Assembly: GCA_002719425.1 (NCBI GenBank)
Contig: PBHA01000018.1
Coordinates: 5,280-69,279 of the forward strand
Length of the DNA: 64,000 bases
Source of the DNA: Chloroflexota bacterium
GTDB lineage: Bacteria; Chloroflexota; Dehalococcoidia; UBA1151; TMED-70
Direction: 5' to 3'
The translations under genes and the position numbers were made by a program. Below the pieces are notes generated by a model. It made no database searches. It worked only from the letters and a program-made list of their open reading frames with translations, and was not told the DNA's origin. Position 1 is the stretch's first letter, and every line of letters begins with the position of its first letter. Below are positions 1 through 64,000 of this stretch, piece after piece.

Positions 1-1
1 A

Positions 2-1366
2 ACCTCATTTGGAACCCAAAATGAGAGACCAATAATAATAGTACTTAAAAATAATGCTGAATTCATGATTAGTTTTTTAGCTGTTACAAAAACTAATTCA
101 ATCGCAGCTCCACTTAACCCAGATTTTACAGAAGAGGAATTTAATTTTTATCTTGATGATATAAACCCTTCAATGATAATAACTACAGAAAATCACCCTG
201 TAATCTCTCAAGCAAATGCAAAAGAAATACCAGTATCTACTGTTTTATTTGGAAACGGTAAAATCGATATTAAATTTCATTCTGATGATTACATAAAAAA
301 AGATTTTTCAGAACCAAACGAAAATAACTCTTGTTTATTTCTTCATACTTCAGGTACGACAAGTAGACCAAAAGGAGTCCCTTTAAAACATAAAAACTTG
401 CTTAAATCTTTGGATAACATCATAAATACATACAATCTTTCTCAAGATGATATAGCTTTGGTTGTGATGCCACTATTTCATGTACATGGATTAATTGGTG
501 TGGCATTGTCGACTCTAGCCAGCGGGGGACAAATAGTAATTCCTGAAAAATTCTCGGCTAGTAATTTTTGGGGATTACAAGAAGAGTATAAGGCTACTTG
601 GTATTCTGCAGTTCCAACCATACATCAAATTTTATTAATTAGAGCAGATGAGGATAATGCTCCACAAAAATCGTTTAGATTTATACGATCTTGTTCTGCA
701 GCTCTAGCACCATCAGTCTTAGAAGATTTAGAAAAACGTTTTGGAGCGCCAGTACTAGAAGCATATGGAATGACAGAGGCGTCTCATCAAATGAGTTCAA
801 ATCCAATGCCTCCTGAGAAAAGAAAGGCTGGTAGCGTAGGTAAACCTACTGGGGTAAAAATTAACATTATGTCTATGGAAAGTAACGGAGAAATGTTAGA
901 AACTAATAAAATTGGTGAGGTAGTAATTAAAGGCGAGAACGTAACGAGCGGTTATCATAATAATGAGGATGCAAATAAAGATTCATACGTCAGCGGATGG
1001 TTTAGGACAGGCGATCAAGGATTTATAGATGAAGATGGATACTTAAATCTAACTGGAAGAATTAAAGAATTGATAAATAGGGGTGGTGAAAAGATATCCC
1101 CGCTTGAAGTTGATGCTGTTTTGTTAAATCATCCAAGTGTTAATGAAGCTGTATGCTTTGCATTTCCTGATGAAAAATATGGTGAAGTTGTGCATGCAGC
1201 ATTGGTAACTAATTCTGAAGTAACTCAAGATGAGATACAAAAATTTTGCTCAAATTCAATTGCAAGTTTCAAAATTCCTGAAAAAATTCATTTTGCAGAG
1301 GAACTACCTAGGACGGCTACTGGAAAAATACAAAGAAGAAACGTGGCAAAATTTTTTGCAGAATAA
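2..1366 (+). CDS. AMP-forming acyl-CoA ligase, oxalate-CoA ligase-like (5' partial)
   Basis: This ANL-superfamily ligase activates a carboxylic acid with ATP and passes it to CoA in the cytoplasm. The frame is open to the left window edge. The codons before the ATG at 65 still read like an ANL N-terminus (IIIVLKNNAEF running into MISFLAVTK), so the true start lies outside and base 65 is internal. Visible motifs are the phosphate loop HTSGTTSRPKG near base 345, EAYGMTEASHQM near 760, GWFRTGDQG near 1000, and the C-terminal PRTATGKIQRR carrying the adenylation lysine. The TEASHQM and PPEKRKAGSVG wording resembles the Pcs60/AAE3 oxalate-CoA ligase group more than fatty acyl-CoA ligases. That substrate assignment is inference. 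An SDR follows 23 bases downstream. Confidence 0.85.
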   Translation, partial: TSFGTQNERPIIIVLKNNAEFMISFLAVTKTNSIAAPLNPDFTEEEFNFYLDDINPSMIITTENHPVISQANAKEIPVSTVLFGNGKIDIKFHSDDYIKKDFSEPNENNSCLFLHTSGTTSRPKGVPLKHKNLLKSLDNIINTYNLSQDDIALVVMPLFHVHGLIGVALSTLASGGQIVIPEKFSASNFWGLQEEYKATWYSAVPTIHQILLIRADEDNAPQKSFRFIRSCSAALAPSVLEDLEKRFGAPVLEAYGMTEASHQMSSNPMPPEKRKAGSVGKPTGVKINIMSMESNGEMLETNKIGEVVIKGENVTSGYHNNEDANKDSYVSGWFRTGDQGFIDEDGYLNLTGRIKELINRGGEKISPLEVDAVLLNHPSVNEAVCFAFPDEKYGEVVHAALVTNSEVTQDEIQKFCSNSIASFKIPEKIHFAEELPRTATGKIQRRNVAKFFAE

Positions 1367-1389
1367 ATCAAAATTAATTTGGAGCAATT

Positions 1390-2136
1390 ATGAATATAAG
1401 TATGAAAAATAAAAAGGTTATCATAACTGGCGGATCAACAGGAATAGGAAGGGAAGTAGTTAAGGTTTTTGCAAAAAATCAAGCAAAGGTAGCTATCTTT
1501 GACGTGAATAATGAGGAAGGGATTAACCTTACAAATGAATTAACTAAAGAAGGATTTGATATAAGATATTGGAACGTGGATGTAAGAGATTCAAACCAAG
1601 TTTCAGGTGGTGTTCTTGCAGCTACTCAATGGCTTGAAGGTATAGATATATTAATCAACCTAGCAGGTGTTCTACAGGGAGCGTCATTAGAACTAGACGA
1701 GTTTCCTGATGAAGTTTGGGATTCAGTAATAAGTATCAATCTTACTGGAAGTTACTTAATGACAAAACATATAGCTTCTATAATGCAAAAACAAAAAAGG
1801 GGTACGATTATCCTTACAAGCTCAGGAGCTGGGGTTTTAGGAAGTTCATCTTCATTCGCTTATGGATCTTCAAAAGGTGGAGTACATGGATTGACCCTTG
1901 TGTTAGCAGATAAGCTCGCAAAATATGGAGTTAGAGTTCATGATATTTTGCCTGGTTCGGTTGATACTCCATTAAAAAATTCACAGATTGAAACAACCAG
2001 AGATATAACAGGTGATGAAGAATTATACTTAGATACAAAAAAAATTCTGGCCGATCCCACTGGCGTTGCCAATATAATTTATTTTATGTGCTCTGACGAA
2101 GCTTCCTTACTAAGAGGGTCAATAAGAACCGCATGA
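1390..2136 (+). CDS. Short-chain dehydrogenase/reductase (SDR)
   Basis: A classical NAD(P)-dependent SDR of 248 residues, substrate unknown. The cofactor loop TGGSTGIG is at residues 13-20, the NxAG-type element reads INLAGV, the catalytic serine lies in ILTSSGAG, and the catalytic pair is Tyr157-x-x-x-Lys161 (YGSSK). The ATG at 1390 has GGAG seven bases upstream. A second in-frame ATG at 1402 is less well placed. The stop overlaps the start of the next gene as ATGA (2133-2136), so the two are probably translationally coupled. The C-terminus ends at LRGSIRTA, slightly shorter than usual for the family. Unlike the tandem SDRs at 6.8-8.4 kb, this enzyme keeps the catalytic lysine. Confidence 0.88.
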   Translation: MNISMKNKKVIITGGSTGIGREVVKVFAKNQAKVAIFDVNNEEGINLTNELTKEGFDIRYWNVDVRDSNQVSGGVLAATQWLEGIDILINLAGVLQGASLELDEFPDEVWDSVISINLTGSYLMTKHIASIMQKQKRGTIILTSSGAGVLGSSSSFAYGSSKGGVHGLTLVLADKLAKYGVRVHDILPGSVDTPLKNSQIETTRDITGDEELYLDTKKILADPTGVANIIYFMCSDEASLLRGSIRTA

Positions 2137-2807
2137 GTATAAATTTATCTCAGTATAAGGGTGTTGTTTTTGATCTAGATGATACATTAATTGATAGGAA
2201 ATCAGCTTATAATCAATTTATTGAAATTATGCATGATAATTTTGAAATATTTAAACATTTTTCAAAAATTAAAGCCCAAGAATATTTTTGGAACTTGAGT
2301 CCCAACAATTCATTTAATATTCAAAAAGCACTTGAAAAAATAAAAAGTGATTTCAATGAATTTAATATGAATTATGAAGAATTCTATGAATTTTATTACG
2401 ATAATATGTCTAGATTGGTAAAACCGTTTAATGGTGTAGCAAAATTTTTAGATGAATTAAAAACAAAAAATATAAAATTGGGCATTGTTACAAATGGAGG
2501 TATGCACCAATATAAAAAACTAAAAAATACTGGTTTAGAAAACAAACATGACTTTGTAATTGCCTCAGAAATATTTGGATATGAAAAGCCTCATAAAAAA
2601 ATATTTATAGAAACGTTGAGACAATTAAATTTATCTCCGAAAGAAGTTGAAAATGTCGTCTTTATAGGCGACAATCCTTATACAGATATAATTGGAGCTC
2701 AATCTGTAGGATTCAAAACTATATGGATAAGTATGGGTAGAGAATACCCTAAAGATTTAAGACCTCCAGATTATATGATAAGCAATTTTAAAGAATTAAG
2801 AGTTTAG
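2133..2807 (+). CDS. HAD-superfamily hydrolase
   Basis: A haloacid-dehalogenase-fold phosphatase of 224 residues, of the YjjG/haloalkanoate-dehalogenase-like type with an alpha-helical cap. Motif I is FDLDDTLID, with nucleophile Asp14 and acid Asp16. Motif II is IVTNGG near residue 121, motif III lies in EKPHKK, and motif IV is FIGDNPYTD, with acidic residues for Mg2+. It probably dephosphorylates a small phosphorylated metabolite, but the sequence does not identify which. The start overlaps the upstream SDR stop by four bases. The aldolase gene follows 12 bases downstream, so SDR, phosphatase and aldolase may form one catabolic operon. Confidence 0.85.
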   Translation: MSINLSQYKGVVFDLDDTLIDRKSAYNQFIEIMHDNFEIFKHFSKIKAQEYFWNLSPNNSFNIQKALEKIKSDFNEFNMNYEEFYEFYYDNMSRLVKPFNGVAKFLDELKTKNIKLGIVTNGGMHQYKKLKNTGLENKHDFVIASEIFGYEKPHKKIFIETLRQLNLSPKEVENVVFIGDNPYTDIIGAQSVGFKTIWISMGREYPKDLRPPDYMISNFKELRV

Positions 2808-2819
2808 AAAGATGTATTT

Positions 2820-3620
2820 ATGAAACCTCAGGATATAAAAGATAAATTAAAACAAGGTGGAAAAGTTTTTGGAACGATGATCAATTTTATCGAAGGAGTA
2901 AGATGGGTCTCTGCATTTTCTTCAAAAGCATTAGATTATGTAATAATTGATGCAGAGCATGGATCATACTCAAGAGGAGAAATAGCAAGAATGGTTACTG
3001 CTGGCCAGTCTGTTGGTCTAACTGTAATTGTTAGAGTAGCAGACCCAGACCCTACTCTCGTAGCTATTGCTTTAGACGCTAAAGCGGATGGAGTTCTTGT
3101 ACCTTACTGTGAAGACCCTGAAACTATACAAAGATGTGCATGGAAAACATACCTTCATCCACTCAAAGGTAAAGCATTTGAGGATGTATTAACCTCAGAA
3201 AAATTTCCAAGTAAAAAAACCAAAGACTATCTTCATAAAAAGAATGGTCATAAAATTTTCATAGTTGGTATTGAAAGCATTACTGCAGTAAACAATTTAG
3301 ATAACTTAATAGAAAAAGGTCCTATTGATGGTGTATTTGTTGGCCCAAATGATTTATCAACATCTATGGGTATACCTGACGAGTTAGAAAATTCAGAATA
3401 CATTGATGCACTCACAAAAATCATCAATATATCAGAATCTCATAACATTCCAGTGATGGTTCATGGATTTACACCTGAAAGAACATTAAAAACTATGGAA
3501 CTAGGTGCAAGATTTGTTTTACATAGTTCGGATGGAGGAATGATAACTCAGTCCATTGATAGAGAATTTAGTACAATCCGAGACGAGAACTTAGGTGTAA
3601 CTGAAAACGAAGCAATATAG
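2820..3620 (+). CDS. HpcH/HpaI family aldolase
   Basis: A class II (metal-dependent) aldolase of the HpcH/HpaI (2,4-dihydroxyhept-2-ene-1,7-dioate aldolase) family, 266 residues. These enzymes cleave or condense 2-keto acids with pyruvate as the nucleophile. Conserved elements are visible: DAEHGSYSR with His47, VRVAD with Arg72, GIESITAV with the metal-ligand Glu, and GPNDLSTSMG with the metal-ligand Asp. About 25 residues between PYCEDPET and FIVGIES contain an insertion-like loop (KTYLHPLKGKAFEDV). It is the last gene of the SDR-HAD-aldolase run and converges on the deacetylase with an 8-base gap. The true substrate is not evident from the sequence. Confidence 0.86.
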   Translation: MKPQDIKDKLKQGGKVFGTMINFIEGVRWVSAFSSKALDYVIIDAEHGSYSRGEIARMVTAGQSVGLTVIVRVADPDPTLVAIALDAKADGVLVPYCEDPETIQRCAWKTYLHPLKGKAFEDVLTSEKFPSKKTKDYLHKKNGHKIFIVGIESITAVNNLDNLIEKGPIDGVFVGPNDLSTSMGIPDELENSEYIDALTKIINISESHNIPVMVHGFTPERTLKTMELGARFVLHSSDGGMITQSIDREFSTIRDENLGVTENEAI

Positions 3621-3628
3621 ATAAATAA

Positions 3629-4357
3629 CTAATTAAGTTGAAACCTAGCAAAAGCTTCAGCGTACTTAGTATTACATATATTTCCTATATCCTCTCTTCT
3701 TCTGGCCATAAATTCTTTAGCTCTTTCAGGATCAGAGATTTGACTTGTATGTGCTAGAAGAGCATTTATAGCTGTGTTTAAATCAGATTGTTCAATAGGA
3801 TTAAAAAACCAATTTTGGTTACTACCTGAACTCATATTGAACATATTTATCCAGACTTCCTTGACTTTGTGGGGTTCATAACCTTCTTCTAAAAGTTCTG
3901 GAAATGTAAGATGATCTCTTGCACTTGGAAATACAGCAGATAAAGCAGCTTCTCCAGCAGCAAAATGATCTGGATGTCCTAGGTATGAACCATTTACTAG
4001 ATCTCTATTTGGATTAGTTGTAATTAATACTGAAGGTTTATATTTTCGGATTTCTCTAGAAATATCTCTTCGAACATCTAAGGTAGGTTCAAGATATCCA
4101 TCGGGATAACCAAGAAATTCAATTGCTTTTAATCCAAGTATTTTTCCTGCATCTCTTTGTTCTTTTTCTCTAATTTTGGCTAATTCTTGACTAGAAATAG
4201 ACCTGTCTTCGGTTCCTTTTGAACCATCGGTACAAAGAACATATACTACGTCCCATCCTAATCTAGTCCATTTAGCTACAGAGGCTGAGCAACCCCATTC
4301 TGCATCATCAGGATGAGCAGTTACAACCATAGCAGTTTTTTCAAGATTTTCACTCAA
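3629..4357 (-). CDS. PIG-L family (LmbE-like) zinc deacetylase
   Basis: A 242-residue PIG-L/LmbE-fold deacetylase, a family that removes N-acetyl groups from GlcNAc-type substrates, as in bacillithiol or mycothiol synthesis. The N-terminal metal motif AHPDDAEWG gives His15 and Asp18. The second histidine motif GHPDH sits near residue 127. The loop CTDGSKGTEDRS is typical of the family. No signal peptide is visible, so it is probably cytoplasmic. It is transcribed alone, convergent with the aldolase, and its start faces the alpha/beta hydrolase across about 66 AT-rich bases that must hold promoters for both directions. A thiol-biosynthesis role is possible, but no partner gene such as bshA or mshA is in the window. 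Confidence 0.83.
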   Translation of the reverse strand: MSENLEKTAMVVTAHPDDAEWGCSASVAKWTRLGWDVVYVLCTDGSKGTEDRSISSQELAKIREKEQRDAGKILGLKAIEFLGYPDGYLEPTLDVRRDISREIRKYKPSVLITTNPNRDLVNGSYLGHPDHFAAGEAALSAVFPSARDHLTFPELLEEGYEPHKVKEVWINMFNMSSGSNQNWFFNPIEQSDLNTAINALLAHTSQISDPERAKEFMARRREDIGNICNTKYAEAFARFQLN

Positions 4358-4423
4358 ATATAACCTCCAAAAAATTAGTTACCATATAATAATAATTACA
4401 TAAAAATAATAAAAACAGAGCTT

Positions 4424-5101
4424 ATGATGTCATATTTAACTTTTGGAGAGGGACAAGACCTGATTTTAGGTCATGGAATGGCTCAAAATAAAAATTTATG
4501 GTTAGAAAATGGTTGGGTAAAAGAACTTTCAAAAATTAGGAGAGTTCATATTTTTGACTTTCCTGGTCATGGAGACAATCTAGATTCTGATGAATCTAAT
4601 TTGTCTGTTCAAGAGATGGCAAATTATATATTAGAAATCGGTAATGATATAAATTGTGAAAGTTTTGATTATATAGGTTTTTCTATGGGTGCAAGAGCTG
4701 GTTTTGAGCTAGCGTCCTACAATAATAATCTTAAAAAAATAATCTCATTAGGGATGCACCCTGGAGCTCCATATCTAGAAGCAAAAAGATTTAATAAGCG
4801 TGCCGCTGCAATGAAAAATCTAGGAGAAAAAACTGGAGAAAAAAAATATATTATATATAGTAAAATTTTTGAAAAAGCTCTTGATTGGGAAGGAGCCATA
4901 CATAAAATTAATTGGGAAAATGAAAAACATAAAATAATCATTGGTGAAAAGGATGACAATTACAAGCTCACCAAATCTATAATGAAAGAAAAAAATAATA
5001 AAGTTTTACACACCTTAAAGGGAGTTAATCATAAAAATACATTCAATGAACCTAAGCATTCAATGAGTGCTATAATTAATTTTTTACAGGACAGCAGATG
5101 A
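4424..5101 (+). CDS. Alpha/beta hydrolase
   Basis: A small alpha/beta-fold hydrolase of 225 residues with an esterase-like triad. The oxyanion segment [12 protein letters not shown] follows the first strands. The nucleophile elbow is GFSMGA (Ser near residue 88). The acid is probably the Asp in GEKDDNY, and the catalytic His is in VNHKNTF near the C-terminus. The substrate is unknown. Two ATGs are adjacent at 4424 and 4427, and either could be used. The stop overlaps the purE start as ATGA (5098-5101), which places the hydrolase in the same transcript as purE-purK. That linkage may be no more than operon packing. Confidence 0.8.
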
Positions 5102-5598
5102 ACAATAAACCAAAAGTTTCAATAATAATGGGAAGTAAAAGTGATTTAGATACTATGAGACTTGCTTCTGAGGTATTAAGAGAATTAGAAGTAAATCATG
5201 AAATTAAGATTATTTCTGCTCATAGAACCCCTGATCTAATGTACGAATTCGCTAAAAATGCACAAAATCGGGGAATTGAAATTATAATTGCAGGTGCAGG
5301 TGGAGCAGCTCATCTACCAGGAATGGTTGCTGCTATAACTGAACTTCCAGTAATAGGTGTTCCTATAAAATCTTCAAATCTAAATGGAATTGACTCTTTA
5401 CTATCAATAGTACAAATGCCAAAAGGTGTTCCTGTAGCGACTGTTGCTATTGGAGACCATGGCGCTGAAAATGCAGCTCTCATTTCTGCCAAAATCTTAG
5501 CACTCAATGATAAAAAAGTATCAAATAATCTAAAAAAACGAATTTCTAATACGAGTAATTCAGTCAAGAAGGATAGCGATATAGGCGAATGGCCATAG
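5098..5598 (+). CDS. purE: N5-CAIR mutase PurE
   Basis: Class I PurE converts N5-carboxyaminoimidazole ribonucleotide to CAIR in de novo purine synthesis. The 166-residue protein shows the family hallmarks: [12 protein letters not shown] at the N-terminus binding the phosphate, SAHRTPDLM with the catalytic His, [16 protein letters not shown], and the loop [12 protein letters not shown]. The C-terminus carries about 20 extra polar residues ending in GEWP. purK follows 10 bases downstream. The presence of purK and the bacterial class I sequence point to the two-step PurK-PurE route rather than a direct CO2 carboxylase. Confidence 0.95.
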
Positions 5599-5608
5599 TT
5601 ATAAAATA

Positions 5609-6733
5609 ATGAAAAAAAATACTATAGGTATTCTTGGAGGAGGACAATTATGTCAGATGCTCGCAGAATACCTAACTAAAAATAATAAAATTGTGTATTT
5701 TATAGATCCTTCAGATAGCCCACCTGCAAGCCATACACTCGCAAAACATATAAAAAAAGCTTATGATGACACAGTAGCGTTAGATGAACTAATTAATAAA
5801 TGCAACGTAATAACTTACGAATTTGAAAATATTCCTTTAGAAACCCTTGAATACCTAGAAAAAAAAATAGAAATACTTCCCAGTAAATTTGTACTTTCTA
5901 TATCTCAAAACAGATTAAATGAAAAAAGAAATTTTATTAAATGTGGAATCAGAACTCCAAAATTCGTACCTTACAATAACAAAATAGACCTAGAAGAACA
6001 ATTAATTTCAGCAAAAATAAATTTACCTGTAATTATAAAAACAAACAGATTAGGTTATGATGGAAAAGGTCAGTTTCGCGTAAATAATAAAAATGAAATC
6101 AATCATCTAATGAACCAACTAGATGAAAATATTGACTATATAGTTGAGGAGAAAATCAGCTTTAAAAAGGAAATTTCTATTGTTATTGGAAGAAATAAAG
6201 AAAAGGAGATTTTTTTCTTTGATCCAATTGAAAATATCCATAAAAACGGAATTCTAGATACTTCAATTTTTCCTGCAAGAATAGATGAATCAACTAAGAA
6301 TAAAGCAATAGATTTATCAAAAAGATTCGTCAAAGAAATAGATCTAATAGGAATCATCGCGATAGAAATGTTTATAGATGAGGATAATGAAATTCTCTTC
6401 AATGAAATAGCTCCTAGGCCTCATAATTCAGGACATCTTACAAGAGAGTCTCACCTACTCTCTCAGTTTGGTCTGTTAGGAAAAATTATTTGTGATGAAA
6501 AACTAGAAAATCCTGAGCCAATAAATACAGCATTAATGAAGAATATTTTAGGAGAATTTTTTCTCAAAAAAGATCATGAAAAAATAATTTCAAAATTGAA
6601 GAGTTCTTCAAATTATTTTATTAAATTGTACAACAAGGATGAAGCAAAGATTGGTAGAAAAATGGGACATATAACCGTAATAACAAATGATATAGAAAAT
6701 ACAATTATTAAAATTAATCAATTAATAGATTAG
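5609..6733 (+). CDS. purK: N5-CAIR synthase PurK
   Basis: An ATP-grasp ligase of 374 residues that carboxylates 5-aminoimidazole ribonucleotide with ATP and bicarbonate to give N5-CAIR, the substrate of PurE. The N-terminal ILGGGQLCQMLAEYL is the PurK signature, and TYEFENIPLETLEYL is also typical. The ATP-grasp core includes IIKTNRLGYDGKGQ and the Mg-ligand region FNEIAPRPHNSGHLT. The start codon at 5609 follows purE by 10 bases without a strong ribosome site, consistent with coupled translation. The protein is Lys/Asn/Ile-rich in line with the base composition, and the length is normal. Confidence 0.95.
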   Translation: MKKNTIGILGGGQLCQMLAEYLTKNNKIVYFIDPSDSPPASHTLAKHIKKAYDDTVALDELINKCNVITYEFENIPLETLEYLEKKIEILPSKFVLSISQNRLNEKRNFIKCGIRTPKFVPYNNKIDLEEQLISAKINLPVIIKTNRLGYDGKGQFRVNNKNEINHLMNQLDENIDYIVEEKISFKKEISIVIGRNKEKEIFFFDPIENIHKNGILDTSIFPARIDESTKNKAIDLSKRFVKEIDLIGIIAIEMFIDEDNEILFNEIAPRPHNSGHLTRESHLLSQFGLLGKIICDEKLENPEPINTALMKNILGEFFLKKDHEKIISKLKSSSNYFIKLYNKDEAKIGRKMGHITVITNDIENTIIKINQLID

Positions 6734-6769
6734 AATTATGAAAATTCAATATTTATAAATGAGGAACTT

Positions 6770-7579
6770 ATGGAAAAAGAACTAAAAGGTAAGGTTGCTA
6801 TAGTTACAGGAGCTGGAAGATTAAGAGGTATAGGAAGAGCAGCTGCGGTTGCTTTAGCAAGACTTGGAGCTGATGTAGTAGTTACAGGAACAGGAAGAAA
6901 ACCAGAAAATTATCCTGAAGATGAGAAGGCAGTAGGATGGAGAGATGTAGAAAGTGTTGCAGACCTAATAAGAGAAGAAGGCTCAAGAGCATTGCCTCTT
7001 GTAGCTAATGTCACTGATGAGAATGATGTAAAAAATATGATAGAAAAAACCATCAAGGAATTCGGGAGAATAGATATTTTAATTAATAATGCTGCTTATG
7101 CTAGAGCTGAAGATAGAGTTCCAATACTTGATTTAGATGAAAGTGTTTTTCAAAGAGTTGTAGATATTAAGCTAACTGGAACTTTTTTATGCACAAAAGG
7201 CGTAGTTGAACATATGATCAAGCAGGGTGATGGAGGAAAAATAGTTAATATCTCTTCTACTGCAGGAAAAAAAGGACAAGAAAACTTCTTAGCTTATAAT
7301 GCAGGTAATTTTGGAGTAGTAGGAATGACTCAATCCTTAGCTAGAGAGCTTGGTAAATATAATATAAACGTAAATGCAGTTTGTCCTGGAGCTGTTGATA
7401 CTTCTAGAATGGATGTAGTAAGAGATAATTGGGATCAAATGGCAGCTGCGACTCCTATAGGACGTAATGGTACAGATAAGGAGGTTGGAGATTTTTGTGC
7501 TTATTTATGTACTGAGGCTGCTTCTTGGATTCATGGGCAATCCATTAATCAAAATGGTGGTTCAGTAATGGAGCATTAA
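6770..7579 (+). CDS. SDR oxidoreductase, tandem copy 1, lacks catalytic Lys
   Basis: A 269-residue SDR-fold protein. The cofactor loop reads TGAGRLRGIGR, two residues longer than the classical TGxxxGIG. NNAAY follows strand 4, and NISSTAG supplies the serine. The catalytic tyrosine is Tyr176, but the residue four positions on is Asn180 (YNAGN) where almost all classical SDRs have lysine. The next gene repeats this substitution. The ATG has GAGGAAC a few bases upstream. The paralogue begins 25 bases after the stop, and the first about 90 bases of the two genes are nearly identical at DNA level, which implies recent duplication or gene conversion. The substrate is unknown. Reduced or altered catalysis is an inference. 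Confidence 0.86.
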   Translation: MEKELKGKVAIVTGAGRLRGIGRAAAVALARLGADVVVTGTGRKPENYPEDEKAVGWRDVESVADLIREEGSRALPLVANVTDENDVKNMIEKTIKEFGRIDILINNAAYARAEDRVPILDLDESVFQRVVDIKLTGTFLCTKGVVEHMIKQGDGGKIVNISSTAGKKGQENFLAYNAGNFGVVGMTQSLARELGKYNINVNAVCPGAVDTSRMDVVRDNWDQMAAATPIGRNGTDKEVGDFCAYLCTEAASWIHGQSINQNGGSVMEH

Positions 7580-7604
7580 AAAAAATATAAAACTGAGGAA
7601 AATC

Positions 7605-8420
7605 ATGGAAAAAGAGCTAAAAGGTAAGGTTGCTATAGTTACAGGAGCTGGAAGACTGAGAGGTATTGGTAGGGCTACTGCTGTGGCATTGGGTTCTCTA
7701 GGAGCTAATGTTGTTGTAACAGGAACAGGAAGGGATCCAGAGACATACCCTGAAGATGAAAAAGCCGTTGAATGGAAAGATATCGAGTCTACAGCAGAGC
7801 AAATTCGAGAAAAAGGCTCTAAAGCAAAGACTTTAGTTATGGATATTTCTAAAGAAGACGATGTTGATAATTTAATCAAGCAAACATTAGATGAATTTGG
7901 AAGAATAGATATTCTCGTAAATAATGCTGCACCGCCTTATGGAGAAGATAGGGTCCCTGTAATCGAAGTAGACAATGAAGTGTTTAAGAAAGTTTTCATG
8001 GTTAAGATCTATGGTTCTTATTTATGTTCCAAAGCAGTTGCAAAAATTATGATTGATCAAGGAGATGGAGGAAGGATTATCAATCTGTCTTCGTCTGCAG
8101 GAAAAGAAGGTAATGCTAGAATGGCTGCTTATAATGCTGCAAATTTTGGTTTAGAAGGTTTTTCTCAATCTTTAGCTAAAGAACTAGCTAAAGAACAAAT
8201 TACAGTTAACTGTGTATGCCCTGGACAGACAGAAACTGCAAGATTAGATCCTCTAGGAAGAGGAGCCATGTGGAAGAGTAAGATTGAAAATATACCTATG
8301 GGACGAGTAGGTACAGACGAAGAGGTTGCAGACTTAATTTCATTTCTTGCATCAGATAAGGCAAAGTTTATTACAGGGCAAGCAATTAATATCAATGGGG
8401 GATCAATAACTGCTAGATAG
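7605..8420 (+). CDS. SDR oxidoreductase, tandem copy 2, lacks catalytic Lys
   Basis: Paralogue of the preceding gene, 271 residues. It starts with the same MEKELKGKVAIVTGAGRLRG sequence and keeps the extended cofactor loop, NNAAPP, NLSSSAG and Tyr176. Position 180 is Asn (YNAAN) instead of the classical lysine, as in copy 1. The C-terminal GQAININGGS is the usual SDR end. The ribosome site GAGGAAA lies upstream of the ATG. The two copies differ clearly in the middle and C-terminal thirds, so they may have different substrates or form a hetero-oligomer. That is speculation from divergence alone. The gene ends 185 bases before groES. Confidence 0.86.
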   Translation: MEKELKGKVAIVTGAGRLRGIGRATAVALGSLGANVVVTGTGRDPETYPEDEKAVEWKDIESTAEQIREKGSKAKTLVMDISKEDDVDNLIKQTLDEFGRIDILVNNAAPPYGEDRVPVIEVDNEVFKKVFMVKIYGSYLCSKAVAKIMIDQGDGGRIINLSSSAGKEGNARMAAYNAANFGLEGFSQSLAKELAKEQITVNCVCPGQTETARLDPLGRGAMWKSKIENIPMGRVGTDEEVADLISFLASDKAKFITGQAININGGSITAR

Positions 8421-8475
8421 CTCAAAAAATACATTTCAAAACTGGTTTGTTATGATCAAGTTACTGCAAGATTAT

Positions 8476-8503
8476 TTGACAGGCTCTCAAAATATTTTAA
8501 AAT
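8476..8503 (+). promoter_or_regulatory. Predicted groES-groL promoter
   Basis: A perfect -35 hexamer TTGACA (8476-8481) is followed after 16 bases by TAAAAT (8498-8503). This is the best vegetative-type promoter in the window and lies about 100 bases before groES. I looked for the CIRCE operator (TTAGCACTC-N9-GAGTGCTAA) used by HrcA and did not find it here. Confidence 0.6.
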
Positions 8504-8604
8504 AGAAAATGTGTAATTATTTATACTATGATTTATGAAGTTGGTAATTAATAAAAATTAGTAATAAATAATAATAAAATAAATAAATAGGAAGGAATGA
8601 TTAA

Positions 8605-8901
8605 GTGGCACTTAAATTACAACCATTAGGAGACAGAATTATCATCGAACCAAATGAGGAAGATGACTCAAAGAGTTCTGGAGGTATTATTATTCCTGAT
8701 ACTGCAAAAGAAAAACCTCAAAAAGGTAAAGTTGTTGCTGCTGGAGCAGGGAGAGTTAATGACGACGGAAAAACTATTCCTCTATCAGTAAAAAATGGTG
8801 ATGAAGTTATTTATTCTAAATATGCAGGAACGGAATATTCAGAAGGTGGAAAAGAATATCTAATAGTTAGAGAAAGTGATATTTTAGCTATTGTTGGATA
8901 G
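8605..8901 (+). CDS. groES: Co-chaperonin GroES
   Basis: The 98-residue lid of the GroEL-GroES folding chamber. The sequence starts [14 protein letters not shown] and contains the mobile loop with [16 protein letters not shown], the roof segment and the C-terminal [14 protein letters not shown]. The start is GTG at 8605, supported by the strong ribosome site GGAAGGA (8590-8596) eight bases upstream and by the conserved N-terminus. No ATG is available nearby. It is followed by groL after 48 bases in the standard order. A promoter is predicted about 100 bases upstream. Confidence 0.97.
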
Positions 8902-10593
<1,692 letters not shown>

Positions 10594-10614
10594 ACTACTA
10601 AACTCAGTAAATAG

Positions 10615-10649
10615 AAAAAAAGAGTCACTATTAGGTGACTCTTTTTTTT
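10615..10649. terminator. Bidirectional intrinsic terminator after groL
   Basis: An A-rich left side followed by AGAGTCAC (10621-10628), a six-base loop, then GTGACTCT running into eight T residues. The stem-loop is perfect, and both flanks are A/T runs, so it can end transcription from groL (+) and from the convergent gene ending at 10648 (-). Confidence 0.85.
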
Positions 10650-11301
10650 AACTATTCATACTATCGTATAACTTAGTCAAAGACTCAATCCAAGCTTTCT
10701 GAACATCTGGTTCCCAAGAAGGATCAAAGTCTGGATACTTATCAAGGATAATTTTGACTAAATTTAGATTTTTTTCAGTTGGATTTTTTTTTGTTGGAAT
10801 ATTTGAATTATTTGATTTTATAGATGTTTTAGATTTTTCATTAGATGAAGAGTTATGCCTTCTTGCTAAAATATGAGAGGATAGCTGTATTTCAGAAAAT
10901 TTGGCCGCTTGAATAAAAAAAGACTCACATTTTATTAAAACACCTTCTTTAGTTCCAAACTTTCTAAAAGCTTCTCTCAATTGAGACCTAGTAGCATTTT
11001 CAAGATCTAAATCAAAAATATGCTGATAAAAACTAAATAATAACTTTCTCATAATTTTTTTCTGTAAAGAAGAATCTCTTGAAACCAAATTCTTAAAATC
11101 TTCAGTCGGTATACCTTTTGAATCTATTAGTTCAAAAAATTTAATAGCAGTCATTAATTGTGTACCATTGGAACCAGAGAATCTATTAAGCCATACACTT
11201 CTATCAATTCTACTGGGCATACCTTCAGATAAAAATTCCAAAAAAGTTTGGAATGTTTTGAATGCAACATATGGGGGAATATTATTTTTTACAATTTTCA
11301 T
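10648..11301 (-). CDS. Conserved hypothetical protein, DUF5343-like
   Basis: A 217-residue soluble protein without a function I can name. The N-terminal wording (PPYVAFKTFQTFLEFL, then MPSRIDRSVW) resembles the DUF5343 family as I remember it, and the helical pattern FFELIDSKG plus later repeats suggests a winged-helix-like fold. That family assignment is low certainty. Residues about 145-180 form a Ser/Asn/Lys-rich linker, followed by a short conserved-looking tail (YPDFDPSWEPDVQKAWIES). Its stop codon lies inside the groL terminator. It is divergent from the ParB-like gene across about 158 bases, and the pairing suggests shared regulation or function. No signal peptide or membrane segment is visible. 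Confidence 0.7.
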   Translation of the reverse strand: MKIVKNNIPPYVAFKTFQTFLEFLSEGMPSRIDRSVWLNRFSGSNGTQLMTAIKFFELIDSKGIPTEDFKNLVSRDSSLQKKIMRKLLFSFYQHIFDLDLENATRSQLREAFRKFGTKEGVLIKCESFFIQAAKFSEIQLSSHILARRHNSSSNEKSKTSIKSNNSNIPTKKNPTEKNLNLVKIILDKYPDFDPSWEPDVQKAWIESLTKLYDSMNS

Positions 11302-11459
11302 GTATTTCAGTTCAAGCTAACAATGTACTAATCATTATATTAAAAAAATTCTAAACAAAAAGGGTTTTAAGAATGGTTATTTCCCAGCTAGGACAATTTT
11401 TGAAATTAGAATTTAGAATCTAGAAAATTAAGTTATAAAGAAAAAACTTGGGGCAAATA

Positions 11460-12329
11460 ATGAAAATAGAAATAAACTTAATTAAAATCCAACCTGGTCA
11501 TCCTGCTTTCCAGCATGAACCCGTAAAAAATTTATTAAATAAAAGAAACTCATCTCAACAAAAACCTATTGTACTCAAAGATAAGAATGGATATTTGTTA
11601 TACAGCGGAGAGAAAGTCCTAAGGAACGCAAAAAAAAATAACAAATCTAAAATAGACTGCAACGTTAAAGAAAAAATTGAGGATTTACCTTCAATTAATT
11701 TATCTGAAATTTATTTTTCAGGATTAAAGCCTCCAACTGAAGTTGCTAAAGAATTTATAAGTTTTAGGAAAAAAAATAATATTTCTCAACAAGAATTGAG
11801 TAGAAGAACGGGTATAACTCCGGGAACAATACATCACTATGAGTCTTTAATAAAAAAATTAAACCCACAGTTACTAAAAGCTTTAGATAACGGGAATCTT
11901 ACTTTTAAAGAAGCAAGATGTATAGCGGATATTGATGATTTTGAACTGCAGTATGAAATTTCTAAACCCTTTATATCAGGTGAAATTTCAAGTGTTTATG
12001 TAGAAAAAATCATAGGAAATATAAAGAAAAATCCTAAAACACCTATCGAAAAGATATTTAAGTCTGTAGTCAATGGAAACGAAATTAAGCCAGTGGTTAA
12101 AAAACAAAATGAAATTATAAATAATGAGTTAAAAGAATTGTCAATAGAAGAAAAGATTCTTCATTTTGCGATCGAACTAGATTCTGTAAAAGGGGAAGAA
12201 ATACCAGAATATAGAAGACTAAGAGTAATATCGACTTTAAAAATACTAGACTCAAAGATAAAATCAACATTAAATCATATGAACGGTAGTTTTGCTGAAA
12301 AAACAAAAGTTTATATAAATAGTAAATAA
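11460..12329 (+). CDS. ParB/Spo0J-like DNA-binding protein
   Basis: A 289-residue protein with the ParB layout. The N-terminal ParB/Srx-like domain contains GEKVLRNAK in place of the usual GERRxRAA. A helix-turn-helix (ISQQELSRRTGITPGTIHHY) is followed by the typical helix LLKALDNGNLTFKEARCIAD. The ENxQRxxLxP CTPase motif is not recognisable. I place the start at ATG 11460, preceded by GGGG. An in-frame TTG at 11448 is possible. No parA gene is adjacent, so a role in chromosome partition is unproven. It could be a nucleoid-occlusion or regulatory ParB relative. It sits divergent from the DUF5343-like gene and 10 bases before an Ldh2-type dehydrogenase. Confidence 0.75.
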   Translation: MKIEINLIKIQPGHPAFQHEPVKNLLNKRNSSQQKPIVLKDKNGYLLYSGEKVLRNAKKNNKSKIDCNVKEKIEDLPSINLSEIYFSGLKPPTEVAKEFISFRKKNNISQQELSRRTGITPGTIHHYESLIKKLNPQLLKALDNGNLTFKEARCIADIDDFELQYEISKPFISGEISSVYVEKIIGNIKKNPKTPIEKIFKSVVNGNEIKPVVKKQNEIINNELKELSIEEKILHFAIELDSVKGEEIPEYRRLRVISTLKILDSKIKSTLNHMNGSFAEKTKVYINSK

Positions 12330-12339
12330 AGAGGGAATT

Positions 12340-13440
12340 ATGCTAGAAAGATTTCATGTATCAGATGAAGATGCAGTAAGAGTCAACCATAAAAAAATGC
12401 ACTCTGTTACAAAACAAATTTTTATGAAGATGGGTTTGTCAAACGAAAATGCTGAAATTTCGGCTGATGTATTGATATATGCAGATCTTAATGGAGTTGA
12501 TACACATGGAGTATCAAATATGCTTAGATCATATGTAAGGATGTATCAGCTAGAAAAAATAAACCCAAGACCAGATATCAAAATTATAAAAGAATCAATT
12601 TCTACAGCTGCTTTGGACGGAGATAAAGGCCTTGGATTACATACAGCTCCATATGCAATGAGGTTGGCAATAAATAAAGCAAAGGAAAGTGGGGTAGGAA
12701 TTGTTACTCTTAATAATGCTGGACATCTAGGAGCCGCAGGCTTTCATGCTAAGTTAGCAGTTGATGAGGATATGATTGGTGTGTGTATGAGTGGAGGCGG
12801 TGGTTTTGCTATGCTTCCTACTTTTGGAGCTGAACCTCGATTTGGAACACAACCTATTGCATGGGCAGCACCAGCTGAGAATGAAGCTTATTTTATGTTT
12901 GATGCCGCAATGACTCAAATAGCTGGAAACAAAATCAAGTTACTAGAGAGATTAGAAACTCCTGTAGCTTCAAATTGGCTTGCAAACGAAGATGGCTCTC
13001 CTATAAACGTTGAGAAACTGCTCACTAAAGATGATTTTCATGAGGATGGTAGATTAAAAAATCTTCATATGCTTCCTTTAGGAGGAGAAAGGGAAAATGG
13101 TTCACATAAGGGTTATGGCTTTGCAGCAATTGTTGACATAATGTGTTCAATGCTAGGAGGTGCACAAGCAGGATTCTTGGGAGGGAGCGGACATTACTTT
13201 GCTGCATATAATATAGATTCTTTTAGTGATAAAACTACTTTCAAGAAAAATATGGATGATTTCTTAAGAGGTTTGAAGGAAACTCCACCTGCTCCTGGTC
13301 ATGATCGAGTTTTGTATCCTGGATTGGCAGAGTTTGAATCTAGAAACGATAGAAGTAAGAACGGAATTCCTTACCATCCTGAGGTAATTGAATGGTTTGA
13401 ATCAATATCATCCGAACTAGAAATCAAGTTAGATTGGTAA
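12340..13440 (+). CDS. Malate/L-lactate dehydrogenase family (Ldh2) oxidoreductase
   Basis: A 366-residue NAD(P)-dependent dehydrogenase of the Ldh2/YlbC/ureidoglycolate-dehydrogenase family, structurally distinct from classical lactate and malate dehydrogenases. Family segments include DLNGVDTHGVSNM, VTLNNAGHLGAAG with the catalytic His, the Gly-rich GVCMSGGGG, and the C-terminal GSHKGYGFA. The substrate is probably a 2-hydroxy acid, but the exact one cannot be read. GAGGG lies five bases before the ATG. It follows the ParB-like gene closely and converges on lipoamide dehydrogenase with a 2-base gap. Confidence 0.86.
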   Translation: MLERFHVSDEDAVRVNHKKMHSVTKQIFMKMGLSNENAEISADVLIYADLNGVDTHGVSNMLRSYVRMYQLEKINPRPDIKIIKESISTAALDGDKGLGLHTAPYAMRLAINKAKESGVGIVTLNNAGHLGAAGFHAKLAVDEDMIGVCMSGGGGFAMLPTFGAEPRFGTQPIAWAAPAENEAYFMFDAAMTQIAGNKIKLLERLETPVASNWLANEDGSPINVEKLLTKDDFHEDGRLKNLHMLPLGGERENGSHKGYGFAAIVDIMCSMLGGAQAGFLGGSGHYFAAYNIDSFSDKTTFKKNMDDFLRGLKETPPAPGHDRVLYPGLAEFESRNDRSKNGIPYHPEVIEWFESISSELEIKLDW

Positions 13441-13442
13441 TA

Positions 13443-14852
13443 CTAGAAGTGAATAGCTTCGTTGTTAGTACTAGCTGCAGCTTCTTTTATAACTTCTGAT
13501 AAAGTTGGGTGTGCATGAGTAAGTCTGTGCAATTCTTCATTTGTACCTTCAAGATATTTGAGCATCCCTATTTCCCCAATCATTTCAGTTGCTTCTGCAC
13601 CTATTATATGAGCGCCTAATATCTCACCTGTATCTGAATCAGAGATGATTTTAGCAAATCCATTATAGTTATTAATAGCTATAGATTTACCTGCAACTTG
13701 AAAAGGAACTTTTCCGACTGAATATTTAATATTTTGCTCTTTTGCCTGATCTTCTGTAATTCCTATGCTAGCAATTTGTGGTGAACAATAAGTGCATCTA
13801 GGCATATTTGAATAATCACTTATTCCCTGAACTTCTAATCCCTTAATTGTTTCTGCAGCTACAATTCCTTGATCAAAAGCAACATGAGCTAGAGGAAGCT
13901 TTCCAGTAACATCTCCTATTGCATAAATTCCATTCACGTTAGTTCTCATAAAATCATCGACAACAATAAAACCATTATTATCAATTTCAACACCAGCATT
14001 GCTTAGTCCTAATTGATCACTATTAGGTTGTATTCCAACTCCAAGCATAACTTTTTCAAAATCTTTGGAGAATGATTCTCCATTTGAATCATAATCTAAA
14101 GTTACTGATTTACTATTTTTTGTTACATTCTTAATTTTAGAAGATGTAAAAGATTGAATCCCTTGTTTCTTAAATTGCCTTTCTAACTCTTTAGAAATAT
14201 CAGAATCTTCTTTTGGAACCAATCTATCCATAATTTCAAAAAGAGAAACTTCTACACCATATGCATTGAGGAAGTAAGCAAATTCGCAACCAATAGCTGA
14301 AGCTCCAATTATGGCAATAGAATTTGGTTTAGATTTTAATTCTAAGGCTTCTCTAGAAGTAATTATAAGTTCCTTATCTATTTCTAGATTTGGCAAAGAT
14401 CTGGGTCTTGCTCCTGTTGCAATTATTATATTGCTTGCAGTGTAAACATCCTGACCAACTTCAACTTTTGATGAAGATTGTAATTGAGCTTCTCCACTAA
14501 TAAGATCAATATTGTTTTTTTTGATTAAATATCCTATGCCTTGAGTTAATTTCGACGAAACCTCTCTTGATCTTTCTATAGCCTTAGAAATATCTGCCTT
14601 AAATTCTTTAAAAGAAAAACCCCACTCTTCAGGGTTTTTCAACTCATTTAAAAGTTCAGCATTCTTGAGGAGAGACTTGGAAGGAATACAACCCCAATTC
14701 AAGCAAACACCACCTAAACCACCTATGCCTGAACCATCATCTTTTTCTATCAAAGCAACTTTTAAGCCAAGTTGAGATGCTCTAATTGCAGAATGATAAC
14801 CTCCCGGCCCAGCCCCGATAACTATTAAATCAAAATTTTCTGACATAAACAA
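13443..14852 (-). CDS. lpdA: Dihydrolipoyl dehydrogenase
   Basis: The E3 flavoprotein (469 residues) that reoxidises dihydrolipoamide with NAD+ for 2-oxoacid dehydrogenase complexes and the glycine cleavage system. Visible elements are the FAD dinucleotide fold GAGPGGYHSA, the redox disulfide GGVCLNWGCIPSKS, the NAD fold GASAIGCEFA, the central YAIGDVTG, and the C-terminal HAHPTLSEV with the catalytic His-Glu pair. GAGGAAG sits six bases before the first ATG, which favours 14852 over the second ATG. It is not beside its likely clients: the E1-E2 operon is at 28-31 kb and the gcv genes at 47-51 kb. It probably supplies both. Confidence 0.95.
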   Translation of the reverse strand: MFMSENFDLIVIGAGPGGYHSAIRASQLGLKVALIEKDDGSGIGGLGGVCLNWGCIPSKSLLKNAELLNELKNPEEWGFSFKEFKADISKAIERSREVSSKLTQGIGYLIKKNNIDLISGEAQLQSSSKVEVGQDVYTASNIIIATGARPRSLPNLEIDKELIITSREALELKSKPNSIAIIGASAIGCEFAYFLNAYGVEVSLFEIMDRLVPKEDSDISKELERQFKKQGIQSFTSSKIKNVTKNSKSVTLDYDSNGESFSKDFEKVMLGVGIQPNSDQLGLSNAGVEIDNNGFIVVDDFMRTNVNGIYAIGDVTGKLPLAHVAFDQGIVAAETIKGLEVQGISDYSNMPRCTYCSPQIASIGITEDQAKEQNIKYSVGKVPFQVAGKSIAINNYNGFAKIISDSDTGEILGAHIIGAEATEMIGEIGMLKYLEGTNEELHRLTHAHPTLSEVIKEAAASTNNEAIHF

Positions 14853-14879
14853 TCTTCCTCAAATATTTTAATATTAAAA

Positions 14880-15131
14880 TTATTCTACTCTAAAGAAATT
14901 ATAAAGCTTCTGTATAACAACCCCAAAAATCAATCCAAATATAAAAAAAAGAAAAGTAACAATAATGACTAGAAAAATTATAGGGGTTGGATTAGCTGGA
15001 CAGGTTGTGGAAGTTGGACATATATAAATATAGCTTATCAATGAGTAGATAATGGAAAAAATAAATCCCAAAATTGTAAATAAAATTGAAGAATAATAAA
15101 TTGTTTTTGGAAGTTTTTTAAATTTGATCAT
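14880..15131 (-). CDS. Small two-helix membrane protein
   Basis: An 83-residue predicted inner-membrane protein with two hydrophobic helices (about residues 14-36 and 50-74). They are joined by a short loop with two cysteines (CPTSTTC), which would face the outside if the basic N-terminus (KFKKLPK) is cytoplasmic. No family is recognised. It is upstream of lpdA in the same direction (27-base gap) and divergent from the MFS gene. There is no clear ribosome site. The codon pattern and hydrophobic profile make it a plausible real gene. Confidence 0.55.
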   Translation of the reverse strand: MIKFKKLPKTIYYSSILFTILGFIFSIIYSLISYIYICPTSTTCPANPTPIIFLVIIVTFLFFIFGLIFGVVIQKLYNFFRVE

Positions 15132-15189
15132 TTTTTTCTGATTAAAGAAGAATAATTATTATATAAATATACCATTATAAAAAATTTTT

Positions 15190-16413
15190 ATGAGTAAAAT
15201 AACCAAACCCTTTTCAGGCCTCGCATTAGTAATAGGCTTATCTCTTGGACATGGAATTAAACATTTTGGTCAAGGTGCCCTAACTGTGATTGGTCCTTTA
15301 TTGAAAGCTTCTATGGGGCTGTCAGAAGTTTCATATGCATTAATATTTTCTTCAATGAATGTTTCTAGTGGGTTATCAAACATACCTGCTGGAATATTAT
15401 CGGACATGTACAGAAAAAAAATAGCTTGGTTTCTTGCTATTTCTATGTTTACAATTTCTATTGGATATCTTCTGATAGGAATAACTAAAATCTATCTCCT
15501 AATATTAATTGGGGTTATTCTTATTGGATTTGGAACTAGTTTTTGGCACGCTCCAGCTTTCGGTACTCTTGCAGCGAGATATCCAGAGAGGAAGGGGTTT
15601 GCTCTATCTATGCATCTTACAGGTGCACAAATAGGTAATACGATTGGACCTCCAATAATTGGTGGATTGATTTCAGGAATTACCCTTGGTTCAATTATCA
15701 AGTTTTCAGGCTTTGGGTGGGAAAATGTTTCTATTATGATAGTTATTCCTATGATCATAACAGGGGTTCTTGTATTAACTATGTTTAAGTCTGCGGGTTC
15801 AGAATCTACCTCAAACTGGTCTTTTCAGGAGTACAGGGATAGGACTAAATCGTTATTATCAGACAAAATAATTCTTGGGTTGATTGTTTTAGGGGCAATG
15901 AGAGCTAGCATCCATACTTCTTTTCAATTATGGCTTGCAGTCTACCTAAAAGAAGAACTTGATTACTCTGCTTGGGTGATTGGTTGGCATATTGCACTTA
16001 TTACAGCGGCTGGAATAATATCAACCCCAATAATGGGAATTTTGTCAGATAGATTTGGAAGAAAACCGGTTATACAAATTTCTATGACATTGATGGCAAT
16101 CTACTTATTTTTATTCCTAATTTTTGATGAAGGATTAGGCCTTATAATTTTAATTGGATTATTGGGTATGTTTTTTTTCTCAGTAATGCCCATAGTGACT
16201 GCAGCAACAATGGATAGGGTTCCAAGAGGAAGTGAAGGAAGTGGAACGGCTCTAAATTTCATAGGTATGTCACTGATAGGGTTTATGGCTCCAGTTATAT
16301 CCGGAATAATTTATAAAAATTATAATTTTGAAGGAATTGCAATTTTTTCTGGCATAATTGCAATTTCAGGAATTTTATTATGTACATTCCTACCTATGAA
16401 GAAAATTAATTAA
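15190..16413 (+). CDS. MFS transporter, fosmidomycin-resistance-like
   Basis: A 407-residue major-facilitator permease with about 12 hydrophobic segments. Loop 2-3 carries GILSDMYRKK, and the duplicated half carries GILSDRFGRKP, the canonical MFS GxxSDxxGRK signatures. The segment FGTSFWHAPAFGTLAARYP followed by GAQIGNTIGPPI resembles the fosmidomycin-resistance (Fsr) branch of efflux pumps. The substrate is not predictable from the sequence. Its 3' end overlaps the convergent recO stop by eight bases. The direction of transport, probably export, is inferred from the family. Confidence 0.85.
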   Translation: MSKITKPFSGLALVIGLSLGHGIKHFGQGALTVIGPLLKASMGLSEVSYALIFSSMNVSSGLSNIPAGILSDMYRKKIAWFLAISMFTISIGYLLIGITKIYLLILIGVILIGFGTSFWHAPAFGTLAARYPERKGFALSMHLTGAQIGNTIGPPIIGGLISGITLGSIIKFSGFGWENVSIMIVIPMIITGVLVLTMFKSAGSESTSNWSFQEYRDRTKSLLSDKIILGLIVLGAMRASIHTSFQLWLAVYLKEELDYSAWVIGWHIALITAAGIISTPIMGILSDRFGRKPVIQISMTLMAIYLFLFLIFDEGLGLIILIGLLGMFFFSVMPIVTAATMDRVPRGSEGSGTALNFIGMSLIGFMAPVISGIIYKNYNFEGIAIFSGIIAISGILLCTFLPMKKIN

Positions 16414-17167
16414 CATTCGAAAGAAATTTTTCAGAATTAATTAAAGATTGAGTAATTGTTTGTATATATTTCTTTGTCACTTCTTTTACTTTTTTTAAGT
16501 TTTGATCCTTAAAATTAATATTTTTTACAACATCCCAATTATTTTTAGATAAAAATCTCATAGCTTTAATTGAATTTTTATCAACAGATATATAATTGTC
16601 CGTTTCCGTAGAATATTTTTTATCTACTAACCCTCCATTTACTGATGAAAAAAGATGATCTCCTTCATCGAGTATATTCCCACTAATTTGACAATTATAT
16701 AAATCTGGTAAAAATCCTGATAACGAAAGTAGATTAATTTCGAACCATCTCATGAGTAATTCGTTTTTTTTCTGAAAAATTTGATCAAGAGTATAAGACA
16801 GAAGAGAGTATAATTCATTATCAGGATTATTCTCTACAGAAAATTTTTCTGTTAGTTCCAAAAAATAAAAACCTATGGAAATTAAAGAAAGGTCATTTTT
16901 TATTTCAGTATAATTTTCAATCATTTCAACCTGTGAAAGATTACTTAAATTTTCTCCTATAGATATGTATGCATTAACCTTTGAAAGAATATCCAGATGT
17001 CCTCCCATTCTAGATTTTGGCTTCCGAATACCCTTTGCAACTACACGAATAATACCGTTATTTGTGGTTAAAATTGTAAATATTCTGTCTGCATCACCAA
17101 AATCAAAGGATTTGAGCACTATTGCCTCTGTTTGAATAAATTTTTTTCTTTTTCTATAGGCTTTCAT
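16406..17167 (-). CDS. recO: DNA repair protein RecO
   Basis: RecO (253 residues) loads RecA on SSB-coated single strands together with RecR in the RecF pathway. The N-terminal OB fold reads TEAIVLKSFDFGDADRI with the typical VVAKGIRKPKSRMGG. The C-terminal helical domain is more diverged, and the four-cysteine zinc motif seen in some RecO proteins is not present. It is the last gene of the leftward unknown-ybeY-dnaX-ybaB-recR-recO run. Its start overlaps the recR stop by 14 bases, so RecO and RecR are probably made in coupled fashion. Confidence 0.9.
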   Translation of the reverse strand: MKAYRKRKKFIQTEAIVLKSFDFGDADRIFTILTTNNGIIRVVAKGIRKPKSRMGGHLDILSKVNAYISIGENLSNLSQVEMIENYTEIKNDLSLISIGFYFLELTEKFSVENNPDNELYSLLSYTLDQIFQKKNELLMRWFEINLLSLSGFLPDLYNCQISGNILDEGDHLFSSVNGGLVDKKYSTETDNYISVDKNSIKAMRFLSKNNWDVVKNINFKDQNLKKVKEVTKKYIQTITQSLINSEKFLSNVN

Positions 17168-17792
17168 TTATATTAATTCTAGAACCTAAAGCATGTGAAA
17201 TTGTGGTTTCATCAGCATATTCTATATCTGAACCAGAGGGCATACCTCGAGCCAGTCTAGTTACTCTTATATCTTTTTTTATTTCTGATATTTGCTGATT
17301 TATATACATTGCAGTTGCTTCTCCTTCAAGGTTTAAGTTTGTTGCTACAACAACTTCTACAATTGAATCATCTTTTTGAATCCTATTGAGTAGCTCTGTT
17401 ATTCGAATCTCTTCAGGACCAATTCCATTTGCAGGAGATAAAGATCCGTGCAAAACATGAAACATACCTCTGTATGCACCAGATTTTTCTAAAACATAAA
17501 CATCCATAGCTTCCTCAACAACACAAATTATGGATTTATCTCGATTTTGATTTGTACAAACATCACAAGTTGTTTTTTCAGAAATATTTTGACAAACCTC
17601 ACAGTAAATAATTTTACTTTTGATGCCTAAAAGTGATTCGGATATGCTTTTTACCTGTTCTTCAGGCATTTTCAGTGTTGCAAAAGCTAATCTTTGAGCA
17701 GTTTTAGGGCCTATAGAAGGAAGAAGCCTAAATGAGTCTATCAGGTCATTTAATGCTTCTGGTATAAATGGTGATCTATCTAATGGAACCAT
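17154..17792 (-). CDS. recR: Recombination mediator RecR
   Basis: RecR (212 residues) forms a ring clamp that works with RecO and RecF in gap repair. The helix-hairpin-helix LPSIGPKTAQRLAF is near the N-terminus. The zinc finger is CEVCQNISEKTTCDVC. The Toprim part includes VVEEAMDVYVLE, and the Walker-B-like end is RLARGMPSGSDIEYAD. The first residues (MVPLDRSPFIPEAL) are slightly longer than usual, so a later start cannot be excluded. It lies one base after ybaB and overlaps recO, the conserved dnaX-ybaB-recR order of many bacteria. Confidence 0.95.
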   Translation of the reverse strand: MVPLDRSPFIPEALNDLIDSFRLLPSIGPKTAQRLAFATLKMPEEQVKSISESLLGIKSKIIYCEVCQNISEKTTCDVCTNQNRDKSIICVVEEAMDVYVLEKSGAYRGMFHVLHGSLSPANGIGPEEIRITELLNRIQKDDSIVEVVVATNLNLEGEATAMYINQQISEIKKDIRVTRLARGMPSGSDIEYADETTISHALGSRININESL

Positions 17793-17793
17793 A

Positions 17794-18099
17794 TTATAAA
17801 CCAGGGATATTTAACCCACCTGTAACCTCAGACATTATTTTTTTTGAAGATTTTTCAGCTTCTTTTATACCTTCATTCAAAGCTTTAGTAAGATTTTTTT
17901 CTAAATCTTTAGAAGAAACTTGACTCAAAAAATCTTCATTTATTTTTATCGATTTTACGTTAGAAGTACCCTGTATAGTAATTTCAATATTGCCATCCTT
18001 AGAAGTTGCAACCGTCTGTAGTTTATCAATTTTTTTCTTCAAGCCATTCATCTGTTTCATTAGACTGCCAGCTTGTTTTAATTTATCCATATTAAACAT
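17794..18099 (-). CDS. ybaB: Nucleoid-associated protein YbaB/EbfC
   Basis: A 101-residue dimeric nucleoid-associated protein of the YbaB/EbfC family. The N-terminal coiled helix (KLKQAGSLMKQMNGLKKKID) and the middle IEITIQGTSNVKSIKI strand pair are typical. The C-terminal helix is acidic-basic and ends SEVTGGLNIPGL, the family signature. The ribosome site AGGAAGG overlaps the last codons of dnaX, four bases away. Its position between dnaX and recR is the classical one. It probably binds DNA without strong sequence specificity. Confidence 0.93.
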   Translation of the reverse strand: MFNMDKLKQAGSLMKQMNGLKKKIDKLQTVATSKDGNIEITIQGTSNVKSIKINEDFLSQVSSKDLEKNLTKALNEGIKEAEKSSKKIMSEVTGGLNIPGL

Positions 18100-18102
18100 A
18101 TA

Positions 18103-19764
18103 TTATCCTTCCTTTTCTTCCTCAACTTTGGCTCCCATGGCTAAAGCAGATTTTACAATTTCATTATCTAATAAGTTAGTTTTAATATTATTTTTTTGCT
18201 CTTCATCAGGTTCTTCTAAAACTAATTTTATTCCTTCTCCATAAGTTTCTGTAACAGATTTTCTTACTGCCTCACGAACTAGATCAATTTGCCATTCTGC
18301 CTGAAAATGATCATGTAAAGATTTGCTCTTAAATTTTAAAACCAACTTATCATCAATTCTTTTTGGGATCTCAACATTTCGAAGAAGTGCCCCTAAAACC
18401 ATCTTTCCAAACTTAGCTCTGCGTAAATCAAATAGTACCTTCTCCCAATCTAACTTCTCTTTGGAATCATTTTGAGGCTGTGGAGTAGTAGTAATGGGAT
18501 TATTCCCAGATTGAGCCACGGGTTTAGGCTGTGATTTAGTTGAATCTATATTTTGATTATTAGCATTTTGCTTAGGGCTGCCTTCATTTCTATCAACTAT
18601 GGGGTCTTTTTTCTGGATTGATGGATTTGATTGGGGCTCTATTTGAATTTCAATTTCTTTTTTTATGTCTAGTTCAATTTTTTCTTCAAACATATATGTC
18701 AAATGAATTAGAGATGAATCAAGCAAAGAATCAAAATGCTCCGTTCGGATTGAGATCATTTCAATAAACTTTTCAAGAATCAATATAAGCTTTTGGGGTT
18801 CAGTTGATTGAAATGTATTGGCAGCATTGGTAACAAAGTCAGAAGAATAACCCTGAATATCATTGACTCCATTAGATGTAAAAACTCCTATTCTCAAAAC
18901 ATCAACAATAGAATTTGATAAAGACTTAAAATCTATTCCTCTTAATCTCAACTCTTGTAATTTTTCTAGCAAAGATTGTTTTTCATTATTAAGAATCAAG
19001 GATAGTAATTCCAAAGATAAATTTTCATCAATAATTCCAAACAACTCTCTAGCATTATCTATAGTTATTTCATCAAATGCTGTAGAAAGTTGTTCAAGTA
19101 AGTTACAAGCATCCCTTAAAGAGCCTGATGCATTATCAGCTATGAACCAGAGTATTTCCTCCTTACAGTTTATTTCTTCATTTTCAGAAATTGATTTTAA
19201 TCTCTTTACTACCTCAGAGTTTGAAACATTTCTGAAATCAAACCTTTGACATCTTGAAATAATTGTTTCAGGAAGTTTTTGATATTCAGTAGTTGCTAGT
19301 ATCATAATTACCTGGGGAGGAGGCTCTTCTAGGGTCTTCAGCAATGCGTTGAAGGCCTCATTGGTCAACATATGCACCTCATCTATGATGTATACCTTAT
19401 ATTTTCCAACTGATGGCATAAACTGAACATTATCTAGCAAAGATCTGATATCATCAATTCTTCTATTAGATGCAGCATCTATTTCAATCAAATCTAAAAA
19501 TTTACCAGAATCAATTTCTTCTGAAATATTGGAGTCTAAATTAGGTTCCCCGTTATTATCTACTCCTAAGTTTAGAGCTTTTGCCAGTATTCTTGCAGTT
19601 GAAGTTTTTCCTACGCCTCTAGGTCCAGTAAATAAATATGCATGTGCATTTTTATCCTTAAGTAAAGAGTTTTTAAGAGTGGTTGTTATATGATCTTGAC
19701 CCATTACATCAGAAAAATTTTTTGGTCTCCATTTTTGATATAAAACTTCTCTTTTAAAACTCAT
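18103..19764 (-). CDS. dnaX: DNA polymerase III tau/gamma subunit DnaX, zinc cysteines lost
   Basis: The clamp-loader ATPase (553 residues). Walker A is GPRGVGKTST, Walker B is IIDEVHML, and the sensor and arginine-finger segments ATTEYQKLPETIISRCQRF are intact. The zinc module that normally carries four cysteines is present in outline but has none. An ungapped comparison with the usual LNC...GEPCGxCxxC pattern puts Leu66, Asn75, Ser78 and Ser81 at those positions. A Gln/Pro/Asn/Lys-rich linker spans about residues 365-430, followed by a C-terminal tau-like domain. An A6 run in that linker (18607-18612) could allow a shorter gamma-like product. The gene is between ybeY and ybaB. Confidence 0.95.
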   Translation of the reverse strand: MSFKREVLYQKWRPKNFSDVMGQDHITTTLKNSLLKDKNAHAYLFTGPRGVGKTSTARILAKALNLGVDNNGEPNLDSNISEEIDSGKFLDLIEIDAASNRRIDDIRSLLDNVQFMPSVGKYKVYIIDEVHMLTNEAFNALLKTLEEPPPQVIMILATTEYQKLPETIISRCQRFDFRNVSNSEVVKRLKSISENEEINCKEEILWFIADNASGSLRDACNLLEQLSTAFDEITIDNARELFGIIDENLSLELLSLILNNEKQSLLEKLQELRLRGIDFKSLSNSIVDVLRIGVFTSNGVNDIQGYSSDFVTNAANTFQSTEPQKLILILEKFIEMISIRTEHFDSLLDSSLIHLTYMFEEKIELDIKKEIEIQIEPQSNPSIQKKDPIVDRNEGSPKQNANNQNIDSTKSQPKPVAQSGNNPITTTPQPQNDSKEKLDWEKVLFDLRRAKFGKMVLGALLRNVEIPKRIDDKLVLKFKSKSLHDHFQAEWQIDLVREAVRKSVTETYGEGIKLVLEEPDEEQKNNIKTNLLDNEIVKSALAMGAKVEEEKEG

Positions 19765-19767
19765 AAT

Positions 19768-20268
19768 TTACTCTGAAATAACCTTATTTAAAATTTTCTC
19801 AGTTTTGGAGAACATAATTTTTTCCTCCAAAATTTCTTCATGATTATATCCTAAAAGATGAAGTGCTCCATGAATAGCCATTGTGGATAATTCTTTTGCA
19901 AAAGTTAGACCATTTTGTTTAGCCTGAGAATGTATTTTTGGAATAGAGAGGTATATCTCTCCTATACCTTTTTCTGATTTTTCACCTGGAAATAAATTTT
20001 CTGATTGTTCGAAAGATCCATCCTTCCATCCTTCATAAAAATTAAAAGATAAAACATCTGTTTCATAGTTATTGTTTAAGAATTTGTGATTAAGTTCTTT
20101 TATTTCAGAGTTATCAACAAGATAAATATCAATCCTATATGTTTCATCAATTTTTTCATGTTTTTTTGTTTGAATGACAGAATTTAAAATTAAATCAAAA
20201 TATGCTTTCCAGTCTTTATCTGACTGACAAGAAACCATTATTTGATCTTGAAATTTAGAATCTATCAA
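19768..20268 (-). CDS. ybeY: Endoribonuclease YbeY (rRNA maturation)
   Basis: A single-strand endoribonuclease of 166 residues involved in 16S rRNA 3'-end maturation and ribosome quality control. The zinc motif HGALHLLGYNH is intact near the C-terminus, and the central NxxYETDVLSFNF is typical. The length is normal. It lies three bases upstream of dnaX and directly after the unknown 106-residue gene, with no space between them. In many bacteria ybeY neighbours phoH and era, and neither is present here. Confidence 0.93.
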   Translation of the reverse strand: MIDSKFQDQIMVSCQSDKDWKAYFDLILNSVIQTKKHEKIDETYRIDIYLVDNSEIKELNHKFLNNNYETDVLSFNFYEGWKDGSFEQSENLFPGEKSEKGIGEIYLSIPKIHSQAKQNGLTFAKELSTMAIHGALHLLGYNHEEILEEKIMFSKTEKILNKVISE

Positions 20269-20589
20269 TTATCTAGCACTTATTCTCATTAATATATTTT
20301 CTCTCAATACTCTTAATCTTGAATAAAAAGGTGCATATTCGGAATCAAGATCAACTATATCTGAAGTGTTTGCTAAGCAAAAATTTATTTTTTCGCTTAA
20401 ATCGTTTTGTGAAAAATTTTCAATTTCGACAGAAGTTTTTATCTCGAAAAGTAATGGTATTACATTTTCTGCGAAAATATTATTTATTTTTTGCTTTTTA
20501 CTCAAAACACCCTTAATTTGTATATCTTCAACTAGTTTGTCAATTTCATTTACAAGATCTTTAGTTAATATTTTTGGCTTTTTTTTCAT
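20269..20589 (-). CDS. Hypothetical protein, first gene of the dnaX operon
   Basis: A 106-residue protein with no family I recognise. It is charged, predicted mostly helical and without membrane segments. The N-terminus is strongly basic (MKKKPKILTK), the middle is acidic, and the C-terminus ends in RLRVLRENILMRISAR. It abuts ybeY with zero spacing, so expression is likely coupled to ybeY and dnaX. No good ribosome site precedes the ATG. It could be a small structural or regulatory partner of ribosome maturation, but that rests on position alone. Confidence 0.6.
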   Translation of the reverse strand: MKKKPKILTKDLVNEIDKLVEDIQIKGVLSKKQKINNIFAENVIPLLFEIKTSVEIENFSQNDLSEKINFCLANTSDIVDLDSEYAPFYSRLRVLRENILMRISAR

Positions 20590-20628
20590 CTAAATTATGA
20601 AGGGTAATTTGATTTTTTAAAAGTTATA

Positions 20629-20643
20629 AGAATATTATATTCT
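20629..20643. promoter_or_regulatory. 15-base palindrome between the dnaX operon and uvrA
   Basis: AGAATAT-T-ATATTCT is a perfect palindrome in the divergent spacer between the repair gene uvrA and the unknown-ybeY-dnaX-recR-recO operon. The position suits an operator, possibly for a LexA-type repressor. AT-rich sequence produces palindromes easily, so this is tentative. Confidence 0.3.
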
Positions 20644-20663
20644 AAACATCAAATAGTTTTAAT

Positions 20664-20691
20664 TTGAGTATCGAAATACTGAAGATATAAC
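20664..20691 (+). promoter_or_regulatory. Predicted uvrA promoter
   Basis: TTGAGT (20664-20669) and TATAAC (20686-20691) are separated by 16 bases and lie about 35 bases before the uvrA start. The spacer contains a small inverted repeat, AGTAT-CGAA-ATACT. The match is moderate and unproven. Confidence 0.4.
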
Positions 20692-20724
20692 GATAGAATT
20701 AAATTTAAGTATAAGAAAGATATT

Positions 20725-23700
20725 TTGGCTAAATCAAGTAAAATTTCAATAAAAGGTGCAAGAGAGCATAACCTCAAGAATATCAACTTAGAAATTCCAA
20801 GAGAAAAATTTGTAGTTATAACTGGAGTCTCGGGATCAGGTAAAAGTAGTCTTGCATTTGATACTCTTTACGCTGAAGGGCAAAGAAGATATGTTGAGTC
20901 TTTATCAGCATATGCAAGGCAGTTCTTAGGAAGGATGGAAAAACCAGATGTTGATCAAATAGATGGCCTTTCTCCCTCAATTTCTATTGATCAAAAGGGA
21001 GTTTCAAGAAACCCTAGGTCAACTGTTGGAACAGTCACAGAAATATACGATTACTTTAGACTTCTATATTCAAGGATAGGAATCCCTCATTGCTACAGTT
21101 GTGGAAAACGAATTGAAAAACAAGATGTGCAAAAAATTGTTGAAAATATATGTGAGTATGAAGATGGGACGCGATTTATGATTCTTTCTCCTATTATTCG
21201 TCATATGAAAGGCCAGCATCTAAATGTAATAGAAAAAATAAAGTCAGAAGGATTTTCTAGACTAAGAGTTGATGGAGATATTTTTGATATTGATGAAGAA
21301 ATAAAACTGGAAAAAAATAAATGGCATAACATTGAAATTGTAATTGATCGACTGATCATTGATTCAAATATAGATAGAAAAAGAGTTTCATCATCAGTTG
21401 AAACTGGTTTAAAGTATGGAAACGGTGTCATATACATAGATCAAATAGATGGAGAAGAAATAATTTACTCTGAAGATCTTGCATGCACAGATTGCAATAT
21501 TTCATTATCTGAACTAGAACCAAGAAGCTTTTCTTTCAATACACCATTTGGAGCATGCTCCAAATGTACAGGCCTAGGTTTTTCATTGGAAGTTGACCCA
21601 AACTTAATAATTAGAGACCCTAATCTGTCCATAAATGAAAAAGGAATGGAGATTGTAGAGGATGCAAGAATTGTCCTAAGCTGGCAAAAAAATAATTTTT
21701 TCTCTATATTAGAAGAGTTGAAAATAGATAAAAATTTACCTATAAAAAAAATAAATAAGTCTATCCTTAATTTACTTTTATATGGAATTATCGATTCTGA
21801 GTTTCCTAAAGAAAATAATATCGATGAACTTGAATTTTTAATTCGATATTATGATGGATTAATTCCTTCAATTGAAAAAAGATATCTAAACTCAGATTCT
21901 GAAAAGATAAAGGAAGAAATACTAAAATTTATGTCTGAGAGCCCATGCTCTGATTGTAAGGGGCAAAGATTAAAACCAGAATCTTTATCTGTATTTGTTC
22001 TTGGCAAGAACATAATGGAGGCTACAGGTATGTCTATTTTGGATTGCTACAACTGGATAAATATAGAGGAGGCTCACCCTTCCCCTCTTAGCTTAAGCGA
22101 ACAAAAAATTTCTGAAGAAATATTTAAGGAAATAAATTCAAGGCTTTCGTTTCTAATCGAAGTCGGGTTAGGTTATATTAGTCTCGACAGAATGTCCTCA
22201 ACCTTATCAGGTGGAGAAGGGCAAAGAATACGATTGGCAACTCAAATAGGAGCTGGTTTAACTGGAGTTATGTATGTTTGTGATGAACCTTCAATTGGCT
22301 TACATCCAATAGATAATGAAAAGCTGATTAAGACTCTTATCAACCTAAAAGATATTGGCAATACAGTTATAGTTGTTGAACATGATGAGTATGTGATGAA
22401 ATCTGCTGATCAAATAATTGATATGGGGCCTGGGGCGGGTTCATATGGAGGCAACGTGATTGCTCAAGGGTCTCCCTCAGAAATAATGAAAAATAAAGAA
22501 TCTATAACAGGAAGTTATCTTTCTGGAAAAAAAGAAATTTCAGTTCCAAAAAAAAGGAAGAAAAGTAAAGAGCGTATAGAAATCATCGGAGCTACAGAAA
22601 ATAATCTCAAGAATATAGATGTTAATATCCCTCTAAATAATTTTGTTTGCGTTGCAGGTGTATCAGGTTCAGGTAAAAGCACACTTATTAATGACATTCT
22701 GTCTAAAGCATTACTAAAAAAGATAACAAAAAAATCTGTTAAAGAAGGAAAATATACTGAAATTAAAGGAATTGAAAATATAGACAAAATAATTGTAATT
22801 GATCAATCGCCTATAGGAAGAACCCCAAGATCTAACCCAGCAACTTATACAGGATTATTCACACCAATTAGAGAACTATTTTCAAAAATGCCTGAGGCTA
22901 TGAGTAGAGGTTATAAAGCTGGAAGATTTTCTTTCAACGTAAAGGGAGGTAGATGTGAGGAGTGCTCAGGAGCAGGATATAAAGAAATTGAAATGCAATT
23001 TTTACCTGATGTTACGATTCCATGCGAAATTTGCAAAGGTAAAAGGTATAACAACGATGCATTAGAAATAAAGTTTAAGGGAGAATCAATTTCAGATATT
23101 TTAGACAAGACAGTAGAAGATGCTATAGAAATATTTGAAAATATTCCAAATGTAAAGAAAAAGCTTGAAACTCTAAATAATGTTGGCTTAGGTTACATAA
23201 AATTAGGACAACCCGCAACAACTCTTTCGGGAGGCGAAGCTCAAAGAATAAAACTTTCTACAGAACTTGCTAAAAGATCAACAGGTAACACTTTTTATAT
23301 ACTTGATGAACCTACAACTGGCCTTTCATTTGAAGATTGTTCAAAGTTACTTAATGTCCTGCATGCATTAGTAGAAAACGGAAATTCAGTTGTTGTTATT
23401 GAGCATCATTTAGATATGATAAAAAATGCAGACTGGATAATTGAATTAGGACCTGAGGCAGGAGACAAAGGAGGGCAAATTATATCTGAAGGAACACCAG
23501 AGTTTATAGCATCAACAAAAACTCCGACTGGAATTTTTTTAGAGCAGCTCAATAACATAATAAAAGATAAAAATGCAGAAGGAAGATTGATAAAAACTAA
23601 AAAAATTAAAAAAAATAACGAAAAAATTATTAAAAATGAATTTCTTCCAGAACGACCTAAATCACTCAAAATAAAGAGAAGAAAATATACTCTTAGTAGA

Positions 23701-23733
23701 TGGAGAAGAAGAAGGTTGTCTAGGGTCAATTGA
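20725..23733 (+). CDS. uvrA: Excinuclease ABC subunit UvrA with long basic tail
   Basis: The damage-recognition ATPase of nucleotide excision repair, 1002 residues. Two ABC modules are visible: GVSGSGKSS and GVSGSGKST Walker A loops, LSGGEGQR and LSGGEAQR signatures, and VCDEPSIGL and ILDEPTTGL Walker B regions. Zinc cysteine pairs occur in CYSC, CTDC...CSKC and CEEC...CEIC. The start is TTG at 20725, chosen because the conserved KISIKGAREHNLKNIN follows at once and no ATG is near. UvrA normally ends around residue 945. Here about 57 further residues follow, very rich in Lys/Arg and ending in RRKYTLSRWRRRRLSRVN. The end overlaps the convergent membrane gene by eight bases. Confidence 0.96.
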   Translation: MAKSSKISIKGAREHNLKNINLEIPREKFVVITGVSGSGKSSLAFDTLYAEGQRRYVESLSAYARQFLGRMEKPDVDQIDGLSPSISIDQKGVSRNPRSTVGTVTEIYDYFRLLYSRIGIPHCYSCGKRIEKQDVQKIVENICEYEDGTRFMILSPIIRHMKGQHLNVIEKIKSEGFSRLRVDGDIFDIDEEIKLEKNKWHNIEIVIDRLIIDSNIDRKRVSSSVETGLKYGNGVIYIDQIDGEEIIYSEDLACTDCNISLSELEPRSFSFNTPFGACSKCTGLGFSLEVDPNLIIRDPNLSINEKGMEIVEDARIVLSWQKNNFFSILEELKIDKNLPIKKINKSILNLLLYGIIDSEFPKENNIDELEFLIRYYDGLIPSIEKRYLNSDSEKIKEEILKFMSESPCSDCKGQRLKPESLSVFVLGKNIMEATGMSILDCYNWINIEEAHPSPLSLSEQKISEEIFKEINSRLSFLIEVGLGYISLDRMSSTLSGGEGQRIRLATQIGAGLTGVMYVCDEPSIGLHPIDNEKLIKTLINLKDIGNTVIVVEHDEYVMKSADQIIDMGPGAGSYGGNVIAQGSPSEIMKNKESITGSYLSGKKEISVPKKRKKSKERIEIIGATENNLKNIDVNIPLNNFVCVAGVSGSGKSTLINDILSKALLKKITKKSVKEGKYTEIKGIENIDKIIVIDQSPIGRTPRSNPATYTGLFTPIRELFSKMPEAMSRGYKAGRFSFNVKGGRCEECSGAGYKEIEMQFLPDVTIPCEICKGKRYNNDALEIKFKGESISDILDKTVEDAIEIFENIPNVKKKLETLNNVGLGYIKLGQPATTLSGGEAQRIKLSTELAKRSTGNTFYILDEPTTGLSFEDCSKLLNVLHALVENGNSVVVIEHHLDMIKNADWIIELGPEAGDKGGQIISEGTPEFIASTKTPTGIFLEQLNNIIKDKNAEGRLIKTKKIKKNNEKIIKNEFLPERPKSLKIKRRKYTLSRWRRRRLSRVN

Positions 23734-24253
23734 ATAAATCAATAAAAGACTTGACTACGTCAACAGCTCTGTAATTATCTAAGAATCTCCATACATGAAG
23801 AATATACTCTTGGAACATTTTTAATCCAAAAGCAAAAAACAAAACCAAAACTATATTTTTTCTACTATGAGCTTTTTTAAATTTATTCAAAAAAGCTATA
23901 CCTATAAACCAAAATTCAAATACATTAGGAAATAAAAATAAAATAAATCTTTCTTCATAAATTTCAAACAAGATAAAACCTATAATCCTAAAAATAAACA
24001 AAGCAATACTAATGTTTCTAACGCTAGAGGACCATCTAAGGGTAATTAATAAAAAAAACGAAATATAAAATAAGTCTAAAAATTTATCCAGAACTTGATA
24101 ATTCCTTACTCCTCCCAAAGAAATTAGATTCATCATAAAAAGATCTGAGAAATCAATAAGAATAACTAATAAACCTCCAAAAAAATTAAACTTAAACACT
24201 ATCAGAGAGGCAAAAATTCTAACAAAAGATATTATTATTTCTTCAACTGTCAT
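23726..24253 (-). CDS. Hypothetical multi-pass membrane protein
   Basis: A 175-residue protein with roughly four or five hydrophobic helices (about residues 8-33, 60-72, 82-98, 105-122 and 130-147). It has Phe/Ile-rich composition and conserved-looking charged residues between helices (RNYQVLDKFLD, EIYEERF, HVWRFLDNYRAVD). I recognise no family, and it may be a small channel-like or accessory membrane protein. It overlaps uvrA at the 3' end and starts about 100 bases from glpK, which is divergent. No signal peptidase site is visible. Confidence 0.6.
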   Translation of the reverse strand: MTVEEIIISFVRIFASLIVFKFNFFGGLLVILIDFSDLFMMNLISLGGVRNYQVLDKFLDLFYISFFLLITLRWSSSVRNISIALFIFRIIGFILFEIYEERFILFLFPNVFEFWFIGIAFLNKFKKAHSRKNIVLVLFFAFGLKMFQEYILHVWRFLDNYRAVDVVKSFIDLFN

Positions 24254-24352
24254 ATATAAATAATCTTATTAATTAGTAACAATAATATATCAATAATCAA
24301 GTTCTCTAAATATTGAAAAAATGAAAAGCTTGTAACTGGTAAAATATTTTTT

Positions 24353-25828
24353 ATGAAAAATAAAAAGAAATATGTAATATCAATAGACCAAGGGAGTACA
24401 TCCACAAGATGTGTAATTTACGATGATGAATTAAATTCTATTGCAAGCAGCCAATATAAATTAGATGAGATATACCCAAAAGAAGGGTGGGTGGAGCTTG
24501 ATCCTAACCAAATAATAGAAAGTGTCTTATATACAATCAAAGATGTTGTATCAAAATCAGAAATTGATAAAGAAAAAATAATTTCAATAGGAATAACAAA
24601 CCAAAGAGAGACTATAGTTTTTTGGGATAAATTAAATTTAAAACCGATAACAAATGCCATAAGCTGGCAATGCCTGAGAGGAAAAGAAATATGCGATAAG
24701 CTAAAGGGTAGTAAATTTGAAGAATTACTAGTTGATTCAACAGGATTAAAGCTAGATCCATATTTTTCTTTTTCAAAAATTGTATGGGCTATAGAGAACA
24801 ATAAAACAATATATAAATTGTTAGCTCAAAATAAGTTGAATTTTGGAACTATTGATTCATGGTTATTAGCTAATATTATTGAAGGAAGTCCTCACAAAAT
24901 AGAAGTTACAAATGCATCAAGAACAGGACTATATAATACAAAATTAGAAGATTGGGATGCTGAATTATTATCTATTTTGGGTATTAATAGATCGTTTCTT
25001 CCCAAAATATTTAGTTCAAATGAAACTTTTGGAAACATAAAAAAAGAAATTATAGGCAAATCATTACCTGTAAATGCTATTCTTGGGGATCAGCAATCTT
25101 CTTTATACGGACACAAAGAAAAAGAAGGGTTTGAAATAAAATGTACTTTTGGTACTGGCGGGTTTCTACTCATAGACACAGGAAATAAAAGAATTAAAAA
25201 TAATGAAAATTTCCTTTCAACTCTAGCTTTCAAAAAAAATAAAAGTACAAATTATGCGCTAGAAGGTAGTATTCTTTCAGCTGGTTCAACTATTGAATGG
25301 CTAAAGAAAATAGGTATTATAGAAAATTTTGAAAATATTGAAAAAGAAATTGAATCAAGTAAATGGAATCAAATTATGGTCATACCAGCAATAAATGGAC
25401 TAGGAGCTCCTTTTTGGAATGGTAATATTCGAGCTAGTTTAGAAAATCTTAGTTCGAATACTACAAGAGGAGATATAATTAGAGCTACATTTGAATCGAT
25501 AGCATTTTCCACAAAAGCAATTATTGAAAGTATAGAAAAAACTATAGGACTTAATATAAGTGAAATAAAAATAGATGGAGGAATTTCTAAAAGTAACTTC
25601 TTTTCTCAATTTTTAGCAGACTTAATTGATAAAAAAATAAAAGTTGCAATAAACAGTGAAACTACCTCACTAGGAGTAGCAAAATTATCCTTAGAAGCAT
25701 CAAAAATAATAAAAAATAATAAGAATGGCTACGTAGATTTCAATCCAAAAACTAATAATTTAGAACTATATAATAATAAGTATAAAAATTGGAAAAAATT
25801 AATTCTAAAAAAGATTAAGGAGAATTAA
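24353..25828 (+). CDS. glpK: Glycerol kinase
   Basis: An FGGY-family kinase of 491 residues that phosphorylates glycerol to sn-glycerol-3-phosphate. ISIDQGSTSTRCVIY opens the first domain. ITNQRETIVFWDK and AISWQCLRGKEICD carry the glycerol-contact residues, and AILGDQQSSLYG provides the catalytic Asp. GTGGFLLIDTG, GLGAPFWNGNIRA and KIDGGISKSNFF complete the set. No glycerol facilitator or G3P dehydrogenase lies beside it. The mannonate dehydratase starts on the base after the stop, with its ribosome site inside the end of glpK, so the two are co-translated. Confidence 0.92.
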   Translation: MKNKKKYVISIDQGSTSTRCVIYDDELNSIASSQYKLDEIYPKEGWVELDPNQIIESVLYTIKDVVSKSEIDKEKIISIGITNQRETIVFWDKLNLKPITNAISWQCLRGKEICDKLKGSKFEELLVDSTGLKLDPYFSFSKIVWAIENNKTIYKLLAQNKLNFGTIDSWLLANIIEGSPHKIEVTNASRTGLYNTKLEDWDAELLSILGINRSFLPKIFSSNETFGNIKKEIIGKSLPVNAILGDQQSSLYGHKEKEGFEIKCTFGTGGFLLIDTGNKRIKNNENFLSTLAFKKNKSTNYALEGSILSAGSTIEWLKKIGIIENFENIEKEIESSKWNQIMVIPAINGLGAPFWNGNIRASLENLSSNTTRGDIIRATFESIAFSTKAIIESIEKTIGLNISEIKIDGGISKSNFFSQFLADLIDKKIKVAINSETTSLGVAKLSLEASKIIKNNKNGYVDFNPKTNNLELYNNKYKNWKKLILKKIKEN

Positions 25829-26863
25829 ATGTATTTAGGAACTCAGGTTGCACCAAGAGATGCAAGCGATTTAGAAGTATGGGCACAACTAGGAGTTAAT
25901 AATATTTGTGCAGATCCTTTTTATGAAGATGAAAATGGGAAATACATTTCAATAAACCCCCATGATTGGACTGTAGAAATATTAGAAAAACATATAGAAA
26001 TATTGAGTAATTATGGACTTAATCTTGATATGGTGCAGATACCTCTTTCATCTAGACCTCTTGAAGAATCTCAAAGTCCAAATATCATGCTAGGAAAATC
26101 TCCTGAAAGAGATAAAGAAATAGAATCAATTCAAAATCTAATTTCATTATGTTCAAAAGTAGGAATTCCTGCAGTTAAGTATAATATGAACATTATCGGA
26201 ATACCAAGATCTGAGAGCGAAAAAGGAAGAGGCGGTTCAATAAACTCTACTTTTAGATGGGAAAAAATAAATCAAAACGATCCACCAGGAATAGCTGGAG
26301 TTCTAGATGTTGATACAAATTGGGAAAGAATAGATTATTTTCTTGAAAGAGTAGTGCCAGTTGCTGAAGAATATAAAGTTAGATTAGCTTGTCATCCTCA
26401 CGATCCATATACTCCGGATGGATACAAAGGAGTCTCCAGAGTTCTTGCTACTGTTGAAGGATTGAAAAAATTTATTTCAATGCATGAAAATCCTTATCAT
26501 GGGTTAAATTTCTGTCAAGGAACAGTGACAGAGATGCTAGATGATCCTGGAAAAGAAATATTTGATGTTATCAAATATTTTGGCGAAAAAGAGAAAATAT
26601 TTAATGTTCATTTTAGAAATATCTTAGGTAAAAAATTAGATTTTATGGAAGTTTTTCCAGACGAAGGCTCAATTGATATGATCAAGGCATTGAAAGCATA
26701 TCAAGAAGTAAACTACAAATATATGCTAATGCCAGATCATGTTCCTAGCATATCAGGTCCTAACAAAAGTGGAGTTGCGTTTTCGTATTGTTACGGATAT
26801 ATAACTGCAGGGCTACAATCAATTAAGGAACCAAGAGAAATACCTTGGGTAAGAAAAAAATAA
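25829..26863 (+). CDS. uxuA: Mannonate dehydratase (UxuA-like)
   Basis: A TIM-barrel lyase of 344 residues related to D-mannonate dehydratase, which makes 2-keto-3-deoxygluconate in the uronate pathway. Family features are LACHPHDPY, NFCQGTVTEM, FNVHFRNI, EVFPDEGSIDM and MPDHVPSISG, which contain the metal-binding Cys/His/Asp residues. The region near residue 130 (RSESEKGRGGSINSTF) is the long UxuA loop. GGAG lies within the last codons of glpK, seven bases before the ATG. A KDG-kinase-like gene is present at 43.2 kb. A related sugar-acid dehydratase or isomerase remains possible. Confidence 0.8.
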   Translation: MYLGTQVAPRDASDLEVWAQLGVNNICADPFYEDENGKYISINPHDWTVEILEKHIEILSNYGLNLDMVQIPLSSRPLEESQSPNIMLGKSPERDKEIESIQNLISLCSKVGIPAVKYNMNIIGIPRSESEKGRGGSINSTFRWEKINQNDPPGIAGVLDVDTNWERIDYFLERVVPVAEEYKVRLACHPHDPYTPDGYKGVSRVLATVEGLKKFISMHENPYHGLNFCQGTVTEMLDDPGKEIFDVIKYFGEKEKIFNVHFRNILGKKLDFMEVFPDEGSIDMIKALKAYQEVNYKYMLMPDHVPSISGPNKSGVAFSYCYGYITAGLQSIKEPREIPWVRKK

Positions 26864-26887
26864 TATCTTAATTATAGTTAGCTTTTA

Positions 26888-27280
26888 CTAAGGAGCTGGT
26901 TGAATAAGCTCTATTCTTATTCCACCTGGAGCTCCAATAAAGCCAATCTTTCTTCCATCTGGCTGAGGTAGAGGTCCTTCTTTATGAACAGCCCCTAATG
27001 ATACAAGACGTTCAATATCTGCTTCAATGTCATCAGTGTCAAAACCAAAGTGTTCAAGACCGTAATGAGCATCATCATCAGCAGGACCTAAAGTTTCATT
27101 AGTCCTTTCACTAGAGATGTTTATAGCCAAACCTCCTTCAGTTTGAGTTATTATAAAAGTGTCTCCGACAGGCCTTACAGTTTCAGAAATAATCTTTACA
27201 TTAAAGGCTTTTACAAACCATTCAGCTGTAACTTTTGGATCTTTTGACTTTATATGAATATGATTTACGTTATATGGCAT
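26888..27280 (-). CDS. VOC-family (glyoxalase/bleomycin-resistance fold) protein
   Basis: A 130-residue metal-binding protein with two beta-alpha-beta-beta-beta modules of the vicinal-oxygen-chelate superfamily. Likely ligands are His8/His10 in NHIHIKS, His near residue 84-89 in HYGLEHFGF, and the Glu of RIELIQP at the end. The spacing fits a glyoxalase or epimerase monomer. It is the last gene of the E1alpha-E1beta-E2-AcoX run, 10 bases after acoX, so it may act on a keto or CoA intermediate of that pathway. The reaction is unknown. It converges on the mannonate dehydratase gene. Confidence 0.78.
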   Translation of the reverse strand: MPYNVNHIHIKSKDPKVTAEWFVKAFNVKIISETVRPVGDTFIITQTEGGLAINISSERTNETLGPADDDAHYGLEHFGFDTDDIEADIERLVSLGAVHKEGPLPQPDGRKIGFIGAPGGIRIELIQPAP

Positions 27281-27290
27281 TATATGCTTC

Positions 27291-28262
27291 CTATGCTTTT
27301 AATTTATTTTCTTGGTTTACAGATTTTATAACATCTAGTACAAAGGGACCTTCTTTTTGAAGGGTTATTTCAATTTTATTTTTTTTATAGATCTCTAACT
27401 CTCTCTCTCCATCTAGGGCGATTGTTCCTGAATAATCAGATAAATAAAATTTCTTATCATAGGAAAAAAGTTCCCAATTCTTAATATTAATTTCTGTGAT
27501 TAGACCTGGTGCGATCGGAGCATAAATCTTATCACCTTTTTTCCCAAACTCGATTTTAAGAGCATGATTTTGAGGAATTTCAGTAAGTTTAGAACCTATT
27601 GATGATAAACCAATAGAAATAGGATTTGATTGCGTCAGAAATAGTTGATCAAGCACATTTGGGTCCCATATAGCTTTTGAACCAACAAAATTTTGATTAC
27701 TAATGGCAAGATCAATTAACGCCAAGTCTTCATATTTATCATCTATGGAGAAAGTAATAATTGGTTTTTGAAAAATTAATTCTTTATGATTAGAAGTATT
27801 TAGAGACTTTACATAAAATCCAGCTGCGAGACCAGCTACTGTAGGGTCTATCATTATAGGGAAAGCATTATTTGTTCCTGTTGAAATAGGAATAATAGGC
27901 ACATTTCCAACTTCTTTTGCTACTAATCTGTTGGTTCCGTCTCCACCAAGAACTAAAACACAGGCACAGTCCATGTCTTTAACAAGCCTTGAGGCATAAA
28001 GTGTTTGTTGTGGACCATCAAAGTGTTTTGTATCTAAAAAATTCACCTCAATACTATCCTTTAATTCATCTATGCAAGGTCTAAATAATCCTGATTTGTC
28101 AGGCATAAAATATATTTTTTTTACGCCTTTATAGGCTAATCCTTTAACAAATCTTGTTATTATATTAGCCTTTTCTTGATTAGAGATAACTCTTCCAGAA
28201 GCAACCAGTCTTCTTATGTCTTTTCCTGCAGATGGGTTTGCAATTATTGCTACTCCCTTCAA
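27291..28262 (-). CDS. acoX: AcoX-type ATP-NAD kinase-like protein
   Basis: A 323-residue protein with the ATP-NAD/diacylglycerol kinase fold. IIANPSAGKDIRRLVA begins the nucleotide domain and LVLGGDGTNRLVAKE is the GGDGT motif, followed by PIISTGTNNAF-like residues. Its place beside E1 and E2 genes matches acoX of acetoin dehydrogenase clusters, whose biochemical role is not settled. It starts one base after the E2 stop, so it is co-translated with the complex. A generic NAD kinase is less likely given the context and the unusual middle region. Confidence 0.78.
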   Translation of the reverse strand: MKGVAIIANPSAGKDIRRLVASGRVISNQEKANIITRFVKGLAYKGVKKIYFMPDKSGLFRPCIDELKDSIEVNFLDTKHFDGPQQTLYASRLVKDMDCACVLVLGGDGTNRLVAKEVGNVPIIPISTGTNNAFPIMIDPTVAGLAAGFYVKSLNTSNHKELIFQKPIITFSIDDKYEDLALIDLAISNQNFVGSKAIWDPNVLDQLFLTQSNPISIGLSSIGSKLTEIPQNHALKIEFGKKGDKIYAPIAPGLITEINIKNWELFSYDKKFYLSDYSGTIALDGERELEIYKKNKIEITLQKEGPFVLDVIKSVNQENKLKA

Positions 28263-28263
28263 C

Positions 28264-29433
28264 TTATATACTTTCTATGTTGCTAATCAATGAATCTAAG
28301 AAATTTGAAGCAGGTACACCATCTAATGCTCTATGATCAAAAGTTAATGACAAGAATATAAAATTACTTTCAAGAAGGTTTCTATCTTCATCCAAAGAAA
28401 GATCTTTAGTAATCTTTCCAACTCCAAGAATAGCAACCTCGGGGGGATTTATAATCGGATTGAAATACTCAACATTATATGATGAAAGATTTGAAATAGT
28501 AAAACTGGATCCATTTATTTCATCTGGTAAAATTTTATTAGCTTTGATCTTTTTTGAAAATTCTCTTATTTCCTTACTTATATCTAAATAATTTTTATCT
28601 TGAGAGTTTTTGATTACTGGAACAATTAACCCATCAGATACTGCCATAGCTACACCCAGATTTATATTTTTCCAAATTTTCATTTCATTATTTTCGTAGT
28701 GAGAATTTAATTTAGGGTGTTTTTGCAATGTATCTGAGACTATTTTTACTAAAAGGTCATTAATTTGTGGTCTGATTTTATGAGGCCTCCATTCGGAGAT
28801 TAATTTTTTTTGATAATTCAATAAATTATCCACACAAGCTTTAGAATTTAGTGTTACAAGAGGGTTACTAGCGCTCGAGTACATTCTTTCTGCAATTATT
28901 TGTCTTACATTGTTATTCACCAAAGAATCGCCTAAAATGAGTGAAGGATTAGAAACACTACTCTCTACTTGGCTTGATTCGGAAGCTTTTTTAACATCAT
29001 CCTCGGTTATTCGTCCTGAAGGACCTGTTCCAACAATATTAGATATATCAACATTTAATTTTTTTGCTAAATTTCTGGCTCTTGGGGATGCTACAGATTT
29101 ACTATTTGAATTATTTATTTTAATCTTCTTTGAGGGTGGTTCTTTTATTTTTTCAACTTCAGTTTCTTTTATTTCAATATCTGAAATATTTTCACCTTCA
29201 AGTAAAATCATTCCTAAAACTGTGCCAACTGGAACTAATTTTCCCTCTTCTACATCAATTCTTCCCAAAATCCCATCTGCAGGAGCTTCAACAGCTGCAT
29301 TCACTTTTGTAGATTCGATTTCAACTAGTTCATCTCCTTTGTTTATTTGATCTCCTTGGTTTTTTAGCCACTTTACAACTGTACCGTCATTCATAGCCAT
29401 TCCCCATTGTGGCAGATTTATTTCTCTTGGCAT
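28264..29433 (-). CDS. acoC: 2-oxoacid/acetoin dehydrogenase E2 (lipoyl acyltransferase)
   Basis: The E2 core of a 2-oxoacid-type dehydrogenase complex, 389 residues. A single lipoyl domain spans about residues 1-78 with the lipoyl lysine in EIESTKVNAAV. A peripheral-subunit-binding domain follows around residue 110 (SPRARNLAKKLNVDIS, GPSGRITEDDV). A catalytic domain ends in FDHRALDGVPAS with the His-x3-Asp-Gly active site. The ribosome site GGGGGA lies close before the ATG. The substrate may be acetoin, because acoX is adjacent, but pyruvate or branched-chain oxoacids cannot be excluded. It would use the E3 encoded at 13.4 kb. Confidence 0.88.
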   Translation of the reverse strand: MPREINLPQWGMAMNDGTVVKWLKNQGDQINKGDELVEIESTKVNAAVEAPADGILGRIDVEEGKLVPVGTVLGMILLEGENISDIEIKETEVEKIKEPPSKKIKINNSNSKSVASPRARNLAKKLNVDISNIVGTGPSGRITEDDVKKASESSQVESSVSNPSLILGDSLVNNNVRQIIAERMYSSASNPLVTLNSKACVDNLLNYQKKLISEWRPHKIRPQINDLLVKIVSDTLQKHPKLNSHYENNEMKIWKNINLGVAMAVSDGLIVPVIKNSQDKNYLDISKEIREFSKKIKANKILPDEINGSSFTISNLSSYNVEYFNPIINPPEVAILGVGKITKDLSLDEDRNLLESNFIFLSLTFDHRALDGVPASNFLDSLISNIESI

Positions 29434-29442
29434 TTTTCCCCC

Positions 29443-30402
29443 TTATTCCATGGTCTTCTTTACTGCTGTTATAACTTTTTCTTGATTAGGATAGACCAAT
29501 TTTTCCAGTGAAGGAGTATAAGGTATATGAACCTGTTCTGAGGCTACTTTCATTATAGGAGACTGCAAAAACCAAAAACCTTCCTGTGCTACTATTGAGG
29601 AAATCTCAGAAGCTGCAGAACATACCTTATGAGCAGGGTCTACAACAATCAGTCTTCCTGTTTTTTCTACCGAATTTAATATAGCTTCCTTATCTAATGG
29701 AACCAAAGTTCTAGGGTTGATAACCTCTGCAGAAATTCCCTCTTTTTCAAGTTCAATTGCAGCAGCCAATGATAAATTAACTGATCCAGCAATTCCTACA
29801 ATAGTACAATCTGTTCCTTCTTTTACTATTTCAGCCTTTCCAAAAGGAATACTTTCATCAGTCACTTCTCCTCTAGTTCCATATAAGTTTGCATCCTCAA
29901 AAATAATTACAGGATCATCATCTCTGACTGCTGTTTTGAGCAAGCCTTTGGCATCAGAAGAGTTTGCAGGAACTGCAATCTTAATACCAGGCATGTTCAT
30001 AAACATAGGATATGGTCGATCTGAATGATGAGCTGCAGAGCCACTTCCATACATCATAGAAGCTCTGTAAACAACAGGAAGTGTTGCTTGACCACCAAAC
30101 ATATATCTCATTTTTGCTGCTTGTGAAATTAATTGATCCATTGCTACCCACATAAAACTAGTTACAGTTTCAACAATAGGTCTCATTCCAACTAGAGATG
30201 CTCCGATAGCTGCTCCAAAAAAACCATTTTCAGAAAGAGGCGTATCTAGAACCCTATCTTCACCAAATTCTTTTAGAAGATTAGCAGTTGCTCCATATAC
30301 GGATAGTCTTATGTCTTCTCCCATAATAAAAACATTTTCATCTCTTCTCATTTCCTCAGCAATAGCCTCATTTATGGCTTCTGCAAAAATCTTTTCAGAC
30401 AT
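29443..30402 (-). CDS. acoB: Dehydrogenase E1 component, beta subunit
   Basis: The transketolase-like beta subunit (319 residues) of the TPP-dependent E1, pairing with the alpha subunit encoded 15 bases upstream. Typical segments are EAINEAIAEEMRRD, FIMGEDIRLSVYG, DTPLSENGFFGAAIG with the TPP-contact Glu, and GSGSAAHHSDRPYPMF with the paired histidines. The C-terminal domain contains NPRTLVPLDKEAI and VDPAHKVCSAASEI. The protein is full length. The E2 gene follows after nine bases. Confidence 0.92.
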   Translation of the reverse strand: MSEKIFAEAINEAIAEEMRRDENVFIMGEDIRLSVYGATANLLKEFGEDRVLDTPLSENGFFGAAIGASLVGMRPIVETVTSFMWVAMDQLISQAAKMRYMFGGQATLPVVYRASMMYGSGSAAHHSDRPYPMFMNMPGIKIAVPANSSDAKGLLKTAVRDDDPVIIFEDANLYGTRGEVTDESIPFGKAEIVKEGTDCTIVGIAGSVNLSLAAAIELEKEGISAEVINPRTLVPLDKEAILNSVEKTGRLIVVDPAHKVCSAASEISSIVAQEGFWFLQSPIMKVASEQVHIPYTPSLEKLVYPNQEKVITAVKKTME

Positions 30403-30417
30403 AGTTACTCCTTATCT

Positions 30418-31407
30418 TTAGGGATTTTGTATTGGATTTGCCCACATGTCTTCGAACAAGTCTTCCGGTTCAGGGAATTTACTGTTTCTGGCAAACTCTA
30501 CAGCTTCTTCTATTTGTTTTTTTGAATCAGATTCAATTTTATTTGTCTCTTCTATAGACAAAATACCTCTATCAATAAGCTTTTGCGTATGAATTGATAT
30601 AGGATCTCTTTCTCTCCATTTAGAAATCTCTTCTGATGTTCTATACTCTCCTCTTCGAACTCTTCCTAAACCCAATGAGTGCTCTTCAAATCTGTATGTT
30701 AGACCTTCAATAAGAGTTGGCCCTTCTCCATTTCTAGCTCGCTTTACAGCTTCACTTGTTGCCTCATACATAGCTTCAACATTTTGTCCATCAACTAAAA
30801 TTCCAGGCATATTGTATGCTTGTGCTCTGTCAGAAACATTTTCTACTGCTACAGAATTTTGATAAGAAGTAGTAATTGCGAACTGATTATTTTCACAAAC
30901 AAATATGACAGGTAATTTCCAAATCGAAGCTAAATTCATTGATTCATGACATGCTCCTTGGTTTGACGCTCCATCTCCAAAAAAAACTACTGAAACAAAG
31001 TTGTTTTTAGAGATTTTTGAAGCAAGCCCAGCGCCTGTAGCTACAGGTACTGAAGAGGCAACTATTCCTGATTCCCCCAAAATACCCACAGAGAAATCTG
31101 CTAGATGCATGGAACCACCTTTTCCTTTACAATAACCATCAACTCTTCCGTAAAGCTCGGCCATGGCTTTCTTCACACTTCCACCTTTGGCTAAGGGGTG
31201 GCCGTGAGATCTGTGATTTCCTGCAATATAATCAGAATCTTTTAAAGCTAAACATACCCCTACGGCAACCGCTTCTTCACCAATATAAGGATGAGCAGCA
31301 CCAACAAATTCTCCTGCTTCATGAACTTCCATAACTTTTTCTTCAAAATTTCTAATAGTCCACATTCTTTCAAGCATTAGCTTTTGTATATCTTTGGTTA
31401 TTTCCAT
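30418..31407 (-). CDS. acoA: Dehydrogenase E1 component, alpha subunit
   Basis: The TPP-binding alpha subunit, 329 residues. The thiamine-diphosphate motif starts at FFGDGASNQGACHES and ends at CENNQFAITT, and the phosphorylation-loop-like YRFEEHSLGLG lies further on. SHGHPLAKGGSVKKAM and KGKGGSMHLAD are standard for acetoin/pyruvate dehydrogenase E1alpha. It is the first gene of the E1alpha-E1beta-E2-AcoX-VOC operon and is divergent from gyrB across 230 bases. The decarboxylated substrate is inferred from the AcoX neighbour rather than from diagnostic residues. Confidence 0.92.
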   Translation of the reverse strand: MEITKDIQKLMLERMWTIRNFEEKVMEVHEAGEFVGAAHPYIGEEAVAVGVCLALKDSDYIAGNHRSHGHPLAKGGSVKKAMAELYGRVDGYCKGKGGSMHLADFSVGILGESGIVASSVPVATGAGLASKISKNNFVSVVFFGDGASNQGACHESMNLASIWKLPVIFVCENNQFAITTSYQNSVAVENVSDRAQAYNMPGILVDGQNVEAMYEATSEAVKRARNGEGPTLIEGLTYRFEEHSLGLGRVRRGEYRTSEEISKWRERDPISIHTQKLIDRGILSIEETNKIESDSKKQIEEAVEFARNSKFPEPEDLFEDMWANPIQNP

Positions 31408-31538
31408 ATATTTATCCTAAAATTTTTTTCTCTTGGGAAACATCTTCATGTTGGGAAATAATATTGTCAAGTTTTTATAGTTTCTTTTTACTTTAGATAT
31501 AAACAAGTTTGATTTTTTCTCAAAAGAAAGAATATTTC

Positions 31539-34402
<2,864 letters not shown>

Positions 34403-34406
<4 letters not shown>

Positions 34407-34957
34407 ATAAACTCTCCTTCGGAGTTAATTTGAAAAATTGATTCATATTTTATACCTTGATCTTCTATCTTTTCTCTTCCTCCCATTTTTCTATCCAAAA
34501 CACTCAATACAAGTTTAATTTGGCATCCAAAATCAATCACAGCTTCCATAGACTGGATTAATGAGCCACCAGTAGAAATAGTATCATCCAACACTATTAC
34601 TGATGCTCCTGGCTCAATATTACCTTCGATTTTTTTTTGAGTCCCATGATCTTTTTTATCAGATCTGACAAAAAAACCTCTTAAGGGAATTTTATTATCA
34701 TAAGATAGAGCAACAACAGCTCCTATAATCGGCACAGCGGCTACAGCAGGGCCTCCAACAAATTCTATATTATTTTTATTTGCTTTCTCTATAACCCAGT
34801 CAGCAATTATCTTCGAGGAAATAGGGTCCATAGACAAAAGCCTTCCGTCAAAATAAAAATTAGATTTTAGTCCACTAGACAACGTAAAGTCCCCATAAAC
34901 TAATGCTTTGAGACTCAAAGCCCTATTGTAAAGCTGTTTTTTCTTTTCACTATTCAT
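34403..34957 (-). CDS. pyrE: Orotate phosphoribosyltransferase
   Basis: PyrE (184 residues) joins orotate and PRPP to give OMP in pyrimidine synthesis. The PRPP-binding motif VIVLDDTISTGGS is intact. The N-terminal segment FTLSSGLKSNFYFDGR carries substrate contacts, FVGGPAVAAVPIIGA and GFFVRSDKKDHGTQ the catalytic loop. It overlaps nadD by eight bases and the MazG-like gene by four, so obgE-nadD-pyrE-mazG-like is a tight leftward operon. The length is shorter than the enteric form (about 213) but normal for this clade of short PyrE. Confidence 0.93.
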
Positions 34958-35552
34958 TTTTATATAAATTATTATCGGTTATATATTTAACTATTTCTAT
35001 TGGAGTGTCATTAACAATTGGCTTATTTGAAAATATTTTATTTCTTATCAACGTTGAACTCAAATCCGAAATATCATCAAAGAAAATTATATTATCAACT
35101 TCCTTTGCTTCGAAATTTGAATCAGATCTTTTTATAACTAAAAAGTTATAATCTCTAAGAAGTTCATCACCTTTTTTCCACATATTAATTTCCTTATAAG
35201 AGTCTAGACCTAATACAATAGTATCTATTTTAGGATAATGAGGTTTTTCGTTCAAAAAATTAATAGTATCGTATGTATAACTTGGAGAATCTCTATGAAC
35301 TTCAAAATCAATAAGTTCTATTTTTGAAAAGTTTTTCAAAGCAATCGAACACATTTCATATCTTTGCAATGGTGTCGCGAGAGGTTTTGATTGTTTCATA
35401 TAAGGGTTGCCTGCAGGGACAATACAAAATCTTTCAGGATTTATTTTTTTATTAATTCTTTTGATTATTTCAATGTGACCAAAATGAATTGGATCAAAAG
35501 TACCTCCAAAAAAGAGCGATTTAATTTTTTTAATCTTGCCATGAAAATTCAT
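34950..35552 (-). CDS. nadD: Nicotinate-nucleotide adenylyltransferase
   Basis: NadD (200 residues) transfers AMP to nicotinate mononucleotide in NAD synthesis. The nucleotidyltransferase signature FFGGTFDPIHFGHIEI contains the HxGH-type motif, and the C-terminal ISDLSSTLIRNKI is the second conserved motif. SYTYDTINFL and VLGLDSYKEIN are typical of NadD. It overlaps obgE upstream by 23 bases and pyrE downstream by eight. An Obg-NadD adjacency is common in bacteria, which supports the call. Confidence 0.92.
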   Translation of the reverse strand: MNFHGKIKKIKSLFFGGTFDPIHFGHIEIIKRINKKINPERFCIVPAGNPYMKQSKPLATPLQRYEMCSIALKNFSKIELIDFEVHRDSPSYTYDTINFLNEKPHYPKIDTIVLGLDSYKEINMWKKGDELLRDYNFLVIKRSDSNFEAKEVDNIIFFDDISDLSSTLIRNKIFSNKPIVNDTPIEIVKYITDNNLYKNE

Positions 35553-36762
35553 AATTTGAAATTATTAATTTATCTCCTTTTTTTATTCCCAAATCAATTA
35601 ATTCTTTAGCAAGATTAGAGTTTTTGATTCTATACTGAAACTGAACTAAAGCTTTCCAGTTATTTAAGTCTGAACCTTCTGCCAATTGGACAAATGTTTT
35701 ATCTAAAACTTCATAATTTTCTTTGATTTTTTTTACTTTTAATTTTATTCCTTCATCTAAGGATATTGTAGGAACAAAATCTGAATGAGAAAAATATTCA
35801 AATTTATTTTTATTTGAATGAACATATTCAATAATATCCTTTTCATCGGTATTATTCGTAAAAAAGATTGGAACATTAAAAGTTTTATTAAGAGAGCTAG
35901 AAATTGATTTTTTTTCTGTTTCTGAAAATTTTTCTGATTTAGTTAAAACAACTATAGTTTTTTCGAGTAAAAGTTTTCTATCAAAATCAGAAAAGTTTTC
36001 GATAATATTTTCGAAGGAACCTTTAATGTCCTGATTTGAATCTATCATGAAACAAAATAATTTAGCAGAATGAATGTGTTTTATATATTTCATGCCTAAA
36101 CCTTTTTTATTTTCTATTCCTGGTAGCTCAACGACTGTGATATTCGAATATTTATACTTGGATACAGCTATGAATGGAACTTTCGTGGTAAAGGGATAAT
36201 CTTTTATCTCTGGCTTAGCATTAGAAATATTTCTAATGAAAGTAGATTTTCCGGTATTTGGTGATCCTAATAATAATAAATCAGAAGAAATTCTCAAATC
36301 CAGTTCCAGAGTATGCACAGGTGTTAATTGCCCTCCTTCAGCAAGCAAAGGTTCCTTATTTTGGGAAGAAACAAATGAAGTATTGCCTCTTCCTCCAACT
36401 CCACCTGAGAATAAAATTATTTCTTCGTCTTTTTCTAAAAGGGCTACCAAAAGTTTTTTTTCATGGCCATTAATTTCCCATACCAAACAACCAAAAGGAA
36501 GGTCAATTATCAGGTCTTTTCCCTTTTGACCCGATTTGTTTTGTTTGGAACCGTCAAAACCATTTTCAGCCGAAAACTTATTTTTATAAGAGTATTTTCT
36601 CAGGTCTGACAAATTCGGGTTAGATCTAATAATAATATTACCCCCGTTTCCTCCGTTTCCTCCATCAGGACCACCTCTAGAGTTATTTGAATCTTTATTA
36701 AAACTAACAGATCCTTTTCCACCGTCACCTGATTTAACTTTAATTATTAAACTATCTATCAT
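35530..36762 (-). CDS. obgE: GTPase Obg/CgtA with altered G3 and G4 motifs
   Basis: Obg (410 residues) is a ribosome-associated GTPase. The glycine-rich Obg fold is intact (GDGGKGSVSF, GGPDGGNGGNGGN), as are the P-loop GSPNTGKSTF, the effector region DYPFTTKVP and a C-terminal OCT domain ending DKLIISNYEFSW. Two nucleotide motifs deviate: G3, normally DIPG, reads ELPG (Glu212) with a shortened switch II, and G4, normally NKxD, reads TKSE (Thr274-Glu277). These positions set Mg2+ contact and guanine specificity, so nucleotide use may be changed. It is the first gene of the obgE-nadD-pyrE-mazG-like operon, 125 AT-rich bases after dnaA. Confidence 0.9.
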   Translation of the reverse strand: MIDSLIIKVKSGDGGKGSVSFNKDSNNSRGGPDGGNGGNGGNIIIRSNPNLSDLRKYSYKNKFSAENGFDGSKQNKSGQKGKDLIIDLPFGCLVWEINGHEKKLLVALLEKDEEIILFSGGVGGRGNTSFVSSQNKEPLLAEGGQLTPVHTLELDLRISSDLLLLGSPNTGKSTFIRNISNAKPEIKDYPFTTKVPFIAVSKYKYSNITVVELPGIENKKGLGMKYIKHIHSAKLFCFMIDSNQDIKGSFENIIENFSDFDRKLLLEKTIVVLTKSEKFSETEKKSISSSLNKTFNVPIFFTNNTDEKDIIEYVHSNKNKFEYFSHSDFVPTISLDEGIKLKVKKIKENYEVLDKTFVQLAEGSDLNNWKALVQFQYRIKNSNLAKELIDLGIKKGDKLIISNYEFSWQD

Positions 36763-36887
36763 ATATATATTTTAATAGTATTTAATAATATTGTTGAAAT
36801 TGTTTATATCAAGATAACTTATAATTGAATTTATTTTTTATATTTTTGTCAAAAAATGTTGATAGAAATAAATAATTGTTTAGGAAA

Positions 36888-38192
36888 TTAATTATTTAAT
36901 ATACTTTTCTCAATTTCCGCTTTTAATTGAACATTTTTTGACAGTTCTTTTTTTATTTTGTTGACAGAATATATTATTGTTGAATGATTTCTGTTTCCAA
37001 GTAATTTTCCTGCTTGAGATGTTGAAAAGTTTGATTTTTCTATAAGCAAATATGCTGCGAACTGTCTTGCATAGTTTGTTTTTTTATCATTTTTTCTACT
37101 TTTTAAGTCATTTTCATCAATTCCAAACATATATTTTATTAGAGAAAATATTTTCTCTATAGAAATAGTTATATCTTTTATATTTTCTAACTTATAGTCT
37201 GAGATAACATTAGCCACCATTTCTTGAGAAATACTTTTATTTAATAATTCTGAATGTGCTAGAAGTGACTTAATTATCCCCTCTATTTCACTGAATGAAT
37301 TGAATTTTTTTGAGGAAATATAGTCCACAATGCTTTCTTCAAATTCTGAGGTTGATTGTTTGATTTTATTTATAATATATTTTTTAGATGTCTCTTTATC
37401 TGGACTTTGAATTTTTACGATTAGACCAGACTTGAGTATTGAGGTTAACCTTGATGACATATTAACTTTTGTAGGATGATTGTATGAAGTTACAATAACC
37501 TGTTTTTCAGATAACTGTAATTGATTAATTATATGAATAAGTGATTCTACAGTTTGTTTTTTTCCAGAAAAAAAATCAATATCGTCAATTATGAATACAT
37601 CACAATTCCTATATTTTTTCATTTCTTCTAAATTATTGTTCTTTATAGACTTAACAAAATCGTTAGTGAAATGTTCACCAGTAACGGAAACTATATTTAA
37701 ACCTTTTATTTTTAATGTTTTGGCTATTGCTTGTATTAAGTGTGTTTTTCCTAAGCCCCATTCTCCATAAATGTAGAGAGGATTGTATAAACTACCAGGA
37801 GTTTCACATACTTTTTTAGCTGCAGCATAGGCAAGAAAGTTTGAAGTTCCTGTTATGAAGTTATTGAAATTAAATCGTGGATTTATCCAAGATCCTTTAA
37901 TATTTCCTGATTTTTTATTCTGAGAATTTTCTACTTCATTTGTTGATAGAACATATTTTGGTTTAAGGTTTTTTCCGGAAGTTTGCGCTAAAGCGTCATT
38001 GATAGATTCTTCAAGCCTTTGTGTGAGCATTTCAATTGCAAAAATACTTTCAACAGAGATTATTATTTCTTCGTCTTCTATTGCAAGAGCTTTAGTGTTT
38101 CTTAACCAGGTCTTATATGTACTTTCATCTACTACTAATTCAAGATAACCTAAGGCACCTGACCAAATATTTTTTGCATTTATATTTTCCAG
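36888..38192 (-). CDS. dnaA: Divergent DnaA initiator, CTG start
   Basis: A DnaA-family replication initiator. An ATG at 38030 gives 380 residues, but the open frame continues upstream and encodes a proper domain I (NIWSGALGYLELVVDESTYK, TWLRNTKAL). The best start is CTG at 38192, six bases after a perfect AGGAG, giving 434 residues. Walker A (GEWGLGKTHL) and Walker B (VFIIDDIDFF) are intact. Key regulatory residues differ from the norm: the box VII arginine finger is Ile252, the sensor II arginine is Ser309 and the other arginine of that helix is also Ser, the sensor I region reads TSYNHP, and the domain IV signature is GNRNHST with Asn402 for Asp. No dnaN is adjacent. It is either a derived initiator or a DnaA paralogue. 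Confidence 0.88.
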   Translation of the reverse strand: MENINAKNIWSGALGYLELVVDESTYKTWLRNTKALAIEDEEIIISVESIFAIEMLTQRLEESINDALAQTSGKNLKPKYVLSTNEVENSQNKKSGNIKGSWINPRFNFNNFITGTSNFLAYAAAKKVCETPGSLYNPLYIYGEWGLGKTHLIQAIAKTLKIKGLNIVSVTGEHFTNDFVKSIKNNNLEEMKKYRNCDVFIIDDIDFFSGKKQTVESLIHIINQLQLSEKQVIVTSYNHPTKVNMSSRLTSILKSGLIVKIQSPDKETSKKYIINKIKQSTSEFEESIVDYISSKKFNSFSEIEGIIKSLLAHSELLNKSISQEMVANVISDYKLENIKDITISIEKIFSLIKYMFGIDENDLKSRKNDKKTNYARQFAAYLLIEKSNFSTSQAGKLLGNRNHSTIIYSVNKIKKELSKNVQLKAEIEKSILNN

Positions 38193-38198
38193 AACAAA

Positions 38199-38203
38199 CT
38201 CCT
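38199..38203 (-). promoter_or_regulatory. Ribosome-binding site deciding the dnaA CTG start
   Basis: AGGAG on the minus strand, six bases before CTG at 38192 and overlapping the in-frame TAG stop at 38204. No ATG, GTG or TTG occurs in frame between this stop and residue 54 of the protein, so translation of domain I must start at a rare codon. Confidence 0.7.
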
Positions 38204-38204
38204 A

Positions 38205-38480
38205 AAAAATTTAAAAAAATTTAAATATAAATAAGTTTTTTATATAGCGATTCTTTTGCGACGAAGAACTTTTAACAAGCTTCTAAAATTAAGATAGAAG
38301 CTTCAAATACCGCATTTAAAAAAAATAGCATATCAAAATATTAATAAAAGTCTGAAATAATGAAATAACTTTCAATTTCTACTAAATTAATAGAAAATCA
38401 ATAATTTTTTTTTTGTTGTAAGATTGAATATAAATATTTGATACATAAACGCTTATAATTCTATTAAATAATTTAATTTT
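38205..38480. other. AT-rich dnaA-fmt spacer, possible origin region
   Basis: About 276 bases between divergent dnaA and fmt. It is mostly A/T and holds a perfect 9-base inverted repeat, AAGCTTCTA (38277-38285) and TAGAAGCTT (38295-38303), with a 9-base loop and no T-tract. It also holds a tandem TGAAATAA pair near 38353 and a perfect TATAAT at 38454-38459 that may serve fmt, although no -35 is well spaced. I found no TTATCCACA-type DnaA boxes. An origin role is possible from position and composition only. Confidence 0.35.
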
Positions 38481-39404
38481 ATGAACATAATATTTTTTGG
38501 ATCTCAAGATGAATCTATTGAATTATTAGCTGAAATATCTAATAATCATAATATTTTGGCTATAATCTCTAAGCCTTTGCCCAAAAATTCAAAAAGAAGA
38601 AAATTTATTAATCCCAAACTTTATGAATATTCTCAAAAAAATAATATTCTATTCTTATGTCCCAATAAATTAGACTCTACTTTTGAAGAAACAATTAAGT
38701 CTCTTGATCCTGATTTATCAATTGTTATGTCTTATGGAAAGATTCTTAAAAAAAACCTAATAAATATTCCTAGATACGGAACAATAAATATCCATCCATC
38801 TTTATTGCCTGTATATAGAGGCCCGTCACCTATTCAAAATACAATATTAAATCAAGATAAAAAAACTGGCTTCACTGTTATACAAATGGATGAGGGTGTA
38901 GATACTGGAGACATCTTATACAAAAGCAAAAAATATGATCTTAATTTGGATGAAACTTATACTGAATTATTAAGATTTTTATTTAATGAATCTTCAAAAA
39001 TAATAAATAATTTATTAAGTAAAATTGATAATAAGGAGCTATGCACCCAAAAACAAAATAACAAATTAGCCACCTATACAAGTTTAATTGAAAAAAAATC
39101 AGGAGAAATTAATTGGGATGTTGAAGCATCTAGTATATATGCAAAATTTAGAGCTTTTAGCGAATGGCCAAAGATTTACTCATTTTTCAATCAAAAAAGA
39201 TTTATAATCCATGACCTGCTTGTTTCAGACTATAAATCAACTAATCCAGGAAATTTGGAAAAAATAGATGGAAAAATTTGTGTTCACACATCTACTCAAA
39301 ATATAATTTTAAGTCAAATTCAATTTGACGGAAAAAAAATTATAGATGCCTCCGCGCATTTCAGTAATTTTGATTTATCTAAAATAAACTTAAGGACTAA
39401 CTAA
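38481..39404 (+). CDS. fmt: Methionyl-tRNA formyltransferase
   Basis: Fmt (307 residues) formylates initiator Met-tRNA using 10-formyl-THF. The formyltransferase core is clear: INIHPSLLPVYRGPSPI carries the catalytic Asn and His, and MDEGVDTGDIL carries the catalytic Asp. The C-terminal OB-fold domain is present (SGEINWDVEASSIYAKFRAF). The N-terminus reads IIFFGSQDESIELL rather than the usual FxGTPxFA, a mild divergence. It lies divergent from dnaA. def, its usual partner, is not nearby. The start ATG follows a perfect -10-like hexamer by 21 bases. Confidence 0.92.
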   Translation: MNIIFFGSQDESIELLAEISNNHNILAIISKPLPKNSKRRKFINPKLYEYSQKNNILFLCPNKLDSTFEETIKSLDPDLSIVMSYGKILKKNLINIPRYGTINIHPSLLPVYRGPSPIQNTILNQDKKTGFTVIQMDEGVDTGDILYKSKKYDLNLDETYTELLRFLFNESSKIINNLLSKIDNKELCTQKQNNKLATYTSLIEKKSGEINWDVEASSIYAKFRAFSEWPKIYSFFNQKRFIIHDLLVSDYKSTNPGNLEKIDGKICVHTSTQNIILSQIQFDGKKIIDASAHFSNFDLSKINLRTN

Positions 39405-39441
39405 TTTCTAATTGATATCCTTAAATAATAGTAAAAAAAAA

Positions 39442-40647
39442 ATGAACAAAGAAACAAAACAAAAACATAAACCATCATCAAATGGAAGATTCGGTAATTT
39501 TGGCGGAAAATTTGTCCCTGAAACTTTAATGTCTTCATTAAAAGAAATTGAAATTGCATTTGATGAAATATCTAAAGATCAATCTTTTTGGGATGAATTG
39601 ATTCTTCTTCAGAAAGATTTTGTTGGTCGACCGACTCCAATTTATTTTGCAAAAAATTTATCTGAAAAATTAAATCAAAATATTTGGATAAAAAGAGAAG
39701 ATTTGGCACATACAGGAGCGCATAAAATTAATAATGCATTAGGACAAGGGCTTCTTGCTAAAAAACTTGGAAAGAAAAGAATAATTGCTGAAACTGGAGC
39801 GGGTCAACACGGTGTAGCAACTGCAACGGCATGTGCTATGCTCAACTTAGAATGTATTGTTTATATGGGTGAGGAAGACATAAAAAGGCAATCTCCAAAC
39901 GTTTATAGAATGGAAATGTTAGGTGCTAAAGTTGAGTCCGTAAAATCAGGTTCAAGGACTTTAAAAGATGCTGTAAATGAAGCAATAAGAGATTGGGTTA
40001 CTAATGTTGAAAACACATACTATATTATTGGAAGTGCGGTTGGACCTCATCCTTATCCTTATATAGTACGAGAATTTCAATCTGTAATAGGATTAGAATC
40101 AAGAAGTCAGATATTAGAGAAAACAGGAAATCTTCCTGACTACGTAGTTGCTTGTGTTGGAGGGGGTTCTAATGCTATTGGAATTTTTTCAGGATTTATT
40201 AATGACTCTTCTGTAGAGTTAATAGGAATTGAAGCTAGTGGAGAAGGAATAGAAACAAAAAAACATGCAGCAACTTTGACTAAAGGCACTCCTGGAATTC
40301 TCCATGGTTCACTAAGTTATGTGCTTCAGGATGAGTATGGTCAAATTCAAGAAGCTCATTCAATTTCTGCTGGTTTAGACTATCCAGGAGTAGGTCCAGA
40401 ACACTCATATCTTAAAGATATTGAAAGAGCTAAGTATTTTTCTGCAACCGACGAAATGGCTCTTGATGGATTCAAATTATTATCAGTAGAAGAAGGAATT
40501 ATTCCTGCGCTTGAACCCGCTCATGCTTTAGGTTATTTAGTTGATTGGACTAAAGAAATCCCACCCAATCAAAATATTCTTTTCTTGCTTTCAGGAAGAG
40601 GAGACAAAGATATGGAAACGGTTTCGAAAAAAATAGATTCTAGATAA
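39442..40647 (+). CDS. trpB: Tryptophan synthase beta chain
   Basis: TrpB (401 residues from this ATG) is the PLP enzyme that joins indole and serine. [15 protein letters not shown] opens the protein, the PLP lysine lies in [16 protein letters not shown], the phosphate-binding GGGSNAIG is present, and [17 protein letters not shown] is typical of TrpB1. I prefer ATG 39442. An in-frame TTG at 39412 would add ten Lys/Ser residues. Neither has a good ribosome site. No trpA or other trp gene lies beside it in the window, so the alpha partner must be elsewhere or the protein acts with free indole. Confidence 0.94.
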
Positions 40648-40693
40648 AATTTCAGTATAATTATACGAAAAATCATATTCAGGAAAAAGAAAA

Positions 40694-41977
40694 ATGGATC
40701 ACAAAGGACCTCTTCAAGATATTGTTGTTGTAGAATTTGGGAATTTTGTAGCTGGACCAACTTCAGGTCAACTACTAACAGATTTGGGCGCTACTGTTAT
40801 CAAAATAGAACCTCCAATGGGAGAACCATGGAGACATTCTTCTTCAAGTTCTCCATTAGCAGAGAGTAGGCTTTTCATAGCTCTTAATAGAGGTAAAAAA
40901 AGTGTTTGTATCAACTTAAAAACAGAAGAAGGACAAAAAGTCTGTCATGATATTGTATCTAAGGCTGATGCGGTTATCTCTAATAATAGGAAATCAACAT
41001 CAGAAAAATTAAAGTATGACTGGAAATCTCTCTCACAAGTCAATCCTAAATTAGTCTATGTTGAGTCTACAGCTTATGGTCCAAAAGGAGAAAAGGCAGC
41101 AGAACCTGGGTTTGATTTAATTATGCAAGCTTATACAGGAATAATGTCTACAGAGAATAAAGTTTATCATGGAGCTCCAAGTGCAGTTAGATCTTCTTCC
41201 TATATAGATTATTCAACCGGTTATGCTATGGCTCTGGGTGTTGTTTCAGGAGTACTGCAAGCTAGAACAACAGGCAAGGGAGTTCTTTTGCAAACAAGTC
41301 TTCTTGCTCAAGCATTATCGATGCAAGCAATGCAGGTAACAAAAGTTGAAAATGATCTTAGTCCTGCCCAGAACTGGATTGATGGCAAAAAAGACTCTAT
41401 GTTTGAAAATAAAATAGCTTATGAGGATATTCAAAAAGATTATTCTATTCAGGGAGGCGCACCACAAATAGCTCAATATTATAGAGCTTATAAAACAAAA
41501 AATGGCGCACTGGCTCTCGGATGTTTAGCTATGCATGCAAGAAAAAGAGTAGCCTCATTATTTAATTTAGAAGATGTAAGATTCAATCCAAAAAATAAAT
41601 TTTCTTCTCAAGAACTCTTAAGAATAGGTAAAGATTTTGAAAAAAAGATGGAAGAAAAATTTTCAGAAAAAAATACTGATGAATGGATTTCATACTTAAG
41701 GTCACACGATATACCTTGTGAGCCAATGCAATTTACTGAAGAACTTGTTGATAACAAACAGGCTATTGATAACAAATATGTTATTGAATTAAATCACGGT
41801 ACAGGGTCTAAAGTAAGATCAAGTGGTCCTATTTTTGATGTATCTACTGGTAACGCTGATTTGAACTCCGCTCCTCTTTTAGGAGAAAACACTGAAGATG
41901 TTTTATTGTCTATTGGTTATAACAAAGAAAAAATAAATAATTTATTTCAAAATAAATTTATCGGAAAAAATATTTAA
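40694..41977 (+). CDS. CaiB/BaiF family CoA-transferase
   Basis: A class III CoA-transferase of 427 residues that moves CoA between carboxylic acids through a covalent aspartyl intermediate. Segments GNFVAGPTSGQLLTDLGATV and KIEPPMGEPWR at the N-terminus and NRGKKSVCINLKTEEG are typical. The catalytic Asp is in EPGFDLIMQAYTG. The substrate pair is unknown. Formyl-CoA:oxalate transferase is one member of the family, and an oxalate-CoA-ligase-like gene lies at the left edge, but there is no direct link. AGGAAA lies before the ATG. It is downstream of trpB in the same direction. Confidence 0.9.
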   Translation: MDHKGPLQDIVVVEFGNFVAGPTSGQLLTDLGATVIKIEPPMGEPWRHSSSSSPLAESRLFIALNRGKKSVCINLKTEEGQKVCHDIVSKADAVISNNRKSTSEKLKYDWKSLSQVNPKLVYVESTAYGPKGEKAAEPGFDLIMQAYTGIMSTENKVYHGAPSAVRSSSYIDYSTGYAMALGVVSGVLQARTTGKGVLLQTSLLAQALSMQAMQVTKVENDLSPAQNWIDGKKDSMFENKIAYEDIQKDYSIQGGAPQIAQYYRAYKTKNGALALGCLAMHARKRVASLFNLEDVRFNPKNKFSSQELLRIGKDFEKKMEEKFSEKNTDEWISYLRSHDIPCEPMQFTEELVDNKQAIDNKYVIELNHGTGSKVRSSGPIFDVSTGNADLNSAPLLGENTEDVLLSIGYNKEKINNLFQNKFIGKNI

Positions 41978-42186
41978 TAATTTTCTAAAATTCTTTTTGA
42001 AAAAATAGATAACTTCATTTTCGGCCTTTGTGATTTGTGCCTATATCTTATGCATTCTCTTTCTTTTATCTTTTTTGGGTATGTAGAAGTTACATGACAA
42101 TCAAAAAAGTACCCACAATGAATCGGAACACATAAAATTTTTTTATTAATTTTTGGGCCACCTTGCTTAGGGTTTGAGATCTTCAT
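41974..42186 (-). CDS. Possible small Cys/His-containing protein
   Basis: A 70-residue basic open frame in the spacer between the CoA-transferase and the EamA exporter. It contains CVPIHCGYFFDCH and a later Cys (ERECIRYRHK), which could bind a metal, and is otherwise rich in Lys/Arg. There is no ribosome site and no family I know. It overlaps the CoA-transferase end by four bases. It could be a chance frame. I list it because it fills a 270-base gap. Confidence 0.3.
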   Translation of the reverse strand: MKISNPKQGGPKINKKILCVPIHCGYFFDCHVTSTYPKKIKERECIRYRHKSQRPKMKLSIFSKRILENY

Positions 42187-42247
42187 AACAAATATTGAAC
42201 GTTAATTTAATTTTAAGGATATATTTATTTATATCCAATTATTTGTC

Positions 42248-43138
42248 CTATTTCTTTACTGAAATATATGAACCAATAACAACAAGAATAGTAGCAAAGA
42301 CAAGCTCTATTCCTGGGGTTTCATTTAATATTATCCAGGCTAAAAAAACGCCAAAAACAGGTTGTGAAAGGGAGATTATTGTTACTTTAGAAGGAAGATA
42401 GTTTTTTAGAAGCCATGTTTGACCAATAAATCCAAATCCAGCTATGATTATTCCCTGATAAAAAAGAGCTAAAGCCAAGCTAATTGAATAAATATAATTT
42501 TCAGTTTCTAATATTGTAGAGAAAATAAAAAAAGAGATAATTCCAATTATTGCCTGAGATAGGAGAATATTTATTTGACTTATACCTTGAGCTATTTGGG
42601 AAATATAAATTTGTCTTGCACCTAGTAGCATTGCAGATGTAAGCATAAGTATATCTCCAAAAAAGTAATCGCTTTTTGAATCTCTTAATGATTCCCAAAA
42701 TAAAATGAGTATACCTCCATAAGCAATAACCATACCCAAAATTTTTAATTTTGTAAGCTTATCATTTGGCACAAAAATATGAGAAAAAATAGAAGACCAA
42801 AGTGGAAAAGTAGTTATCATTATTACTCCATGTCCTCCAGATGTAAAGTTTTGACCAACATTCATAAATCCTAGTTGGATTGAAAATAAAGCTCCAACTC
42901 CTAATAAAGGAAAAATTTCTCTTTTTTTGATTTGAAATTTTTCTTTGTTATATATTGCCCATAAAATAGCAACTATTCCACCAAGTATAAACCTCATCCA
43001 GCCTAATCTTAATGGAGGAGCATCTTCAAGCCCTATTTTTATTGAAATGGGGTTTCCTGACCAAAGTATTGATAAAAAAAAGGCTAAAATAACCCCTTTT
43101 TTATCTGGGCTGACTCTTTTTTCTTTAGATTGTTTCAA
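42248..43138 (-). CDS. EamA/DMT-family permease
   Basis: A drug/metabolite-transporter-superfamily exporter of 296 residues with ten predicted helices in two EamA repeats. The first repeat opens AFFLSILWSGNPISIKIGL and continues RLGWMRFILGGI. The second begins around residue 150 (GDILMLTSAMLLGARQIY) and ends FGVFLAWIILNETPG. The conserved FGFIGQTWLLKN lies between. The substrate is unknown; family members export amino acids or other metabolites. It stands alone, divergent from the sugar-kinase gene. Confidence 0.87.
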   Translation of the reverse strand: MKQSKEKRVSPDKKGVILAFFLSILWSGNPISIKIGLEDAPPLRLGWMRFILGGIVAILWAIYNKEKFQIKKREIFPLLGVGALFSIQLGFMNVGQNFTSGGHGVIMITTFPLWSSIFSHIFVPNDKLTKLKILGMVIAYGGILILFWESLRDSKSDYFFGDILMLTSAMLLGARQIYISQIAQGISQINILLSQAIIGIISFFIFSTILETENYIYSISLALALFYQGIIIAGFGFIGQTWLLKNYLPSKVTIISLSQPVFGVFLAWIILNETPGIELVFATILVVIGSYISVKK

Positions 43139-43234
43139 TAAGAATAGTAAAGTTTAAATATTATCTGTTTTATTTTTCAAATCATAATTGTATATTTGTA
43201 TAAATACATGATTAAAAGAGGTTTTTTTATCAAA

Positions 43235-44236
43235 ATGACAAAGATAGTAACTTTTGGAGAAATTTTATTAAGACTAACAACCCTAAATAAAGAAAGATTT
43301 ACTCAATCAAAAAACTTTGAGATTACATATGCTGGATCTGAAGCAAATGTTGCTGTATCTTTATCTCATTTTGGAATGAAAGCATATTATCTTTCTTCTG
43401 TTCCTGATAATCCTATTGGCCAGAGCTGTATAAATACAGTTAGACAATTTGGTGTAAATACAGACTATATGGTAAAAAATGGAGAAAGGCTAGCAGTTTA
43501 TTATTTAGAAAATGGAGCATCAATGAGACCTTCAAATATTGTGTATGATAGAACCGGTTCGTCTTTTTCTAAGATTACCCCTGATTTTTTTGATTGGGAT
43601 TCTATTTTCCAAGATTGTGACCTTTTTCACTACTCAGGAATAACTCCATCATTATCCAAAACAACAAAAATATTAACAGAATATGCTGTAAAAGAGGCAA
43701 AAGAAAGAAAAGTCAAAGTTTCATGTGATTTAAATTATAGATCGAACTTATGGTCTCCTGAAGAAGCTCAAAAAACTATGATTCCTTTAATGGAATATAC
43801 AGATATTTTAATTGGTGGAAAGAAAGATCCTGAAATTATGCTTGGAGAATACGTTGATAACGAAGAAGATGAGTCCTATAAAAAACTTCTTGTATCCTTA
43901 GCAAAAAAATACAACTTTTCTAATGTTGCACTCTCTATGAGAGAAAGCTTTTCAGCTGACCATAATGACTGGTCGGGTTTATTCTATGATAAAAAAAATG
44001 TTTATTCATCAAAAAAATATGAAATACAAATAGTAGACAGAGTTGGTGCAGGCGATGCATTTACTGCAGGTGTTATATATGGATTGTTCAATAAACTTTC
44101 TTCTCAGGAGATCGTTGAATTTTCAATAGCAGCTTCTGCTCTAGCTCATACCTTCCATGGAGATTTTAATCTTGCAACTATTGATGAAATTCTAGCAGTT
44201 GCTTCTGGAGATGTTACTGGAAGAATTCGGAGATAG
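43235..44236 (+). CDS. kdgK: PfkB-family kinase, 2-keto-3-deoxygluconate kinase-like
   Basis: A ribokinase-fold sugar kinase, 333 residues from this ATG. VTFGEILLRLTTLNKERF and YAGSEANVAVSLSHFGM at the N-terminus and CDLNYRSNLWSPEEAQ are typical of KDG kinases. The PfkB signature 2, DRVGAGDAFTAGVIYGL, supplies the catalytic Asp and anion hole. Earlier in-frame starts (TTG 43196, ATG 43208) add a peptide not seen in the family, so I choose 43235. With the mannonate dehydratase at 25.8 kb it could convert KDG to KDPG. Fructokinase or another ketose kinase is the alternative. Confidence 0.78.
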   Translation: MTKIVTFGEILLRLTTLNKERFTQSKNFEITYAGSEANVAVSLSHFGMKAYYLSSVPDNPIGQSCINTVRQFGVNTDYMVKNGERLAVYYLENGASMRPSNIVYDRTGSSFSKITPDFFDWDSIFQDCDLFHYSGITPSLSKTTKILTEYAVKEAKERKVKVSCDLNYRSNLWSPEEAQKTMIPLMEYTDILIGGKKDPEIMLGEYVDNEEDESYKKLLVSLAKKYNFSNVALSMRESFSADHNDWSGLFYDKKNVYSSKKYEIQIVDRVGAGDAFTAGVIYGLFNKLSSQEIVEFSIAASALAHTFHGDFNLATIDEILAVASGDVTGRIRR

Positions 44237-44280
44237 TTTTTTTAGTTTTTATAATTAAACCTTTATAGTATTATTTAAGT

Positions 44281-44838
44281 ATGAAAAGTTTTTTTTATTT
44301 ATTCGTTTTTCTTTATTTTTTATTAGTTTATTTTTCAGATGAAAGTACTTTGATTTTTGCTCAAGGAGAAGGATATTCTAGGTATAAAATTTTTCATCAA
44401 GAAGAAATTTCAAATTATAATGTCGAGATTTCAATTTCTCCTACTAATCCTGTAGTTGGACAGCAGATTTTTTCAATTTATATTTCAGATATTTATTCAA
44501 AAAAACCAGTAGAAGACCTTGTAGTGAATGTTTATGCTACTCCTCTATTTGATGATAAGAAAAAAACAGCCCCAGCTCTTTCTTCTCCATCCATGAAGGG
44601 TTATTATCAGGCTATTTTTCGTATGGAAAAAGCAGGAAATTGGATTATGGACTTTGAAATTGATGATGGAGTTATTCTCAATAATATTACAGAACAAATA
44701 GAAATTTTTGAGAGAAATAGAACTCTTAATAGTGGGGATTTTTCCTATGGTTTCATTGCTATGCAGGTGATTTTTATAGGTGGATTAAGTTATGTTATTT
44801 ATGCAGCAAGAAGAAGAAGAAGAAAGTTAAATAGCTAA
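44281..44838 (+). CDS. Membrane-anchored YtkA-like extracytoplasmic protein
   Basis: A 185-residue surface protein. An N-terminal hydrophobic segment (SFFYLFVFLYFLLVYF) is a signal peptide or anchor. A beta-rich domain of about residues 45-140 resembles the YtkA/FixH fold (SPTNPVVGQQIFSIYISD, KGYYQAIFRMEKAGNWIMDF). A second helix (GFIAMQVIFIGGLSYVIY) is followed by a stop-transfer RRRRRK tail, so the domain faces outside and the tail is cytoplasmic. YtkA-like domains often occur near copper or respiratory proteins, but none are adjacent here. The function is unassigned. Confidence 0.72.
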   Translation: MKSFFYLFVFLYFLLVYFSDESTLIFAQGEGYSRYKIFHQEEISNYNVEISISPTNPVVGQQIFSIYISDIYSKKPVEDLVVNVYATPLFDDKKKTAPALSSPSMKGYYQAIFRMEKAGNWIMDFEIDDGVILNNITEQIEIFERNRTLNSGDFSYGFIAMQVIFIGGLSYVIYAARRRRRKLNS

Positions 44839-44840
44839 AT

Positions 44841-46016
44841 TTATTCTTGCCATAATTTACCTTTTTTGTTGATTATTTCTAAATTTAAGCTTGCTCCAAC
44901 CCCATTTCCATTAGGCAAAACAAATTTTCCATCATTAATTTTTTCGTATGGCAAAAGAAGTTCATGCCTCCAATCTACCTCATCAACTGCATGTTCTAAA
45001 GGAAGCTTGGAATTTATAGATGAAGTTATTTGTGCGGATGTTAATAAAGACACTGGCCCTGAAGGGCAATGCATTGAAATTTTGTTAGAGTCTTCTAATC
45101 TTTGATCTAAGTTAATTATTTCTGTAGGGCCACCACAAAATTTAACGTCTGGCATGACTATATCTATAATCTCTTCTTCTATCAGACCCATAAAAGTCTT
45201 TGTTCCATAAACCATCTCTGCTCCTGCAGTAGGAATAATTGAGTATGAGTTTATTTTTTTCATATCCTCTTTATTTTTTTCAGGATCCACTGGTTCCTCA
45301 AACCACTTAACATTTCTATCTTTAAGTTCATCGTGTAAAAAATAGCTTGAATTCAGATCAAATCTTGAATGACAATCAACAAAAAGATTTGTATCTTTTT
45401 CTAGATTTTCACTAATAGCAGAAATTCTTTCTAAACCTATTTTAGCTTCCTCAGGTATTATATCTTTTCTATTAAATGGACTATTACACTCATCAAATGG
45501 GGCACACTTAATTGTGTTAAATCCCTTTTTTTCAAATTCTTTGGCTTTTCTATTGAAAGCATCAGGGCTTCTGTCTACAGGTCCATTATCATCTGGAAGC
45601 ATAGACCTGTTTATATTAGCATATAGCCTAATAATCTCTTTTTTTTGCTTCAGGCTTTTATTTTTTATTGCTAGATATTCACTAAGGCTTACTTGCAATC
45701 TTTTTGAGTATAGATCTAAAAAAGCAGATCTAATTCCACTTATTGCAGTTGCATAGTTTAAGTCTGTATTTGCAAATTCTTCTTGTGGAATCATTTCAAT
45801 TAAATTTTCTTCTGAACTTATTTTTTCATCCCTTAATTTGTTTGAAAGTTTAGCTATTATTTTAGACACGGAAGATTGTAGTTGAGTGTCTGTAATCTCT
45901 GAAATTCCAGAAAGACCATCATCAGAAATGAATTCCATAAATTTCCACTCTGTTTTTGCTCTTACGTGTACTGAATAAAAGTTTAAGTATTTGATTCTAA
46001 CCCATTCATTGTTCAT
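44841..46016 (-). CDS. Enolase-superfamily (mandelate racemase/MLE-like) enzyme
   Basis: A 391-residue TIM-barrel enzyme with the N-terminal capping domain of the mandelate racemase subgroup. Metal ligands are the Asp of FVDCHSRFD, the Glu of KWFEEPVDP and the Glu of TAGAEMVYG. NTIKCAPFDE occupies the strand that usually carries the KxK base, but only one Lys is present. MPDVKFCGGPTEI and MHCPSGPVS carry the remaining face. The substrate is probably a sugar acid or related carboxylate; the family is too broad to say. It is the last gene of the gcv-containing run, two bases after the hydroxyacid dehydrogenase. Confidence 0.83.
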   Translation of the reverse strand: MNNEWVRIKYLNFYSVHVRAKTEWKFMEFISDDGLSGISEITDTQLQSSVSKIIAKLSNKLRDEKISSEENLIEMIPQEEFANTDLNYATAISGIRSAFLDLYSKRLQVSLSEYLAIKNKSLKQKKEIIRLYANINRSMLPDDNGPVDRSPDAFNRKAKEFEKKGFNTIKCAPFDECNSPFNRKDIIPEEAKIGLERISAISENLEKDTNLFVDCHSRFDLNSSYFLHDELKDRNVKWFEEPVDPEKNKEDMKKINSYSIIPTAGAEMVYGTKTFMGLIEEEIIDIVMPDVKFCGGPTEIINLDQRLEDSNKISMHCPSGPVSLLTSAQITSSINSKLPLEHAVDEVDWRHELLLPYEKINDGKFVLPNGNGVGASLNLEIINKKGKLWQE

Positions 46017-46018
46017 AC

Positions 46019-46975
46019 TTAGAACCCTTTTTCTAGATCACATATGTGTAAAAGGGTTTCTTTATTTAGGTACTTTTTCAGATTTTCTATAAAGATCTGT
46101 CTTCTACCTTCATACATTTCAGGGGACAATGCTGATGCATGTTGTGAGATCATAACATTGTTTAAATCCCACAAAGGTGAATTTTTCGGAAGAGGTTCTG
46201 TTTCTGTAGCATCTATCGCAGCTCCTGCTAAATGGTTAGATTTAATAGCTACTGATAAATCATGCTCATTTATTATACCCCCTCTGGATATTATTACTAC
46301 ATAGCTATTTTTTTTCATTTTTAATAAGTTTTCTAGCTTAATGAAATTTTTAGTATCCTTAATCAATGGGGAAGCAATAATCAGCCAGTTTGATATCTCT
46401 AAAATATTATTTAAGTCTCTCGGATGATTAATACTTTCATGAAAACCTGGTGCTTGATCTGTAATAGGATCTATTGCATAAATATTCATGTCAAATGCCT
46501 TCAATTTTTTTGCAATTGACTTTCCAAGTTCCCCATATCCATAAATGCATACATTTGAACCTTTTAGTTCAACTATTCTTGAGTTCCATTGATCTACATC
46601 CCATTTCTTAATCTTTTGATCTTCAAATAATTGGTTAAATGAATGAGCTAGACCTACCATTGATCCAACAACGTGTTCTGCCATTGGAGTTACATGAGCT
46701 AATGGAGCATTGGTTATTATAGTTTTTTTTTGTAATTCTTTGGAATTATTTATAATTTTATCTATACCTGTTCCAGGACAAGCTATCCATTCAAGATTTT
46801 CTCCTTTGGCAATTATTTCTTTAGATGGAAATCCAAAGTATACAGTTGAATTTTTTATATGTTTTAGCTGCTCGTCTTCTGTAAAAGCTTTAACAATATT
46901 GGCACTAGGAAAGAGATCTTGAAGTTGTTCTGGAAAATTTACGCCTAAATGATCACTACCAATAATTATTTTCAC
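46019..46975 (-). CDS. D-isomer-specific 2-hydroxyacid dehydrogenase
   Basis: An NAD(P)-dependent 2-hydroxyacid dehydrogenase of 318 residues. The Rossmann loop is VCIYGYGELGKSIAKKL. The catalytic Arg lies in VIISRGGIINEHDL, the Glu in IDATETEPLPKNS and the His in ISQHASALSPEM. The substrate may be glyoxylate, hydroxypyruvate or another 2-oxo acid. Its position directly after gcvPB (4-base overlap) makes a glycine/glyoxylate link attractive but unproven. The first about 90 residues are more diverged than the nucleotide domain. Confidence 0.88.
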   Translation of the reverse strand: MKIIIGSDHLGVNFPEQLQDLFPSANIVKAFTEDEQLKHIKNSTVYFGFPSKEIIAKGENLEWIACPGTGIDKIINNSKELQKKTIITNAPLAHVTPMAEHVVGSMVGLAHSFNQLFEDQKIKKWDVDQWNSRIVELKGSNVCIYGYGELGKSIAKKLKAFDMNIYAIDPITDQAPGFHESINHPRDLNNILEISNWLIIASPLIKDTKNFIKLENLLKMKKNSYVVIISRGGIINEHDLSVAIKSNHLAGAAIDATETEPLPKNSPLWDLNNVMISQHASALSPEMYEGRRQIFIENLKKYLNKETLLHICDLEKGF

Positions 46976-48429
46976 TTTTTAGCCCAAATCAGTACAGGAT
47001 TTCTTGCCGCTTGTGCTTCATCTAGTCTTTCAACAGGAAGGTTTACGGGTGCATCAATAATTTCTTTAGGATTACTTTTGGATAATTCACTTATCATTAT
47101 CATAGTGTCAATAAATTTATCTATAGTCTCTTTAGATTCGCTTTCTGTTGGTTCTATCATCAACGCTTCGTCAACAATCAGAGGAAAATACATTGTTGGA
47201 GCGTGAAATCCTTCATCTAGTAGCTTTTTTGCTATATCGATAGCTTTTACACCGTCTTCCTTTTGTTGAGAAGCAGATAATACAGTTTCATGCATACAGT
47301 ATCTAGAAGATGTCAGTTTATAGTCATTTTTGAGTTTTTCTTGGATATAATTTGCATTTATTATTGCACTTTCTGAAATTTCTTTCAAACCTGCTTTTCC
47401 TAATGATCTTATGTAAGCGTAAGCTCTTACCAGTATTCCAAATGAACCAAAAAATCCATTAAGTCTTCCAACTGTATTTTCAGGCTTATATTGTTTGTAC
47501 TCATTTCCTTCTTTTTTTACATGAGGATATGGTAAGAAGTTTTCTAAATATTTTGCAACCATTACTGGGCCTGATCCGGGTCCGCCTCCTCCGTGGGGTG
47601 TAGAAAAAGTTTTATGAAGGTTTGAGTGACAAATATCAATTCCAAGATCACCAAATTTAGTAACTCCTAATAATGCATTTAGGTTTGCACCGTCTGCATA
47701 AACTAATCCTCCGTTATCGTGAATTACTTTAGTTATTTCTAAGATATTAGGTTCAAAAAGACCTAAAGTTGAGGGCAATGTTAACATAAGTACACAAACT
47801 TTTTCACTTACTTTATCTTTTAAGTCATCTAAGTCAATATCACCTTCGTTTGTAGTTTTAATAGTTACTGCTTGAAGTCCAGCCATTGATGCTGAAGCAG
47901 GATTGGTACCATGAGCAGAATCTGGAATTAAGGCGATATTTCTATTACTTTGATTGTTATTTTTATGATATTCTCTAGCAATTAGTAAGCCTGCATATTC
48001 TCCTTGAGCTCCTGCTAAAGGTGCAAGAGAAACTCCAGGTAAACCAGTTATTTCACCTAATTCTTCCTGAAGTTCAAACATCAATCTTAGATTTCCTTGA
48101 ACCTTTTCGTCTGTTTGATTTGGATGAGAAGCGGCGAAGCCAGGCATTGAAGCTATCTGTTCATTAATCTTAGGGTTATATTTCATTGTGCATGACCCAA
48201 GAGGATAAAAATTTGTGTCTATAGAATAATTTAAGGAAGATAAATTTGTAAAATATCTAATCAGATCTAGTTGTCCTACTTCGGGCAAACTTATATCCTT
48301 TCGCAAAAACTTTGAGTTTGGAAGTTTACTCTTCTCAACACCAACCTCAGGAAGCTTGATAGCTTTTCTTCCTGATTTCGATTGATCCATTAAGAGAGGT
48401 ATTTCTTTATTAATCACTTTCTCCTCCAA
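46972..48429 (-). CDS. gcvPB: Glycine dehydrogenase (decarboxylating) subunit 2
   Basis: The PLP-carrying half of the two-subunit P protein (485 residues) of the glycine cleavage system. YFTNLSSLNYSIDTNFYPLG and GSCTMKYNPKINE open the fold. DSAHGTNPASASMAGL and ICHSNLHKTFSTPHGGGGPG contain the PLP lysine and binding residues. It overlaps gcvPA by 20 bases and the hydroxyacid dehydrogenase by four. The split P protein and the order gcvT-gcvH-gcvPA-gcvPB match Gram-positive and Chloroflexota-type systems. E3 would come from lpdA at 13.4 kb. Confidence 0.96.
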   Translation of the reverse strand: MEEKVINKEIPLLMDQSKSGRKAIKLPEVGVEKSKLPNSKFLRKDISLPEVGQLDLIRYFTNLSSLNYSIDTNFYPLGSCTMKYNPKINEQIASMPGFAASHPNQTDEKVQGNLRLMFELQEELGEITGLPGVSLAPLAGAQGEYAGLLIAREYHKNNNQSNRNIALIPDSAHGTNPASASMAGLQAVTIKTTNEGDIDLDDLKDKVSEKVCVLMLTLPSTLGLFEPNILEITKVIHDNGGLVYADGANLNALLGVTKFGDLGIDICHSNLHKTFSTPHGGGGPGSGPVMVAKYLENFLPYPHVKKEGNEYKQYKPENTVGRLNGFFGSFGILVRAYAYIRSLGKAGLKEISESAIINANYIQEKLKNDYKLTSSRYCMHETVLSASQQKEDGVKAIDIAKKLLDEGFHAPTMYFPLIVDEALMIEPTESESKETIDKFIDTMIMISELSKSNPKEIIDAPVNLPVERLDEAQAARNPVLIWAKK

Positions 48430-49720
48430 GCAGCTTTATTGTTTTGTTTATAATTTCAGGTGAATTTAATTCTGTAACTGCAAAAAGCATTTTTTTACTT
48501 TCTTTATCTGAAATATCTATTCCACCCTCAATATTATTTTCTTGTAAAAGAGTAATGATTTTAGAAAGATCTTTTTCTGACTCGATAACAAATTCATTGA
48601 AGAAATTATTTGATAATAATTTCAATCCCTCAATTTTGTTTAGTTTTTCAGCAAAATAATGAGCTCTATGATAGCAAGTTTCTGCTATTGATTTGATTCC
48701 ATCAGGACCTATTGTTGCTAAATATACAGCTACCATAAGACCAATAAGCTGAGTACTAGTACAAATATTAGATGTAGCACTTTCTCTCCTAATGTGTTGT
48801 TCTCTTGTTTGAAGAGTTAATGCGTAAGAAATTTTATTGTTTTTATCTACAGTTTGACCAATAATCCTACCTGGAAGTTGTCTAATAAATTCTTTTTTGC
48901 ATGTCAAAATACCTATAAAAGGTCCCCCAAATGATACTGGAACACCTAGTGGTTGACCTTCTGCGGTTGAGATGTCTACGTTTAGTTGACCAGGAGGCTT
49001 TAGCATACCGAGAGAAATTGGATATGTATGTTGGATTATGAGTCCATTTCTGTTGTGAATTTCTTCTGCTAGTTTTTCAACATCTTCTATTTCACCAATA
49101 TAATTTGGAGATTGAACTAGGAGGCATCCATATTCTATGTCATCATCTAAGTTCACATCGTTATATCTATATAAATTTATATCTTGCCATTTCGAATATG
49201 ACCTTAATACATCTAATGTTTTTTCCGATACACTTTCATGAATTATTACTTTATTGTTTCTTTTTATTCTGCAAGCCATCAATGCAGCCTCAGCTAATGC
49301 AGTTGGACCGTCATACATTCCTGCATTACAGACCTCCATATCAAATAGTTGAGCTATCATAGATTGAAACTCGAACCCTACTTGCAAAGTTCCCTGACTT
49401 GCTTCAGGTTGATATGGTGTATAAGAGGTAAGAAATTCACCTCTTTGAATCATGGCTTTGACTGTTGAGGGTATGTAGTGATTATATGCCCCACCTCCCA
49501 TAAAACTAGTTATAATTTTTGAAGAAAAGTTATTGTTTGATATAAGTTGAAAATACTCATTTAATTCTTGCTCTGATAAAGCTTCCTTTAGATTAAGATC
49601 CGGCTGAAGGTGTTTTTCAGGAACATCACTTAGTAATTCTTCAAAGGAGTTCACCCCAATAGTGTTGAGCATTTTTTTCTTATCGTCTTCAGTACTTGGA
49701 ATATATGGAGAATTTGTCAT
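48410..49720 (-). CDS. gcvPA: Glycine dehydrogenase (decarboxylating) subunit 1
   Basis: The second half of the split P protein, 436 residues. YIPSTEDDKKKMLNTIGV begins the protein. FMGGGAYNHYIPSTVKAMIQ, TSYTPYQPEASQGTLQ and ASMYDGPTALAEA-like (NAGMYDGPTALAEAALMA) are diagnostic. Together with gcvPB it forms the heterotetrameric decarboxylase that loads aminomethyl groups on GcvH. Its first codon overlaps the gcvH stop by one base, and its end overlaps gcvPB by 20, so the subunits are probably made at fixed ratio. Confidence 0.96.
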   Translation of the reverse strand: MTNSPYIPSTEDDKKKMLNTIGVNSFEELLSDVPEKHLQPDLNLKEALSEQELNEYFQLISNNNFSSKIITSFMGGGAYNHYIPSTVKAMIQRGEFLTSYTPYQPEASQGTLQVGFEFQSMIAQLFDMEVCNAGMYDGPTALAEAALMACRIKRNNKVIIHESVSEKTLDVLRSYSKWQDINLYRYNDVNLDDDIEYGCLLVQSPNYIGEIEDVEKLAEEIHNRNGLIIQHTYPISLGMLKPPGQLNVDISTAEGQPLGVPVSFGGPFIGILTCKKEFIRQLPGRIIGQTVDKNNKISYALTLQTREQHIRRESATSNICTSTQLIGLMVAVYLATIGPDGIKSIAETCYHRAHYFAEKLNKIEGLKLLSNNFFNEFVIESEKDLSKIITLLQENNIEGGIDISDKESKKMLFAVTELNSPEIINKTIKLLGGESD

Positions 49721-50097
49721 TAAATTATCTTTTCATATTCAGTAGATCCTAGCAATTTTTCTAAATCATTACTATTTTCAACTTCTAGTTTTATGATCCA
49801 ACCTTTTTCATAGCAATCTTCGTTTACATACTCTGGATTATTAGTTAGTTCTTCGTTTATTTCTACTACCTTGCCAGAAATAGGAACAAAAAGGTCAGAC
49901 ACAGCTTTAACTGATTCAATCTCACCAAATTTTTCAAATTGCTTTAAGTCTTTACCTAATGAATCTACATCAATATAAACTATGTCTCCTAAAGATTCTG
50001 CGGCATGCATAGTTATACCAATTATAGCTACGTTATCTTCAATTTTAACCCATTCATGATCTTCTGAATATTTGAGATTGTCTGGAACTGTACTCAT
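49720..50097 (-). CDS. gcvH: Glycine cleavage system H protein
   Basis: The 125-residue lipoyl carrier of the glycine cleavage system. The N-terminus reads KYSEDHEWVKIEDNVAIIG, the usual opening. The lipoyl lysine is in GEIESVKAVSDLFVPISG, and the C-terminus has the typical GWIIKLEV turn. It sits between gcvT (overlap ATGA, 50094-50097) and gcvPA (one-base overlap). No lipA or lipB is in the window. Confidence 0.97.
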   Translation of the reverse strand: MSTVPDNLKYSEDHEWVKIEDNVAIIGITMHAAESLGDIVYIDVDSLGKDLKQFEKFGEIESVKAVSDLFVPISGKVVEINEELTNNPEYVNEDCYEKGWIIKLEVENSNDLEKLLGSTEYEKII

Positions 50098-51167
50098 TTT
50101 TTTCTCCTATAAAAAGGAAGCTTTACTATGTTTGCTTCAAGAAATTTTTCTCTTACCTTAATTTTAACTGTTTTTTTATTATTATCGAATTTTTTATCAA
50201 GTTTTCCTATAGCTATAGCACTTTTAATTCTAGGAGAATGAGTACCAGAAGTGATTTTTCCTACAATATTGTCGTTTATATATATCTCATTTCCTTCTCT
50301 CGCTATACCTCTGTCATTAATTACTAATCCAACTAATGTATATTTACCCTCTTTAATTTTGTCTCCATGTATATAGTCATAGTTAATGTAATTTTTACTG
50401 TTAGTTTCGAGTAATCTACCTAAACCTATATCGTATGGATTTGATTCTTTTCTGATTTCGTGCCCATATAGATGTAGACCAGCTTCCACCCTCAATAAAT
50501 CTCTAGCGCCAAGTCCACAAGGCTTTATAGACAACTTATTTAAATGTTCCCAAATAGCATCTGCATCACTATTCTGAAATATTATTTCAACTCCATCTTC
50601 TCCTGTATATCCAGTTCTAGCAACAAAAACAGAAGCTCCTTCAAGATGAATTTCTTTGTGTCTATATCTACCCAAATTTACTAAACTATTATTTGTTATG
50701 CTGTTAATTTTTTCTAATGCATTGGGACCTTGAATAGCCAACATTCCTGTTTTTTCTGTAATATTTTCGATCACGGAATCATTATTTATGCTTTTTATCC
50801 ACCTTAAATCTTCCTCTGTATTAGAAGCATTAATTACCAGTAAAAATTTCTCTTCAGATATTTGATAAATAATCAGATCGTCAAGAATTTCTTGTTTGTC
50901 ATTTATTAATAAAGTATATTTTGCAATAGATGCTTGCAATGATTCAATATCTATTGGCAGTATTCTTTCGATTAGTTTTCTCGAATTTTTTCCAGAAACT
51001 TCTACTCTTCCCATATGAGAAACATCGAACATGCCTGCATCTTCTCTAACAAAAGTTGATTCTTTGATGATTCCTTCTGGATAGTTAATTGGCATCTCCC
51101 ATCCTGCAAAATCAACAAGCTTAGCATTATGTTCCTTATGTTTTCCTAAAAATACAGTGTGTTTCAT
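50094..51167 (-). CDS. gcvT: Glycine cleavage system T protein (aminomethyltransferase)
   Basis: The tetrahydrofolate-dependent aminomethyltransferase of 357 residues that releases ammonia and 5,10-methylene-THF. DFAGWEMPINYPEGIIKES and MFDVSHMGRVEVSG form the conserved N-terminal region. GYTGEDGVEI and the catalytic Asp region RDLLRVEAGLHLYGHEI are intact. The C-terminal barrel has the usual GKITSGTHSPRI. It begins one base before the midA stop with no gap, so it is coupled to midA and gltA upstream. Confidence 0.96.
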   Translation of the reverse strand: MKHTVFLGKHKEHNAKLVDFAGWEMPINYPEGIIKESTFVREDAGMFDVSHMGRVEVSGKNSRKLIERILPIDIESLQASIAKYTLLINDKQEILDDLIIYQISEEKFLLVINASNTEEDLRWIKSINNDSVIENITEKTGMLAIQGPNALEKINSITNNSLVNLGRYRHKEIHLEGASVFVARTGYTGEDGVEIIFQNSDADAIWEHLNKLSIKPCGLGARDLLRVEAGLHLYGHEIRKESNPYDIGLGRLLETNSKNYINYDYIHGDKIKEGKYTLVGLVINDRGIAREGNEIYINDNIVGKITSGTHSPRIKSAIAIGKLDKKFDNNKKTVKIKVREKFLEANIVKLPFYRRKK

Positions 51168-52331
51168 TTAATTAAATTCCTCTTGTATTATGATATTTTG
51201 TTTATAAACTCCAGGCAATTCAAATCTTTGTGGGAACTCTTCAATAACTGGAAAATTATCGTATATTTTTTTTTCTATTTGTAGTCGATCTAGACTAAAA
51301 TTATTATTATTTGTTGTATCAAGTCTTACAAAATAGTTTCCCATTCCATTGGGCTTAATAAGTTGGTTTATTGCATACCTATTTTTATTGATTTTTTCAG
51401 ACCCAATTTTGGATTTAGATAAAGCGACTAAACATTCTCCTAAACCTAGACTATACAAAAATTGTCTCTGGCTGGTAATAAATTTATTTATTAAGCCTAT
51501 TTCATTAAAGTCGTAACTAATATCTTCCATGTCTACTTGAAACGTGATGTCAGACTTCCCAGGAGAAAAAAAATAATCGTTATAAAAGTTATGATTATTA
51601 ATTACACTCATTAATGATTTTTTCTTTCCGTTGTAAAATAGATCTTTTTCAATCATTCCATAATCAATTGTTAGTACATAACCTTCAGAAATAATTGAAT
51701 TGAATTTTTCTTTTATTTGATAGTTTTTACACATTATTTCTGACTCAGCATTAATGATTTTTTCATTCACTTTACTCAGTCTTTTTTCTATACAACAATC
51801 TGAAGGTAAATCTAATACTTCAATAAATTTATCATTTTTCAATTCAACATATTTCTCATAAATTTTTCCTTCCTGAATTGAAGCAAGATGATGCGGTATT
51901 GCGTCAAAAAGTTCGTTTGACAAAATAATGCTTTTTGATTTCTTAAAGTTTTTATAATTTTTTACTTCATAAATATAGTTAGATTCATTTCTATCAATTG
52001 CTTTGTATGTATAGTTTTTTTGTCCAAATAAATCTAAAGCCTTTGTAATATCGTATGCTAAAGTACCATTACCTGCTCCAAATTCATAAATCATAATTTT
52101 TTCATCAGTAGTAAAGCTTTTGATAAGATTGTCTAATAAAAAAGCTATTAGATACCCAAATAGGGGGTGAGTTAGAGGAGATGTTGCATAATCCTTAAAA
52201 TAAGAATTTTCCTCGTTTCTTGTAAATGAATAATAGCCTTTTTTCCCATATAGACATAAATCAATAAATTCTTTTGAAGAAATTCTTCCTCTTTTGGATA
52301 TTAAATCTTTTAAATAAGTTTCAAAATTAAT
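51168..52331 (-). CDS. MidA/NDUFAF7-like SAM methyltransferase, apparent ATT start
   Basis: A class I SAM-dependent methyltransferase of the COG1565/MidA family (mitochondrial NDUFAF7 methylates an arginine of complex I). The first ATG (52094) starts in the middle of the fold (MIYEFGAGNG). The frame stays open upstream and encodes the family N-terminus (ISSKEFIDLCLYGKKGYYS, TSPLTHPLFGYL) up to a stop at 52332-52334. The first usable codon is ATT at 52331, nine bases after AGGGA and five bases past the gltA stop, giving 387 residues, the normal family length. SNELFDAIPHH and LTIDYGM are other MidA features. Start usage is inferred; no ATG, GTG or TTG is in frame. Confidence 0.75.
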   Translation of the reverse strand: MNFETYLKDLISKRGRISSKEFIDLCLYGKKGYYSFTRNEENSYFKDYATSPLTHPLFGYLIAFLLDNLIKSFTTDEKIMIYEFGAGNGTLAYDITKALDLFGQKNYTYKAIDRNESNYIYEVKNYKNFKKSKSIILSNELFDAIPHHLASIQEGKIYEKYVELKNDKFIEVLDLPSDCCIEKRLSKVNEKIINAESEIMCKNYQIKEKFNSIISEGYVLTIDYGMIEKDLFYNGKKKSLMSVINNHNFYNDYFFSPGKSDITFQVDMEDISYDFNEIGLINKFITSQRQFLYSLGLGECLVALSKSKIGSEKINKNRYAINQLIKPNGMGNYFVRLDTTNNNNFSLDRLQIEKKIYDNFPVIEEFPQRFELPGVYKQNIIIQEEFN

Positions 52332-52336
52332 TTAAT

Positions 52337-53476
52337 TTAGTCCCTTTGATCTATGGGTATATATTCTTTAGCTCTTTCACCTGTGTATTGTAGTAAAGGC
52401 CTTATAAGTATATTGTGACGCATTTGTTCTAATATCTGAATAGTCCAACCAGGAATTCTACCCACTGCAAAGATAGGAACGAATAAGTCTTGAGGAATGC
52501 CTATCAAATAATAAACTGCACCTGCAAAGAAATCCACATTAGCATGAATCCCTCTTCTTGCATAAGGAGTCATAGCTTCTTGAACGGCTAGTAAGATATC
52601 GTACCAAGCTGTTTCGCCCATTTCTTCACTAAGATTCTTAACTCCTTCTTTTAGATGTTTTGCCCTTGGGTCTGCTGCCTTGTACACTCTATGTCCAAAT
52701 CCCATAACTCTTTGTCTATTAGCCAATAAAGTTTTGACATGATTTGCAGCATTATCCGGAGTTCCAACATCCTTGGCTAATTCCATCACACCCTCCGCAG
52801 CTCCTCCATGTGAAGGTCCAGATAGTGCGGCTATACCCGCGGTTATGGCTCCAAAGAAATCAGCATTAGTTCCGGTTACTACTCTAGTTGTAAACGCTGA
52901 AGCATTACATCCATGATCTGCATGAACAACAAAATCTGTATCCATTAATTTTGCTGTATCTTCACTAGGTTCTTTACCTTCAAGCATATATAAGAAATTA
53001 GCAGCGTGAGATAAAGTTTCTGAGGGAGCAATAGGGTCTAATCCTTTTCTCATTCTGTTATGGGCCATAACGATGATTGGAACCTGAGAAGTAAGCCTTA
53101 TGCCTTTCCTAATAATTGCTTCTTCTGAGAAATCATCTCTGTCCTCATCAAATGAGCTGAGAGTCGATATAGCAGTTCTTAAGACATCCATAGGATGAGA
53201 ATCTTTAACGATATCTATCACATCATAAATCTCATTTGGAAGTACTCTTGAATCTTTTAGTGATTTATCAAAATCATTTAGTTGTTTTTGATTAGGTAAA
53301 TCTCCGTACATTAGCAAGTATGAAGTTTCTTCAAAATTAGAATTTTCAGCAAGGTCATGAATGTTAAAACCACTATATTCTAATACACCTTCTTTTCCAT
53401 CAATAAAGGTTGTATTAGTTCTGTCTAAATAAACACCTTGTAAACCTCTATTTAATGATACTTCTTTTTCAGCCAT
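52337..53476 (-). CDS. gltA: Citrate synthase
   Basis: A type II-short citrate synthase of 379 residues condensing acetyl-CoA and oxaloacetate. Catalytic residues are visible: His in HADHGCNASAF, His in VMGFGHRVYKAADPRAK, and Asp in HANVDFFAGAVYY. The family signature also includes SGPSHGGAAEGVM. AGAGGAAT lies shortly before the ATG. It leads a transcript that continues through midA and the gcv genes to 44.8 kb. A 2-methylcitrate synthase role cannot be excluded from sequence, but no prp genes are nearby. Confidence 0.94.
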   Translation of the reverse strand: MAEKEVSLNRGLQGVYLDRTNTTFIDGKEGVLEYSGFNIHDLAENSNFEETSYLLMYGDLPNQKQLNDFDKSLKDSRVLPNEIYDVIDIVKDSHPMDVLRTAISTLSSFDEDRDDFSEEAIIRKGIRLTSQVPIIVMAHNRMRKGLDPIAPSETLSHAANFLYMLEGKEPSEDTAKLMDTDFVVHADHGCNASAFTTRVVTGTNADFFGAITAGIAALSGPSHGGAAEGVMELAKDVGTPDNAANHVKTLLANRQRVMGFGHRVYKAADPRAKHLKEGVKNLSEEMGETAWYDILLAVQEAMTPYARRGIHANVDFFAGAVYYLIGIPQDLFVPIFAVGRIPGWTIQILEQMRHNILIRPLLQYTGERAKEYIPIDQRD

Positions 53477-53574
53477 TTCATTCCTCTTTGAACAAAACTA
53501 TGTAGTTTTCAATATGATTCTATAATCTTATTTGGTTATATGATACCGAATAATAGGTAAAAAAAAAAATTATT

Positions 53575-55299
53575 TTATAACGAAATTAATTTTTCTATAA
53601 GTTCATCTTTGCTGAGGCTACCTAAATCTCCTAGAGATCTAGTTCTTACAGATACCGTTTTAGAATCTATTTCCTTGTCTCCTACTATGATCATTACTGG
53701 TATTTTTTTCATTTCGCTATTTCTAATTTTTTGACCAAGTCTTTCATTTGTATCATCTAAATAAGCCCTGTATCCAAGACTAGTTAGTTCATTCATTAAA
53801 TCTTCAGAGTAACTAAGATGTTTGTCAGAAATTGGTATTATGTTAACCTGATTTGGTACTAACCAAAAAGGAAGATCTCCACCAGAATGTTCCAGAAGAA
53901 TACCTATAAATCTTTCAATCGAACCAAGCATAGCTCTATGAATAACTACTGGTCTTTCCTTTTCTCCATCAGAGTTTATAAAATCTAATTTAAATCTTTC
54001 AGGCAGAGAAAAATCCATTTGGGCTGTTCCTAACTGCCATTCTCTACCCATCACATCGGGAATAAAAATATCTATTTTTGGCCCATAAAAAGCGCCTTCT
54101 CCTTCAACTTCTTCAAAATTTGAATCAAATTCACTAATAACAGTTCTTAGTTGTTCTTCAGCTATATCCCACATTTCATCACTTCCGGCTCTTTTTTCAG
54201 GTCTTAGTGAGAGTGTCATCCTTGGCTTATCAAACCCAAAGGCTGAATAACTTTCTCGTAACATTTCAAGGAAGTTATTTATTTCAACACCAGCGTCTTT
54301 AGCAGAGCAGAAAATATGAGCATCATCTTGAGAAAAAGATCTCACTCTGGTTAAACCATGTGTAACTCCAGACCTTTCGTATCTATGAAGTCTTCCAAAA
54401 TCAGCTAATCTTAGGGGTAAATCTCTATAAGACCTGAGTGTAGATTTATAAATAACAGCATGTGCTGGACAGTTCATTGGTTTGACACCAACTTCGTTTT
54501 CATCTATTTCCATCATATACATATTGTCTAAGTAAAAATCATAATGCCCTGAGGTTTTCCAAAGGTCTGTTGAAAAAAGTTGTGGAGTTATAACTTCCTG
54601 ATAGCCATATTTGTCATATAAATTTCTAACAAATTCTATCAATTTGTTATAGATAAATGCTCCGTTTGGTAAGAAAAAAGGATTTGCAGGGCTAATTGGA
54701 TCTAAAAAAAACAGGTCTAAGGATGTTCCCAATTTTCTGTGGTCGCTTTCAATAGCTTTTTGTCTCTTTTCTAGATAATCTTTTTGTAGCTCTTCACTTT
54801 CCCACGCTGTTCCGTATATTCTTTGAAGCATTTTATTATTTTCATCACCTCTCCAATATGCACCAGCTGTAGATAAAAGTTTTAGAGCTTTTATTTCTCC
54901 TGTTTTTTCTGTGTGCCCACCTCTACATAAATCCTTAAACTTACCATCAGAATGACTATACTCAGTGATTATTTCTTCTTCAGACATTGAGTTTATTATT
55001 TCTATTTTGTAAGGGTTATCTTTATATTTCTCTAAAGCCTCAGTCCTAGAAAGTTCATTACGTTCGAATTTAGAGTTTCTTTTAACAGATCTTTTCATTT
55101 CTCTTTCAATTGCAACAAGATCTTGTGGAGAGAATGTAATATCTATATCAAAATCATAATAAAATCCATCTGTGATTGGTGGTCCTAAGGTGATTTTGGC
55201 ACTTGGGTATAACTTTAATACAGCTTCAGCTAACAGGTGAGCTGCTGAATGCCTTAAGTTGTTTCTATATTCTTCTAGATTTTCTTTATCCATATCCAC
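53575..55299 (-). CDS. thrS: Threonyl-tRNA synthetase lacking the TGS domain
   Basis: A class II aminoacyl-tRNA synthetase of 574 residues. It starts directly with the N2 editing domain (LRHSAAHLLAEAVLKLYP, CRGGHTEKTGE) and has no N-terminal TGS domain, hence the short length against about 640 in enteric ThrRS. The catalytic core has motif 2 in FGRLHRYERSGVTHGLTRVR, zinc ligands in MNCPAH and later His residues, and motif 3 HRAMLGSIERFIGILLEH. The anticodon-binding domain ends VRTRSLGDLGS. The gene is 13 bases after a DapA-family gene. No T-box leader is possible in that space. Confidence 0.95.
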   Translation of the reverse strand: MDMDKENLEEYRNNLRHSAAHLLAEAVLKLYPSAKITLGPPITDGFYYDFDIDITFSPQDLVAIEREMKRSVKRNSKFERNELSRTEALEKYKDNPYKIEIINSMSEEEIITEYSHSDGKFKDLCRGGHTEKTGEIKALKLLSTAGAYWRGDENNKMLQRIYGTAWESEELQKDYLEKRQKAIESDHRKLGTSLDLFFLDPISPANPFFLPNGAFIYNKLIEFVRNLYDKYGYQEVITPQLFSTDLWKTSGHYDFYLDNMYMMEIDENEVGVKPMNCPAHAVIYKSTLRSYRDLPLRLADFGRLHRYERSGVTHGLTRVRSFSQDDAHIFCSAKDAGVEINNFLEMLRESYSAFGFDKPRMTLSLRPEKRAGSDEMWDIAEEQLRTVISEFDSNFEEVEGEGAFYGPKIDIFIPDVMGREWQLGTAQMDFSLPERFKLDFINSDGEKERPVVIHRAMLGSIERFIGILLEHSGGDLPFWLVPNQVNIIPISDKHLSYSEDLMNELTSLGYRAYLDDTNERLGQKIRNSEMKKIPVMIIVGDKEIDSKTVSVRTRSLGDLGSLSKDELIEKLISL

Positions 55300-55312
55300 A
55301 TTATATTATTTT

Positions 55313-56236
55313 TTATTCGTATCTAGGGACATTATATTTTTTCAAAATTAAATCTAGTTCTTTTATTAGTTTGTCTGAAGGTTTTTTTGATGGTGGTCTA
55401 GGTGGCCCAGATTTTAAGCCTATTAGTTCCATTGCCACCTTAATAAATGGGCCTTCTCCTCCAGTTTCTTGTACAACTTTTCCTACCCATTTCATCCAAT
55501 CAGACTTAAATCCTGCTAGTAGAGTTTTAGCTCTTTCGAAGTCCTTTTCTTTCAAGGATTCCCAAATCATGTTTGGGTATTCAGGCCAGAAGCTACTAAG
55601 ATGAGTAATAAATCCAGATGCTCCATAAATATTACTTAAAATATGATTTCCTGAGTTATCTATCATGTTTACTTCACTTGAGTACCTTTCTAGACCATCT
55701 CTAAAAAGTTTTATATCTGCGTGGCTCCATTTAATTGAATTAATATTTGGTATTTCTACCAAATGATCTAGTAATTCAAAATCCATTACAAATCCATCCC
55801 ACCATGTATGATAAATCATTATGTTTACATCTGATTCATCAGCTACTCTTTCAAATAAATCAATTACATCCTGTTTGGTTGGCATGTAATAGTAAGTTGG
55901 TCCAAGCTGACATCCATATATTCCGCTCCCTGAAGCTTCTTTAGCCATTTTTATAATTTCCCTCCAGTCAGTATGCTGGATTGAAGTTAAAACAGGGATT
56001 TTCCCATCGACTGATTCAACAGCTACTTTCATCAGTTTTATTCTTTCTTCAACATTTAGCACAGGATGCTCTCCTCCGGCTCCTCCTATAAGCAATGTTG
56101 AATTCCCATTTTTTAGGCCCTTGCTTGTCATAAATTTTAAGTTTGATTCGAAAGCCTTGTAGTCTATTGAAAAGTCATCATTAAATGGTGTTGCAACAGC
56201 TACCATTGGACCTACTATTAATTTATCAACTGGCAT
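55313..56236 (-). CDS. DapA-family (dihydrodipicolinate synthase-like) aldolase
   Basis: A class I TIM-barrel lyase of 307 residues. The carboxylate motif reads GGAGGEHPVLNVEER, the Schiff-base lysine is in SIKWSHADIKLF, and the conserved tyrosine is in MIYHTWW. These changes (GGAGG for GTTGE) suggest an aldolase such as a 2-keto-3-deoxy sugar acid aldolase rather than the lysine-pathway DapA. The substrate is unknown. AGGAG lies six bases before the ATG, one of the better ribosome sites in the window. It precedes thrS by 13 bases and follows the Cys-rich microprotein. Confidence 0.83.
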   Translation of the reverse strand: MPVDKLIVGPMVAVATPFNDDFSIDYKAFESNLKFMTSKGLKNGNSTLLIGGAGGEHPVLNVEERIKLMKVAVESVDGKIPVLTSIQHTDWREIIKMAKEASGSGIYGCQLGPTYYYMPTKQDVIDLFERVADESDVNIMIYHTWWDGFVMDFELLDHLVEIPNINSIKWSHADIKLFRDGLERYSSEVNMIDNSGNHILSNIYGASGFITHLSSFWPEYPNMIWESLKEKDFERAKTLLAGFKSDWMKWVGKVVQETGGEGPFIKVAMELIGLKSGPPRPPSKKPSDKLIKELDLILKKYNVPRYE

Positions 56237-56281
56237 TATATCTCCTTTTCACTGAATTATTTATATATAAGAATTCAAGTC

Positions 56282-56392
56282 TTAAATATAAGTTTCATTA
56301 CATTTATTACTTAGAATTTCGGAACAGTCACAATCTATACATTTGCATGGATTACACTTACAAAAATCATTTTTACAGAGTTCTATTTCCAT
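56282..56392 (-). CDS. Cys-rich metallothionein-like microprotein
   Basis: A 36-residue open frame with eight cysteines (C6, C11, C13, C16, C18, C21, C23, C31), mostly as C-x-C and C-x-x-C units in FCKCNPCKCIDCDC. The rest is acidic or polar. This pattern is typical of metallothioneins and small zinc or copper buffers. It lies in the 190-base gap between a two-helix membrane protein and the DapA-family gene, on the same strand. There is no strong ribosome site, so expression is not certain. The density of Cys codons (8 of 36) in an AT-rich spacer is hard to explain by chance. Confidence 0.62.
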   Translation of the reverse strand: MEIELCKNDFCKCNPCKCIDCDCSEILSNKCNETYI

Positions 56393-56429
56393 AGCTTATA
56401 TTCTAATCTTTTTCGATGATAAAAAAACA

Positions 56430-56597
56430 TTATTTTGATTTTACTTTTAGAAGAATAGTCATAATCAACAAAACTAATAAAAATAAAACTCCTGGTATTA
56501 TTACAGAAGTATTAATCTCGGAGAAAAAAATTAAATAAATAGTGACTACTATTAGGCTTATAAAACTGACAAATAAATTTATTTTGTAAAAATTCAT
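56430..56597 (-). CDS. Small two-helix membrane protein
   Basis: A 55-residue protein with two hydrophobic helices (about residues 5-25 and 32-51) and a Lys-rich C-terminus. Its ATG overlaps the stop of the FMO-like gene as ATGA (56594-56597), which argues for real, coupled translation. An upstream in-frame start inside the FMO gene adds only out-of-frame-like basic sequence and is unlikely. I recognise no family. Confidence 0.5.
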   Translation of the reverse strand: MNFYKINLFVSFISLIVVTIYLIFFSEINTSVIIPGVLFLLVLLIMTILLKVKSK

Positions 56598-57847
56598 AAT
56601 TTTTTTTCTATTTCTTCTACTATATATTTTGCATCTTCTGAAACCCCTATAAATTGAGCTGATTTTGATGAATACATCCATTGTAGTCCCATAAAATAAA
56701 GACCAGCGTATTTTGTTATTCCTCTATTTTGTATTGGGTGATTGTTCTCATCAGTTATATCTAGATCAATCCAATCAAAATTATACCTGAAACCGGTTGC
56801 CCAGATTATACTTGTTTTGTTCTTTGAAATATCTAATTTTGTTATAGACTGTAAACTTGTTTTTTTTATTCTTGGGTCAGCTAGAATTTCTTCTTTTGGA
56901 GCGACTAATTTTTTATTTTTTATATATTTATCTACATTTTTAGCCCAGTTAAGGGCATATTCATCTGAAAATTTTATATTTTTGTATAAATCATTATTCA
57001 TATATACAAAATTATCCTTACAATCTTTTATTGACCCACATAAACTTAATCCTTTTTCATATAAATTTAGCAAGTTTATATCATGACCCCCTCTACTTCC
57101 CGAGGTATGAGAGCTACAAGACCATCTCTCCTCAAAAGGTACATCTTTTACAGTTTTATCAAAAGATCCCATTTTATAATTCCACCACGAAGAGTCCTTT
57201 CCTCTGTATCGCCGAGGCCTTCTGCCACATTTACTTACTGCTAGCCAAACTCTTTTTCCAGAGTCAAGCAAATCTTCTGCTATCTGTGCTCCCGATTGCC
57301 CAGATCCAACTACTATTACGTCACCATCAGGTAATTCATTTGAATTTTTATATTTTGAGGAATGTATTTGGAAACTATTTCTATCTAACATTTTGTGCAT
57401 TTCTGGAATATGAGCATTCCCGAAAGCACCACTTGCTATAACAATATTTTTAGAAGAAATTTTTCTTTTTGATGTGGTTATAATGTAATTATTTTCATCC
57501 TTAGAAATATTTTCTACATTTTCGTTTACATAAATTTTTGAACCTATAAAATTTCCAAAATCCTTTATGTAACTTACCACTTCAGATTTATTGAGAAAGC
57601 CATCTGGATTTTTTGAAGGAAAATGATCAGAATAAAATCCAAATTCAGGTATTTTCATTGCCCAGTTGGGGTTAACTAGATAAAAATTGTCCCATCTTTC
57701 ATTATTCCAAGTGTTTGCAATCTCACCTCTTTCAATAACTATATGATCAATTTTTTTCTTTTTAAGATAGTAGCTAGTACATAATCCTGCTATGCCTGCT
57801 CCAATTACAACAACGTTAATATAAGGATGTTTTTTGTTATTTTCCAT
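56594..57847 (-). CDS. FMO-like flavin monooxygenase/oxidoreductase
   Basis: A 417-residue FAD/NAD(P)-binding protein of the flavin monooxygenase type. The FAD loop is VIGAGIAGLCTSYYL, the second dinucleotide fold is VVGSGQSGAQIAEDL, and between them FQIHSSKY resembles the FMO/BVMO fingerprint. Residues NTWNNERWDNFYL following the first strand are typical of this YpfM/CzcO-like branch. IIWATGFRYNFDWI is the conserved C-terminal ATG motif. The substrate is unknown. The start is eight bases after the DNA methyltransferase stop. Confidence 0.84.
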   Translation of the reverse strand: MENNKKHPYINVVVIGAGIAGLCTSYYLKKKKIDHIVIERGEIANTWNNERWDNFYLVNPNWAMKIPEFGFYSDHFPSKNPDGFLNKSEVVSYIKDFGNFIGSKIYVNENVENISKDENNYIITTSKRKISSKNIVIASGAFGNAHIPEMHKMLDRNSFQIHSSKYKNSNELPDGDVIVVGSGQSGAQIAEDLLDSGKRVWLAVSKCGRRPRRYRGKDSSWWNYKMGSFDKTVKDVPFEERWSCSSHTSGSRGGHDINLLNLYEKGLSLCGSIKDCKDNFVYMNNDLYKNIKFSDEYALNWAKNVDKYIKNKKLVAPKEEILADPRIKKTSLQSITKLDISKNKTSIIWATGFRYNFDWIDLDITDENNHPIQNRGITKYAGLYFMGLQWMYSSKSAQFIGVSEDAKYIVEEIEKKL

Positions 57848-57854
57848 TTTTAGA

Positions 57855-58700
57855 CTAGTGGGTAAAAAATTTTGTGTTTTTATAATATTCGAAACGCTTT
57901 TTCATTATTTCTACGGCCTGATCATAATTATCAATTAGGATTGCATTTCTTTTATTTTGGATTGCAGCCTCTCCTGTTGTCCCTGCACCTGCAAAAAAAT
58001 CTAAGATTTTATCATTTTTGTTTGAATGAACTTTGATAATTCTATTTAATACTCCCATAGGTTTTTGAGTAGGGTATCCTGTTTTCTCTTTACTATTTGG
58101 ACTGACTATTGTGTGCCACCAAGAATCTGTTGGTGTTTTTCCTTTTGCAGCTTTTTCAGGACCAACTAAGCTAGGAGCAAGATATGGTATCCTATCAATT
58201 TCATCATAATTGAAAGTATAATTATTGGGATTTATTGCATACCATAGTATGTTATCGTGTTTTGTTGACCATTTACTTTTACTTCTTGCCCCATAATCAT
58301 AGGACCAAATTATTTCATTTATGAAGGACTCACGCCCAAATATTTCGTCACACATTACTTTTGCGTAGTGTATTTCTCTGTAGTCAAGATGTAAAAAGAA
58401 GCTCCCATTAGATTTCAAAATTCTTTTTGCCTCAATTATTCGCTCTCTTAGAAATTCTATATAATCATCAAAAATATCCTTATAGCTTTGCTTTCCAAGT
58501 ATTTCTGTTTTGTAAGTTTGTCCTTTGAAGCCAACCCTGTCACCATCTTCAGATCTAGTAGTCTTAATTCTAGTTCTCGATTGAACTTTTCCTGTATTAA
58601 ATGGAGGGTCAATATAAATTAAATCAATAGATTTATCATCGAATTTTTTTAGTATTTTTAAGTTGTCACCTAGGTGAATTTCAAGATTTGTATCGTTCAT
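57855..58700 (-). CDS. Orphan DNA methyltransferase, beta class
   Basis: A 281-residue SAM-dependent DNA amino-methyltransferase. Catalytic motif IV (DLIYIDPPFNTGK) comes first near residue 30. The SAM motif I (DFFAGAGTTGEAA) comes last near residue 236, with GYPTQKPMGVLNRI before it. The order IV-target domain-I defines the beta class, which includes CcrM and type III Mod proteins. Adenine-N6 or cytosine-N4 activity fits; the recognition site is unknown. No restriction gene lies nearby, so it may act in gene regulation or cell-cycle control. It has standard base composition, with no sign of recent transfer. Confidence 0.86.
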   Translation of the reverse strand: MNDTNLEIHLGDNLKILKKFDDKSIDLIYIDPPFNTGKVQSRTRIKTTRSEDGDRVGFKGQTYKTEILGKQSYKDIFDDYIEFLRERIIEAKRILKSNGSFFLHLDYREIHYAKVMCDEIFGRESFINEIIWSYDYGARSKSKWSTKHDNILWYAINPNNYTFNYDEIDRIPYLAPSLVGPEKAAKGKTPTDSWWHTIVSPNSKEKTGYPTQKPMGVLNRIIKVHSNKNDKILDFFAGAGTTGEAAIQNKRNAILIDNYDQAVEIMKKRFEYYKNTKFFTH

Positions 58701-58752
58701 AAGATTAATGTATTACATTGAAATAATAGCACAATGTAATTTTATATTTTCT

Positions 58753-58860
58753 CTATAGAATTTTACAGAGAAACATTCCTAATAATGAACCTGTTAGTAT
58801 TGCTAACAAATATGAAAAAAGTAGATTTATAAATGAATTTTGAGTTTCTTTTTTTATCAT
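58753..58860 (-). CDS. Possible single-helix membrane microprotein
   Basis: A 35-residue open frame with one hydrophobic helix (FSYLLAILTGSLLGMFL). It lies eight bases after the two-helix protein encoded at 58869-59039. The glycine spacing recalls small ATP-synthase-associated proteins (AtpZ/AtpI), but the match is too short to call. No ribosome site. Confidence 0.3.
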   Translation of the reverse strand: MIKKETQNSFINLLFSYLLAILTGSLLGMFLCKIL

Positions 58861-58868
58861 TTCTAAAA

Positions 58869-59039
58869 TTATTCGTTTCTTTTATTCTTTTGTCTTATTT
58901 TTTCAGAATAAATTGTAAGAACTAAAGTAATTATTCCTATTAAAACACCCCAAAAAAGCCCAAGATTTAACCAAAGGCCAAAAAAACTACCAATGACAAG
59001 AGCGTAAACTATTGATAAGAGATAAATTTTATTAATCAT
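58869..59039 (-). CDS. Small two-helix membrane protein
   Basis: A 56-residue protein (MINKIYLLSIVYALVIGSFF...) with two hydrophobic helices split by LNLG and a basic C-terminus (KIRQKNKRNE). I choose the ATG at 59039, sixteen bases after the photolyase stop. A longer in-frame start at 59108 would overlap the photolyase end and adds a non-hydrophobic stretch. Function unknown; with the next microprotein it may form a small membrane pair. Confidence 0.45.
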   Translation of the reverse strand: MINKIYLLSIVYALVIGSFFGLWLNLGLFWGVLIGIITLVLTIYSEKIRQKNKRNE

Positions 59040-59055
59040 TACTTTATTAATAATT

Positions 59056-60480
59056 TTATAAATTAGAGAAATTTTCAAGGGCTTTATTCCTTGAGTCTTT
59101 GAGATCAATGATTGGATGAGGATAATTTTGACCTAAAAAAATATTAGCCTTTTCAAGCTCTTGAGTTGAAGCTTCCCATGGACTGTAAAGATATTTGATA
59201 TCTAAGTCTTTTAGTTCTGGCACATGCTTTTTAATATATTCCCCTTGGGGATCAAATTTGACACCTTGAGTTACTGGATTAAAAATTCTAAAATATGGAG
59301 CTGCATCTGCACCAGTTCCAGCAACCCACTGCCAACTTGCTGTATTTGAGGCTAAATCAGCATCAACTAAACAGTCCCAAAACCATCTTTCTCCTGATTT
59401 CCAATGTAAAAGTAAGTTTTTTACTAAAAATGAACCAACGATCATTCTTACCCTATTGTGCATATAACCTGTGTTCCATAACTCTCGCATGCCTGCATCA
59501 ATAATTGGGTATCCGGTTTCTCCTTTTTTCCATCTTTCTAAATTTTGTAAATTATTATCCCATTCAAAGTTATCAAATTTACTTTGAAGATTTTCATTTA
59601 TGATATGAGGAAAATGGAATAGAAGGTAATAAGAAAACTCTCTCCAGGCCAGTTCACTTTGAAAATGACTTACATCTTTTTCTGAATATATATCCTTATA
59701 TTTGTTTGACTCATACCAAACTTTATTAGGGGATATTTCACCGAAATGCAGATGTGGTGAAAGTTGAGAAACATTTTGTTTAATAGGGAAGTTTCTCCCA
59801 TTTTTATAACCATCTAAACCATCACTCAAAAATAATTGTAATTTTTCTAAAGCTCCCTCTTCACCAACATTCCAATGATTATCAAAGTTTTCGTACCAGT
59901 TAAATTTATCTAATAAGCCTAAAGAATTTATGCTCTTTGAATTATTTTCATCTTTTATTAGATGATTTAAATTTGCATTTTCTCTCGGCAGTCTTGGCTC
60001 TGAATGAACGAGACACCCCTTTCTGTAAAATGGTGTAAAAACTTTATATGGTGTTTTGTCTGATTTTAAGATTTCAGTTGGTTCCCATAATAAAGATGAG
60101 TTATATGAGTAAACTTTTATATTTTTATCAGTCAGATATTTTTTAATCTTCTTGTCTCTCTCTATACTCCATGGTTCATAACTCCTGTTCCAAAAGACAG
60201 CATTTAATTCGAGTTTTTTTTCAATATCTTTGAATATTTGTATAGGATCTCCTTTATAAAAAGATATCTTATTATCAAATTTAGAATTTAATTTTTTTAA
60301 TGAATTATGTAGCCACCACCTGCTAGCACCTCCCAAATTATTCTCTTCTGAATTTACATTATCAAGTATGAAGATAGGTATAACATTGTTGAATTCACTA
60401 GATTTTAACAGAGCAAGATTATCTGAAATTCTAAGATCATTTCTAATCCAATAAATGGAAATATCATTATTTGTAGACAT
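59056..60480 (-). CDS. phrB: Deoxyribodipyrimidine photolyase
   Basis: A class I CPD photolyase of 474 residues that uses blue light and FAD to split pyrimidine dimers. The antenna domain begins IYWIRNDLRISDNLALL. The FAD-binding domain contains SELAWREFSYYLLFHFP, GYPIIDAGMRELWNTGYMHN and NRVRMIVGSFLVKNLL. WQWVAGTGADAAPYFRIFNP carries the tryptophan electron chain and ends in the usual family sequence. The presence of light repair implies a sunlit habitat. It is the last gene before two small membrane proteins and has an upstream spacer of about 70 bases. Confidence 0.95.
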   Translation of the reverse strand: MSTNNDISIYWIRNDLRISDNLALLKSSEFNNVIPIFILDNVNSEENNLGGASRWWLHNSLKKLNSKFDNKISFYKGDPIQIFKDIEKKLELNAVFWNRSYEPWSIERDKKIKKYLTDKNIKVYSYNSSLLWEPTEILKSDKTPYKVFTPFYRKGCLVHSEPRLPRENANLNHLIKDENNSKSINSLGLLDKFNWYENFDNHWNVGEEGALEKLQLFLSDGLDGYKNGRNFPIKQNVSQLSPHLHFGEISPNKVWYESNKYKDIYSEKDVSHFQSELAWREFSYYLLFHFPHIINENLQSKFDNFEWDNNLQNLERWKKGETGYPIIDAGMRELWNTGYMHNRVRMIVGSFLVKNLLLHWKSGERWFWDCLVDADLASNTASWQWVAGTGADAAPYFRIFNPVTQGVKFDPQGEYIKKHVPELKDLDIKYLYSPWEASTQELEKANIFLGQNYPHPIIDLKDSRNKALENFSNL

Positions 60481-60550
60481 ACATATAATTTTATATATTA
60501 GAAATAAAAAAAATCGTTTAATAAAAAAAAGTTATATAAATTTGACTAAC

Positions 60551-62158
60551 TTAGCTAAAATCAAACTCTCTTCCTACTTTATTCGGTAACTCGACAGGTG
60601 TTTTGTCCTCTGTTTCAATCATCCAATTAAGAAGAAGGTTTTTCATCTCATTAATTACAGAAGAATATTTACTTTTGGCAGCTAGATTTTTTAGTTCCCA
60701 AGGATCGTTAGTTAGATCATATAATTCATCAATATCTCCTGAATTATCAGTAATATATTTCCATTTATCCGTTCTGACCATTTTTCTTCTTCCTTCTGCT
60801 TCTCTAGCCCAAAGTGTTTGTAGTAGAGTTTTATATCCAAAAGGTTTCTTAAATTTTTCTAAATCTTTTAATCTAAAGCTTGGTCCTCCTGCTCCATATT
60901 CTGAAAAAGCTATATTTTTTGAAGGATTTTTTGTTATTTTTGGCAGTAAACTTCCATGCATCGATCTCATATCTTTATCTGACAAGAAATTTTTGTCATC
61001 TTTTTTTTCTGATTTCCATGCTTTTCCTATATCTGAAAAATTTCCAAGCCCTTGAAGGTAAAAAATAGTTGGAATTATATCAATGGTACTTACCACTTTT
61101 TCTTCAACTTCTCCAATAGGGAATTGACCTTTATTCCAAGATATAATTAAGGGTACTTTTACTAAACAATCGTAGAAAACACCTCCTTTTACAAACATTC
61201 CGTGTTCGCCCATGAAATCTCCATGGTCAGATGTAAAGACTATTATCGTATCCTCTTTTAAATTTAATTCTTCTAATTTATCAATTATCTTTTTTATCTC
61301 ATCATCTATAAACTTACACATTGCTTGATAGATACTTATTTGAGATCGGATTTCATCTTCTGGTTCATCTTTATGTCCCATTATCTCGTATAGAATTTTG
61401 TTTCTTTCAGGGGATGATTCGTCATCAAATTCTCCTCTTTTTTGAGGAGGCAGTTTTACGTTTTCTTTTGGGAACATTTCTACGTATCTTTTAGGGGCTT
61501 CATAGGGTTCATGGGGGTCAGGAAATGAGACCCAAAGAGCAAATGGATTATTTTCTCTTGAAAAAGATCCTTGAGCGTGCTTCTCTAAGAATTCAATACT
61601 TTGATTTGCAATCAGTGAAGTTGAAAATGTACTCTCATCATTATTTGAAGAAGAATAACATATCTTTTTTTTCGTTTTAGACATTTCTAATCTGTTTTTA
61701 TTAGCTTCATTAATTATATTTTCATCTTTAATCCAATCCATTCCTGTATTGCCAACATTTGCTCCTACATAATCACCCTTAGGCAAGCCTTGGTGACTAA
61801 TTTCTAACCTTACATCAAAAAGATCAAGATCTGATTGATTGACATAGCAATGGTTTTTCCCGATCAACCCAGTTGTATAGCCTGCTTTTTTCCATACTTT
61901 GAAAGCATGAAATTCACCTTCAGGAAGAAGGGTTTCGTTTCTTCTACAACCTGTATTATGAGGATATTTTCCTGTCATGATTGATGTTCTTGCAGGAACA
62001 CATAAAGGTGAAGGTGTTATTGCATTTTCAAATTTTATTCCTTCTTCAGCTAGTTTTTCAATTTGAGGGCACTCTACCCCAATTTCAGAATAAATTCTTA
62101 ATATTGATGCTTTCATTTGATCAGCCATTATAAATAGTATGTTTGGACGTTTTGACAT
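60551..62158 (-). CDS. Type I sulfatase
   Basis: A 535-residue formylglycine-dependent sulfatase that hydrolyses sulfate esters. The activation motif is LCVPARTSIMTGKYPHNTG, with the cysteine near residue 52 to be converted to formylglycine by a separate enzyme not seen here. The metal sites are formed by IMADQMK at the start and FTSDHGDFMGEHG near residue 315. The long segment VSFPDPHEPYEAPKRY is typical of choline-sulfatase/N-sulfoglucosamine-sulfohydrolase relatives. No signal peptide is visible, so it is probably cytoplasmic. It follows the sialidase-fold gene by ten bases and probably acts on the same substrate. Confidence 0.9.
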   Translation of the reverse strand: MSKRPNILFIMADQMKASILRIYSEIGVECPQIEKLAEEGIKFENAITPSPLCVPARTSIMTGKYPHNTGCRRNETLLPEGEFHAFKVWKKAGYTTGLIGKNHCYVNQSDLDLFDVRLEISHQGLPKGDYVGANVGNTGMDWIKDENIINEANKNRLEMSKTKKKICYSSSNNDESTFSTSLIANQSIEFLEKHAQGSFSRENNPFALWVSFPDPHEPYEAPKRYVEMFPKENVKLPPQKRGEFDDESSPERNKILYEIMGHKDEPEDEIRSQISIYQAMCKFIDDEIKKIIDKLEELNLKEDTIIVFTSDHGDFMGEHGMFVKGGVFYDCLVKVPLIISWNKGQFPIGEVEEKVVSTIDIIPTIFYLQGLGNFSDIGKAWKSEKKDDKNFLSDKDMRSMHGSLLPKITKNPSKNIAFSEYGAGGPSFRLKDLEKFKKPFGYKTLLQTLWAREAEGRRKMVRTDKWKYITDNSGDIDELYDLTNDPWELKNLAAKSKYSSVINEMKNLLLNWMIETEDKTPVELPNKVGREFDFS

Positions 62159-62168
62159 AATTAATACC

Positions 62169-63248
62169 TTAAAATTCAGTAATTGTTGATTCTATAAAAC
62201 GTTCTCCATTTGGATCGTCATTTATATAGTAAGCAGTTATCAGTTTGCCATCATCCCTCAAAACTGATCTTGTATATCCAATATCATGATTACCGCTACT
62301 TTTACGCAAGCAAATAGGTTTACTCCAATGATTACCTTCATTTTCAGAGATCACCGCATAAATACCGTAAGGGGTCTTCCGTGAACCATAAGTAATTACA
62401 AGTCTACCGTCATCTAATTGAACAAGAGAACCAGGATTCCCCCCTTTTCCTGTTGAATCAACGGGTCTGCTCAAGTATTTCCAAGATAAGCCATTATTCT
62501 TAGATATGAAAAGATCAATCCAGCAATTTTCTACCTTAGAACCCTTGCTTCTAATAGCTGTTAAAATATTTCCGTTTTTTAGTTGGATGCTTGAAGGCAT
62601 AATGTCGTAACCTTCAGGAAATTCATTTATCCAAGATAAGAATTCTAATGTTTTTCCTCCATCTTTTGTTATACATGAAAAAACTCTACCTTCTTTACCA
62701 TTAGTTTTTGTTGCAGTAAGCATTATTATCGCCGTTTTATTATCTTGAATAAGCCAATCTGTTCTAGCTGCTATACCTGACTGATTAAACATAGGTATTT
62801 TATACGGTCCATTCCAATTTTTGCATCTATCTTTTGATATGTAATACCAAGATTCTGCTCCTTTAGAAAGACCTGTTTTTCCACACATAACAGCAAAATC
62901 TTTATTGTTAAAATCAAAGCTTTTAGGTTCTTCAAAACAAATTTCTTCTAGAGAATCTATTACATCTTGATTCATATGCTCGTAAGCTCCTAAACCTACT
63001 CCATAAGGAATAGGACATTTAGATACAGACCAGGTTATTCCATTATCAAGACTTCTTGCTTGCATTGTTACTAGTGGCTTAGACCTATCTCGTGCATGAA
63101 ACCCACCTTCAATATTAGGATATCCTGAAGTAAAAATTAGCACGATTTCATTTTCCCATTTCCAGATTCCATAATTTGCAGGCCAACCAGCATATCTATC
63201 AATATTTCTATAAATTTCTTGATTTAAATTAGAAATATATTTTTTCAT
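62169..63248 (-). CDS. Sialidase-fold (Asp-box) protein
   Basis: A 359-residue beta-propeller protein with Asp-box-like repeats (SLDNGITWS, SKNNGLSWK, and variants TKDGGKTLE and SENEGNHWS). This fold is found in sialidases and other exo-glycosidases or lyases of marine carbohydrate metabolism. The arginine triad of true sialidases cannot be assigned with certainty (RSLDNG, RTDW, RSVLRDDG are candidates). No signal peptide is visible. It shares a transcript with the sulfatase ten bases downstream, which suggests joint processing of a sulfated sugar or related acid. Confidence 0.75.
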   Translation of the reverse strand: MKKYISNLNQEIYRNIDRYAGWPANYGIWKWENEIVLIFTSGYPNIEGGFHARDRSKPLVTMQARSLDNGITWSVSKCPIPYGVGLGAYEHMNQDVIDSLEEICFEEPKSFDFNNKDFAVMCGKTGLSKGAESWYYISKDRCKNWNGPYKIPMFNQSGIAARTDWLIQDNKTAIIMLTATKTNGKEGRVFSCITKDGGKTLEFLSWINEFPEGYDIMPSSIQLKNGNILTAIRSKGSKVENCWIDLFISKNNGLSWKYLSRPVDSTGKGGNPGSLVQLDDGRLVITYGSRKTPYGIYAVISENEGNHWSKPICLRKSSGNHDIGYTRSVLRDDGKLITAYYINDDPNGERFIESTITEF

Positions 63249-63305
63249 CGCCTAGGCTAATTCTTTTTCTAGCTATTCTAATATTAATTAGATTGTATAT
63301 TTTTA

Positions 63306-63653
63306 CTAACTTTTTCTTGATTCTATAAAGCTCTTAATAAATATTATCAGAGCAAAAGAACACGTAGAAATCATAATTATCAGCCTTATAAGACCTAAGC
63401 CTCCTTCATCTAATGATTTAGGAAGCCTTGTGCCTACAAGAGCAATTAATATAAGGATTGTTAGCAAAACAGCTATGTGAGCAAATATCAAATTTAGTTT
63501 TTGATTTTTTCTTGAAAGAAAATAACAAATGAAAATAAGTACACCGAATATTGATGGGATTAAAGCTGTAACTGAAGACACATCAATAAATCCCCAAATC
63601 CCCATAAGAATCAAGGAAATTGAGTTAGTAAAATTTGCTGTTTTTGTATTCAT
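63306..63653 (-). CDS. Small four-helix membrane protein
   Basis: A 115-residue inner-membrane protein with four hydrophobic segments (about residues 10-25, 29-48, 54-74 and 88-108) and a basic C-terminus. RLPKSLDEGGLGLIRL joins helices 3 and 4. No family is recognised. It lies upstream of the sialidase-fold gene with a 57-base gap, and is preceded by a 48-residue charged frame. Confidence 0.6.
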   Translation of the reverse strand: MNTKTANFTNSISLILMGIWGFIDVSSVTALIPSIFGVLIFICYFLSRKNQKLNLIFAHIAVLLTILILIALVGTRLPKSLDEGGLGLIRLIIMISTCSFALIIFIKSFIESRKS

Positions 63654-63672
63654 AAAAACCTCTTTTCTATAA

Positions 63673-63819
63673 TTATCCTAAAAATACGTCTGTTTCATCC
63701 TCAGATTCAAAAACGTTATTTAGAAAATTTAATTTATCTTTTCGTGATTTATAATTTTCTAAGTTTTTATCTGTAATTACTTTTTTTTCTGAATAGATTT
63801 TTCTTTTAAAAATTTTCAT
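63673..63819 (-). CDS. Possible small charged protein
   Basis: A 48-residue open frame, basic at the start (MKIFKRKIYSEKK) and acidic at the end (FESEDETDVFLG). AGAGGT lies about 13 bases before the ATG, a little far. It fits tightly between two minus-strand genes. It may be a real small protein of unknown role; no family is recognised. Confidence 0.4.
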   Translation of the reverse strand: MKIFKRKIYSEKKVITDKNLENYKSRKDKLNFLNNVFESEDETDVFLG

Positions 63820-63826
63820 ATGATAA

Positions 63827-64000
63827 TTATTTACCTCTAATCATTTGAAGTGTTGAAAAGAAAAGGGTTATCATAATACCGACAATAGCTAACCCTGTAG
63901 GAGTTGCTAGATCTCCTATAGGTAGAGCAGCTGTATTTATTCCGGGTATAAGCTTTCTTAGTCTATCACCTTCATAAATAAATAAATCTTCAACTCTACA
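63827..64000 (-). CDS. Membrane protein C-terminus (5' outside the window)
   Basis: A frame open to the right window edge, 57 residues visible. It ends in one hydrophobic helix (GLAIVGIMITLFFSTLQMI) followed by RGK and stop. The segment before it (VEDLFIYEGDRLRKLIPG, INTAALPIGDLATPT) is soluble. The gene starts outside the window. I cannot assign a family from this fragment. Confidence 0.5.
   Translation of the reverse strand, partial: CRVEDLFIYEGDRLRKLIPGINTAALPIGDLATPTGLAIVGIMITLFFSTLQMIRGK

Follow-up and report, generated by a model that had tools for sequence, protein, structure and literature searches.

Can a DnaA protein still act as replication initiator once the residues with which it reads its nucleotide are gone? 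The question is raised by a dnaA gene within a stretch of 64,000 nucleotides from a Chloroflexota bacterium (contig PBHA01000018.1; hereafter, the window, meaning this whole stretch). A preliminary description had offered two readings of the gene, a paralogue with a new role or an initiator that operates in the absence of the usual ATP switch. The evidence presented here favours the latter: with a probability of roughly 0.6, the protein is the sole DnaA of a small-genome marine clade of Dehalococcoidia (SAR202/TMED70-type) and its working initiator, with an origin in the gap between dnaA and obgE and with the usual ATP/ADP switch lost.

Among the best 120 of 8000 candidates scored in a search of some 5.8 billion proteins are 32 close relatives (P0001-P0032), part of them fragmentary, after which the score falls from 403 to 277 bits; the remainder of the best 120 lie at 31–37% identity. 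Eight related loci were found in the genome collection, in metagenome-assembled genomes titled Chloroflexi, Dehalococcoidia, Dehalococcoidales, SAR202 cluster or TMED70, and a ninth genome, G022, was found by a class-wide search. These nine draft genomes together with the window constitute the clade discussed below. In the GyrB tree and the DnaA tree alike it is a single branch supported at 100/100, the stem being 0.83 long for GyrB and 2.05 for DnaA; its sister group differs between the two trees, with weak support. The G022 pieces (1.249 Mb, 30.6% GC) resemble the streamlined SAR202 of PMC11994032, and we infer a match of subgroup; the word 'DnaA' is absent from the text of that paper.

Within the band of 58–70% GyrB identity, DnaA identity amounts to 32.1 ± 2.1 between clade and outside proteins (152 pairs) and to 44.2 ± 7.5 among outside proteins (82 pairs, with a lowest value of 31.8 that touches the clade range). 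G215 was left out of this comparison as a duplicate row and included in the DnaA tree. As a sign of special DnaA evolution, overall divergence is at most partly useful, since the identity ranges touch and the neighbouring ObgE diverges as fast as DnaA or faster.

The gene and the neighbours used in this analysis are located in the window as follows.

31638..34037, plus strand: gyrB, a nearby gene that served as species-tree control
35530..36762, minus strand: obgE, conserved downstream neighbour of dnaA
36888..38192, minus strand: dnaA, 434 amino acids with recognisable domains I, III and IV and a probable start codon CTG (38190-38192)
38481..39404, plus strand: fmt, conserved divergent upstream neighbour of dnaA

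The frame from 38192 to 36888 is open over 434 codons, and the ORF with a standard start (ATG) spans just 38030..36888, or 380 amino acids. Recovery of domain I requires the in-frame CTG at 38192, which has AGGAG six bases before it; ATG-based calls drop this domain because the apparent start codon of dnaA is a CTG, preceded by a good ribosome-binding site. In the 434-residue form PF11638 (DnaA_N), PF00308 (Bac_DnaA) and PF08299 (Bac_DnaA_C) are all matched in Pfam. The same form narrowly passes TIGR00362, the NCBIfam DnaA equivalog (348.8 versus a cut-off of 343.9), below which fall the 380-residue ATG form (316.6) and the clade member L007 (311.1). An AlphaFold2 model based on a 36-row alignment has a mean pLDDT of 84.7 and a pTM of 0.58, and its top structural match is DnaA in a replication-origin complex (PDB code: 8btg), with the same fold and 34% identity.

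A probable CTG start, read from aligned upstream sequences, is likewise seen in L001, L003, L006 and L007. Other clade starts are ATG in L002, TTG in L008, ATG one codon upstream in L074 and GTG one codon upstream in L004 and L005. The dnaA leader carries a block, TTCGTCGC (about 38235-38275 in the window), which precedes dnaA in conserved form at 10/10 clade loci; Rfam and tRNA scans of the window gave no match.

The codons on which the argument turns are listed next, with the equivalent residues of E. coli K-12 DnaA (L124).

37482..37484, minus strand: Tyr237 codon, equivalent to D269 (sensor I)
37437..37439, minus strand: Ile252 codon, equivalent to R285 (arginine finger)
37431..37433, minus strand: Lys254 codon, a new invariant lysine, from alignment and codon check
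37290..37292, minus strand: Ser301 codon, equivalent to R334 (sensor II)
37089..37091, minus strand: Asn368 codon, equivalent to R399 (which reads the minor groove of the DnaA box)
36987..36989, minus strand: Asn402 codon, equivalent to D433, a change that is not clade-specific

Residues were compared, in E. coli numbering, across an alignment of 107 distinct DnaA ORFs (from 119 matches in fetched loci) and the best 120 of the 8000 scored proteins. Of its rows, 42 belong to the clade (28 distinct sequences when the last 200 residues are compared), seven to a divergent group, G205-G211, and 178 are others; rather than a random bacterial sample, these others are the proteins closest to the query, DnaAs from the same class (mostly Dehalococcoidia) and E. 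coli DnaA. The Walker A (WGLGKTH) and Walker B (IIDDID) motifs had been described as intact, the arginine finger of box VII as replaced by Ile252 and sensor I as TSYNHP, and all three descriptions hold. The box VII segment reads SSRLTSILKSGL, in which R285 has become I252 and R281 persists as R248; position 285 is Ile in 37 and Met in 5 of the 42 clade rows, and Arg in 176 of the 178 others, with one X and one Cys (P0081). D269 (Y237 in the window) is Tyr in 42/42 clade rows, the 178 others having Asp in 161, Asn in 15, one Glu and one X. In the sensor II helix, SEIEGIIKSL, both arginines are indeed serines, but the sensor II arginine itself corresponds to Ser301, the first serine of SEIEG, and not to Ser309, which aligns with E. 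coli R342. Every clade row has Ser at R334, and 177 of the 178 others have Arg, the exception being an X. The check suggested at the outset, whether related DnaAs share the changes, thus returned R285, R334 and D269 altered in 42/42 rows.

Two further changes lie in domain IV. R399 (N368 in the window) was missing from the changes first listed; it is Asn in 24 and Thr in 18 of the 42 clade rows, versus Arg in 167 and Lys in 10 of the 178 others, with one gap. The signature GNRNHST, with D433 changed to N402, is present as described, but the weight placed on it is unsupported: the clade has Asn in 38, Asp in 3 and Gly in 1 of 42 rows, its members G007 and G008 being among those that retain Asp, and the 178 others have Asp in 135, Asn in 31 and several other types in the remainder. 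D433N was consequently rejected as the key change, given its Asn in 31/178 non-clade rows. All codons of the E. coli comparison were checked.

R227, D235, D236, K243, R281 and L290 are unchanged in 42/42 clade rows, and K178 (40 of 42 rows; two gaps), F46 (38 rows) and W6 (29 rows) are unchanged wherever the row has a residue. The protein resembles canonical DnaA (TIGR00362; E. coli, B. subtilis) in its domains I, III and IV, its Walker motifs and box VII R281, its AID residues R227/L290, K243 and V211, its helix-turn-helix with H434 and its fold; it differs in that the clade lacks R285, R334, D269 and R399 and has a variant box at its putative origin. Judged by the functions assigned to R285, R334, R281, R227, L290, K243 and the sensor 1 motif in E. 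coli (PMC5742627), the missing residues would be those that read the nucleotide, and the retained ones those that hold the P-loop and the neighbouring subunit.

The switch could conceivably have been rebuilt rather than lost, with the nucleotide contacted by Lys254 or by further residues invariant in the clade (Tyr272, Phe200, Asp206, Tyr237) and assembly still dependent on ATP through new chemistry. Lys254, two residues past the lost finger, is Lys in 42/42 clade rows and in 1/178 others; E. coli I305 is Tyr (Tyr272), L232 is Phe (Phe200) and Q238 is Asp (Asp206) in 42/42 rows each; Walker A and B are retained; and in the AlphaFold2 model R248, I252 and K254 are predicted to lie on a single helix (residues 247–254). 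A lysine two positions further is, however, displaced on that helix, and the sensor II arginine has no apparent stand-in, Lys308 being Asn in 3/42 rows. We regard a rebuilt switch as possible but rather unlikely. The protein is most likely a functional initiator whose ATP switch is either lost or rebuilt.

The substitutions could in principle be artefacts of assembly or frameshifting, as the sequences come from metagenome-assembled genomes. The same changes are nevertheless common to 28 distinct clade proteins and all 42 rows, no internal stops occur in 10/10 clade dnaA genes, and dN/dS of dnaA is 0.043–0.097 in 7/7 clade pairs, three of which have dS >1.4, near saturation. With dN/dS at 0.04–0.10, such an error, which had been named as a possible refutation, has a negligible likelihood.

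If a canonical DnaA encoded elsewhere were the initiator, the gene in the window would be a paralogue or regulator. Draft genomes may miss genes, and additional PF00308 matches do exist in clade genomes. Yet each of the nine clade drafts, all distinct from the window's own genome, has one DnaA-grade match (142–164 bits to PF00308); where weaker PF00308 matches were opened, in three places, they proved to be a tandem AAA+ protein beside dnaB (G001, G008) and RuvB (G007). The order fmt-dnaA-obgE-nadD-pyrE is conserved in 9/9 clade loci and in 9/9 sister loci for which at least some 13 kb of sequence is available, gyrB coming next in 9/9 clade loci and 4/9 long-flank sister loci, and an array of variant boxes (below) occupies the same locus. 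Because of the single DnaA-grade gene in 9/9 drafts and the conserved gene order, the window gene is taken as an orthologue and not a paralogue, apparently the sole DnaA of the clade; a paralogue with a new role is disfavoured, and we consider it very improbable. The absence of an adjoining dnaN, correctly noted before (the neighbours are obgE and fmt), is not diagnostic, as dnaN lies apart from dnaA in all 21 of the 30 clade and related genomes in which it was located.

The tandem protein beside dnaB is about 455 amino acids long (L009:3437-4798 and L011:3158-4531) and is built of two successive IstB/DnaC/DnaA-like P-loop domains; its gene directly adjoins dnaB, and it is a candidate tandem helicase loader. 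Like-sized PF00308 double matches occur in many further family genomes.

Downstream of dnaA, the gap before obgE contains a row of box-like sequences in one direction.

36763..36887, minus strand: dnaA-obgE gap, putative oriC, with same-direction variant boxes followed by an AT-rich tail
36877..36885, minus strand: box-like TCCTAAACA, which ends in AACA and departs from.T.T.AACA (C at position 2)
36857..36865, minus strand: variant box CTATCAACA, matching.T.T.AACA
36801..36809, minus strand: variant box ATATAAACA, matching.T.T.AACA
36792..36800, minus strand: variant box ATTTCAACA, the final box ahead of the AT-rich tail
36763-36791, minus strand: AT-rich tail, ending at the obgE start

The gap measures 125–132 bases in eight loci, and the 147 bases taken in L002 and L074 extend slightly into obgE. 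Across the 10 clade loci the pattern.T.T.AACA, a DnaA box having A in place of C6, occurs 28 times in the forward and 0 times in the reverse direction, compared with a mean of 3.1 and a maximum of 9 in 1000 dinucleotide shuffles, the pattern having been derived from the same gaps and the loci being related. Because the pattern came from the tested sequences and the loci are kin, a more independent matrix scan was run. With a matrix trained on sites of other genomes, G022 left out, the gap is the top cluster in the 1.249 Mb of G022 (51 bits, the next scoring 39 or 43 depending on settings). A matrix made without close kin places the gap first in the window (30.7, with the second, 28.8, at 37020 inside dnaA) and first in 80 kb of G003. 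On the deepest branch it ranks fourth in G007 (130 kb) and fifth in G008 (170 kb) among the box clusters of the contig. The second-best variant-box cluster of G022 lies at C5:164149 on the minus strand.

Canonical boxes had been reported as lacking nearby, and in the window none is present within about 1.4 kb of the gene, but variant boxes are. Near dnaA, TTWTNCACA occurs 0 or 1 times per clade locus (10 loci); at least two canonical boxes within 600 bp were found in 35 of 106 other stretches, which include some genomes twice and have unequal flanks. Throughout G022, TTATCCACA occurs 9 times versus 15.1 expected, with no pair within 600 bp, and TTWTNCACA 112 times versus 177.7 expected, with at most 2 within 600 bp. 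On these counts, below expectation and without clustering, the canonical box was rejected as the one used near dnaA.

Boxes with A6 outnumber those with C6 after dnaA in 10/10 clade loci. The same holds for 3/29 family loci with D433 (C6 in excess in 15/29), 1/30 loci in the rest of the class (the reverse in 17/30) and 4/8 loci of G213-G222/G215 (the reverse in 2/8); the G205-G211 loci lean neither way (0/7), and in G058/G223-225, which have N433, A6 prevails in 0/4 and C6 in 2/4. Base composition alone is not the cause of the A6 boxes, because the AT-rich relatives L046, L050 and L056 retain C6-type boxes. The TTA part of the box is contacted by R399 and its TNCACA part by the helix-turn-helix (PMC5742627), and D433 is among the base-contacting residues (PMC7561715); changes at R399 and D433 would fit a shifted box. 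A TTATCAACA box has been recorded once, in Cyanothece (PMC4674748). A strict link between N433 and A6 boxes was rejected, as N433 goes with C6-type boxes in G058/G223-225 and D433 with A6-type boxes in G007/G008.

Runs of the DnaA-trio kind, which together with boxes make up the basal unwinding system, were also sought. Beside the last box the summed run in the clade is 23, versus a shuffle mean of 18.6, with 91/2000 shuffles as high, and over the whole clade gap (150-base stretches) there is no enrichment (mean z 0.13); one locus, L006, has one trio run of 4. Members of the family with D433 are also unenriched (mean z −0.03), and the G213-G222 group, in which the finger is intact, reaches a mean z of 3.19 (250-base stretches). 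The contrast between the clade and the finger-keeping G213-G222 group is suggestive only. In the same gap, L115-L122 (G213-G222, G215; finger intact) carry TTAACA/TAACA-type repeats and long runs of TTA repeats that resemble DnaA-trios.

Strand composition gives a further indication of where replication may begin. T-A residuals were taken at fourfold sites, with the coding-strand offset removed, and assessed by 5000 gene permutations, which ignore operon autocorrelation; the genomes are related. The residual switches at dnaA from −0.053 to +0.078 in the window (0/5000 permutations as high), from −0.032 to +0.038 in G007 (1/5000), from −0.026 to +0.029 in G008 (17/5000) and from −0.003 to +0.066 in G003 (11/5000), and in G022 the change (−0.003 to +0.025) is not significant (911/5000). 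The cumulative T-A minimum falls inside dnaA in the window, G007 and G003, and elsewhere in G008 and G022. Fourfold GC residuals shift weakly in the same sense in G007 and G008, are opposite in the window and are flat elsewhere, and binned fourfold skews across G022 indicate no clear origin. Raw GC skew was rejected as an origin marker, being terminus-like around dnaA in the window.

These data bear on whether replication might proceed independently of DnaA, DnaA having become a transcription factor or a protein that binds the chromosome, and the gap being a regulatory region. The loss of residues important for oligomerisation would be accounted for, as would the unenriched trio runs, unlike those of the G213-G222 group, and boxes adjacent to dnaA can act in autoregulation (PMC6727663). 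The array, however, lies downstream of dnaA and away from its promoter, the T-A composition switches at dnaA in 4/5 contigs, and F46 and W6 of domain I are retained wherever present; we judge DnaA-independent replication to be improbable.

Initiation by this DnaA can be envisaged as follows. A retuned domain IV would bind the row of direct variant boxes (.T.T.AACA) adjoining the AT-rich stretch. Three nucleotide-reading residues are gone: D269 of sensor I, which itself confers tight ATP/ADP binding, R285, which senses the ATP of the neighbour, and R334, which serves hydrolysis. With Walker A/B and the interface residues R227, K243, R281 and L290 retained, any ATP bound would be structural, and assembly would depend on how the boxes are spaced, on domain I and on what is left of the AAA+ interface, comparable to E. 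coli DnaA(R285A) on oriC-allADP. Timing would be set by the amount of DnaA, by titration or by helicase loading, and not by an ATP/ADP cycle. The earlier proposal of an initiator without the usual ATP switch is supported to the extent of the clade-wide loss of R285, R334 and D269, the selection on the gene and the putative origin after dnaA; independence from ATP as such is a proposal.

In E. coli, R285 is needed for assembly of ATP-DnaA at low-affinity sites, and R334 acts in hydrolysis, initiation complexes being able to form without it (PMC5742627). The lethality of R285A is suppressed by oriC-allADP, with loss of timing (PMC6727663). That construct and the clade would have in common initiation without finger-mediated ATP oligomers, on sites that do not discriminate the ATP and ADP forms, but the former is a mistimed laboratory construct and the latter natural, selected and also devoid of the sensor II and sensor I residues. 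There is perhaps an even chance that the clade naturally initiates with a DnaA lacking the finger, the sensor II arginine and the sensor I aspartate, on direct-repeat altered boxes and with no ATP/ADP switch, as an evolved counterpart of DnaA(R285A) on oriC-allADP.

The finger is termed invariant in DnaA in PMC8287927, where finger-to-Ala DnaAs of B. subtilis and three Gram-negatives gave no strand separation, including the three that do not need ATP; failure of the B. subtilis finger mutant is also reported in PMC10721633. Because such mutants fail, loss of the finger should cripple DnaA unless compensated, and either another contact has evolved, for which Lys254 is a candidate, or the geometry of the origin makes a filament needless. 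The DnaA proteins of H. pylori, S. elongatus and D. radiodurans are reported to separate strands without ATP (PMC8287927), which resembles what is proposed for the clade, but those proteins require the arginine finger and the clade has none. Among the papers listed in searches of open-licence literature, a scope outside which most subscription papers fall, none was on a natural finger-less DnaA. A clade under strong selection without finger and sensor II residues would separate the role of ATP in origin opening from its role in timing, and is a natural test of whether the ATP switch of DnaA is required; with a short candidate origin and a protein of 434 amino acids, a direct in vitro test is feasible.

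A second odd DnaA occurs in the same family, in G205-G211 (L104-L110; relatives of 1.9–3.0 Mb). It is likewise strongly divergent, with one DnaA-grade match per genome, but it differs from the clade protein in that R285 and R334 persist and the second Asp of Walker B is gone along with R281 and D433: in 7/7 members Walker B DDIQ is DG[IV]E, R281 is Glu, D269 is Asn and D433 is Pro. Its stem length is 3.18 for DnaA versus 0.60 for GyrB (three members in the trees). In the three of seven members examined just the fmt-dnaA linkage was seen, obgE not being found adjoining dnaA. Finally, G003 contains a second GyrB-like frame (C27:5891-8407; 52% identity), perhaps ParE or a contaminant, which at 856 amino acids is the sole such frame among the 30 genomes compared.
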